Notes under the pieces: generated by a model
Seen by the model: only the letters and a program-made list of their open reading frames with translations
What the model was told of the DNA's origin: nothing
Databases searched by the model: none
Source of the DNA: Ignavibacteriae bacterium HGW-Ignavibacteriae-3
Lineage (GTDB): Bacteria > Bacteroidota > Ignavibacteria > Ignavibacteriales > Melioribacteraceae
DNA length: 38,613 nucleotides
Assembly: GCA_002839795.1 (NCBI GenBank)
Contig: PGYS01000014.1
Span: 1-38,613, forward strand
Direction of reading: 5' to 3'
Program-made: the position numbers and the translations under genes
In this document: one piece after another, positions 1 through 38,613 of the stretch
Numbering within the stretch: position 1 is the stretch's first letter
How the letters are laid out: each line of letters opens with the position of its first letter

Positions 1-257
1 TGAAATTGTTTAAAGCAACTGTAATTGTTAAGAGAAGACCCAAAATATTAGATCCCGAAGGGAAAGCCGTTGAACAAGGCGCCAAACTGCTCGGTTTTAA
101 TAATGTAAAGAAGACCCGTATCGGAAAGTATATTGAATTTTTTGTAGAAACAGGCGATAAACTTACGGCTGAAAAAGAGGTGCGTGAGTACAGCGAAAAA
201 CTCCTCTCTAATCCTATTATGGAAGATTTCGAATTTACTTTAGAAGAAGTAAAATGA
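1..257 (+). CDS. purS: Phosphoribosylformylglycinamidine synthase subunit PurS (5' end cut by one base)
   Basis: PurS is the small structural subunit of the PurL-PurQ-PurS complex that converts FGAR to FGAM in purine synthesis. The protein reads [21 protein letters not shown], a typical PurS start. Positions 1-2 are TG in frame, so the real ATG very probably begins one base before the window; the first in-window start, TTG at 6, would lose two residues. About 85 residues is normal for the family. It overlaps purQ by four bases (ATGA at 254-257), which suggests translational coupling. PurL is not in the window. Confidence 0.93.
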
Positions 258-943
258 AACCGAAATTTGGCGTAATAGTTTTTCCCGGTTCCAATTGTGA
301 CCATGACGCATATTTTGCAGTAAAGAAAATATTGGGATACGATGCTGAATTTATATGGCACAAGGAAAATGATCTTAAAGATTCCGATGTCATCATCCTC
401 CCTGGCGGATTTTCGTACGGCGATTATTTAAGGACGGGCGCAATTGCGCGCTTTTCCCCTGTTATGAAAACTGTTAATGATTTTGCGGAAAAAGGCGGGT
501 ATGTTATTGGAATTTGCAACGGATTTCAGATTCTGCTTGAGCTTGGATTGCTTCCCGGGATAATGATGAAAAATGAATCGTTAAAATTTGTTTGTAAGGA
601 TGTTCATCTGAGAGTAGAGTCCAATTCGAACATCTTTACAAAATCTATTGATCAAAAAATCCTTAAAATTCCTGTAGCACACGGCGAAGGGAACTATTTT
701 ACTGATGAAAAAACTCTTAATGAGCTGGAATCTAACCAACAGGTTTTATTCAGATATGTGTCAGGTGAAGGGAAAACGGGACAGGAATTTAATCCGAATG
801 GATCATTGAATAATATAGCCGGAATAATTAATAAAAAACGGAACGTGTTAGGACTTATGCCCCATCCGGAGCGCTGCTGCGATCCCGTACTTGGGAACAC
901 TGACGGCGCGTTATTGTTCAAGTCTGTGGCAGATAATTTATAG
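254..943 (+). CDS. purQ: Phosphoribosylformylglycinamidine synthase subunit PurQ (glutamine amidotransferase)
   Basis: PurQ is the glutaminase subunit of FGAM synthase and passes ammonia to PurL. The 229-residue protein is one class-I amidotransferase domain. The nucleophile elbow GICNGFQ places the catalytic Cys at residue 88, and PHPE near the end gives His204 and Glu206, so the Cys-His-Glu triad is complete. The oxyanion region [11 protein letters not shown] (50-60) is also typical. It is coupled to purS by an ATGA overlap. A stem-loop with a T-run follows the stop codon (977-998). Confidence 0.97.
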
Positions 944-976
944 TTTAGTTCATCAATAATTTTGCCGGTTATAAAC

Positions 977-998
977 TAAACTCACTGAGTTTATTTTT
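977..998 (+). terminator. Rho-independent terminator after purQ
   Basis: TAAACTC (977-983) and GAGTTTA (987-993) form a perfect 7-bp stem with loop ACT, followed directly by TTTTT (994-998). It lies between purQ and tatA. An upstream copy of the complementary sequence, AGTTTAGTT at 942-950, can pair with AACTAAACT (974-982) instead, so two mutually exclusive folds are possible. Confidence 0.65.
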
Positions 999-1024
999 CA
1001 AAAATTTATTTAATGAAGGTTATT

Positions 1025-1216
1025 ATGGGAAATCTTGGTGCAGGCGAAATACTTCTGATTGTATTAGTTATACTAATACTTTTCGGATCAAAGAAAATTC
1101 CTGATCTGGCGCAGGGAATTGGCAAAGGGATGCGCGAATTCAAAAAAGCTTTGAATGACGTTCAAGAGGATATTAAAATTTCCGATAAATCAGATTCCAA
1201 CAGCGATAAAAAATAA
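1025..1216 (+). CDS. tatA: Twin-arginine translocase subunit TatA/TatE
   Basis: TatA/E forms the translocation pore for folded proteins in the inner membrane. The 63-residue product has the standard layout: a short periplasmic N-terminus (MGNLGAGE), one membrane helix at about residues 7-20, the FG hinge (residues 20-21), an amphipathic helix ([21 protein letters not shown]) and a charged tail. I chose the ATG at 1025 because GAAGG (1015-1019) sits five bases upstream and Tat proteins normally begin right at this segment. The ATG at 1013 would add four residues. No tatC is nearby. Confidence 0.9.
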
Positions 1217-1252
1217 TTACAGATCTTTTCCAAAATCTTCCGGTGATCTCAT

Positions 1253-2665
1253 TTGCTGAAATATAAAAATCACTCTGAAAAAATTTCTCTGATCAGGGAA
1301 GGGAAACTCTCCCTGCGGGAGAATGTATCGGATTTCCTCAAGTTAATCAGGGAAAAGCCGGAACTCAACGCATTTAATTCTGTATTCGATGACTGCGTCG
1401 GATATTCTGAAGCAATTGAAACTAAAATTAAAAACGGCAATTCCGGCAAGCTTGCGGGAATGGTTGTTGCGGTTAAAGATGTTCTGGCAATCGCAGACCG
1501 GCCTCTCACCTGTTCATCAAATATTCTCAGAAATTTTACAGCGCTCTATAATGCCACGGCGGTACAGAAACTGATTGACGAAGACGCAATAATAATAGGG
1601 AAAACCAATTGCGATGAATTTGCCATGGGCTCTTCGAACGAGAATTCGGCGTTCGGAAATGTTCTTAACCCGGTGGATATTACCCGGGTACCCGGCGGAT
1701 CAAGCGGCGGTTCCGCTGTTGCAGTAGCGGCGCATCTCTGCGATGTATCATTAGGCACCGATACCGGAGGCTCTATAAGACAGCCTGCGGCATTCTGCGG
1801 TATATATGGATTAAAGCCAACCTATGGAAGAGTCTCCCGGTATGGGCTTACCGCTTTTGCTTCATCTTTCGATACCATCGGGCCTTTCGCTAAAAACATT
1901 GAAGATATTGAACTTGTGCTGTCAGTAATTTCCGGTTATGATGAAAAAGATTCCACCAGCAGGAAAATGGGGCACACGGTTTCCGGTTTAAAAATAAATT
2001 CTGAAGATAAATTCAAAATTGGATTGCCTGTTGAGTATTTTGGTGACGGATTGAATATGGAGATCCGTGATAGCATTCAGATGAAGATTGATCTTTTGAA
2101 GAAAAACGGTCATGAGATTATGAATATACAACTGCCTCATACTGAGTACTCCATCGCCGCCTATTATATTCTAACAACAGCTGAAGCATCAAGCAACCTT
2201 GCAAGATTTGACGGAGCCAGGTACGGTTACCGCTCCGCAGAAAGTAATAATTTATCCGGAATGTATATGAATTCCCGGACTGAAGGATTCGGATCTGAAG
2301 TAAAACGAAGAATAATGCTGGGTACTTACGTCCTTTCCTCCGGTTATTACGATGCGTATTACAGAAAAGCCCAAAAAGTGAGAAGGTTGTTAAAAGAGGA
2401 TTTCGACAGAGCTTTCGGAGAAGTTGACTTTATTTTAACTCCGACAACACCTACTACAGCTTTTAAGATCGGTGAGAAGACAAGCGATCCCCTGGCCATG
2501 TATCTGGAAGATATTTATACTACATCAGCTAATCTTGCCGGTCTTCCGGGGATAAATATCCCTGCGGGGTTTGATCAAAAAAATCTGCCTATCGGAATGC
2601 AGCTTATGTCGCGACAATTTGATGAAGAAAGATTACTTAATTTCTGCAGGGTTTTTGACATGTAA
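1253..2665 (+). CDS. gatA: Asp-tRNA(Asn)/Glu-tRNA(Gln) amidotransferase subunit A
   Basis: GatA is the amidase subunit of GatCAB, which converts misacylated Glu-tRNA(Gln) or Asp-tRNA(Asn) to the amide form. The 470-residue protein carries the amidase-signature domain with the Ser-cisSer-Lys triad: Lys75 in VVAVKD, Ser150 in PGGSSGGS and Ser174 in DTGGSIRQPA. This spacing matches that of characterised GatA proteins. The start is TTG at 1253, with GGTGAT (1242-1247) five bases upstream. It follows tatA by 36 bp. GatB and GatC are not in the window. Confidence 0.95.
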   Translation: MLKYKNHSEKISLIREGKLSLRENVSDFLKLIREKPELNAFNSVFDDCVGYSEAIETKIKNGNSGKLAGMVVAVKDVLAIADRPLTCSSNILRNFTALYNATAVQKLIDEDAIIIGKTNCDEFAMGSSNENSAFGNVLNPVDITRVPGGSSGGSAVAVAAHLCDVSLGTDTGGSIRQPAAFCGIYGLKPTYGRVSRYGLTAFASSFDTIGPFAKNIEDIELVLSVISGYDEKDSTSRKMGHTVSGLKINSEDKFKIGLPVEYFGDGLNMEIRDSIQMKIDLLKKNGHEIMNIQLPHTEYSIAAYYILTTAEASSNLARFDGARYGYRSAESNNLSGMYMNSRTEGFGSEVKRRIMLGTYVLSSGYYDAYYRKAQKVRRLLKEDFDRAFGEVDFILTPTTPTTAFKIGEKTSDPLAMYLEDIYTTSANLAGLPGINIPAGFDQKNLPIGMQLMSRQFDEERLLNFCRVFDM

Positions 2666-2728
2666 AATTCCCTAACCTTTCTTAATTTTAACCTGTCAAT
2701 TTTTGAAATCAATAAACAAGGAATAAAT

Positions 2729-3697
2729 ATGAGTATTCTACTCGACAAAAAAACACGAGTTGTTGTTCAAGGTATAACAGGCGGCGAGGGTTCGTTTCAC
2801 ACCAGACAGATGATGGAATATGGCACTAATGTAGTCGCCGGAGTTACTCCGGGTAAAGGAGGCCAGAAATTTGAAGATACTAATGTTCCCGTCTTCAATA
2901 CATTAGCCGATGCGGTTAAGAACACGAAAGCCCAGGCATCAGCAATTTTTGTTCCCCCTGCATTTGCTGCCGACGCTATTCTGGAAGCCGTTAACGCCGG
3001 TATTAAATTAATTGTTTGTATTACCGAAGGAATTCCAACTAAGGATATGATTGCTGTCTACGATATTATTAAAGAAAAGGATGTCCGTCTTGTCGGTCCG
3101 AATTGCCCCGGTATTATTTCCCCCGGTAAAGCAAAAATCGGAATCATGCCCGGCTTTATTCATAAGCAGGGAAAGATTGGTGTGGTATCCCGTAGCGGTA
3201 CCTTGACCTACGAAGCGGTAAAACAGTTGTCCGATCTTGGAATTGGACAGTCTACATGTGTCGGAATTGGCGGAGATCCGATTATCGGTTCAAGATTTAT
3301 AGATGTTATCAAATTGTTCAATGATGATCCGGGTACTGAAGGAATTGTGATGATTGGCGAAATAGGCGGAAGTGCCGAAGAGGAAGCCGCAACTTTCATC
3401 AAGAAAAATGTAAAAAAACCGGTCGTAGGATTTATAGCCGGAAGAACCGCACCTCCGGGAAGAAGAATGGGCCACGCCGGCGCCATCATATCCGGAGGGA
3501 AAGGTACGGCGGAAGAAAAAATGGCGGCTATGAAAAAAGCCGGCATTCGTGTTGTTGAAAGTCCTGCTGAAATCGGTATCACTATGAAAAAAGCTTTGGA
3601 TAAATTGAAAAAACCGGTCACGAAGAAAAAAACAATAGTAAAAAAGAAGGCTGTTAAAAAAGCGGCCGCAAAAAAAATAATATCTAAGAAAAAATAA
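2729..3697 (+). CDS. sucD: Succinyl-CoA ligase alpha subunit with a lysine-rich C-terminal tail
   Basis: This is the alpha subunit of succinyl-CoA synthetase, which makes ATP or GTP and succinate in the TCA cycle. It has the CoA-binding Rossmann part ([14 protein letters not shown], 11-24), the VGPNCPG motif (122-128) and the phosphorylated histidine in RRMGHAGAI (His249). The family normally ends near residue 290. Here about 30 further residues (292-322) are almost entirely Lys, Ala, Val and Ile, in [12 protein letters not shown]-like repeats. There is no frameshift; the tail is in frame up to the TAA. AAGGA precedes the ATG. The beta subunit SucC is not adjacent. Confidence 0.95.
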
Positions 3698-3779
3698 ATT
3701 TATTAATCATTCCTCACCGGGCCTTTATTGAAAGTCCATGAGATATGCGGTAAAATAATTTACAAAAAGGAGAGAAAGT

Positions 3780-4211
3780 TTGAACAATAAGACACTTGCA
3801 ATTCTTAAACCCGATTGCGTAAAGAAAAATCTGATAGGTCAGGTTGTAAATAAAATTCAGGATGCCGGCTTTAAAGTCAATGCAATGAAGATGGTAAAAT
3901 TAACACCGGATTCAGCCAAGGGATTTTATGAGGTTCATAAAGAAAGACCTTTTTTCAACGACCTGATTGCATATATGACTTCCGGCCCATGTGTTCCTAT
4001 AGCACTTGAAAAAGAAAATGCGGTTGAAGATTTTAGAAAATTAATCGGTTCTACGGATCCGACCAAAGCGGCAGATGGAACAATAAGGAAACTATTCGCC
4101 GAAAGTATTCAGGAAAATATTGTACATGGTTCCGATTCCGGTGAAAATGCAGCGAAAGAGATCCTCCACTTCTTCTCGCGCAAAGAGCTGCTCGAAATAA
4201 ACGGTTTCTAA
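3780..4211 (+). CDS. ndk: Nucleoside diphosphate kinase
   Basis: Ndk balances NTP and dNTP pools by moving the gamma phosphate through a phosphohistidine. The 143-residue protein has the N-terminal TLAILKPD segment and the active-site motif NIVHGSDS, with catalytic His116. The GTIR segment (100-103) of the nucleotide site is present. The start is TTG at 3780 behind a strong SD (AAGGAGAG at 3767-3774, spacer five), so the TTG is well supported. A 10-bp hairpin follows the stop. Confidence 0.97.
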
Positions 4212-4219
4212 TAATTTTG

Positions 4220-4243
4220 TACTCTCCCCTCCCGGGGAGAGTA
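4220..4243 (+). terminator. Hairpin after ndk, possible terminator
   Basis: TACTCTCCCC (4220-4229) and GGGGAGAGTA (4234-4243) form a perfect 10-bp stem with loop TCCC, nine bases after the ndk stop. Only a short TTT follows, so termination is plausible but not certain. The stem core is similar to the hairpin between yajC and speB (7707-7737). Confidence 0.5.
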
Positions 4244-4267
4244 TTTCACTCATAAAAAGAGAAATAA

Positions 4268-5299
4268 ATGAAAAAGTATACTATTAAAATTGCATTACTG
4301 TTTTTATTCCTCGCTATTATGGTGGGTTGCGGGAAAAAAGAATCCTCACAAAATGCTGCGTCAATTAATCCGGATAATCTACAATCAGTGGATGTCAGCG
4401 GACAAAAAATATACTTAAAGTATCAATTTGCTAAGGATGATAAATTACATTATAAGTTAACGACTATAACTAATACTCTACAGACGATAAAAGCAGATTC
4501 ATTACTAAAATCTTCGGCTGTTCAGACTCTGACATACTTTTTTGATATTAATGTAGTTGAGACAGACGCGAATAATGTTGCCGAGCTCGCGGTAAATATA
4601 GCCTCAATAAATTTTGCGGGGGATATTAACGGGCAGAAGATGAGTTACGATTCCAAGAAAGTTACAAAAGAAGATAAAGATAAATTTGCAGAATTTGAAG
4701 TGATTGTCAATTCGCCGTTCCGTGTCCGCGTAAATCAGAAAGGTGAAATATTAGATGTGACAAGAGTTGATAAAATGATAGACAAAATGATATCGATCAG
4801 ACCTGAGATGAAAGAGATGACTTCAGATCAGAAATCATCAATGATGAAGAATATCATTGAGGGTGAGTTAAAACCAAGGACACAACTGCTTTTCAGAGAA
4901 ATGACTTCCGTTCAGGTGGCCAAGGATTCAACTTGGAAGCGGTCAACACCGGCATCGCTCGCAGTTTTTCAGATTGAAAATACATCAAATTTTAAAGTGG
5001 ATGATTTCATAAAAGTAGGCGACGATAGGGCCGCTAAATTATCCGCAACTTTAACTTCGAAATGGAGCGGTGAGAAAAAAGGCAGTGAGGAAGGGATGAA
5101 TTTCCTCTTTGATGATCCAAAGGTAACAGGCGGCGGAACAATTATTTTTAATATTGATAGAGGACTTCTAATCAAAAGTGAAACATCGACTACTGTTGAA
5201 TTGGGCGTCCAGATTGACAGTAGAGATGCCACTCAAAAAATGCGTAAGACAGTCAGAAAGGACTTATCGACAAACAAGAATATCGTGGAATTATTATAA
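4268..5299 (+). CDS. Lipoprotein of unknown function, possibly DUF6263-like
   Basis: The 343-residue protein starts with a lipoprotein signal peptide. A charged MKKYTIK is followed by a hydrophobic run and MVGC, so Cys21 is the likely lipidated residue. The mature part is rich in beta-type alternation. It has a segment YLKYQFAKDDKLHYKL after about residue 48, resembling the opening of DUF6263 proteins of Bacteroidota; that assignment is from memory and unsure. No catalytic motif is visible. It follows ndk by 56 bp with a hairpin between, so it may be transcribed separately. It faces the convergent nfeD gene. Confidence 0.8.
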   Translation: MKKYTIKIALLFLFLAIMVGCGKKESSQNAASINPDNLQSVDVSGQKIYLKYQFAKDDKLHYKLTTITNTLQTIKADSLLKSSAVQTLTYFFDINVVETDANNVAELAVNIASINFAGDINGQKMSYDSKKVTKEDKDKFAEFEVIVNSPFRVRVNQKGEILDVTRVDKMIDKMISIRPEMKEMTSDQKSSMMKNIIEGELKPRTQLLFREMTSVQVAKDSTWKRSTPASLAVFQIENTSNFKVDDFIKVGDDRAAKLSATLTSKWSGEKKGSEEGMNFLFDDPKVTGGGTIIFNIDRGLLIKSETSTTVELGVQIDSRDATQKMRKTVRKDLSTNKNIVELL

Positions 5300-5311
5300 T
5301 AGACAATAGGA

Positions 5312-5357
5312 AGAGACTGTTTCAGAACTGATATTATTCAATGCTGAGACAGTCTCT
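5312..5357. terminator. Bidirectional terminator between convergent genes
   Basis: AGAGACTGTTTCAG (5312-5325) and CTGAGACAGTCTCT (5344-5357) pair over 14 positions with one G-T wobble and an 18-base loop. The site lies exactly between the convergent lipoprotein gene and nfeD. A related inverted repeat occurs at 35835-35928. Confidence 0.6.
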
Positions 5358-5386
5358 AATCCGGCAGGCCCGATTATTATAATTTA

Positions 5387-6715
5387 TCAGGATTCTTTTT
5401 TTACTCCCACAACTATCTTAGATCCTTCAACCGCCTTGACAATAATTTTTACATCATTGTCAATGTAATCCCCTTCGGTAACAACGTCAATTCGCTGACC
5501 ATCGATAATTGCGCTTCCGGCCGGCCGCAGAGTTGTAAGAGCCAATCCCTCCATCCCTACAAGATGCTCAAATGACTGTCTGGTTGCATATCCCGACTTT
5601 GTAACGATATTATCCTGCAGGATCAATCTGTTCCAGATTCTGGATTTCGGCAGCAGTTTGGAAAGAAAAAAAATAAATACAGCGGCCACAATAAAAACCG
5701 AGGCAAGCTGGATTATAGCAACTGATAAAATGGAAAAGTCATTCATACCGAAATCTGAAACAAGTCCGAAGAATAAACCGCCGATCATAAATAGAATTCC
5801 GAGAATACCAAAAATCCCGAAACCGGGTATCACAAATATTTCAATGAGTATAAGAGCAACTCCGATAATAAAAATTATTATCTCCACAACTGAGGCAAGG
5901 TCAAGAATATAACTTGATCCGAAAAAGAGCGCGAGTGCCGCAACAGCCAGAGTTCCCGGTAAACCCCATCCGGGAGTTTTTATCTCCGTAAATATACCAA
6001 GCATTCCCACTAAGATCAGCAGTGATGAAATAATAGGATTATTAAGAAAACGGACAAAGTCTTCTGCCCAGTTGGTAACTACCGGAACATCTATTGAATC
6101 CTGAAGACCGAAGGCTTTCTTCACATCCTGAATACTCGATAGAACGGTATCTGCCATTTTATACTTATGCGCTTCCTCCGAAGTCAGTGTGATCAATTGC
6201 TTTTCATTGTCATTCAGATCGCTTACAATTATTGTCTCATCTACCATTCCCTGAGCAATGTCGGTGCGGCGTCCGTTTTTTTCGGCTGTGGCTCTCATTT
6301 CGGAGCGCATGTAAGATTGATATTTTTCTGATTGCTTCTGCCCCTCGGCATCCACAACGGTGGTAGCGCCCATAGAAGCACCCGGCACCATTACAATTTT
6401 TTCGCACGATAAAGCTATTAAAGCACCCGCCGATATTGCTCGCTTATCAATGTAAGCTATTGTCATAACTTTACTGTTGAGTATGGCATCCTTTATCTTG
6501 GTTGCTGCATCAACCCTTCCGCCGAAAGTATTGATTTTGAATATTATCGCAGATGCCTTATCATTCCCCGCCTCTTCGACAACTCTTTTAATAAATGGAG
6601 CTAAACCAAGGTCGATATCACCCTCGATATTGGCAATGTACACTTTGGAAGTTTGCGCGGAAAGATTGGCGATAAATAAAACGGATAGTAGTACAAATAA
6701 TATTCTTTTCATCAT
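5387..6715 (-). CDS. NfeD-family membrane-bound ClpP-class serine protease
   Basis: This is the long form of NfeD: a periplasmic ClpP-like protease domain, a multi-pass membrane region and a C-terminal OB-fold NfeD domain. Such proteins are thought to work with a stomatin-like partner. Signal peptide residues 1-20 end at LSA. The protease domain (about 24-200) shows INTFGGRVDAA, the probable nucleophile Ser95 in RAISAGALIA, GASMGAT and candidate base Lys131. About five membrane helices cover 225-352, and the OB domain covers 365-440. The start is one of two consecutive ATG codons (6715 or 6712). No stomatin gene is adjacent. Confidence 0.9.
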   Translation of the reverse strand: MMKRILFVLLSVLFIANLSAQTSKVYIANIEGDIDLGLAPFIKRVVEEAGNDKASAIIFKINTFGGRVDAATKIKDAILNSKVMTIAYIDKRAISAGALIALSCEKIVMVPGASMGATTVVDAEGQKQSEKYQSYMRSEMRATAEKNGRRTDIAQGMVDETIIVSDLNDNEKQLITLTSEEAHKYKMADTVLSSIQDVKKAFGLQDSIDVPVVTNWAEDFVRFLNNPIISSLLILVGMLGIFTEIKTPGWGLPGTLAVAALALFFGSSYILDLASVVEIIIFIIGVALILIEIFVIPGFGIFGILGILFMIGGLFFGLVSDFGMNDFSILSVAIIQLASVFIVAAVFIFFLSKLLPKSRIWNRLILQDNIVTKSGYATRQSFEHLVGMEGLALTTLRPAGSAIIDGQRIDVVTEGDYIDNDVKIIVKAVEGSKIVVGVKKES

Positions 6716-6765
6716 TGTTTTTATAATACCTCTTAGAGTGGAAATTTTACAATGACTACTTAGCT

Positions 6766-6797
6766 AAAAAGAACAACTAATTCAACAATTGTTTCTT
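6766..6797 (-). terminator. Possible terminator at the end of speB
   Basis: On the minus strand AAGAAACAA and TTGTTCTT can pair with one bulged base, followed by TTTTT (the A-run at 6766-6770). The stem overlaps the speB stop codon. It would separate speB from nfeD. Confidence 0.35.
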
Positions 6798-7686
6798 AAC
6801 GTTTGGCGAACGCATAATTGAGCATCTTGTATACAAGTTTGGCCGTTACAAAATTTGAAGCGGTGCTGAATTTATTAGGTGCTAACTCAACTACATCAAA
6901 ACCGACAATATTTTTTTCAAGTCCGATTATTTTCAGAAGATTCATTGTTTCATCCCAGAACAATCCGCCCGGTTCGGGTGTCCCGGTAGCCGGCATAAAC
7001 GAAGGATCGAACCCGTCAACATCAAAAGTTATGTAAACATTTTCTGTTAAATTCTTGGCCACCATTTCCTGCCAGTTCTCTCCATACATCCCCAGCTTTA
7101 TCTCGCGGGCATAAAAAGTTTTGATCTTTTTCTGTTTCCTGAAATCGGCCTCATCCTTGCACTGTGCACGGATACCAACCTGGACTATTTTTGTATTGAA
7201 TTCGGCAACTCTCGCCATTATACTGGCGTGAGAATATTTTGATCCTTCGTAATCCTGCCTTAGATCAGAATGGGCGTCAATTTGAAGTATCGAAAGATCG
7301 GGGAACCTTTCATTGTGGGCAAATATAGGGGCTGTGGAGAGCGAGTGCTCACCCCCGAGCGTCACGACAAATTTACCGGCGTCAATATGCTTTACCACCT
7401 CTTTGTAAATTTTTTCAAGAGATTTTTCAACAGAAAGTTTTTGAAGATTGAGCGGTTCAAGAGTGCATATTCCCTTTTCAAAACATAATTCAAGGTTCTG
7501 TTCTTCATCGTAAAATTCTACAAAATGAGAAGCGCTAAGAATTTCTGCCGGACCTTTAGCGGTTCCTTTTCCATAGCTGACAGTCTTTTCCAGAGGAGCA
7601 GAAATTATAACTATTTCAGAATTACCATAAGTCGAGAATTCTTTTTCAATCGCGAGAAAGTTTTTCCTGACGCCCAATTCTTTCAT
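6796..7686 (-). CDS. speB: Agmatinase/arginase-family ureohydrolase
   Basis: The probable role is hydrolysis of agmatine to putrescine and urea, in polyamine synthesis. The 296-residue protein has all the two-manganese ligands of the ureohydrolase fold: His114 in GGEHS, Asp137, His139 and Asp141 in DAHSD, and Asp222 and Asp224 in FDVDGFDPS. I chose the ATG at 7686 because AAGGAAAG lies four bases upstream. The longer reading from 7722 would start inside the hairpin at 7707-7737. Length and motif spacing fit SpeB, but other guanidino substrates cannot be excluded. It lies downstream of yajC. Confidence 0.88.
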   Translation of the reverse strand: MKELGVRKNFLAIEKEFSTYGNSEIVIISAPLEKTVSYGKGTAKGPAEILSASHFVEFYDEEQNLELCFEKGICTLEPLNLQKLSVEKSLEKIYKEVVKHIDAGKFVVTLGGEHSLSTAPIFAHNERFPDLSILQIDAHSDLRQDYEGSKYSHASIMARVAEFNTKIVQVGIRAQCKDEADFRKQKKIKTFYAREIKLGMYGENWQEMVAKNLTENVYITFDVDGFDPSFMPATGTPEPGGLFWDETMNLLKIIGLEKNIVGFDVVELAPNKFSTASNFVTAKLVYKMLNYAFAKR

Positions 7687-7706
7687 TTTACTTTCCTTAA
7701 AAATGG

Positions 7707-7737
7707 TCTCCCCTCTCATCAAGAAATGGAGGGGAGA
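7707..7737 (-). terminator. Hairpin between yajC and speB, probable terminator
   Basis: TCTCCCCTC (7707-7715) and GAGGGGAGA (7729-7737) form a perfect 9-bp stem with a 13-base loop. On the minus strand TTTTT follows three bases after the stem. It begins 14 bases past the yajC stop, so it may end the tgt-yajC transcript or attenuate speB. Confidence 0.5.
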
Positions 7738-7751
7738 ATATTATGCGTAAA

Positions 7752-8069
7752 TTATTTATCGCTGCTATCTTTCAATACAACTGCTACAGCGGAACGTTCA
7801 AATTTCATTTTGATATTATTACCAACGTCAATTAATACTGCTTTTTCCTCGAGTCCGGCTATAGTTCCATGCAATCCTCCGGTAAGAACAACTTTATCAC
7901 CTTTCTGGATTGCTTCGAGCATTGCTTTCTGCTCTTTTGCTCTCTTCTGCTGCGGACGGATAATCATAAAATAAAATATTGCAAAGATGGCTCCGAACAT
8001 AATCAGTGTGCTGATCATACCGCCGCCGCCTTGTTCACCTTGTGGTGCCATTGCTAATAAGATTTCCAT
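7752..8069 (-). CDS. yajC: Preprotein translocase accessory subunit YajC
   Basis: YajC is the single-span partner of SecDF at the Sec translocon. The 105-residue product has a glycine-rich N-terminus, one membrane helix at about residues 18-38, the family motif MIIRPQQKRAKE and a cytoplasmic beta-rich part with GDKVVLTGGLHGTI. It lies nine bases downstream of tgt, the classical tgt-yajC order. secD does not follow here; a hairpin and speB come next. Confidence 0.95.
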   Translation of the reverse strand: MEILLAMAPQGEQGGGGMISTLIMFGAIFAIFYFMIIRPQQKRAKEQKAMLEAIQKGDKVVLTGGLHGTIAGLEEKAVLIDVGNNIKMKFERSAVAVVLKDSSDK

Positions 8070-8078
8070 TTACTGCTC

Positions 8079-9275
<1,197 letters not shown>

Positions 9276-9321
9276 TTACCGGAAGAACCGATGAGTTATT
9301 TTTGACCATTATTCCAGTATA

Positions 9322-9744
9322 TCAGACGATAAATCTTTGGCTAATTATTGAGTCGGGAACTATGCAGTGCTTCCTCCTCCCAAATATTCTATAACGGTTA
9401 GATGAAATTATTTTATAAAATAAATCCAACAGCCGCGATGGAAATATTTTTAACAGCCGCAGCATAATCGGATTAAATTCCAGAATCTCAAGGATTTGCA
9501 GAATTGCATCGGAGTGAGTGAGCAGTTTACCCTCATTGATTAACATAACCGTAGATTCGGAAATGTTTTCATGATTATTATTAATCAAATAGTTTCGCGA
9601 AAATTCCGATTGAGACGTTGAATAAAAAAATATATTTTTCAAATCACGGCGAATGATAAAATTTACCGCATTATTACATAGATTACAGATTCCGTCAAAA
9701 ACAATGATTGGATGATCAATATTGAGATGAGTCTTCAACAACAA
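9322..9744 (-). CDS. DCC-family thiol-disulfide oxidoreductase-like protein (DUF393)
   Basis: The 140-residue protein shows the family signature IVFDGICNLCNNAVNFI, with a thioredoxin-like Cys20-x2-Cys23 pair. Near the end RYRIFGRRKHCIVP gives the third conserved cysteine. The DCC family is thioredoxin-fold but its physiological substrate is not established. The start is TTG at 9744 (a second TTG follows at once), two bases after the rhodanese stop. The pairing with a rhodanese suggests a sulfur or thiol role, which is an inference. Confidence 0.85.
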   Translation of the reverse strand: MLLKTHLNIDHPIIVFDGICNLCNNAVNFIIRRDLKNIFFYSTSQSEFSRNYLINNNHENISESTVMLINEGKLLTHSDAILQILEILEFNPIMLRLLKIFPSRLLDLFYKIISSNRYRIFGRRKHCIVPDSIISQRFIV

Positions 9745-9746
9745 AT

Positions 9747-10145
9747 TCAGCCTCCAACTATTTTCCCGCGCCAGCCGATTATTCCCTCTTTAAGATGAAA
9801 CACGCGCTCAAATCCCATCTTAATCATTTGCACACAGGCCGTGCGACTTCGATTGCCGGAGCGGCAATATATCATATATATTCCGGACCTATCAAGCGCA
9901 TCGATTTTTTGTAAAAAATCGGGCTGATATATATCGTACAAAACCGAATCCGGAATTCTTGCAAGAACATATTCTTCGAAAGTTCTTACATCTATCAAAA
10001 CCGAATTATTTTCCTCTAATAGTTTTTCAAACTCGCTGGAACTCAGATTGAAATCTTTTTCATTTATAGACATGTGTGAATCGGAAGTGTCCACTATTTC
10101 TCCAGTAATTTTCGTTCTAACAAAATGGCGATCTAAAAAATTCAA
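9747..10145 (-). CDS. Rhodanese-like single-domain protein
   Basis: Rhodaneses transfer sulfane sulfur through a cysteine persulfide. Residues about 34-130 form the domain: VLIDVRTFEEYVLARIPDSV, then the active loop YCRSGNRSR with Cys94. The first 30 residues are unlike the family, so the TTG at 10145 (overlapping the upstream TGA as TTGA) could be replaced by the ATG at 10073. Neither has a clear SD. The stop is two bases before the DCC gene, so the two are probably co-translated. Confidence 0.88.
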   Translation of the reverse strand: MNFLDRHFVRTKITGEIVDTSDSHMSINEKDFNLSSSEFEKLLEENNSVLIDVRTFEEYVLARIPDSVLYDIYQPDFLQKIDALDRSGIYMIYCRSGNRSRTACVQMIKMGFERVFHLKEGIIGWRGKIVGG

Positions 10146-11377
10146 TCAACAGGATCCGGATCAATGGTAAGTTTTATAAGGTCTATTTTAGTGTTGTCCG
10201 ATTTAAGAATTACAATTGTAAAATGATCTATCTTGAAAGATTCCCCTTTTTTAGGAATCCGTCCAAGTTTGTAAGTGATATAACCGGCAATAGTTTCATA
10301 ATCGCCTTCATGCACTTTAATTTCCATCTCCTCAATCAGGTAATCGATTTCAACTTTACCGCTGAGCAGATATGAATTAGTGTCGAGTTTCTTCGCAACC
10401 TTCTCATTAATATCATCGAACTCATCCCTTATTTCGCCTAATAGTTCCTCAATCAAATCCTCAACTGTAATGATTCCGGCTGTCCCGCCGAATTCATCAA
10501 CAACTACGGCAAATGAAAATTGTCTGTCCAGAAACTCATTAAGCATTTCCATACTTTTTTTAGTCTCGGGAACAAAAGCAACGTCGCGCATAATTGATTT
10601 TAGATTTTCGGGATTTTTAAAAACATCTTTCGTAAACACTATCCCTTTTATATTATCAAGATTTTCATCGTAAATAATTATTTTCGAATATCCCGAGTCA
10701 ATTAGCGTTGAAAGAACTTCGTCCATTGACCCGCTGATATCCACACCTATAATATCCGTCCGGGGCGTCATTGCCTCATAGACACGCTGTTCACGTATAT
10801 CTATTACCTTGCTGATGATATCGGATTGTTCTTCATCCATCTTTCCGGCGTCTGAACTTTCTTCAATAAGATTCTGGATATCCTCTTTATCAAACAAATG
10901 AAGCAATTCTTCATCTTCCTTTTGATTGGTCCTGCTTAATACCATTGAAATTTTTGAGATGGTTCTTACAAAAGGATACAGTATAACTGTAATTAAACGC
11001 AATGGAACAGCCGAAATTAGAACAAGCCGGTCGGCAAGTTCCCTTCCCAAATATTTAGGGATTAATTCTCCGATGATAAGGATCAGTGCGGATGAAATAA
11101 GCAGAATGGAAAATTCATCCCAGCCGAAAAACTCAAAGAGAAAAATCGAGCTTAAAGAGGCAAAGGTTATGTTTATAATATTATTAGAGATGAGTATGGA
11201 GGAGTAAAACAGATCGGGATTGTTAATAAAATAGCGTGCGTTCCTGGCCGAAAGATTATTTTTCCTTGCACGGATTTCCACTTTTATTTTATTGGAAACA
11301 ATAAAAGCGATTTCTGTGGAAGAGAATAAACCACTTAATATTAGCAGAACAATCAAAATTAGAAGATCATTGATCAT
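10142..11377 (-). CDS. CorC/HlyC-family (CNNM/UPF0053) membrane protein with CBS domains
   Basis: The layout is DUF21 membrane domain (about 1-140, three to four helices), a CBS pair (PRTDIIGVDI..., about 190-320, ending at FGGTAGIITVEDLIEELLGEI) and a C-terminal CorC_HlyC domain (345-405). Such proteins are linked to Mg2+ or Co2+ efflux; the hemolysin name is historical. I chose ATG 11377 (MINDLLIL), seven bases after the ubiA stop. The longer frame from 11440 would run 56 bases into ubiA and adds a non-membrane leader. Confidence 0.9.
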   Translation of the reverse strand: MINDLLILIVLLILSGLFSSTEIAFIVSNKIKVEIRARKNNLSARNARYFINNPDLFYSSILISNNIINITFASLSSIFLFEFFGWDEFSILLISSALILIIGELIPKYLGRELADRLVLISAVPLRLITVILYPFVRTISKISMVLSRTNQKEDEELLHLFDKEDIQNLIEESSDAGKMDEEQSDIISKVIDIREQRVYEAMTPRTDIIGVDISGSMDEVLSTLIDSGYSKIIIYDENLDNIKGIVFTKDVFKNPENLKSIMRDVAFVPETKKSMEMLNEFLDRQFSFAVVVDEFGGTAGIITVEDLIEELLGEIRDEFDDINEKVAKKLDTNSYLLSGKVEIDYLIEEMEIKVHEGDYETIAGYITYKLGRIPKKGESFKIDHFTIVILKSDNTKIDLIKLTIDPDPVD

Positions 11378-11384
11378 AATTAAC

Positions 11385-12281
11385 TCAGGATGGGATCCAC
11401 ATTTTATAAAAATAAATAATGAAAATGGCCGATGCGACATATAATAACAGATTTATTATCATTGGGATATCCGTCATCAGCACTTCAATTACGTTTTCTC
11501 CCCGGTCCTTTTTATAGACGAGGTACATATACCTGAAAATACCGAAGATCACAAACATAGTTGTAAACACTAATCTTTCAGTGCCAAAAGATCCAACTGT
11601 CCTCTCAGACACAGAATAGAGCGCGTAACTTAAAATAACCCCGCTCCCTGTCATTGCCGCAATCTGATCGATAAAATTCAGGGAATAGTCCTGCAACACT
11701 TTCCTTTGCTCAATCGCGCTGGTACTATTGGCTATTTCAACGCGTCTTTTCATGACCGCGAGAAATAATGAGAGGAACAAGGTAGTCAATATCAGCCATT
11801 TTGAGATATAAACAGAAATCAGGAGTCCTCCGCCGATAACACGAAGCATGAATCCGGATGCTATACAAAAGATATCAACTATTACAATCTTTTTAAGAAA
11901 TGCAGTATACAATATATTGATCACAACATACACCCAGACGATCATCATGAAATTCCGATCCATGCTGAATGTGATAACTATCAGAATTAAATAGAGGAGT
12001 GCCCCTATAATTTTAGCGTTTTGAGCGCTTATTTTTCCGCTCGGTATAGGCCGGTCCTTTTTGAGAGGATGGACGGCGTCATTAGGGGCATCAACAACAT
12101 CATTAAGAACATAAACCGCGCTCGATGCAATGGAAAATGTTAGAAAACCAATTACAAGAAGAGAAAAATCCCTAGGATCGAATATTTGTTTGGCAAACAG
12201 AGCCGGAACAAAGATAAAAAAATTCTTTGGCCAGCTTGTAATCCTAAGAAGTTTGAAATATTTCCCGACACTAAAAAACAA
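11385..12281 (-). CDS. UbiA-family prenyltransferase, decaprenyl-phosphate phosphoribosyltransferase type
   Basis: An integral membrane protein of 298 residues with about eight to nine helices. The first aspartate motif is N60-D61-x2-D64-x3-D68-x2-H71, followed by [12 protein letters not shown]. This form is typical of the UbiA branch that includes 5-phosphoribosyl-1-diphosphate:decaprenyl-phosphate phosphoribosyltransferase (Rv3806c type). True UbiA or MenA is less likely. The start is TTG at 12281 with GAGGAG just upstream, overlapping the mutase gene by 11 bases. Its partner oxidoreductases (DprE-like) are not present, so the substrate is unproven. Confidence 0.82.
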
Positions 12282-13926
12282 CTGACTCCTCGTATATCCC
12301 GAAATTCTTTTTCAATTCTTCAACCATTTCGCCAAGTGTTACATAATTATTGGCGGCAATAATAAGAACCGGCATTAAATTTTTTCCGTCCCGCGCCGCG
12401 CTGCTTAATTCATCCAGACTTTTCTCAACGGCTTCCTGATTTCTGCTCTGCTTAAGTTCTGCCAATCTCTTCTTTTGGCTGACCTCAACTTCGGGAGAAA
12501 TTTGCAGAATCGGTATATCAACTTTTTCATTCTCTTCAACAAAGTCATTCAATCCGACAATTATTTTTTCTTTTCTCTCAAATTCTTTCTGATAACGGTA
12601 TGCGGCATCTGCAATTTCTTTCTGAAAATATCCATGTTCAATTCCCTGGACCACACCGCCCAGAGAATCTATCTCAGCAAATATTCTCTCTGCTTCCTCT
12701 TCCATTTTATTGGTAAGTGCTTCAACAAAGTAACTTCCGCCAAGCGGATCCACAGTATTTATAACTCCGGTTTCGAAAGCCAGCAACTGCTGTGTTCGCA
12801 ATGCAATCTTCACAGCTTTCTCGCTTGGTAAAGCCAAAGTCTCGTCCATAGAATTTGTATGAAGAGATTGTGTCCCTCCTAAAACGGCCGCCATCGCCTG
12901 AAATGCGGTGCGTACAATATTATTCTCAGGCTGTTGAGCCGTTAACGTGCAGCCGGCGGTTTGAGTATGAAATCTAAGCCACCATGAGCGGGGATTTTTA
13001 GCGCCGTATTTTTCTTTGAGCCTTTTAGCGTAGATTCTTCTTGCTGCCCGGTATTTCGCAATCTCCTCAAAAAAATCAAGATGTGAATTAAAGAAAAAAG
13101 AAAGACGCGGCGCGAATGTATCAATATCCAATCCTCTCTCAAGACATGCCTCTATATAAGCAAATCCGTCCGCTAGTGTATATGCAAGTTCCTGTGCCGC
13201 AGTGGAGCCGGCCTCGCGGATATGATAACCACTTACAGAAACCGGATTCCATTGTGTTACTTCATTAGTGCAGTATTCTATCATATCCGTTATAATTCTC
13301 ATTGAAGGAATAGGCGGAAAAATAAATTCCTTTTGTGCGATATATTCCTTAAGAATATCATTTTGAAGAGTTCCCCGCAATTTATTAAAACCTACTCCCT
13401 GCTTCTGAGCAACAGCAAGATAAAATGCAAAGATCATCGCGGCCGGTGAATTTATCGTCATTGATGTAGATACTTTGTCCAGTGGAATTCCATCGAAAAG
13501 AAGTTCCATATCCTGCAAGGATGAGACCGCTACACCGCATATTCCAACCTCTCCGTTGCTTAAAGGCGCGTCGGCATCCCATCCCATGAGTGTCGGTAAA
13601 TCGAATGCCACAGACAATCCGGTCTGTCCGTGTCCGAGCAAATATTTAAATCTTTCATTTGTATCCTCGGGAGTTCCGAATCCTGCGAACTGTCTCATTG
13701 TCCACACTTTGCCTCTGTATCCGCTCTGGTGAATTCCTCTGGTGAAGGGGTATTCTCCCGGAAAATTTATCTCATCAACAAAATTCTGACCGTCCAAATC
13801 TTCAGGAGAGTAAAGAGGATTAACCGGCTCTCCGGAAACCGTAGTGTATTTTCTCCCCTCATCCTTAGCTTTTGCTAAATTATTAAGGTAGGCCGATTTT
13901 GATTTTTTGTATTCGGGTGAATTCAT
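12271..13926 (-). CDS. Acyl-CoA mutase large subunit, probably isobutyryl-CoA mutase (IcmA-like)
   Basis: A B12-dependent acyl-CoA mutase catalytic subunit of 551 residues: a TIM barrel without the C-terminal cobalamin domain, so a separate small subunit is needed. The signature YHIREAG is at 234-240. Methylmalonyl-CoA mutases use Tyr89 and Arg207 to hold the carboxylate. Here the matching residues are Phe80 (MRQFAGFG) and Gln198 (EYIAQKE), the pair known from isobutyryl-CoA mutase, in the same numbering. The likely reaction is isobutyryl-CoA to n-butyryl-CoA. The label methylmalonyl-CoA mutase would be easy to apply by mistake. ubiA overlaps its 3' end. Confidence 0.85.
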
Positions 13927-14037
13927 TTATTCCTCTACTTCCTGGATTACTTATTAAACATTTTATTTCTGAATCTTGGTTTGTCCGCTATCTAGTGAGG
14001 GAAAAAATACAAAACATCAGAAGATACCGCAACAATG

Positions 14038-15885
14038 TTAAGTTCTTCCGAATCTTTTATCGAATTCCTCCAGCGGAATCTTAATTACGATGGGTCTGCC
14101 GTGCGGACATACATACGGCATGGATGTGGCGAAAAGTTTATCGACCAGAATACGCATCTCATTTTCCGTAAGTTTATCACCAGCTTTGATTGCCGCTTTA
14201 CACGAATATGATTTGGCCAGATTATCGCGCACTTCAAGTTGGCTTAATTGCTCATTTTTTCTGTATTCGTGAAGAATATCCAGAAGGGTCTCCACTTCAT
14301 GTTCAACTTTGACGTCAGAAGGAATACCCACAATTAACACCGTATTCTTAGGCTGAAATTTAATTTCAAAACCCAGATTTGTTAAATAGGGCTCAAGTTC
14401 CTTTGTAAGCTGATAGTCCGCTGGATCTAAGTTAATCTTTTGAGGAAAGAGAAGATGCTGGGCAAACGGAATGTTTGCGTCAAACGACTGCATGGCCTTT
14501 TCATAAAGGATGCGCTCATGCGCGACATGGGAATCTATAATCATCAAGCCGGATTTAATCTGCGTTAGAATGTATTTATTATGAAGCAATACAAGAAAAG
14601 GAGTTTCATTATTCTGAAGAGAGGCATTCTCATGATATACTTCAGTATTTTGTCTGTCATCAAAAGGGGCTGTAACCGGAATTGCTGCTGATCCCGAATT
14701 TATTTCACGGTTAAGATCATTAAATAATCTGTCTACTTCTTCGTCGCTAAGTATCGCAGGTCTGCGAAGAGATTCGTTCCTCTGATTTGAGAATGGCCTA
14801 TCCGTGAAATCATCTTTATCAGTTTTCCGAAAATCCCGGAAACTCAGGGATTCCCTATCAGACGGTGCGCCATTAAAAGTCATGCTGGGTATAAGATCAA
14901 AACTTCCTATAGTTTTTTTAATTACGGCCTGAACAAATGAATGTATTTCGCTCTCATCATCGAATTTAACTTCCAATTTTGAGGGATGTACATTTACATC
15001 AACTTTTTTCTGATCAATATTCATATACAGAACGAAGAATGGATAATCACCTTTTTCAAGTACATTTTCGAATGCCTGAAAGACGGCATGGTTTACAATC
15101 TTACTCTGTACAAATCTCTTGTTCAGGAAAAAATACTGTGATCCCTTGCTCCTCCGCAAATAAGCCGGTTTTGCCACAAATCCGGTAAGCGAGATATAAT
15201 CTGTCAATTCCTTCACTTCGATTACAGCATCCAGAATATTATCGGCAAATACAAGCTTCATGCGCTCGTGAATAGAGGATTTCGGAAAATCAAAAACTAT
15301 TTCATCGTCATTGTAGAATTTGAAACCGACTTCCGGATGACTGAGAGATAACTTTTTGAATGTTTCAATAATATGTTTTAGTTCAGTCTGGTTGGTCTTT
15401 AGAAAATTGCGACGAGCCGGGACATTGTAAAAAAGATTTTTAACAGAAATTGATGTGCCTTTTGAGAACGATCCCTTTTCTTTGGAGATGACGGAATTAT
15501 CATCAATTTTAATAAATGTTCCCAGTTCCTGATCACGTCTTTCCGTTTTTAATTCGAATATGCTGACGGAAGCAATTGATGCGAGCGCCTCGCCCCTAAA
15601 ACCAAACGTACCGATCGCTTCCAAATCATCCAATGTTGAAATTTTACTCGTAGCATGACGCTGAATTGAAAGAAGGGCATCATCTTCATACATTCCCTCT
15701 CCATCATCGGCAACCTGGATAAGAACTTTTCCTGCGCCTTTTATCATGATATCGATATTTTTCGCACCTGCATCAATTGAATTCTCGACGAGTTCTTTAA
15801 CCACTGATTCAGGACGGTTCACAACCTCCCCGGCTGCAATTTTATTGGCAAGATTTTCCGGGAGTATTTTAATTTTGTTATTCAA
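14038..15885 (-). CDS. mutL: DNA mismatch repair protein MutL (endonuclease type)
   Basis: MutL links MutS to strand incision. The N-terminal GHKL ATPase is complete: ELVENSIDAG (31-40), DDGEG (60-64) and GFRGEAL (95-101). The C-terminal dimer domain has SCKAAIKAGD (561-570), CPHGRP (593-598) and the metal-binding motif, here DSHVAHERILYE (451-462). The usual form is DQHA-x2-E-x4-E; Asp, His and both Glu remain, but Gln and Ala are Ser and Val. The 615-residue length is normal. The start is TTG at 15885, with AAGGAAG about five bases upstream. mutS is not in the window. Confidence 0.96.
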   Translation of the reverse strand: MNNKIKILPENLANKIAAGEVVNRPESVVKELVENSIDAGAKNIDIMIKGAGKVLIQVADDGEGMYEDDALLSIQRHATSKISTLDDLEAIGTFGFRGEALASIASVSIFELKTERRDQELGTFIKIDDNSVISKEKGSFSKGTSISVKNLFYNVPARRNFLKTNQTELKHIIETFKKLSLSHPEVGFKFYNDDEIVFDFPKSSIHERMKLVFADNILDAVIEVKELTDYISLTGFVAKPAYLRRSKGSQYFFLNKRFVQSKIVNHAVFQAFENVLEKGDYPFFVLYMNIDQKKVDVNVHPSKLEVKFDDESEIHSFVQAVIKKTIGSFDLIPSMTFNGAPSDRESLSFRDFRKTDKDDFTDRPFSNQRNESLRRPAILSDEEVDRLFNDLNREINSGSAAIPVTAPFDDRQNTEVYHENASLQNNETPFLVLLHNKYILTQIKSGLMIIDSHVAHERILYEKAMQSFDANIPFAQHLLFPQKINLDPADYQLTKELEPYLTNLGFEIKFQPKNTVLIVGIPSDVKVEHEVETLLDILHEYRKNEQLSQLEVRDNLAKSYSCKAAIKAGDKLTENEMRILVDKLFATSMPYVCPHGRPIVIKIPLEEFDKRFGRT

Positions 15886-16072
15886 ATGCTTCCTTACTTT
15901 TGATGTACTATATTATATGAATTTCAAAACAGTCAGAGCCCTTCAAAACGTGATTTCTATTTAGTGCTGTCATATTTAATGACCCGGGATGGCTGAGGAA
16001 TTCCAATAATTCATAAAACCGCACTCAGTACGGATCGGGGCACAGTCCACGGCGTGCCTTCATGTAATTTTT

Positions 16073-16558
16073 TTAATAATCCGGCTTCCTAATATAATGA
16101 TGTACGGTGAAATCCGTGAACAATTCATTCGAATCCAGCACCCATTTTGTACCATCGATCTCCGGGAAATAAACATCTCCTTCTGTTTCAAAATTCATTT
16201 CAGAAATAATCATTTCATCGGCGTCAGAAATTATCTGTTTATAAATTTCTCCTCCGCCGATTATAAATATTTTCTCATACACGCTTGTCACGCAGAATTT
16301 CAGCGCCTGCTGCAGTGAAAAGAAAAAGACAACTTCATGGTATGGGGAAGAATACTCCTGATTACTCGTGACAACGATATTCAATCTTCCCTGAAGGGGT
16401 TTGCCTAAAGATTCCCATGTTTTTCTCCCCATAATAACAGGGAAACCGATCGTATTTTTTTTGAAAAACTGAAGCTCCTCTTCTGAATGCCACGGTACCT
16501 TTCCATCTTTTCCGATAATATTATTTTTTGAAACCGCGGCGATTAATATTTTTTTCAA
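16073..16558 (-). CDS. folA: Dihydrofolate reductase
   Basis: Reduces dihydrofolate to tetrahydrofolate with NADPH. The 161-residue chain has the N-terminal strand ILIAAVSKNNIIG, VPWHSEEELQFFK (Glu28 in the place of the catalytic Asp/Glu), PVIMGRKTWESLG and IIGGGEIYKQ. It starts with TTG at 16558, which overlaps the TGA of the upstream PEGA gene as TTGA, so translation is probably coupled. The neighbourhood also holds thyX rather than thyA. Confidence 0.95.
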   Translation of the reverse strand: MKKILIAAVSKNNIIGKDGKVPWHSEEELQFFKKNTIGFPVIMGRKTWESLGKPLQGRLNIVVTSNQEYSSPYHEVVFFFSLQQALKFCVTSVYEKIFIIGGGEIYKQIISDADEMIISEMNFETEGDVYFPEIDGTKWVLDSNELFTDFTVHHYIRKPDY

Positions 16559-16860
16559 TAATATAACCTGAGACTGACATTAATAAATCTACGAACTCCG
16601 GATTGCACATTTACATTGACAGATTCCTCCGCGTAACCCGGCAAACGAAGTTTAATAGAATAACTGCCGGGGAGTAAACTTGTGAGACTATCCGGCGTAA
16701 CTTTTCCGGTTCTGCTGTTCTCAAAATAAATCTCCGCCCCGCTTGGAAAGGAGGAGAGATAGATCCTGCCAGTTTTAACTTCCTCCTGAAATTCGATAAT
16801 ATTTTCCCTGCAGCTCAGGAGCGTTATTATTAATAATATAACCAGTAAAATTCTTTTCAT
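16555..16860 (-). CDS. Small PEGA-domain lipoprotein
   Basis: A 101-residue lipoprotein: short signal peptide with the lipobox LLSC, then one PEGA domain (GRIYLSSFPSGAEIYFE, TGKVTPDSLTSLLPGSYSIKL, PGYAEESVNVNVQSG). PEGA is a surface-exposed beta module often found in outer-membrane or extracellular proteins; no enzymatic role is expected. The start is ATG at 16860, with AAGG a few bases before. That ATG shares its A with the stop of a short upstream reading frame (TGATG), which hints at a coupled upstream gene that is now broken. Confidence 0.85.
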   Translation of the reverse strand: MKRILLVILLIITLLSCRENIIEFQEEVKTGRIYLSSFPSGAEIYFENSRTGKVTPDSLTSLLPGSYSIKLRLPGYAEESVNVNVQSGVRRFINVSLRLYY

Positions 16861-17014
16861 CAATCCTTCTCATCAAAAGGTTTCGGGGGAATATCAAACC
16901 ATAAGATCAGATTCGCAATCCAATAATTAATTCCCCAGCTAAAATAAACATTTTTTTGATCCGTATGGAGAAGCTAACCGGAATAGAGAGATTCTCTTCG
17001 AATGGCGGGAGCAT
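16860..17014 (-). pseudogene. Small reading frame broken at an A7 run
   Basis: Downstream of the outer-membrane protein gene an ATG at 17014 opens a 35-codon frame (MLPPFEENLSIPVSFSIRIKK...). At the run of seven A (minus strand, 16951-16957) a shift of -1 would continue it as KNVYFSWGINYWIANLILWF and stop at TGA 16862-16860. That stop overlaps the next start in the TGATG form typical of coupled genes. The joined peptide of about 51 residues reads like beta strands. It may be a decayed gene, a sequencing error in the homopolymer, or slippage; its function is unknown. Confidence 0.35.
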
Positions 17015-17019
17015 GGTAT

Positions 17020-17697
17020 TTATAAAAGGTAATTAAGTCCTAATAATAAATTCCAATTTCTGATATCTGCTAGTTTTTGAGTCCCTTTAAAGTTATAAAA
17101 TTCAATTATAAGCGGTGCTCCGCTGAAAACCCACCATCTGAGTCCGTAACCCAGTTTATAACTAAAAGCCGCGAAACTATCGCTATAATTTCGAAAATCA
17201 TTTATTATGACCATACTTATTCTGATAGACCCTCTGACATTTCTTTCTCTGAGGGACAAACCGGCTCCCACCTTAAAATATCCTTCTACCGACGGAATCA
17301 AATCTGTAATGAGTACGGCGTTAACGAAAAAATTATACAAATCATAAGTGTAATCCTGCTGATGATAATCGTTCTGCACATCAGTAATACGGAAAAGACC
17401 TTTATAATTTGGAACAAGAGAACCGCCTAGTTCCAGAGTCAGGAAATTCAATACATTGTATCCACAGGCCGCTTCAATCCCGGATGTCTGCTGCGATAGG
17501 TAGTGAGGTCCGATGAACCATCTGTTTCTTTGAAGAATAACCGAGTCTTTCAATTCATGATCGGTGTCATAGGGATTGGAGTAAATATATTTCAGCGAAA
17601 CATAAAGTTTGTGCCGTAAATTGATTTGACCCTGAATTTGAGAATAAAGCGCTGACGATGCGACTAAAATATATATCCAATATTTTATTATTCTCAC
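17020..17697 (-). CDS. Predicted outer-membrane beta-barrel protein of unknown function
   Basis: A 225-residue protein with a signal peptide (hydrophobic residues about 4-18, ending near YSQ), followed by alternating aromatic/hydrophobic segments and a C-terminal strand LLLGLNYLL. That suggests a small outer-membrane barrel. I do not recognise the family. The start is GTG at 17697 with GGAG five bases upstream. It heads a minus-strand run with the broken ORF, the PEGA lipoprotein and folA. Confidence 0.7.
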   Translation of the reverse strand: MRIIKYWIYILVASSALYSQIQGQINLRHKLYVSLKYIYSNPYDTDHELKDSVILQRNRWFIGPHYLSQQTSGIEAACGYNVLNFLTLELGGSLVPNYKGLFRITDVQNDYHQQDYTYDLYNFFVNAVLITDLIPSVEGYFKVGAGLSLRERNVRGSIRISMVIINDFRNYSDSFAAFSYKLGYGLRWWVFSGAPLIIEFYNFKGTQKLADIRNWNLLLGLNYLL

Positions 17698-17750
17698 CCC
17701 TGCTCCAATTTTTCAATAAAAAGAATTTGCGGTAGAATAATTTATGTGTA

Positions 17751-18194
17751 TTACTTTATTTCAATTTGTCGCTGCCAGATCTCCTTCTCCAATCTCCTTT
17801 CCTCCCTTTTTCTGTTAAGATCTTCTCTTGCCTTTAATTCAGCCAGACGATCGTTAACCGAATACTTGAAGACAAAGCAAAAAAGATAGAAAAATCCAAG
17901 AGGGACAAGAATAAATGCAGCAAGATGACCGTAAATGACTCCCAGAATGATGCAGATGATGAGTGGAATAATTACCGAGATAAAAAATGAAATGAGCCAT
18001 GCAATTTTCTTCTCTTTGAAGAGAACGAAAAGGAGAAAAGGGGTGAATAAGGTTGCAGCTATAATTGCCAGTAATAATGTAAAACCCCAAGCGTATGACA
18101 GAAAATAAAACACGGCAGTTGATAATTCATAGTTCAAATACCGGCTCATTTTTTCAAGATTATACCGTTCACTTGAAACAATATTGATATCCAA
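17751..18194 (-). CDS. Small membrane protein with a charged coiled-coil tail, unknown function
   Basis: The protein is about 147 residues long. Two long hydrophobic segments follow the first 30 residues (AVFYFLSYAWGFTLLLAIIAA and WLISFFISVIIPLIICIILG), with a third around AAFILVPLGFFYLF. The last 30 residues are strongly charged (ELKAREDLNRKREERRLEKE) and probably helical. I favour TTG at 18194, because GGGGAGGG lies about five bases upstream. The ATG at 18218 would translate that SD as MREEGRV. No known family is recognised. Confidence 0.65.
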   Translation of the reverse strand: MDINIVSSERYNLEKMSRYLNYELSTAVFYFLSYAWGFTLLLAIIAATLFTPFLLFVLFKEKKIAWLISFFISVIIPLIICIILGVIYGHLAAFILVPLGFFYLFCFVFKYSVNDRLAELKAREDLNRKREERRLEKEIWQRQIEIK

Positions 18195-18288
18195 AATGAC
18201 CCTCCCCTCTTCTCTCATGTTGAATTTTATGATTACGGGTTAATGGAGAACTGACCCAAATCTTGAAGCTTGATTCTTTTCCGGCCCT

Positions 18289-19209
18289 TCACCAGGGTTT
18301 CTTTAGGCCAAGTGTTTCAAGTTTGTCCTCAAACTCGAGGCGTTCACGGTTTCGTGAGAGTTTACCGTTGATCTCATTCAGCCATCCGAATTCCTCGGCA
18401 AGTTTTTTTGCACCTGCTGCATCCCCGGCAAAAAGAATTTTCATAATTTCAATTTCAGGACCGGTAAAACTCATAGAGTTCATTCTGTAATCCTGGAAAG
18501 CTTCCCATGCTATCGGGCACCATCTGCTGACAATTTCATTGCCTATTACACTTGCGTAGCTTCTTATTTCAATCTGTGCATGAGAGTCCATTCGCAGAGC
18601 CAGAAAATTAAGGAGATTATGAAGATCAATCTTCCAGTATGCCTCGGTGTAGGTGGAAAGCGGCAGATCTTTTCTTGCCTGTTCCCTTGCGACGCCCAGC
18701 TGAAGCCGTTCCTGATAAATATCCCTCGCAAACTGCTGAAGTTCCTCTTCGCGCTCGGTTAATTTTGATCCGATTGCATTATCAAAAAAACCCTCGCTCC
18801 CCTGTTTGTTATCTTTCGCCTGAAAACGCCATTCATCCGGATCAGTTTTTTGTGTTGAATCTATAGCCAGGGAATACCGCGTAGAGTATTCATTAACATT
18901 TGCGGTACGATGACGTATCCACTGCCGCCAGGTATCCATCGGCACTCTAACATGAAGTTTTATTTCACACATCTCAAAAGGAGTAGTATGGAAATTTCTA
19001 AGCAGATATCTGATAAGTCCCTTGTCCTCATTAACTTTTTTTGTCCCTTTTCCATACGAAACCCTTGCGGCCTGTACGATCGACTCATCCCCTCCCATAT
19101 AATCAATAACACGTATAAATCCGTCATTAAGAACGGGGAATTTTCTGCCCAAAATCTCTTCGAGTGAATCTATTTTGATTTTTTCCAAACTTTCAAACTG
19201 TTCTTCCAT
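18289..19209 (-). CDS. thyX: Flavin-dependent thymidylate synthase ThyX
   Basis: Makes dTMP from dUMP with methylene-THF and reduced FAD, releasing THF directly. The ThyX signature RHRxxxxNExSxRYS is seen as RHRTANVNEYSTRYS (99-113). Also visible are HTTPFEMCEIKLHVRVP (74-90) and QIEIRSYA near the C-terminus. At 306 residues it is longer than short ThyX forms, with extra segments at both ends. It lies 30 bases after glycerate kinase. folA is present about 2 kb downstream although ThyX does not produce dihydrofolate. Confidence 0.95.
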   Translation of the reverse strand: MEEQFESLEKIKIDSLEEILGRKFPVLNDGFIRVIDYMGGDESIVQAARVSYGKGTKKVNEDKGLIRYLLRNFHTTPFEMCEIKLHVRVPMDTWRQWIRHRTANVNEYSTRYSLAIDSTQKTDPDEWRFQAKDNKQGSEGFFDNAIGSKLTEREEELQQFARDIYQERLQLGVAREQARKDLPLSTYTEAYWKIDLHNLLNFLALRMDSHAQIEIRSYASVIGNEIVSRWCPIAWEAFQDYRMNSMSFTGPEIEIMKILFAGDAAGAKKLAEEFGWLNEINGKLSRNRERLEFEDKLETLGLKKPW

Positions 19210-19239
19210 CTATCTTCCATCTGATAAGGGATTAAATAT

Positions 19240-20424
19240 TTAATTCATACCGGATATTTTTTTTGTAAAGTGGTGGATTATATCTTTACTTATTTTTCTG
19301 CACGCAATTTCAATTCCCTGATCTATTTTTTTAATGGATTCTTCCACCGAATCAAAATATTCGGAAAGTTCTATCACTTTCAGATTCTCAATTTGCGGAA
19401 GGGCGCCTTCGCTGTTACCGCAAAGAATTGTGATGGGTACATTCTTTTCGGCAAACTCGTTTACAACTATGAATGCCCCTTTATTAAGGAAAGTCTGCTG
19501 ATCCAATTTTCCTTCTCCGGTGATTACGAGGTCAGCATTGGAATCATCCGAGTGCATTTTGAGATCATCACTTATAAACTGGCTGGCATATTTTAGATCA
19601 GCGTCAAAAAACAAATTCAGGCCAGCTGCAAGCCCGCCGCCTGCACCGCTCAACTTATTCTGGGTCTCTTCATCTATTTCGAGTTCATCCAGCATATGTG
19701 AAAAACCCTTCTCCATCTCCTTAGCTTCCTCGTCGGTTGCACCCTTCTGCTCGGAGAATAAAAGACTTGCTCCGTCAATTCCAAGTAGAGGATTTTCGAC
19801 ATCAAGTATAACTTCTAATTTAAATGGAAGGGGAACTTCCGGGACGACTATCTTAACTGCGCGGCTAAAATTTAAAGGCAGGACTTCCAAACGGTTTTCC
19901 TGAGCATCGTACAATTCCATTCCGAACGCCTCCATCATTCCCAGGCCAAGATCATTTGTTCCGGTTCCGCCAATACCGATTACTATTTTCTCTACTTCCA
20001 TAATTCCGGTTGTAACGGACTCATAAATTTGAAGTAGAAGGTCGCCGAGACCTTTAGAGGAGAGCATCATTGGTTTCCTGAATTCCTCGGGAATAATTTT
20101 GAGACCAAGAACTTCCGCAGATTCTATAAAAAGTGTTTTGCTTTCAAGAATATAGCCGACAGGACAGAAAAATTTATCAGCATTAAAGGGGGTCGAAATT
20201 TCAAAATGAAGAAATTCCACCCCGAAATTTCTCTGACAAACTTGAAGAAAACCATCGCCGCCATCGGAGATGGGTTTCAATGAAAATTCTATGTTGGATT
20301 TAATTTCGTCCGGAAGTAATCTGAACAATGATGTTTTTATCATTTCGGAAATTTCAACTGAGTCCGCGCATTCTTTAAAACTGTTGGGTGCAACGAGAAT
20401 TTTAAATGGTTTTGGTGTATTCAA
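19240..20424 (-). CDS. Glycerate kinase (GarK/GlxK family)
   Basis: Phosphorylates D-glycerate with ATP. The 394-residue protein has the family opening ILVAPNSFKECADSVEIS, ISDGGDGF, GIGGTGTNDLGLGMMEAFG, the glycine-rich GAGGGLAAGL and ITGEGKLDQQT. The last motif is a hallmark of class-I glycerate kinases. The 2- or 3-phospho product cannot be told from sequence. The start is TTG at 20424, eight bases downstream of the HIT gene, with thyX 30 bases further on, so the three probably share a transcript. Confidence 0.93.
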   Translation of the reverse strand: MNTPKPFKILVAPNSFKECADSVEISEMIKTSLFRLLPDEIKSNIEFSLKPISDGGDGFLQVCQRNFGVEFLHFEISTPFNADKFFCPVGYILESKTLFIESAEVLGLKIIPEEFRKPMMLSSKGLGDLLLQIYESVTTGIMEVEKIVIGIGGTGTNDLGLGMMEAFGMELYDAQENRLEVLPLNFSRAVKIVVPEVPLPFKLEVILDVENPLLGIDGASLLFSEQKGATDEEAKEMEKGFSHMLDELEIDEETQNKLSGAGGGLAAGLNLFFDADLKYASQFISDDLKMHSDDSNADLVITGEGKLDQQTFLNKGAFIVVNEFAEKNVPITILCGNSEGALPQIENLKVIELSEYFDSVEESIKKIDQGIEIACRKISKDIIHHFTKKISGMN

Positions 20425-20432
20425 TCTGTTCT

Positions 20433-20939
20433 CTACTTTTTTAATAAATGGTCAAAGGCGTTAATTAAATTATTTTTTGTAACCAGAAGATCCTGCGAAA
20501 TTATCTTCACCTCTCCTATAGCAGGCATAAAATTAATATCTCCGCTCCATCTTGGTACAATATGAAAATGGAGATGAGTATCAATCCCGGCTCCGGCAGC
20601 TTTTCCCAAATTGGCACCAAAATTAAATCCCTGCGGATTCATGGTTAAATCAAGTGCCTTAATGGAGAGCTGTACCATTTCCATCATTTCTGTCATTTCA
20701 TCCTGGCTCAATGCACTCATGTCGCTTTGGTGCCTGTAAGGAATTATCATCAGGTGGCCGCTGTTATACGGATACAGATTAAGCATTACATAGCATAAAT
20801 CATTCTTGCAGACCACCAGGGATTCCTGACTCCTAATTTCTTTTTTGGGCGCTTCGCAGAATACACACTCATCGGAGTCTTTCCTTGTTTTGAAAGAATC
20901 AATGTAATTTGAACGCCACGGTGACCAGAGTTTTTCCAT
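20433..20939 (-). CDS. HIT-family hydrolase/phosphorylase (Ap4A phosphorylase-like)
   Basis: Histidine-triad protein of 168 residues acting on dinucleoside polyphosphates or AMP conjugates. It begins MEKLWSPWRSNYI, typical of the bacterial Ap4A-phosphorylase-like group. It has ECVFC, PYNSGHLMIIPYRH and the triad H122-x-H124-x-H126 in THLHFHIVPRW. The ATG follows the T-run of the terminator at 20944-20975 within a few bases and has no SD, which is unusual. Glycerate kinase starts eight bases after the stop. Confidence 0.92.
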   Translation of the reverse strand: MEKLWSPWRSNYIDSFKTRKDSDECVFCEAPKKEIRSQESLVVCKNDLCYVMLNLYPYNSGHLMIIPYRHQSDMSALSQDEMTEMMEMVQLSIKALDLTMNPQGFNFGANLGKAAGAGIDTHLHFHIVPRWSGDINFMPAIGEVKIISQDLLVTKNNLINAFDHLLKK

Positions 20940-20943
20940 AAAT

Positions 20944-20975
20944 AAAAAAGGCGGAAGTTGATATTACTTCCGCCT
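20944..20975 (-). terminator. Rho-independent terminator after the EF-G paralogue
   Basis: AGGCGGAAGT and ACTTCCGCCT (20949-20958 and 20966-20975) form a perfect 10-bp GC-rich stem with a 7-base loop. On the minus strand TTTTTTATTTAT follows. The site begins 20 bases after the fusA2-type stop and ends a few bases before the HIT ATG at 20939. Confidence 0.85.
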
Positions 20976-20995
20976 GCAATTTAATGAGAATATAT

Positions 20996-23092
20996 TTATT
21001 CTGCTTCTTCTTCTTTGTGCTTTTGATATTCTTCAATAACTTTTGCTTCAGTCTCTTTTGGTACTTCCTCATAATGCGAGAAACTCATTTCGAACATTCC
21101 GCGGCCTGAAGTCAAACTTCGTAAATGTGTTGAATATTTGTGAAGTTCCGCGAGGGGGACTTTTGCCTTTATAATCTGAAACGATTCATCAGAATCCATC
21201 GTCTGTATTTTACCGCGTTTTCCGGAAATATCGCCCATTACGTCGCCCATATATTTTTCGGGGATCTTAACGTTTATATCGTATATCGGTTCAAGCAGCA
21301 TCGGTTTAGCCTCAAGAAATCCTTTTTTGAATGCCTGCGAAGCTGCAATTTTGAATGAAACTTCATCGGAGTCAACGGCGTGGAATGTACCATCGAATAA
21401 AGTTACCCTCACATCAACTACCTTGCTTCCGGTGAGAATTCCCTTTGTCATTATCTCCTTCAATCCTTTTTCAACCGCCGGAATGAATCTTCCGGGCACC
21501 ACGCCGCCTACAATCGCATCGACGAATTCATAACCCTTCCCCCGCGGCATAGGTTCCAGTTTAAGGTGAACATGGCCGTATTGACCCCGTCCGCCGGACT
21601 GTTTCTTATGTTTATATTCTGAGTCTTCGCATTTACCTTTGATCGTTTCGCGGTAAGGAATTCTTGGTTCAACCAGATCGACTTCCACACCGTAGCGATC
21701 TTTAAGTAATTTGATGGCAAGATTTAACTGTAATTCTCCCTGACCGGAAACAATAGTCTGGGCAATTTCACCGTCGAATCTTGTGTTCAATGTTGGTTCC
21801 TCTTCATGAGCTGTATGCAGAGCGGCGGAAATTTTGTCCTCATCACCCTTTGCCTTTGGTTTTACGGCAAACCTGATTACCGGCTCAGGGTATTCAATTG
21901 CGGGGAGCACCACCGTAAAATTCTTTGAAGAGAGAGTATCTCCGGTATGACTGTCCTTCAATTTAACAACTGCTCCGATATCGCCTGCATTTAACTTCTG
22001 CACATCTTTTCTGTTGTGTCCGTTTAATGTATAAATCTGTCCAAGTCTTTCTGATTTTTCTCTGCGGGTATTGATAAGATCCATTCCCGGAGTCAATGAG
22101 CCGGAATAAACTTTAAATATGGAAAGTTCACCGACATGCTGTTCGGATAAGGATTTAAAGATAAGAAGGGAGACTTCGCCATCGGCATCGCATTTTATTT
22201 CAACTTTATTTCCTTCTTCTTTCATAACCGCTTCCACAGGATCAACCTCGTTGGGGGCAGGAAAATATTTTGCTGCAAAATCCAGGAAAGTATTATGACC
22301 AATACCTTTTGATGCAGCCATCGCAAAGGCAGGGATCAATCCCCCGCTGATAATAGCAGCTTTCAATCCTTGCTGCATTTCATCATCTGTTAGACTTCCT
22401 TCTTCAAAGAATTTATTCATTAATTCTTCGCTTGATTCGGCGACCTTTTCAATTAGAATTTCTCTAAGTTTTTCTGCATGGGCTTTCAAATCGGCAGGAA
22501 TATCCTCTTCCATAATTTTTTTGGAACCGGCCTCGCCGTAGGTGACCATCTTCATTTTAACCAGATCGATTAGTGAATCGAAATTAAGTCCTTCTTTTAC
22601 CGGAAACGAAACGACAGTAATATCATTACTCAAATGAATTTTGGCCTGAGCGACAGTTTCGAAAAACTTTGAATGCTCATTATCGCATTTGTTAATAATT
22701 ACCGCAGCCGGCATTTTGTTTTTCTTAACCAGATCCCATGTCTGCTCCGTGCCGACTTCAACACCTTCGAAACTCTTAATGACCGAAACCGCAAGATCCG
22801 CAACATGCAAAGATGAAATAACTTGTCCCACGAAATCCGGGAAACCGGGTGTATCAAGAACATTCAGCTTTGTATTATTCCATTCAAAATTAAGGGGAGA
22901 GGCAGCAATAGAAATAGCCTTCTCTATTTCATTTGAATTAAAATCCGATGTTGTGTTTCCTTCTTCAACTCTTCCAATACGATTTATTTCTCCGGCGGTG
23001 AACAAAAGAATTTCCGAAATCGTAGTTTTACCGCTCCCTCCATGACCAATAAAGGCTATATTTCTAATAGCCTCTGCATTATACTCTTTCAA
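20996..23092 (-). CDS. EF-G paralogue (FusA2-type translation GTPase)
   Basis: A 698-residue EF-G-like factor with all five domains. P-loop GHGGSGKTT is at 16-24, G4 NKCD at 134-137 and GRGQYGHV in domain IV; LTSGRGMFEMSFSHY closes domain V. G3 reads DTPGF (80-84), so the catalytic His of canonical EF-G (DTPGH) is Phe84. The switch-I segment TTSDFNSNEIEKAISI departs from the usual EQERGITI. These traits fit the FusA2/EF-G-2 group, whose role is unclear (recycling or stress have been proposed for some). The start is TTG at 23092 with GGAG eight bases upstream. Confidence 0.9.
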   Translation of the reverse strand: MKEYNAEAIRNIAFIGHGGSGKTTISEILLFTAGEINRIGRVEEGNTTSDFNSNEIEKAISIAASPLNFEWNNTKLNVLDTPGFPDFVGQVISSLHVADLAVSVIKSFEGVEVGTEQTWDLVKKNKMPAAVIINKCDNEHSKFFETVAQAKIHLSNDITVVSFPVKEGLNFDSLIDLVKMKMVTYGEAGSKKIMEEDIPADLKAHAEKLREILIEKVAESSEELMNKFFEEGSLTDDEMQQGLKAAIISGGLIPAFAMAASKGIGHNTFLDFAAKYFPAPNEVDPVEAVMKEEGNKVEIKCDADGEVSLLIFKSLSEQHVGELSIFKVYSGSLTPGMDLINTRREKSERLGQIYTLNGHNRKDVQKLNAGDIGAVVKLKDSHTGDTLSSKNFTVVLPAIEYPEPVIRFAVKPKAKGDEDKISAALHTAHEEEPTLNTRFDGEIAQTIVSGQGELQLNLAIKLLKDRYGVEVDLVEPRIPYRETIKGKCEDSEYKHKKQSGGRGQYGHVHLKLEPMPRGKGYEFVDAIVGGVVPGRFIPAVEKGLKEIMTKGILTGSKVVDVRVTLFDGTFHAVDSDEVSFKIAASQAFKKGFLEAKPMLLEPIYDINVKIPEKYMGDVMGDISGKRGKIQTMDSDESFQIIKAKVPLAELHKYSTHLRSLTSGRGMFEMSFSHYEEVPKETEAKVIEEYQKHKEEEAE

Positions 23093-23123
23093 GATACATT
23101 CTCCTTAGTTTGAACAAAAAAAA

Positions 23124-23504
23124 TTACCTCTGTTTGAAAGCATTCCAGAAAGCAGATGCGCCCTTTGCTAATGCTTTAATTTTTTTGATGAGATCTTTGG
23201 CAGGGTACTCAACATCATGCAAATTTCTAAGAGAAGTGAGACCTGAAATTCGTTCCCGTATATTTTTGATCGCGCCGTCGATCTCTCTCCAATAGCCTTC
23301 TACTTCGGAGACAACACGATTGGCACGATATGATATTTGTTCAAGGTTTTCTATAACCGGATTAGTCTTTTGAATTAATTCCTGAAAATCCCTGATAACA
23401 TCCTCCACTTGTCTGGACATTTTTCTGAGATAATAAATAGTAAAAATGCATAAAGCGGAGGAGGATATTATTAGCAATATGAGTAATACTTGAATTACAT
23501 CCAT
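23124..23504 (-). CDS. DUF948-like membrane-anchored coiled-coil protein
   Basis: A 126-residue protein: an N-terminal membrane helix (about residues 4-25, IQVLLILLIISSSALCIFTIYYL), a long amphipathic helix with heptad-like hydrophobics (QVEDVIRDFQELIQKTNPVIENLEQI) and a basic C-terminus. This layout matches DUF948 proteins. It starts six bases after the YtxH gene, a pairing seen in other bacteria, and is followed by the EF-G paralogue 31 bases later. The function is unknown; a general envelope-stress role is only a guess. Confidence 0.8.
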   Translation of the reverse strand: MDVIQVLLILLIISSSALCIFTIYYLRKMSRQVEDVIRDFQELIQKTNPVIENLEQISYRANRVVSEVEGYWREIDGAIKNIRERISGLTSLRNLHDVEYPAKDLIKKIKALAKGASAFWNAFKQR

Positions 23505-23510
23505 AATATT

Positions 23511-23930
23511 TTAAGCTTCCTTTTCGGTCTTATAAGCATCCATTCCGGCTTTAATAGCACTTTTTAATCTCTCGCTCTCTTTCTCTATTTTTTCTTTTCC
23601 GACCTGAGCGGCGCTGCCGGCTTTTCCTTTAGCCTCGCTGAGAATTCTTTCGGCTTCGTCTAAAAGTGTATCTACTTTTTCCTTTGTCTCAGCAACTAAT
23701 TTTTCTGATTTTTTCTTTCCTTCATTGATCAGCTGATTAGCTTTATCTTTTGCTTTTGAGATATACTCATCGGCATCCTCTATAAAATCCTGAGATTTGT
23801 TCTTAATATCCTCACGAAATTCTTTCCCTGATTTAGGGGCGAAGAGAAGAGCAATAATGGATCCAACCGCGGCACCAGTCAGCAAACCGATCAGTAATCC
23901 TTTTCCCATACCATTTTCTTGATTCTGCAT
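23511..23930 (-). CDS. YtxH-domain protein
   Basis: The 139-residue protein opens with KGLLIGLLTGAAVGSIIALLFAPKSGKEFREDI, a glycine-rich membrane segment with the APKSGKE(L/F)R signature of YtxH (general-stress-protein-like). A long Lys/Glu/Ala helix follows (KDKANQLINEGKKKSEKLVAETKEKVDTLLDE), resembling LEA or apolipoprotein repeats. ATG at 23930 with GGAGG upstream. The 10-bp palindrome GAACTAGTTC lies 24 bases before the start. It is probably co-transcribed with the DUF948-like gene. Confidence 0.88.
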   Translation of the reverse strand: MQNQENGMGKGLLIGLLTGAAVGSIIALLFAPKSGKEFREDIKNKSQDFIEDADEYISKAKDKANQLINEGKKKSEKLVAETKEKVDTLLDEAERILSEAKGKAGSAAQVGKEKIEKESERLKSAIKAGMDAYKTEKEA

Positions 23931-23953
23931 AATATTCCTCCATTATTATTATT

Positions 23954-23963
23954 GAACTAGTTC
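23954..23963. promoter_or_regulatory. Perfect palindrome GAACTAGTTC upstream of the YtxH gene
   Basis: A 10-bp exact palindrome 24 bases upstream of the ATG, in an A/T-rich context. It could be a regulator half-site pair, but ten bases can occur by chance, so support is weak. The rest of the gap to 24211 shows no gene. Confidence 0.25.
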
Positions 23964-24211
23964 TAAAATATAAACAGTAGCCTCTAAAATCAAGGATATA
24001 AAGGTCGGAAAGCAAATAGATATGAACAGTTGTTAATGTAAATATGTACAAATTCTTTACAAAAAATTAAAACCAATTTTCATCTCATTTACTTCCCGAC
24101 TTCCTCTCCTACAATACAAAACAGGCAATGCTGTTTTGTTTGACTGTACATGATTATTCAACTCAAAGCTAAAAAAGCAGCTTCTGATTCGAGCAGTGAG
24201 TAATTCCAAAC

Positions 24212-24466
24212 TTACTTCTGCATTTTGTTGTATTCATCGACTGCCATTTTTTCAAGTGTTGATCTCATTTCTTTTGGAAGAATGACAGAATCATAATATT
24301 TGCCATCCTTCCCTTTTTCACTTGGCGGTGAAATAAAAAATCCATTCACACTGTCTACCAGACGGAATCCCTTAATAGTGATTTCATCCGGAGTCTGGAC
24401 ATCAAAGAAAGCGGCCATTTTTCCGCCATCTTTTTTTTCGAGCGGGTTCATTCGGACAATTTTCAT
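24212..24466 (-). CDS. SpoVG-like small nucleic-acid-binding protein (paralogue A)
   Basis: The 84-residue protein matches the SpoVG fold pattern: N-terminal strands (MKIVRMNPLEKKDGGKMAAFF), then ITIKGFRLVDSVNGFFISPP, PSEKGKDGK (48-56), SVILPKEMR and a final helix VDEYNK. SpoVG proteins bind DNA or RNA and act as regulators outside sporulators too. The nine residues PSEKGKDGK and the later PKEMR are identical to the second copy at 29968. A strong SD (AAAGGAGAT) precedes the ATG. The gene stands alone, with an 8-bp inverted repeat 50 bases upstream. Its function in this organism is unknown. Confidence 0.82.
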   Translation of the reverse strand: MKIVRMNPLEKKDGGKMAAFFDVQTPDEITIKGFRLVDSVNGFFISPPSEKGKDGKYYDSVILPKEMRSTLEKMAVDEYNKMQK

Positions 24467-24515
24467 AATGATCTCCTTTAAGTTGTTATTTAAAATGAAT
24501 TAAGAAATAATCCCC

Positions 24516-24540
24516 TTTTCACAAAAGTCTAATGTGAAAA
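24516..24540. promoter_or_regulatory. Inverted repeat upstream of the SpoVG-like gene
   Basis: TTTTCACA (24516-24523) and TGTGAAAA (24533-24540) are exact inverted copies separated by nine bases. The site is 50 bases upstream of the ATG at 24466, where an operator would be expected. The orientation (TCACA then TGTGA) is the reverse of the CRP consensus, so it is not a simple CRP site. Confidence 0.45.
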
Positions 24541-24980
24541 CTGGATATTTATCACTCCATTAAAAAGTACCAAATAACCACCAACAGTAAGTTCTTATCA
24601 GCATCAGGCAAAAAGATATTTAATTCTACCGCGGAAGAAAATAAAATCTTTTCCGATTACAGAAGTTTCTGAACTATGAATTGAGAGACCCGGATAAAAC
24701 ATTAGATGAAACAATCTCTAAAGTACCCCACAAGATGGTAATGACTGACGTGAAAAAAGACAAATGCGATTAAATTATACCATCGAATTATTCTGAAACC
24801 TATTCCCCGAACAACTACTATATGTAATTTAATATTTAGGAATTAAAAGTCAATATTTATTTGAAAAGATTTTTATAACAATGAATTAACCCAAATCCCG
24901 AACGTGGAAATTTTATTCCCGGAATAAGCCAGAACACTGACTGATTAAATTATTGCGGCCGGATAAGTGAGCTGAGGGTT

Positions 24981-25011
24981 AGTTTATTTGTGTCTGTCGT
25001 GAGAATAAACT
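24981..25011 (-). terminator. Hairpin downstream of maf, weak terminator candidate
   Basis: AGTTTATT (24981-24988) and AATAAACT (25004-25011) pair over eight A/T-rich positions with a 15-base loop, 14 bases after the maf stop. No clear T-run follows on the minus strand. Confidence 0.3.
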
Positions 25012-25024
25012 GCAAAATTGCAAA

Positions 25025-25603
25025 TCAAAGTATTTCGAGAAGCGCTTTGTAAACTTTCTGAAGAGGGAGTCCCACTACATTGTAATAACATCCGTCAATC
25101 TTTTTGACGAAGACCGCTCCGAAATCATCCTGAATTCCGTATGCCCCTGCCTTATCCATCGGACTGCCCGTTTTGATGTAGTCTCTTATTTCATCCGGTA
25201 GTAGTTTTCTAAATGTAACATCGGTTTTTTCGTACCCGGTAATTTTCTTCTTAGTGGCAAGATTTCTTACTACGAAGCCGGTGTAGACTTTATGCGTTTT
25301 ACCGCTCAGCTTAGTCAATATGTTAAAGGCGTCATCTCTATTTTCCGGTTTGCCTATTATCTCATTTTTCAGAACTACAATTGTATCGGCGGTGATCACA
25401 ATACCATTTTTAATTTTGGGTACGGCCGAATCAGATTTATGCAGCGCCAGTCTTTTGACTGTTGCCACAGGGTGTTCACCGTCAAGTATTTCCTCATTAA
25501 GATCCACTGATAACGAAGTGAATTTAATTCCCAGCTGTTTTAGTAATTTTCTCCTGCGCGGAGATTTTGAAGCAAGGTATATTTTAAGACCGGTTTTTAG
25601 CAT
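25025..25603 (-). CDS. maf: Maf-like nucleoside triphosphate pyrophosphatase
   Basis: Maf proteins hydrolyse dTTP/UTP or modified nucleotides and are tied to division arrest. The 192-residue protein has the N-terminal SKSPRRRKLL, the catalytic region ITADTIVVLKNEIIGKP, SGKTHKVYTG and the C-terminal DKAGAYGIQD and YYNVVGLPL. The signature SxSPRR reads ASKSPRR here. Which nucleotide it prefers (YhdE or YceF type) is not determined. ATG at 25603. Confidence 0.95.
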   Translation of the reverse strand: MLKTGLKIYLASKSPRRRKLLKQLGIKFTSLSVDLNEEILDGEHPVATVKRLALHKSDSAVPKIKNGIVITADTIVVLKNEIIGKPENRDDAFNILTKLSGKTHKVYTGFVVRNLATKKKITGYEKTDVTFRKLLPDEIRDYIKTGSPMDKAGAYGIQDDFGAVFVKKIDGCYYNVVGLPLQKVYKALLEIL

Positions 25604-25655
25604 CAGATTTTGTAATTGGATGGGTTTCTGGAAATGAGTTTTTCAGAATGATGAA

Positions 25656-26057
25656 TCAACGGAATAAAGCTTTAATACTTCCCCAGGTTCTCTTTACGCT
25701 GGATACGTTCGGATTAATACTTCCTTGCTGTTCCAGAAAAGTTTCAGAACCGTCGTTATCAACTATTTTCAACTGGTATTTGTAAAAATTTCCGCTTGTT
25801 TTGAAAACATCCCTGTCGATGACTTCATAAGTCATATCGGCGCGTGGATTAACCCAGGCGATATCTGTATAAGCGCCATTGCCCGATTTTCTCTGAACTA
25901 CATATTGTTTCAGATTAGATTCGGATGAAGCCTGCCATTTGATTATAATATTATTTCCCTGCGGTTTTACATCCAAAGGACCTAAAATATTAGCCCCTGC
26001 CAGGATAATACCCGCGGAAATAACAATCAACGATATAAGAAATTTTGTTTTTGCCAT
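25656..26057 (-). CDS. Secreted fibronectin type III-like domain protein
   Basis: A 133-residue protein with a signal peptide (about residues 1-22) and one FN3-like beta sandwich: GPLDVKPQGNNIIIKWQASSESNLKQYVVQRKSG..., FYKYQLKIVDNDGSETF. The tail is basic (VKRTWGSIKALFR). Many short FN3 proteins of this kind occur in the Bacteroidota/Ignavibacteria; the role is unknown. A near-consensus promoter lies 14 bases before the ATG, so the gene is probably transcribed on its own. Confidence 0.75.
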   Translation of the reverse strand: MAKTKFLISLIVISAGIILAGANILGPLDVKPQGNNIIIKWQASSESNLKQYVVQRKSGNGAYTDIAWVNPRADMTYEVIDRDVFKTSGNFYKYQLKIVDNDGSETFLEQQGSINPNVSSVKRTWGSIKALFR

Positions 26058-26070
26058 AATTTGCGTCTTA

Positions 26071-26099
26071 AATATATCCCCTTAAGACAACTTTGTCAA
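26071..26099 (-). promoter_or_regulatory. Sigma-70-type promoter of the FN3-like gene
   Basis: On the minus strand TTGACA (26099-26094) and TATATT (26076-26071) are separated by exactly 17 bases. It lies in the 52-bp gap between the MATE gene and the FN3-like gene. A start site a few bases downstream would give a leader of only about ten bases. Confidence 0.65.
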
Positions 26100-26109
26100 G
26101 TTATTTAAT

Positions 26110-27462
26110 TCAAACGTGCCTGTACTTTTCCCAGTTGCCAAATTTGAATTTGACGAAAATTACGAGCGCATAAAGAACAACATAGAATGGAAGAGCTGAC
26201 CAGGCGCCTACTAAACCCAATTCAAGATAAACTCCGAGAAAATACGCTATCGGTACAAAAACGAACCAGTTCACAATCACTTCGGATAACATCACATATA
26301 GCGTTTGGCCGGCTGCTTGCAATCCGTTAGCAAGCACAACTCCTATCGCATAGAATATCTGGCCCACTCCCGCTATTCTAAGCGCGGGTACCGCAGTCTC
26401 AATAACTCCTTCGTCAGTTGTGATCATTATCAATACAACTCTTGGAACCAGAACAAATACCAGTCCAACAAGCAAAGTGTAATATGTTGCCAGTTTGCTG
26501 GTTTCATATGATAAATGCTTTGCCCTCTTAATATCGCTATTCCCAAGACTGTTCCCCACCAGAGTCTGCACAGCAATTCCAAATCCAAAGCAGGGCATCA
26601 ATGAGATCAATAAGGAAGAGAAAACAACATTGCTCGCTGCCTGTTGAGCCGTTCCTATAAATCCGGTTATAGCAATAAAACTTAGAAAACCGATAAGTAT
26701 AAATATGTTTTGAAGCGATACGGGCAGCGAAATCTTTATAATTGAGGAGGCAATGTTTTTTGTGAATCCGAAATTCTTAAAATAATTGTATTTCTTCCGG
26801 TAAGAAGGTAAAGAAGAGATAATAATATAATAAAGCGCATCGCATCCTGTTGCCAGAGTTGAACCGAGTCCGGCGCCGGCGAGGCCCATCCCTTTCATTC
26901 CAAATCCGCCGTAGATGAAAAAATAATTGAAAATAATATTTAATAAATTTGCCATAACCCCCGAATACATGAATATTTTTGTTTTTCCGATCCCGAAGAA
27001 AAATCCGCGGTAAGAAACTGTTATAAGGAAAAACGGTATACCCATAAACCTGTAATGAAGAAAATCTCCGGCGTAATTTCCCACTTTGGGATCAACCGCT
27101 AAAAATCCTCCGATATCATGCGAGAAAAAAACAACAATAAAGGAGATTATAATGCCGATGAAGAGGGAAAGAATTAGAGAAGTATTAAGTACCCGTCCGC
27201 ATTCATCAAAATTATTGCTTCCAAACCTCCGCGCTATCAAGACATGCGTACCGGTAGCCAGACTTGAGAACAGGCTTACAACCGCCCAGGTAGCAAAAAC
27301 CCCTATTCCCATTGCAGCGAGATAATATTCAGCGTTGGGGAGACGGCCTACCATGGCAGTATCCACAAGTGAAACAACCATTTGTGTTGAGAGACCGGCA
27401 ATTGCAGGCAAAGCCAGATTGAGAATGTACTTTTGATCCTGTGAGAGCGGTATTAATTTCAT
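26110..27462 (-). CDS. MATE-family efflux transporter
   Basis: A 450-residue cation-coupled multidrug or metabolite exporter. About twelve membrane helices are visible, with the duplicated MATE pattern: LALPAIAGLSTQMVVSLVDTAMVGRL in the first half and ISLPVSLQNIFILIGFLSFIAITGFIG in the second. GTGTHVLIARRFG and VGNSLGNSDIKRAKH are the paired family motifs. ATG at 27462. It is divergent from the HTH regulator at 27632, with an 11-bp inverted repeat in the gap, which suggests regulation by that protein. Confidence 0.93.
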   Translation of the reverse strand: MKLIPLSQDQKYILNLALPAIAGLSTQMVVSLVDTAMVGRLPNAEYYLAAMGIGVFATWAVVSLFSSLATGTHVLIARRFGSNNFDECGRVLNTSLILSLFIGIIISFIVVFFSHDIGGFLAVDPKVGNYAGDFLHYRFMGIPFFLITVSYRGFFFGIGKTKIFMYSGVMANLLNIIFNYFFIYGGFGMKGMGLAGAGLGSTLATGCDALYYIIISSLPSYRKKYNYFKNFGFTKNIASSIIKISLPVSLQNIFILIGFLSFIAITGFIGTAQQAASNVVFSSLLISLMPCFGFGIAVQTLVGNSLGNSDIKRAKHLSYETSKLATYYTLLVGLVFVLVPRVVLIMITTDEGVIETAVPALRIAGVGQIFYAIGVVLANGLQAAGQTLYVMLSEVIVNWFVFVPIAYFLGVYLELGLVGAWSALPFYVVLYALVIFVKFKFGNWEKYRHV

Positions 27463-27525
27463 AGGAAGTAAAGATATTGAAATATTCTATCCCGTAAAAC
27501 CTGATGACCATATTTATTACAAGGG

Positions 27526-27558
27526 AATAAACATTATGTAACGTGAGTAATGTTTATT
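27526..27558. promoter_or_regulatory. 11-bp inverted repeat, candidate operator
   Basis: AATAAACATTA (27526-27536) and TAATGTTTATT (27548-27558) are exact inverted copies. Their centres are 22 bp apart, about two helical turns, as expected for a dimer site. It lies between the divergent MATE and HTH genes. A possible promoter for the HTH gene (TTGCCT at 27564, TATTTT at 27587) begins six bases later. Confidence 0.55.
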
Positions 27559-27631
27559 ATTACTTGCCTGCTTTGAGGGGGTTTACTATTTTGCAACCGT
27601 TAACTGCTTTTTAATAGAGGAAAATCCCAGA

Positions 27632-28177
27632 ATGACGAAGCAGGAAGAAATTAAATTTCTTCTTCATACGCTTGGCATCAAACTTAATATGGTCGCCGAA
27701 AAGCTGGATATGAAGATCCAAACCCTCTCTTATCTTTTAAATGAAAGTCCTCAATTCGATGAAGAACTTTACCATCAGATTAAAAAGATTATCGATGATT
27801 ATCAGTTTGAGCTGAACCTATTCGAGGACAGCCATCCCGACAATATGGATCTTTTCACTGATGAGAAATTGCAGATGGGCGTTGGTGAAAGACTGCGTTT
27901 CTTTGCCAAGAGGAAATATGGTACGCTTAAAAAACTTGCTGACGCTATGCAGATATCACCTCAGCAGCTGCAGCAGTATATAAGCGCAAAGCGGGAACCC
28001 GGTACAAGAATTTTGATTAAACTGCTCAGACTCGGCTGCGATGTAAACTGGCTTTTGGGAGGGAAAGAATCTGTTGAATCATATAAAATTTACAAACTGG
28101 AAAATGAATTAAGAAAATATCAGAATAGTTTCTCTCAGATTGCAGAACTGACTAAAAAAACAGAGACCGGACATTAA
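27632..28177 (+). CDS. XRE-family regulator with two HTH modules
   Basis: The 181-residue protein contains two helix-turn-helix-like parts. Residues about 5-50 (LLHTLGIKLNMVAEKLDMKIQTLSYLLNES) form a weaker one. Residues about 85-145 form a clear Cro/CI-type domain (LKKLADAMQISPQQLQQYISAKREPGTRILIKLLRLG), ending GCDVNWLLGG as in CI-like repressors. The last 35 residues may be a coiled coil (KLENELRKYQNSFSQIAEL). It is divergent from the MATE exporter, so local control is likely. tRNA-Ala follows. Confidence 0.85.
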   Translation: MTKQEEIKFLLHTLGIKLNMVAEKLDMKIQTLSYLLNESPQFDEELYHQIKKIIDDYQFELNLFEDSHPDNMDLFTDEKLQMGVGERLRFFAKRKYGTLKKLADAMQISPQQLQQYISAKREPGTRILIKLLRLGCDVNWLLGGKESVESYKIYKLENELRKYQNSFSQIAELTKKTETGH

Positions 28178-28200
28178 TTTCTTCTGAACTTGAAACTGAT

Positions 28201-28229
28201 TTGACAATCGGCCGGCAGATTTTTAGTTT
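28201..28229 (+). promoter_or_regulatory. Probable promoter of tRNA-Ala
   Basis: TTGACA (28201-28206), a 17-base spacer and TAGTTT (28224-28229) lie 30 bases before the tRNA. TAGTTTTA also approximates the Bacteroidota TAnnTTTG box. Confidence 0.45.
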
Positions 28230-28258
28230 TACAGTAGTTGTAAAATATATTGAGGTAC

Positions 28259-28334
<76 letters not shown>

Positions 28335-28341
28335 GTCTTCG

Positions 28342-28357
28342 CCCCGCTAAAGCGGGG
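28342..28357. repeat. Hairpin at the left end of the GIY-YIG element
   Basis: CCCCGCT and AGCGGGG flank AA, forming a 7-bp stem eight bases after the tRNA CCA end. It could act as a structured 3' trailer or terminator for the tRNA, though no T-run follows. Confidence 0.5.
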
Positions 28358-28445
28358 CTACGCCTGGCGGGCCACAGAATATTTCGCGAAGACTGTCCTG
28401 CGAAGCCACGCCTCCGGCGGGACGAAGACGGACAAAGCGAAGTAT

Positions 28446-28697
28446 ATGATTTATTATGTTTACATATTACAAAGCTTAAACCATCCAACTCAGCACTACG
28501 TAGGTTCTACAATAAATCTTGATGGACGTCTTAAAAAACATAACGAAGGCGGATCGCCGCATACTTCAAAATACAAACCCTGGCAAATCATCACATCAAT
28601 ATCCTTTCCAGATAAATCTAAGGCCTTGAAATTTGAGAAGTATTTAAAATCGCATTCAGGAAGAACTTTCACCAGCAAACATTTTATTATAAGCTAA
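28446..28697 (+). CDS. Small GIY-YIG endonuclease
   Basis: The 83-residue protein has the GIY-YIG core in its short form: YYVYILQSL (first strand), HYVGSTINLDGRLKKHNEG (YVG and catalytic Arg), then PWQIITSISF and the final KSKALKFEKYLKSHSGR with the metal-binding Glu. These stand-alone COG2827-type proteins occur in many copies near RNA genes in some bacteria. I chose ATG 28446; the frame upstream, open from 28290, only translates the tRNA end and the element's palindromes. The stop lies within the right inverted repeat. Confidence 0.85.
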   Translation: MIYYVYILQSLNHPTQHYVGSTINLDGRLKKHNEGGSPHTSKYKPWQIITSISFPDKSKALKFEKYLKSHSGRTFTSKHFIIS

Positions 28698-28755
28698 AGC
28701 GGGGAGAAGACTATTCGGCTGAGATTCTACCTTGGAGTCCTTCGGACATAAGGAA

Positions 28756-28775
28756 GAACCCTCTAAGCTCTACAT
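28756..28775 (+). repeat. Degenerate copy of the tRNA-Ala 3' end
   Basis: GAACCCTCTAAGCTCTACAT matches 15 of 20 bases of the tRNA segment 28315-28334 and lies 43 bases beyond the right end of the GIY-YIG element. It could be a decayed second attachment site, or chance similarity. Confidence 0.3.
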
Positions 28776-28776
28776 A

Positions 28777-28804
28777 TCTTTGTCTCGATAAATTGTGACA
28801 AAGA
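28777..28804. terminator. Hairpin between the GIY-YIG gene and adenine deaminase
   Basis: TCTTTGTC (28777-28784) and GACAAAGA (28797-28804) form a perfect 8-bp stem with a 12-base loop between convergent genes. No strong T-run follows on either side. Confidence 0.35.
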
Positions 28805-28812
28805 ATCGTAAA

Positions 28813-29844
28813 TCAAACCGGATTGAAATCAAAATTGAACTCGGCAGCTTTAGTGACCATTATTTTCTTCTCGTCATCATTTAGAAAACTTGCCGTAAAT
28901 GAATTTTGCACCAGCTGATAAATTTCCTCCCGATTCAGATCGAGCGAATCGGCAAGAGCCATATAATTCTCACCAACGTAACCTCCAAAGTAAGCAGGGT
29001 CATCGGAATTAATCGTTACCATCACTCCCCTTTTCATCATTTCCTTCAGAGGATGTTTTTTCAGATCCTTGACCACTTTCAATTTAAGATTGGAAAGCGG
29101 ACAAACGGTAAGAGGAATTTTCTCACGGCTCAGGTATTCCACAAGTGACGCGTCGTCAAGTGAGCGGTTGCCGTGATCTATCCTGGAAACTTTCAAGACA
29201 TCAATTGCCTCCCAGACATATTCCGCCGGACCTTCCTCGCCCGCATGCGCCACAGTCAGGAACCCCGCTTCACGCACGGCGTCGAAAACTTTCTGAAACT
29301 TTAAAGGCGGATTCCCCTTCTCGGATGAATCAAGTCCGAAAGCAGTGATCCAGTCTTTATATTGCCCCGCGGTTTTGAGAGTTTCCATGGCAGAATCGGA
29401 ATCCAGATGTCTGAGGAAACAAGGAATCAGTTTGCTGGAAATACCGAATTTAGTTTTACCGTCTTCCAGCGCCCTGTGAATTCCTTTAATCACAGTGTCG
29501 AAACTGATGCCGCGGCTGGTATGGGACTGGGGGTCAAAGAATATTTCAGCATGAATTACGTTCTGCGAATGCGCTTTTTGCAGATAGGAACAGGTCATAT
29601 CAAAAAAATCCTGTTCGGTAAGAAGAACCGAGGCGCCTGCATAGTATATGTCAAGAAATTCCTGAAGATTATTAAAATTGTATGCCTCGCGGAGTTCCTG
29701 AACCGATTTGTATTTTATTTTTATGCCGTTCCGCTCCGCAAATTCGAACATCAGTTCGGGTTCCAGCGTCCCCTCAATATGAACGTGCAACTCAGCTTTT
29801 GGAATTCCTTTTATATATTCTGACAGAGATTTATCTGAAATCAT
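28813..29844 (-). CDS. Adenine deaminase of the adenosine deaminase superfamily
   Basis: A zinc-dependent hydrolase of 343 residues. Ligands and acid/base residues are all visible: His20 and His22 in AELHVHIEG, His200 and Glu203 in VAHAGEEGP, His224 in RIDHG and Asp281 in NSDDPAYFGGYV. The segments FNNLQEFLDIYYAGA and LTVCPLSNLKL closely resemble the ADE-type enzymes (PA0148-like) that deaminate adenine to hypoxanthine rather than adenosine. I chose ATG 29844, with AAGGGA about five bases upstream. The longer frame from 29931 only reads through a REP-like palindrome. Confidence 0.88.
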   Translation of the reverse strand: MISDKSLSEYIKGIPKAELHVHIEGTLEPELMFEFAERNGIKIKYKSVQELREAYNFNNLQEFLDIYYAGASVLLTEQDFFDMTCSYLQKAHSQNVIHAEIFFDPQSHTSRGISFDTVIKGIHRALEDGKTKFGISSKLIPCFLRHLDSDSAMETLKTAGQYKDWITAFGLDSSEKGNPPLKFQKVFDAVREAGFLTVAHAGEEGPAEYVWEAIDVLKVSRIDHGNRSLDDASLVEYLSREKIPLTVCPLSNLKLKVVKDLKKHPLKEMMKRGVMVTINSDDPAYFGGYVGENYMALADSLDLNREEIYQLVQNSFTASFLNDDEKKIMVTKAAEFNFDFNPV

Positions 29845-29899
29845 TAATTCCCTTCCGATTGACAGGCACTTTTTAAAAAACCTTATTATACCAGTTACG

Positions 29900-29935
29900 G
29901 GATTGCTTTCCCCGCCTGGGCGGGATCGCAAAGAC
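29900..29935. repeat. REP-like palindrome (GCAATC/GATTGC type)
   Basis: GATTGCTTTCCCCGCC and GGCGGGATCGCAAAGAC form an imperfect palindrome with a CCCGCC/GGCGGG core and TTGC/GCAA outer pairs. It resembles the dispersed GTCATTGCGA...AAGCAATC repeats common in many bacterial genomes. It lies between the SpoVG-B and adenine deaminase genes. Confidence 0.5.
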
Positions 29936-29967
29936 TTATTAACAATATTTCAATTTACTCATAAACA

Positions 29968-30270
29968 TCAGAACGGCAGGTCTCGTCCGTCATCAGCGGG
30001 CAGCTGAGAACCTGAAGATCCGGTTCTTTGTTTTTCATACTCGCCGACCACCATTCTGTTTATGTCGTCTCTCATTTCTTTCGGTATTATGACAGACTCA
30101 CGCCATTTACCGTCTTTCCCTTTTTCACTTGGCGCGCCGACAAACAAGCCGGTCGGGCCAAGAATTAATTTAAATCCTTTTAATATCACACCTTCGTTTG
30201 TTTCCAGGTCAACGAATGCTTTAGTATTTCCCGCAGCTCCATCGTATATGAATAATCTTGAAATCGTCAT
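29968..30270 (-). CDS. SpoVG-like protein with an SSB-like C-terminal tip (paralogue B)
   Basis: The 100-residue protein shares the SpoVG core with the gene at 24212: VILKGFKLILGPTGLFVGAPSEKGKDGK (PSEKGKDGK at 47-55), then SVIIPKEMR and VGEYEK. The last 20 residues differ. A Gly/Ser linker runs into DDGRDLPF (93-100), which matches the acidic DD-LPF tip of Bacteroidota-type single-stranded DNA-binding proteins. That tip normally docks repair and replication enzymes. AAGGA six bases before the ATG supports the start. That it binds nucleic acid is known for the family; tip docking is my inference. Confidence 0.8.
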   Translation of the reverse strand: MTISRLFIYDGAAGNTKAFVDLETNEGVILKGFKLILGPTGLFVGAPSEKGKDGKWRESVIIPKEMRDDINRMVVGEYEKQRTGSSGSQLPADDGRDLPF

Positions 30271-30386
30271 GTATGTTCCTTGATTAAAAAATGAATGACT
30301 TGTTAATAATAATTTTAATGTGTGAATAAATAAAAATACTGATTTTTCTTCGGAATAATTCCGGCTGAATTACTGATAGGGGAAAT

Positions 30387-31178
30387 TCAGGACACACTTA
30401 TTTTATTCATAAATAAATTCACCCTCTCCGGATCAATAGGATTGCTCCACTTCCCCTCCTTTTTAAAATAACTGCCGATGATAAGACCATCGCAATATTC
30501 CAGATAAGATTTTACATTCTCCGCATTAATGCCGGATCCGGCCAATACAGGAATTGAGATATTTTTTTTAACATTTATAATCTCTTGCAGTAAGGGTTCA
30601 GTGCCAGTAGCGCTTCCGGTAATAATAACGCCGTCGCTCAGAAAAAACTCGGCGGCTTTTGCAGTATCAATAATATCCGTATCTCCGGTAATCGAATGCG
30701 AGCTATGCTTTTTCTTAATATCCGTTAAGACAAGAATATTCTCCGCACCGATCTGCTTTCTGTAACGCAGTAGTTCTCCGGCATCGGAGTTAAAGAATCC
30801 CTCATCGGCAACATGCGCAAAGACAAAACCCTCAGCGCGGATAAAATCAGCTCCTGCAGAATGTGCGGAGGCTAAGGCTTCTTTATTCGCGCCTGCAAGG
30901 ATCTGAATTCCGCACGGAAGATTTGTCTCTTTTTTAATCTCATAAAGAATTATGCTCATGACCGACGTAATTTCAGGCCCAATTTTTCTGTTGAGATAGG
31001 GTACATCGTGCATGTTTTCAATCATCAATGCATCAATTCCCAATGAGCGGTAGCGCAACGCCTGGTTTTTAGCGCTTTCAATAATAGATTTCACACTTCC
31101 CGAATTTTTTGGAGTTCCGGGTAGAGCATCCACATGGATCATACCAATAATAGTTTTATTAAAACTAAATGAGCTCAT
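30387..31178 (-). CDS. BtpA/SgcQ-family TIM-barrel protein
   Basis: The 263-residue protein has the family hallmarks GMIHVDALPGTP (12-23), ALMIENMHDVPY, AGADFIRAEGFVFAHVADEGF and PVLAGSGINAENV, all phosphate-type barrel motifs. BtpA was first linked to photosystem I assembly in cyanobacteria; members in non-phototrophs probably act on sugars or nucleosides. The downstream PhoD-like gene lies upstream in transcription. The substrate is unknown. No SD is evident before the ATG. Confidence 0.88.
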   Translation of the reverse strand: MSSFSFNKTIIGMIHVDALPGTPKNSGSVKSIIESAKNQALRYRSLGIDALMIENMHDVPYLNRKIGPEITSVMSIILYEIKKETNLPCGIQILAGANKEALASAHSAGADFIRAEGFVFAHVADEGFFNSDAGELLRYRKQIGAENILVLTDIKKKHSSHSITGDTDIIDTAKAAEFFLSDGVIITGSATGTEPLLQEIINVKKNISIPVLAGSGINAENVKSYLEYCDGLIIGSYFKKEGKWSNPIDPERVNLFMNKISVS

Positions 31179-31257
31179 TGAATTTCTATCTTCGCTTAAT
31201 TATTCTTTTAAATTTGGAGGTTAAATTAAGTAATTAAAAACGGAAAACAATTCAGTT

Positions 31258-32601
31258 CTATTTCTTTATTTTCAGTTCATTTTCATTAATGGAATAATCC
31301 CAAATCGCCTTGCCATTTTTATCGAAAACAGTGCATTTCAATATTCTCTCTTTGCTTTTTCCTGAGACGTTAAAGAGCGCGAAGTTGTGTTCATCCGCTA
31401 ATGTTCCGGAAACCCTTAAAGTATTCAACTCATCTTTTCCGGGCGAAACTCCGGCGGTAAACGAAGAAATTGTAAAATCATAAAGAGGATAGCTCCCTTC
31501 CCTTTCCAATTTCGTAATTTCCGAATGATGCCTGTCTCCGGTAAGAAATATGACCCCTTCAATTTTTTCTTCACTTAGAAGATTAAGCAGCTTCTCTTTT
31601 TCTTTCGGGAATCTATTGAAAATTTCGAGATAGTCCTTTTCGACCGGGTTGAGTATCTGACCGCCGGTGGCAATAATTTTAAAAGGCGCTCTGCTTTTCA
31701 CAAGGTTATCAATCAGCCATTCAATCTGCTCACTTCCAAACATTTCTTTCTCTCCTGTTCTGCGGTCATTCGGAGTACGGTAATATCTGTCATCAAGCAG
31801 AAAAAATTCGACATCACCCCACTGGAAGAAAGATGTAATTCCCGGCTTACCATTGATGCCGTAGGATGGATTAGGCCAGAAGAGTTTGAAGGCAGAAAGA
31901 GTTTTATCTTTCAGTGTATACCCCCTGTCGCTGTCGTTTGGCCCGAAATCATGGTCATCCCATGTAGCATAATGGTGCATCGAGGCAAGCAGAGGCTGCA
32001 GTTGCGGAAATGATCGGGTATGAGTATATCTTTTCAGTATACCGCTCCACGAATCCCAATCCACTTCCCTCAGGTATAAATTGTCGCCTAACCATAACAT
32101 AAAATCGGCACGTTTATCATAAATACTTTTTAAAATTTCGAAGTTGCTACCATACGGTTTACCGGGCCGGTCATACTGCGGCTCGTTCACATAAAAACAG
32201 CTGCCGGTTATAAAGTTAAATTTCGGAGGATCTTTGCGCCACTGCCACAATTCCTGTGTCTGAAATTTCAATTCATACGGGAGTGAGATTTTCTTTTTAT
32301 TGATATAAAGCTCGTAATTATATTTTTGACCCGGTTCCAGATTGGTGACAGCAATTTTTGCAGTGTATCCGTCAATTTCCTTTGTTGCTACTTCAGCAGT
32401 TTCATATTTTTTCTTAACATCGTTCAGATTCCAGTAGACAAACTTCACATCTGCAAATTTATTGGTCTGGACCCAGAGCGAAACTTCTCTCATTGCACTG
32501 AAACCAGCCATAGGCCCGGATTGTAACAATTGTTGAGGAAAAATATTTATATTAAACAGAACAATTGTTAAGAGAATAATATTTCTGATAATCTTTTTCA
32601 T
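31258..32601 (-). CDS. PhoD-like secreted phosphatase
   Basis: A metallophosphoesterase of about 447 residues with an N-terminal signal peptide (about 1-22). An Ig-like N-terminal part (30-110) is followed by the PhoD catalytic domain: GSC (133-135), LGDN (171-174), WDDHDFGPND (214-223), FFLLDDRYYR and LTGDRHHSE near the C-terminus. Enzymes of this type release phosphate from mono- or diesters in the periplasm or outside, usually with Ca/Fe. The ATG at 32601 has AGGGTG just upstream; the frame open from 32613 would add four residues. No twin-arginine motif is seen. Confidence 0.9.
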   Translation of the reverse strand: MKKIIRNIILLTIVLFNINIFPQQLLQSGPMAGFSAMREVSLWVQTNKFADVKFVYWNLNDVKKKYETAEVATKEIDGYTAKIAVTNLEPGQKYNYELYINKKKISLPYELKFQTQELWQWRKDPPKFNFITGSCFYVNEPQYDRPGKPYGSNFEILKSIYDKRADFMLWLGDNLYLREVDWDSWSGILKRYTHTRSFPQLQPLLASMHHYATWDDHDFGPNDSDRGYTLKDKTLSAFKLFWPNPSYGINGKPGITSFFQWGDVEFFLLDDRYYRTPNDRRTGEKEMFGSEQIEWLIDNLVKSRAPFKIIATGGQILNPVEKDYLEIFNRFPKEKEKLLNLLSEEKIEGVIFLTGDRHHSEITKLEREGSYPLYDFTISSFTAGVSPGKDELNTLRVSGTLADEHNFALFNVSGKSKERILKCTVFDKNGKAIWDYSINENELKIKK

Positions 32602-32726
32602 AATCACCCTCAATTATTTATTTCAGTTATGCAGTTGTAAAATAAATAAAAAAGGCAGATAGACAAATAAAGAATTGAATTAATAGATAAACAGGAATAT
32701 CTTTACAAGAGGAAATTCAAGACCCA

Positions 32727-33137
32727 ATGAAAATAAAATTTTTAATTAATATACTGTTCATCATATCATTTGCCGCATTATTTTTTATATCTGCCTGTGA
32801 TGACACATCCAACATTACGGAAATTGACAGTGTCACAATCCCGTCGCAGAATGTAAGTTATTCTCAGCATATACAGCCAGTCCTTACAGCAAAATGCGCA
32901 CGGGCAGGATGTCACGATGATCAGACGGCGTCAGGAGGATTAAGTTTAACCTCCTATTCGAGCACTACTGCAAGTTACCTTGTAGTTGCTCCCGGTTACC
33001 CTCAAAGCAGTTCTCTTGTAACATCCGTTCAGGGGATGACGACCAGACCGATGCCGCCGGTAGGATTTCCTCCGCTCATTACAAATCAAATAGATGGAAT
33101 AAAAACCTGGGTTAAGGAAGGTGCTAAAAATAACTGA
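32727..33137 (+). CDS. Cytochrome c-like lipoprotein with a CX4CH heme motif
   Basis: The 136-residue protein has a lipoprotein signal ending FFISAC. The mature part contains HIQPVLTAKCARAGCHDD, that is Cys-x4-Cys-His instead of the usual Cys-x2-Cys-His. The later MTTRPMPPVGFPPL offers the distal Met in a typical MPP loop. Such small domains are found as single-heme carriers or fused to larger c-type proteins. It is divergent from PhoD and overlaps the next gene by 17 bases. Confidence 0.83.
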   Translation: MKIKFLINILFIISFAALFFISACDDTSNITEIDSVTIPSQNVSYSQHIQPVLTAKCARAGCHDDQTASGGLSLTSYSSTTASYLVVAPGYPQSSSLVTSVQGMTTRPMPPVGFPPLITNQIDGIKTWVKEGAKNN

Positions 33138-33585
33138 TATTAATTCGGGGGTTTATCTGCTTGAAATTTACGCTGCTGAACAATTCAGTGTGGATATCGA
33201 AATTTTCAAAAATAAAGTTTTTCCTGCGGGTTACTATTATTATTCCGGAAGCGCACAGAAAAATTTAGAACAACGCGTTGACAGGCACCGGAAGGAAGAA
33301 AAGAATATCCACTGGCAAATAGACCATATTACTTCAATCAAAACGAATAAAATTAAATCAGTATTTTTATTTGAGGGCGCAAAGAAAAATTTTGAATGCA
33401 CTCTTATCAGGGAATTGATGGACGAGTTCAGATTGAGAATGGGGGCTAAGGGATTTGGTAATTCCGACTGCCGGAGATGCCCGTCTCATCTGTTATACTG
33501 CAAGCAAAAAATGACTCACAGCCATTTCATTGCGCGGTACCATTCAACGGTTCGTTTAATGCCGTCTTCCAGTGAAACAGTCTGA
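33121..33585 (+). CDS. GIY-YIG/DUF123 (Uri-like) endonuclease domain protein
   Basis: The protein has the DUF123 layout: SGVYLLEIY (first GIY strand), GYYYYSGSAQKNLEQRVDRHRKEEKNIHWQIDHI, then FECTLIRELMDEF and GFGNSDCRRCPSHLLYC. DUF123 is a GIY-YIG-derived domain with proposed nuclease activity. The only possible start after the in-frame stop is GTG 33121, inside the preceding gene. The last 23 codons run into the convergent reductase gene (overlap 33516-33585), and that extension is unlike the family. Confidence 0.8.
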   Translation: MLKITDINSGVYLLEIYAAEQFSVDIEIFKNKVFPAGYYYYSGSAQKNLEQRVDRHRKEEKNIHWQIDHITSIKTNKIKSVFLFEGAKKNFECTLIRELMDEFRLRMGAKGFGNSDCRRCPSHLLYCKQKMTHSHFIARYHSTVRLMPSSSETV

Positions 33586-34502
33586 CGATACCCCAATTCT
33601 TTTGCAGCTTTAGAAACATCACAAGTCCATGCCGGCTGAACAAAATCTCTAGCCTTTTCTATATTAAATGTTGCAGCTTTAGAACTGAACACTGCAAAGA
33701 ATTGCGCAGATGTCGCAACTGTATAGACTATTGAATGTGGGATTTTTATTGTGTACGCTTTTTTCCCAATTGCCTTTCTAGTGACTTCCCCGATCTGATC
33801 CCAGTCATAATACTGTTCGGTCCCGATAAAATAGATCTGCCCATTGGAATTAGAAGAGGTTGCAGCTAAAAATATTCCATTAACAAGATCTTTTACGTAG
33901 ACAAGACTTAGTCTTTTCTTATTAAGCCCTATAAGTCCCATCAATCCCTGCTTATAAGTTTTAAAGAAAAGATAAATTTCGGTATCACGCTCGCCAAAAA
34001 CCGCCGGAGGGCGTATAATGGTAATAGGCAGCCGGTCCATATATTTTTTTGCCAGCTGTTCCTGGGCAAGTTTGCTTCTTCCGTAACGGGTTATCGGATG
34101 TTCCGGCGTTTCTTCATTCACCGGATTTCCATCAAGGGATGGTCCGCAGGCAGTCAGACTGCTGACAATTACCACCTTTTGAATGTCCTGATTAACTTCA
34201 CAGATAACGTCTAAAAGTACGCGTGTTGTCTCCACATTTCCCCTAATATAATCTTTCTCATACTTTGCCTTAACAACACCTGCAATATGGAAAAGAAAAT
34301 CAGCGTCTTTCAATATTGGTTTAAGAGCAGCCTCATCGAACAATCCGCAATTAAAAATTTTTACATCTTTGTTATCCAGCCATCTGGTAGAACTGGAAGA
34401 GCGCAATAAACATCTGACTTCATGCCCTTCAGAGAGCAATTTATCCACAATGTGACTTCCCACAAAACCCGACGCACCGGTTACCACAGAGATTTTTTTC
34501 AT
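33516..34502 (-). CDS. NAD(P)-dependent epimerase/dehydratase-family reductase, CerR-like
   Basis: An extended SDR of 328 residues: nucleotide-binding TGASGFVGSH (8-17), Ser114/Ser115 in VIVSSLTACGP and Tyr140-x3-Lys144 in RYGRSK. The mid part ITIIRPPAVFGERD and the C-terminal FVQPAWTCDVSKAAKELGY are typical of the family. SDRs of this type next to serine palmitoyltransferase act as ceramide reductase (CerR) in Caulobacter and Bacteroides, reducing the 3-oxo group. Here the divergent neighbour is that enzyme. I prefer ATG 34502 over TTG 34523. Confidence 0.85.
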   Translation of the reverse strand: MKKISVVTGASGFVGSHIVDKLLSEGHEVRCLLRSSSSTRWLDNKDVKIFNCGLFDEAALKPILKDADFLFHIAGVVKAKYEKDYIRGNVETTRVLLDVICEVNQDIQKVVIVSSLTACGPSLDGNPVNEETPEHPITRYGRSKLAQEQLAKKYMDRLPITIIRPPAVFGERDTEIYLFFKTYKQGLMGLIGLNKKRLSLVYVKDLVNGIFLAATSSNSNGQIYFIGTEQYYDWDQIGEVTRKAIGKKAYTIKIPHSIVYTVATSAQFFAVFSSKAATFNIEKARDFVQPAWTCDVSKAAKELGYRQTVSLEDGIKRTVEWYRAMKWL

Positions 34503-34621
34503 ACAGACTCTATAATTAAACAAGATATTTTCTTTATATTGACACCCGAAATTAGCTCATATCAATTTCAATTGAACAAAAATAGAAAAATTAGCAATAG
34601 AAAAATAATCCGGAGGTTTTT

Positions 34622-35815
34622 TTGGACTTATTCAAAAAATGTAATGACTTTACGCGCGCAGACGATATTAAGGCATTAGGATTTTATCCTTATTTCAGAG
34701 CCATTGAGGAAAATGAGGGGCCCGTAGTTCAGATAGAGGGGAAAAAAGTTGTGATGGCGGGTTCCAATAATTACCTCGGGTTAACCGCACACCCCAAGGT
34801 TAAGGAAGCCGCACTTGAGGCAATCAGAAAATACGGCACCGGCTGTTCCGGTTCGCGTTACCTTACCGGCACACTGGATCTGCATATAGAGCTTGAAAGC
34901 CGCCTGGCTAAATTTTTCGGTACCGAGGCAGTACTGCTTTTCAGTACCGGTTATCAATCCGCGCAGGGTATAATTCCCACACTCGTTCAAGGTAAAAATG
35001 AATATGTCGTTTCCGACAAGGATAATCACGCATGCATAGTTGCCGGGCAAATAATGGCAAAAGGACTGACAGCAAACCTTGAACGATATAAACACAACGA
35101 CATGGCCGATCTCGAAAGAGTATTGAGTAAACTTCCAATTGATTCGCCAAAATTATTAGTGAGCGACGGCGTTTTCAGTACCGGCGGTGAGATTGTCCAT
35201 TTGAAAAAACTTGTCGAACTTGCAAAAAAATATAACGCCAGAACATTGATGGATGATGCCCATTCAGTCGGGGTTATTGGTAAAGGAGGGCGTGGAACAG
35301 CCAGTGAATTCGGTTTGGAAGAAGAGGTTGACCTTACAATGGGAACTTTCAGCAAAACTTTTGCCTCTTTGGGCGGTTTTGTGGCAGGGAAAGAACGCGT
35401 AATCAACTATTTAAAGCATCATTCATCGGCGCTTATTTTCAGTGCATCCCCAACCCCGGCTTCCGTGGCCTCAGCACTCGCTGCGCTGACTATACTTGAA
35501 GAGGAACCATGGCGGGTTGAAAAATTGATAAGTAATGCAAATAAAATCCGGGAAGAATTAACAGCTGCCGGCTTTAATATTATTGATGGAAGAACGGCGA
35601 TTGTTCCTGTTATTGTCGGGAATGATGATATTGCATTCGCAATGTGGAAAAAATTATACGAAGCCGGCGTATTTGTTAATGTGTTTATTTCTCCGGGCGT
35701 TCCTCAGGGAAGACAAATGATGAGAACCAGCTACATGTCTACGCATGAGGATGAACATCTTGATTTCATTATCAACACATTCAAGAAAATTGGAAAAGAA
35801 CTAGGTTTAATTTAA
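34622..35815 (+). CDS. spt: Serine palmitoyltransferase-type alpha-oxoamine synthase
   Basis: A PLP enzyme of 397 residues that condenses serine with an acyl-CoA in sphingolipid synthesis. The alpha-oxoamine synthase motifs are complete: [13 protein letters not shown] (72-84), His136 in [15 protein letters not shown] (211-220) and the PLP lysine Lys245 in [21 protein letters not shown] (22-29), HNDMADLER and [28 protein letters not shown] match bacterial SPT (Sphingobacterium type) more closely than KBL or BioF. It starts with TTG at 34622 behind GGAGG, five bases upstream. The neighbours are CerR-like and GNAT-type genes. Confidence 0.88.
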
Positions 35816-35834
35816 CCGTACAGTACAAATTCAT

Positions 35835-35928
35835 AGAGACTATCTCCAAAACGGTGAAGCATGCTGAAATCATCCTGATCTATATTGGATCAATTTTATT
35901 GGCACACCTTTTTTCTGAGATAGTTTCT
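35835..35928. repeat. Long-loop inverted repeat between spt and the acyltransferase gene
   Basis: AGAGACTATCTC (35835-35846) and GAGATAGTTTCT (35917-35928) pair over 12 positions with one G-T wobble. The arms match those at 5312-5357; the right arms agree at most positions (CTGAGAYAGTYTCTWAT). Between them lie 70 bases, including TGATC and GATCA. This may be a dispersed repeat or a terminator with a long loop. Confidence 0.5.
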
Positions 35929-35953
35929 TATTTTAAAGATGAACGGAGATTTT

Positions 35954-37075
35954 ATGTCGGAAATAAAAATAAAAGTCGTTGAGACGAAGAAAGACATAGA
36001 CACTTTTATAAAATTTGCCTGGAAAATTTATAAAGATGATCCGCATTGGGTTCCGCCGTTAATTTTTGACAAGAAAAAAATATTAAACCGCAAAAAAAAT
36101 CCCTTTTTCAAACATGCCTCTATGGAGATGTACCTTGCACAAAGAAACGGAGAATATGTCGGGAGAATCGCCGCCATAAAAAATGATCTGCACAATAAAT
36201 ATCATAATGATAAAGTTGGTTTCTTTGGTTTTTTTGAATGCATTGATGATCAGGAAGTCGCAAACAGGCTTTTTGATACAGCGAAAAATTGGCTTATCGA
36301 GCAGGACTGCGATGCTATGCGGGGCCCTGCCAATCCTTCCTCCAATGATGAATACGCTATGCTTCTGGAAGGATTTGACGATGAGCCGAGACTGCTGATG
36401 ACTTACAATCCGAGATACTATCTTTCACTTTGCGATAACTACGGATTAAAGAAAGTGAAAGATCTTTATGCTTACAAACTTGAGAATCCTAAAGTCGTCA
36501 GTTCCGATAAGTTGAAGCGGGTTGCCGAGATAGCTCAAAAACGTTCGGGTATAAAAATTTATTCAATGAACATGAAAGAGTTTAATAAGGACCTTGATAA
36601 GGTAAAGTTCGTTTATAATAAAGCCTGGGCTCCTAATTGGGGATTTGTGCCGTTTACGGAGGAAGAGATTGATACAATGGCAAAGGATTTAAAACCGCTG
36701 GTTGAACCATCGCTTGTGCTTTTTGGTGAAATCGATAATAAACTTGTTGGATTCGCGCTCGTAATGCTGGACTATAATCAGATATTTAAATCAATGAACG
36801 GAAGACTACTGCCATTTAACTTTCTCAAACTATTCACTCAGAAGAAAAAAATTACATGGTCCCGGATTCTGACGCTGGGAATTGTACCGGAATATCAGAA
36901 GCGCGGGCTTGATGCAGTATTTTATTGGGAAATTGTTAACAGGGCGGCAAAAATAGGTATACTGCTGGGAGAGGCAAGCTGGATTCTGGAAGACAACGAA
37001 ATGATGAACCGCGGGGCTCAGGTAATGAACGGCGAAATTTATAAAAAGTACCGCGTTTATGAGATTGCAATCTGA
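35954..37075 (+). CDS. GNAT-fold acyltransferase, probable bacterial ceramide synthase (bCerS-like)
   Basis: A 373-residue protein with an N-terminal GNAT-like half (IKFAWKIYKDDPHWVPPLIFD, then FFKHASMEMYLAQRNGEYVGRIAAIKN) and a C-terminal half with SRILTLGIVPEYQKRGLDAVFYWEIV, the acyl-CoA-binding motif A of GNAT enzymes. Proteins of this shape near SPT include the Caulobacter bCerS, which N-acylates the sphingoid base. Its position 138 bases after the SPT gene supports the same role. I chose ATG 35954 (GGAG five bases upstream); ATG 35939 would add five residues. Confidence 0.8.
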   Translation: MSEIKIKVVETKKDIDTFIKFAWKIYKDDPHWVPPLIFDKKKILNRKKNPFFKHASMEMYLAQRNGEYVGRIAAIKNDLHNKYHNDKVGFFGFFECIDDQEVANRLFDTAKNWLIEQDCDAMRGPANPSSNDEYAMLLEGFDDEPRLLMTYNPRYYLSLCDNYGLKKVKDLYAYKLENPKVVSSDKLKRVAEIAQKRSGIKIYSMNMKEFNKDLDKVKFVYNKAWAPNWGFVPFTEEEIDTMAKDLKPLVEPSLVLFGEIDNKLVGFALVMLDYNQIFKSMNGRLLPFNFLKLFTQKKKITWSRILTLGIVPEYQKRGLDAVFYWEIVNRAAKIGILLGEASWILEDNEMMNRGAQVMNGEIYKKYRVYEIAI

Positions 37076-37095
37076 TTCTCAGACAATTATAATTT

Positions 37096-37992
37096 TCAAT
37101 TCTTCATTGCCTCGTCATATTTGCTTGTATGAGAAGGATCGATTCGCTTGAGTGAAGTGAAAATCGATTTATCTGGATAAGTTTTCAGATACTCCGAAAA
37201 TTCTCCCGCTTTCGCGTCAAAGAATACTTTTAAAAGTACGCTTCGTGAATCGAACTGGTCTTTATTCTTTTCCAGATTCCTGATTAATTTTACCATATTG
37301 TTAAGTGCCGTCTGCCGCTGCCCTTTGGCATAAAACAGATCGAGCCCGTTATAGTGATATTCAAAGTAGTCCTGACGAAAGACCTGGTATTTAGCATTCA
37401 GCAAATTATCAATTAAAGCACGCCTGTTATAAGAGGCTGATTCGAGCTGCCATCCTTTGGAAGATGAACTGCTGGCTCCTTTGACAACTATATCAAGAGC
37501 TTTTTGAAAATATTCGGTACCATCCAACGGACCGTAAGAGTCCGCATCCAATCCTATAATCAGATACGCGTAATAATCAAGAAAACTTGTAAGTGGATCA
37601 AAATCAGACTGATTAAAATACATGGCCTGATTTTTTTCATATTTGAAACTCCAGGAATTATCCATGACACTCATTATCAACGAACTAAGTTTGGATTCTT
37701 GAATTGGACGCTGGCTGGCAATAACCATTTGAGCAGTATAGCTGGTCTCGTCATTTGAAGCAGTAAAAAAAATATTAAAGAAACATTTGATCTTATCCCC
37801 CTGCCAGGGTTTGCGGGTAAATTTTGCATTGTTCAGATAATCCTGTACCTGCATCGCAAAAGTATTCAATCTCTCACGGGAAGCTGTCTGCAGCTGTTCG
37901 ACATTAATTGTTACGGTTGCATCAAGTTCCTGTGCCTGGATTAATGCCGGAAACATCATTAAAAAGATTATCAAAATGATTATTTTTTTCAT
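37096..37992 (-). CDS. DUF4835 family secreted protein
   Basis: A 298-residue protein with a signal peptide ending IQA-Q. It has the family order ELDATVTINVEQLQ, RERLNTFAMQVQDYLNNAKFT, YTAQMVIASQRPI, then DYYAYLIIGLDADSYGPLDGTEYFQKALDIV and a helical C-terminal half. DUF4835 is restricted to Bacteroidota and relatives and has no known function. It is convergent with the GNAT gene; their stops are 20 bases apart. Confidence 0.9.
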   Translation of the reverse strand: MKKIIILIIFLMMFPALIQAQELDATVTINVEQLQTASRERLNTFAMQVQDYLNNAKFTRKPWQGDKIKCFFNIFFTASNDETSYTAQMVIASQRPIQESKLSSLIMSVMDNSWSFKYEKNQAMYFNQSDFDPLTSFLDYYAYLIIGLDADSYGPLDGTEYFQKALDIVVKGASSSSSKGWQLESASYNRRALIDNLLNAKYQVFRQDYFEYHYNGLDLFYAKGQRQTALNNMVKLIRNLEKNKDQFDSRSVLLKVFFDAKAGEFSEYLKTYPDKSIFTSLKRIDPSHTSKYDEAMKN

Positions 37993-38070
37993 TACCCGTA
38001 CTCCGAATATTTTTCCAAAAACAAGATATAGATTTGGAAAAAATTAAACAATAACATAAATTATAGCCGT

Positions 38071-38613
38071 ATGAAAAGAGTGTTAGCAACTTTGTTTGTT
38101 TTACTCTTCTTATTCAGTAATTGTTTCTCACAGGTGGATCCTGGTGCCAGACAGATTGCTCTTGCGCGCTCGAATGTATCAACCTCCCAGGATGTCTTTT
38201 CAATTTATAATAATCCGGCCGGATTATCATCCCTAATTTCAAGAGAAGGGGGAATATTTTACTCCCCGGCTCCTTTCGGAATACGGGAATTATCAACCGG
38301 ATCAGCAGCTTTCTGTGAACCGACTTCGATAGGATCCTTTGGTGCCGGCTTTAGCGTATACGGATTTGATCTTTACAGGGAAACATCCGTAGCCCTTGCC
38401 TACAGCAGAAAAATAACATCAGATTTTTCGATCGGGATTACCTCCATTTACAGAAATATCTCGATTAGGAATTACGGGAGCAGGGGTTTTCTGCTTTTTA
38501 ATGCCGGCGCAAATGCCAAGCTCGGCAGCAAAATTAATTTAGGTTTCATAATCGAGAATGCAACAAGATCCTCCCTATCAAATTACGCAAATCAAATACC
38601 TGTAGTTCTCCAC
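38071..38613 (+). CDS. PorV/PorQ-like outer-membrane protein, 3' end beyond the window
   Basis: An ATG at 38071 opens a frame that stays open to the end of the window (181 codons). The signal peptide MKRVLATLFVLLFLFSN ends at CFSQ. The next part, ARQIALARSNVSTSQDVFSIYNNPAGLSSL, is the hallmark start of the PorV/PorQ (UPF0164-like) barrel family linked to type IX secretion or outer-membrane assembly, followed by repeated beta-strand pattern. The full length cannot be seen. Confidence 0.75.
   Translation, partial: MKRVLATLFVLLFLFSNCFSQVDPGARQIALARSNVSTSQDVFSIYNNPAGLSSLISREGGIFYSPAPFGIRELSTGSAAFCEPTSIGSFGAGFSVYGFDLYRETSVALAYSRKITSDFSIGITSIYRNISIRNYGSRGFLLFNAGANAKLGSKINLGFIIENATRSSLSNYANQIPVVLH

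Follow-up and report, generated by a model that had tools for sequence, protein, structure and literature searches.

The genome of Ignavibacteriae bacterium HGW-Ignavibacteriae-3 encodes a SpoVG-fold protein that is not itself an SSB and that ends in the same Asp-Leu-Pro-Phe tip as an SSB of this genome. Judged from its sequence, this protein, here named SpoVG-B, probably borrows the docking code of the SSB C-terminal tail (SSB-Ct), which would direct a SpoVG module to where repair or replication takes place. SSB uses its C-terminal docking tail, DFDDDIPF in E. coli, to recruit DNA repair enzymes. To our knowledge, docking through SSB-Ct is regarded as a property of SSB itself, hence the view of SSB as a hub, and we know of no clear role for SpoVG outside Firmicutes and Borrelia. 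The window analyzed here, 38,613 nucleotides of contig PGYS01000014.1, contains two SpoVG copies, the tip-bearing SpoVG-B and the tipless SpoVG-A (Table 1).

In agreement with the SpoVG-pattern core that a first-pass annotation had read in this gene, the Pfam SpoVG profile PF04026 matched SpoVG-B with E=2e-9 and 37.9 bits, above the curated cut-off of 29.6, and solved SpoVG chains aligned to it at E about 5e-6 in a sequence comparison. The AF2 model gave the core a pLDDT of 81-91 and extended the C-terminal helix up to residue 84. When the PDB was searched with this model, all 10 best matches were SpoVG chains, 7 of them with E < 0.001; the top match was SpoVG of S. epidermidis (2i9z, probability 1.00), which is about 30% identical to SpoVG-B across 83 columns. 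The OB-fold SSB domain (PF00436) was absent from SpoVG-B, as Pfam and the fold search gave only SpoVG. A scan for promoters and terminators around the gene yielded chance-level signals only.

Table 1. Positions of the SpoVG genes, of the parts of SpoVG-B and of helicase operons with a tip-bearing SpoVG. Positions are those of the window unless a locus is named.
Feature	Position	Strand	Details
SpoVG-B gene	29968-30270	-	100 aa; C-terminal end EKQRTGSSGSQLPADDGRDLPF followed by stop; ORF translation
SpoVG-B core, residues 1-80 (beta sheet and start of C-terminal helix; helix residues 64-84)	30031..30270	-	PF04026, AF2, fold match
Variable linker, residues 81-96 (QRTGSSGSQLPADDGR)	29983..30030	-	low pLDDT; 1/16 identical in 3 genus orthologues
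SSB-Ct-like tip DLPF and stop	29968..29982	-	4/4 identical in 3 orthologues; same as SSB tail of the genome
SpoVG-A	24212-24466	-	84 aa, ends EYNKMQK; PF04026 E=2.5e-11; genus-wide synteny of gene block
Helicase/coiled-coil/SpoVG operon, defence-type gene sets	L102 205-9999; L117 (Fidelibacterota) 52-8205	+ (both)	

Translation of the minus strand also upheld the linker and the DDGRDLPF ending noted in the first-pass annotation. The 16-aa linker appears disordered, with a pLDDT of about 50-57 in the AF2 model and below 50 at residues 86-92. It leads into ADDGRDLPF-stop, i.e., an acidic stretch, a hydrophobic residue and a terminal Pro-Phe with free carboxylate, and the last 10 residues carry a net charge of -2. 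The SpoVG-B sequence thus has each of the features that define an SSB-Ct docking motif (flexible linker, acidic stretch, hydrophobic residue and terminal Pro-Phe). The two tails are alike in their disordered linker, acidic stretch and terminal hydrophobic-Pro-Phe, the DDDLPF of the genome's own SSB included, but that of SpoVG-B has fewer consecutive Asp residues and is mounted on a SpoVG core instead of an OB fold.

The SSB-type character ascribed to this ending in the first-pass annotation was sustained by comparison with both the SSBs and the orthologues. Two SSBs are encoded in the genome, one with and one without a tip. The tip-bearing SSB (L004) ends SSGAGTDDDLPF, its last residues being GTDDDLPF, and this DDDLPF matches the DLPF of SpoVG-B. 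In contrast, the other SSB, located in an rpsF-ssb-rpsR-rplI operon whose genes were named by reading their translations, ends DIMKSNKS. The same division between a tipless operon SSB and a tip-bearing SSB was present in relatives from the family, and xDLPF ends every one of the 26 tip-bearing SSBs sampled from this genome and its relatives. Operon SSBs that lack a DxLPF tip and share a conserved SFDKFLTDEESDL-type end were found in the source family and two others (L003 1477-1947 on the plus strand, L036-L046, L059, L168-L170 and L172-L174), together with a second, tip-bearing SSB elsewhere; families f4, f5 and f10 have a single SSB, which is tip-bearing. Among SpoVG-B orthologues, the tip was retained within the genus, where the proteins of G025 (76% identity) and G019 (70% identity) end DDDKDLPF and EGNNDLPF, and in a DVPF form in more distant family relatives (NDDVPF in G035, DEDVPF in G037). 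Across the three genus orthologues compared, 3 of the 4 tip codons differ synonymously. Since all 4 tip residues were kept despite these codon changes while only 1 of 16 linker residues was identical, the alignment indicates that purifying selection acts on the tip at the protein level.

The tip of SpoVG-B is more than a chance occurrence. As a DNA pattern, D[LIVMF]PF-stop occurred 14 times in the 3.36-Mb genome, the same number as in the reversed control. Credible in-frame gene ends of this form were confined, in the whole genome, to the SSB of L004, SpoVG-B and one ferredoxin-like protein (EEDFPF). Among ORFs of at least 150 aa in the sampled loci, 4 of 458 end in PF, and one of these is an SSB. 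The ferredoxin-type protein, located in L065 (G000:C122 near 7992-8006), ends NTEEDFPF.

That SpoVGs do not carry the tip as a rule is shown by the syntenic paralogue SpoVG-A, which lies 5.5 kb from SpoVG-B in the same window and has no tail. Most SpoVGs of Ignavibacteria, this paralogue included, are tipless. To follow the tip more widely, we used 75 nonredundant SpoVGs from the Bacteroidota/Ignavibacteriota/Fidelibacterota clade, 19 of them long-tailed (at least 91 residues) and 56 shorter. Pro-Phe terminated 16 of the 19 long-tailed proteins (the remaining 3 have PV or PL instead), none of the 56 short-tailed ones and only 4 of the 458 background ORFs, which argues that the SpoVG tail is a module that is either present or absent. 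Because the sequences of the clade are related, Fisher values do not represent independent tests and a count on the tree is safer: on a SpoVG tree built on few columns, the tip state changed 7 times, with at least 5 changes forced by well-supported branches. The strict form [DE]x[LIVMF]PF was found in 10 of the 19 long tails. Weaker tips (EAPF, DSPF, NAPF, TTPF and NDPF) occurred in other lineages, and the tail ending in NAPF has no acidic residue among its last eight; from their sequences, tips such as EAPF, DSPF and NAPF may dock poorly to SSB-Ct pockets. SpoVG-B shares with the SpoVG family (B. subtilis, S. aureus, B. burgdorferi) a PF04026 match above the cut-off and the same predicted fold, but it differs in a Glu49-Lys50 pair and in its SSB-Ct-like tail, the tip being absent from the Firmicutes-, Omnitrophota- and virus-derived SpoVGs inspected. 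Scans of phage and plasmid collections and of IMG/VR gave few SpoVGs and no PF tip among the ends read (one viral SpoVG ends ELPL), and so lend no support to a phage origin of the tip.

SpoVG-B showed no conserved synteny, even inside the genus. In the window, its neighbours, identified by reading the sequence, are an adenosine deaminase-like gene on one side and a BtpA-like gene on the other, and neither is a repair gene. The G025 copy precedes recD2 by 43 bp, both genes being on one strand, and beyond recD2 come dinB and dnaE-like genes. This adjacency was found only in G025 among the genomes checked, the recD2 genes of G000, G029, G035 and G037 having no SpoVG neighbour. A second arrangement was present in G037 (Melioribacteraceae) and in a Fidelibacterota genome, where a RecQ/DpdF-like helicase gene is followed by that of a coiled-coil protein and, third and overlapping the latter, by a tip-bearing SpoVG gene. 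Further genes beside these operons encode either a DrmD-like helicase and a type IIG restriction enzyme, or a PLD nuclease. Altogether, helicase adjacency of tip-bearing SpoVGs comprised two arrangements in about ten contexts examined. A class-wide search with the RecQ-like helicase as query returned general DEAD-box/RecQ proteins, with flanks too short to show a SpoVG operon. Beside dinB and recD2, L099 (578-5158) also carries DNA polymerase III alpha-like pieces on opposite strands (PHP and NTPase on the minus, finger on the plus strand), which could reflect two separate genes, an inverted segment or an assembly error.

Docking to the partners of SSB is favoured because SpoVG-B has the sequence features of the E. 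coli SSB-Ct mechanism, and this reading is strengthened by the conservation of the tip under selection, by its recurrence and by the RecD2 and RecQ-type helicase genes that adjoin tip-bearing SpoVG genes. A SpoVG-fold protein would have acquired or kept an SSB tail, in which a flexible linker of ∼16 residues and an acidic stretch lead to a terminal Asp-Leu-Pro-Phe, and its Pro-Phe would insert into the SSB-Ct pocket of RecO, PriA, RecD2 or RecQ-type helicases. The SpoVG core would thereby be delivered to, or regulate, SSB-interacting enzymes at repair or replication sites, and SpoVG-B may act in competition or hand-off with SSB. RecO, PriA and RecD2 are encoded in the source genome. Since tip-bearing SpoVG genes adjoin those of RecD2 and RecQ-type helicases in other genomes, these two are the foremost candidate partners. 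In B. subtilis, SsbA interacts with RecD2, RecQ, RecO, PriA and DnaE (PMC10804225). In E. coli, the SSB-Ct pocket accommodates the final Phe, its carboxylate and Asp residues; partners no longer bind once the last Phe is lost, altering the Pro leaves binding greatly weakened, and a length of 11-20 residues is sufficient for the linker (PMC10164576). An engineered PriB-SSBc chimera, in which the SSB tail increased the affinity for ssDNA and stimulated the activity of PriA, resembles SpoVG-B in carrying this tail on a nucleic-acid-binding-type protein other than SSB (PMC8509808). However, the chimera was made artificially and PriB resembles SSB in structure, whereas SpoVG-B is natural and of unrelated fold. 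More tentatively, tip-bearing SpoVGs might constitute distinct natural carriers of the SSB tail, repeatedly gained and lost in the Bacteroidota/Ignavibacteriota/Fidelibacterota clade, and have an adaptor role towards RecD2- and RecQ-type helicases, both in repair and in anti-phage defence operons. In the literature, we found no paper linking SpoVG with an SSB-type tip or with a defence operon.

Alternatively, the acidic aromatic tip could fold back onto the SpoVG core and compete with nucleic acid there, recruiting no other enzymes. The tail is acidic and its length would let it reach the core, and self-interaction of SSB-Ct with its own OB domain has been reported (PMC10164576). Autoinhibition by charge, however, would need no invariant terminal Pro-Phe equal to the SSB tip of the genome, and the AF2 model gives the tail no confident placement; we therefore consider such an intramolecular switch unlikely, although it is compatible with docking and the two do not exclude each other. 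It is similarly improbable that the PF end represents another C-terminal code, e.g., a recognition signal for a protease or chaperone or a determinant of SpoVG self-assembly, that merely looks like SSB-Ct. Such a code would suit the EAPF, DSPF, NAPF and TTPF ends, which retain PF with no preceding hydrophobic residue while the SSBs of the same genomes all retain LPF, but it fits less well with the rarity of PF ends among background ORFs and with the stricter motif in about half of the long tails. Least probable is that the tip arose neutrally by accident or through recent fusion to the end of an SSB gene: short motifs can arise by chance and the SpoVG-B gene is non-syntenic even within the genus, but the tip is kept, with synonymous changes in its codons, beside a freely changing linker, and it recurs across families and phyla.

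If a second, unrelated family of nucleic-acid-binding type has an SSB tail, other proteins would be able to share the hub code or to compete for it, and docking as proposed above would tie SpoVG to replication and repair in a way open to direct test. It also suggests a simple search for bacterial protein families with members that end in the local SSB tip.

The SpoVG core binds DNA or RNA in other bacteria. In S. aureus SpoVG, the basic doublet Lys50-Arg51 is needed for DNA binding (PMC3688583). SpoVG-B has Glu49-Lys50 at this site, with K52 and K55 close by; alignment showed the same Glu-Lys pair in the paralogue P0002, and the surrounding SpoVG clade has it as well, i.e., one of the two basic residues is replaced by Glu. 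Since Glu-Lys takes the place of a required doublet, the SpoVG-B core is a putative binder of DNA or RNA, and SpoVG function is not easily carried over to it. Also in the window, an ORF at 28250-28697 (plus strand) reads as GIY-YIG endonuclease-like in its 3' half, and a frame (GAIAQLGERLNGIQEASGSNPL) that, again from reading, is typically a spurious translation of a tRNA gene overlaps its 5' part.
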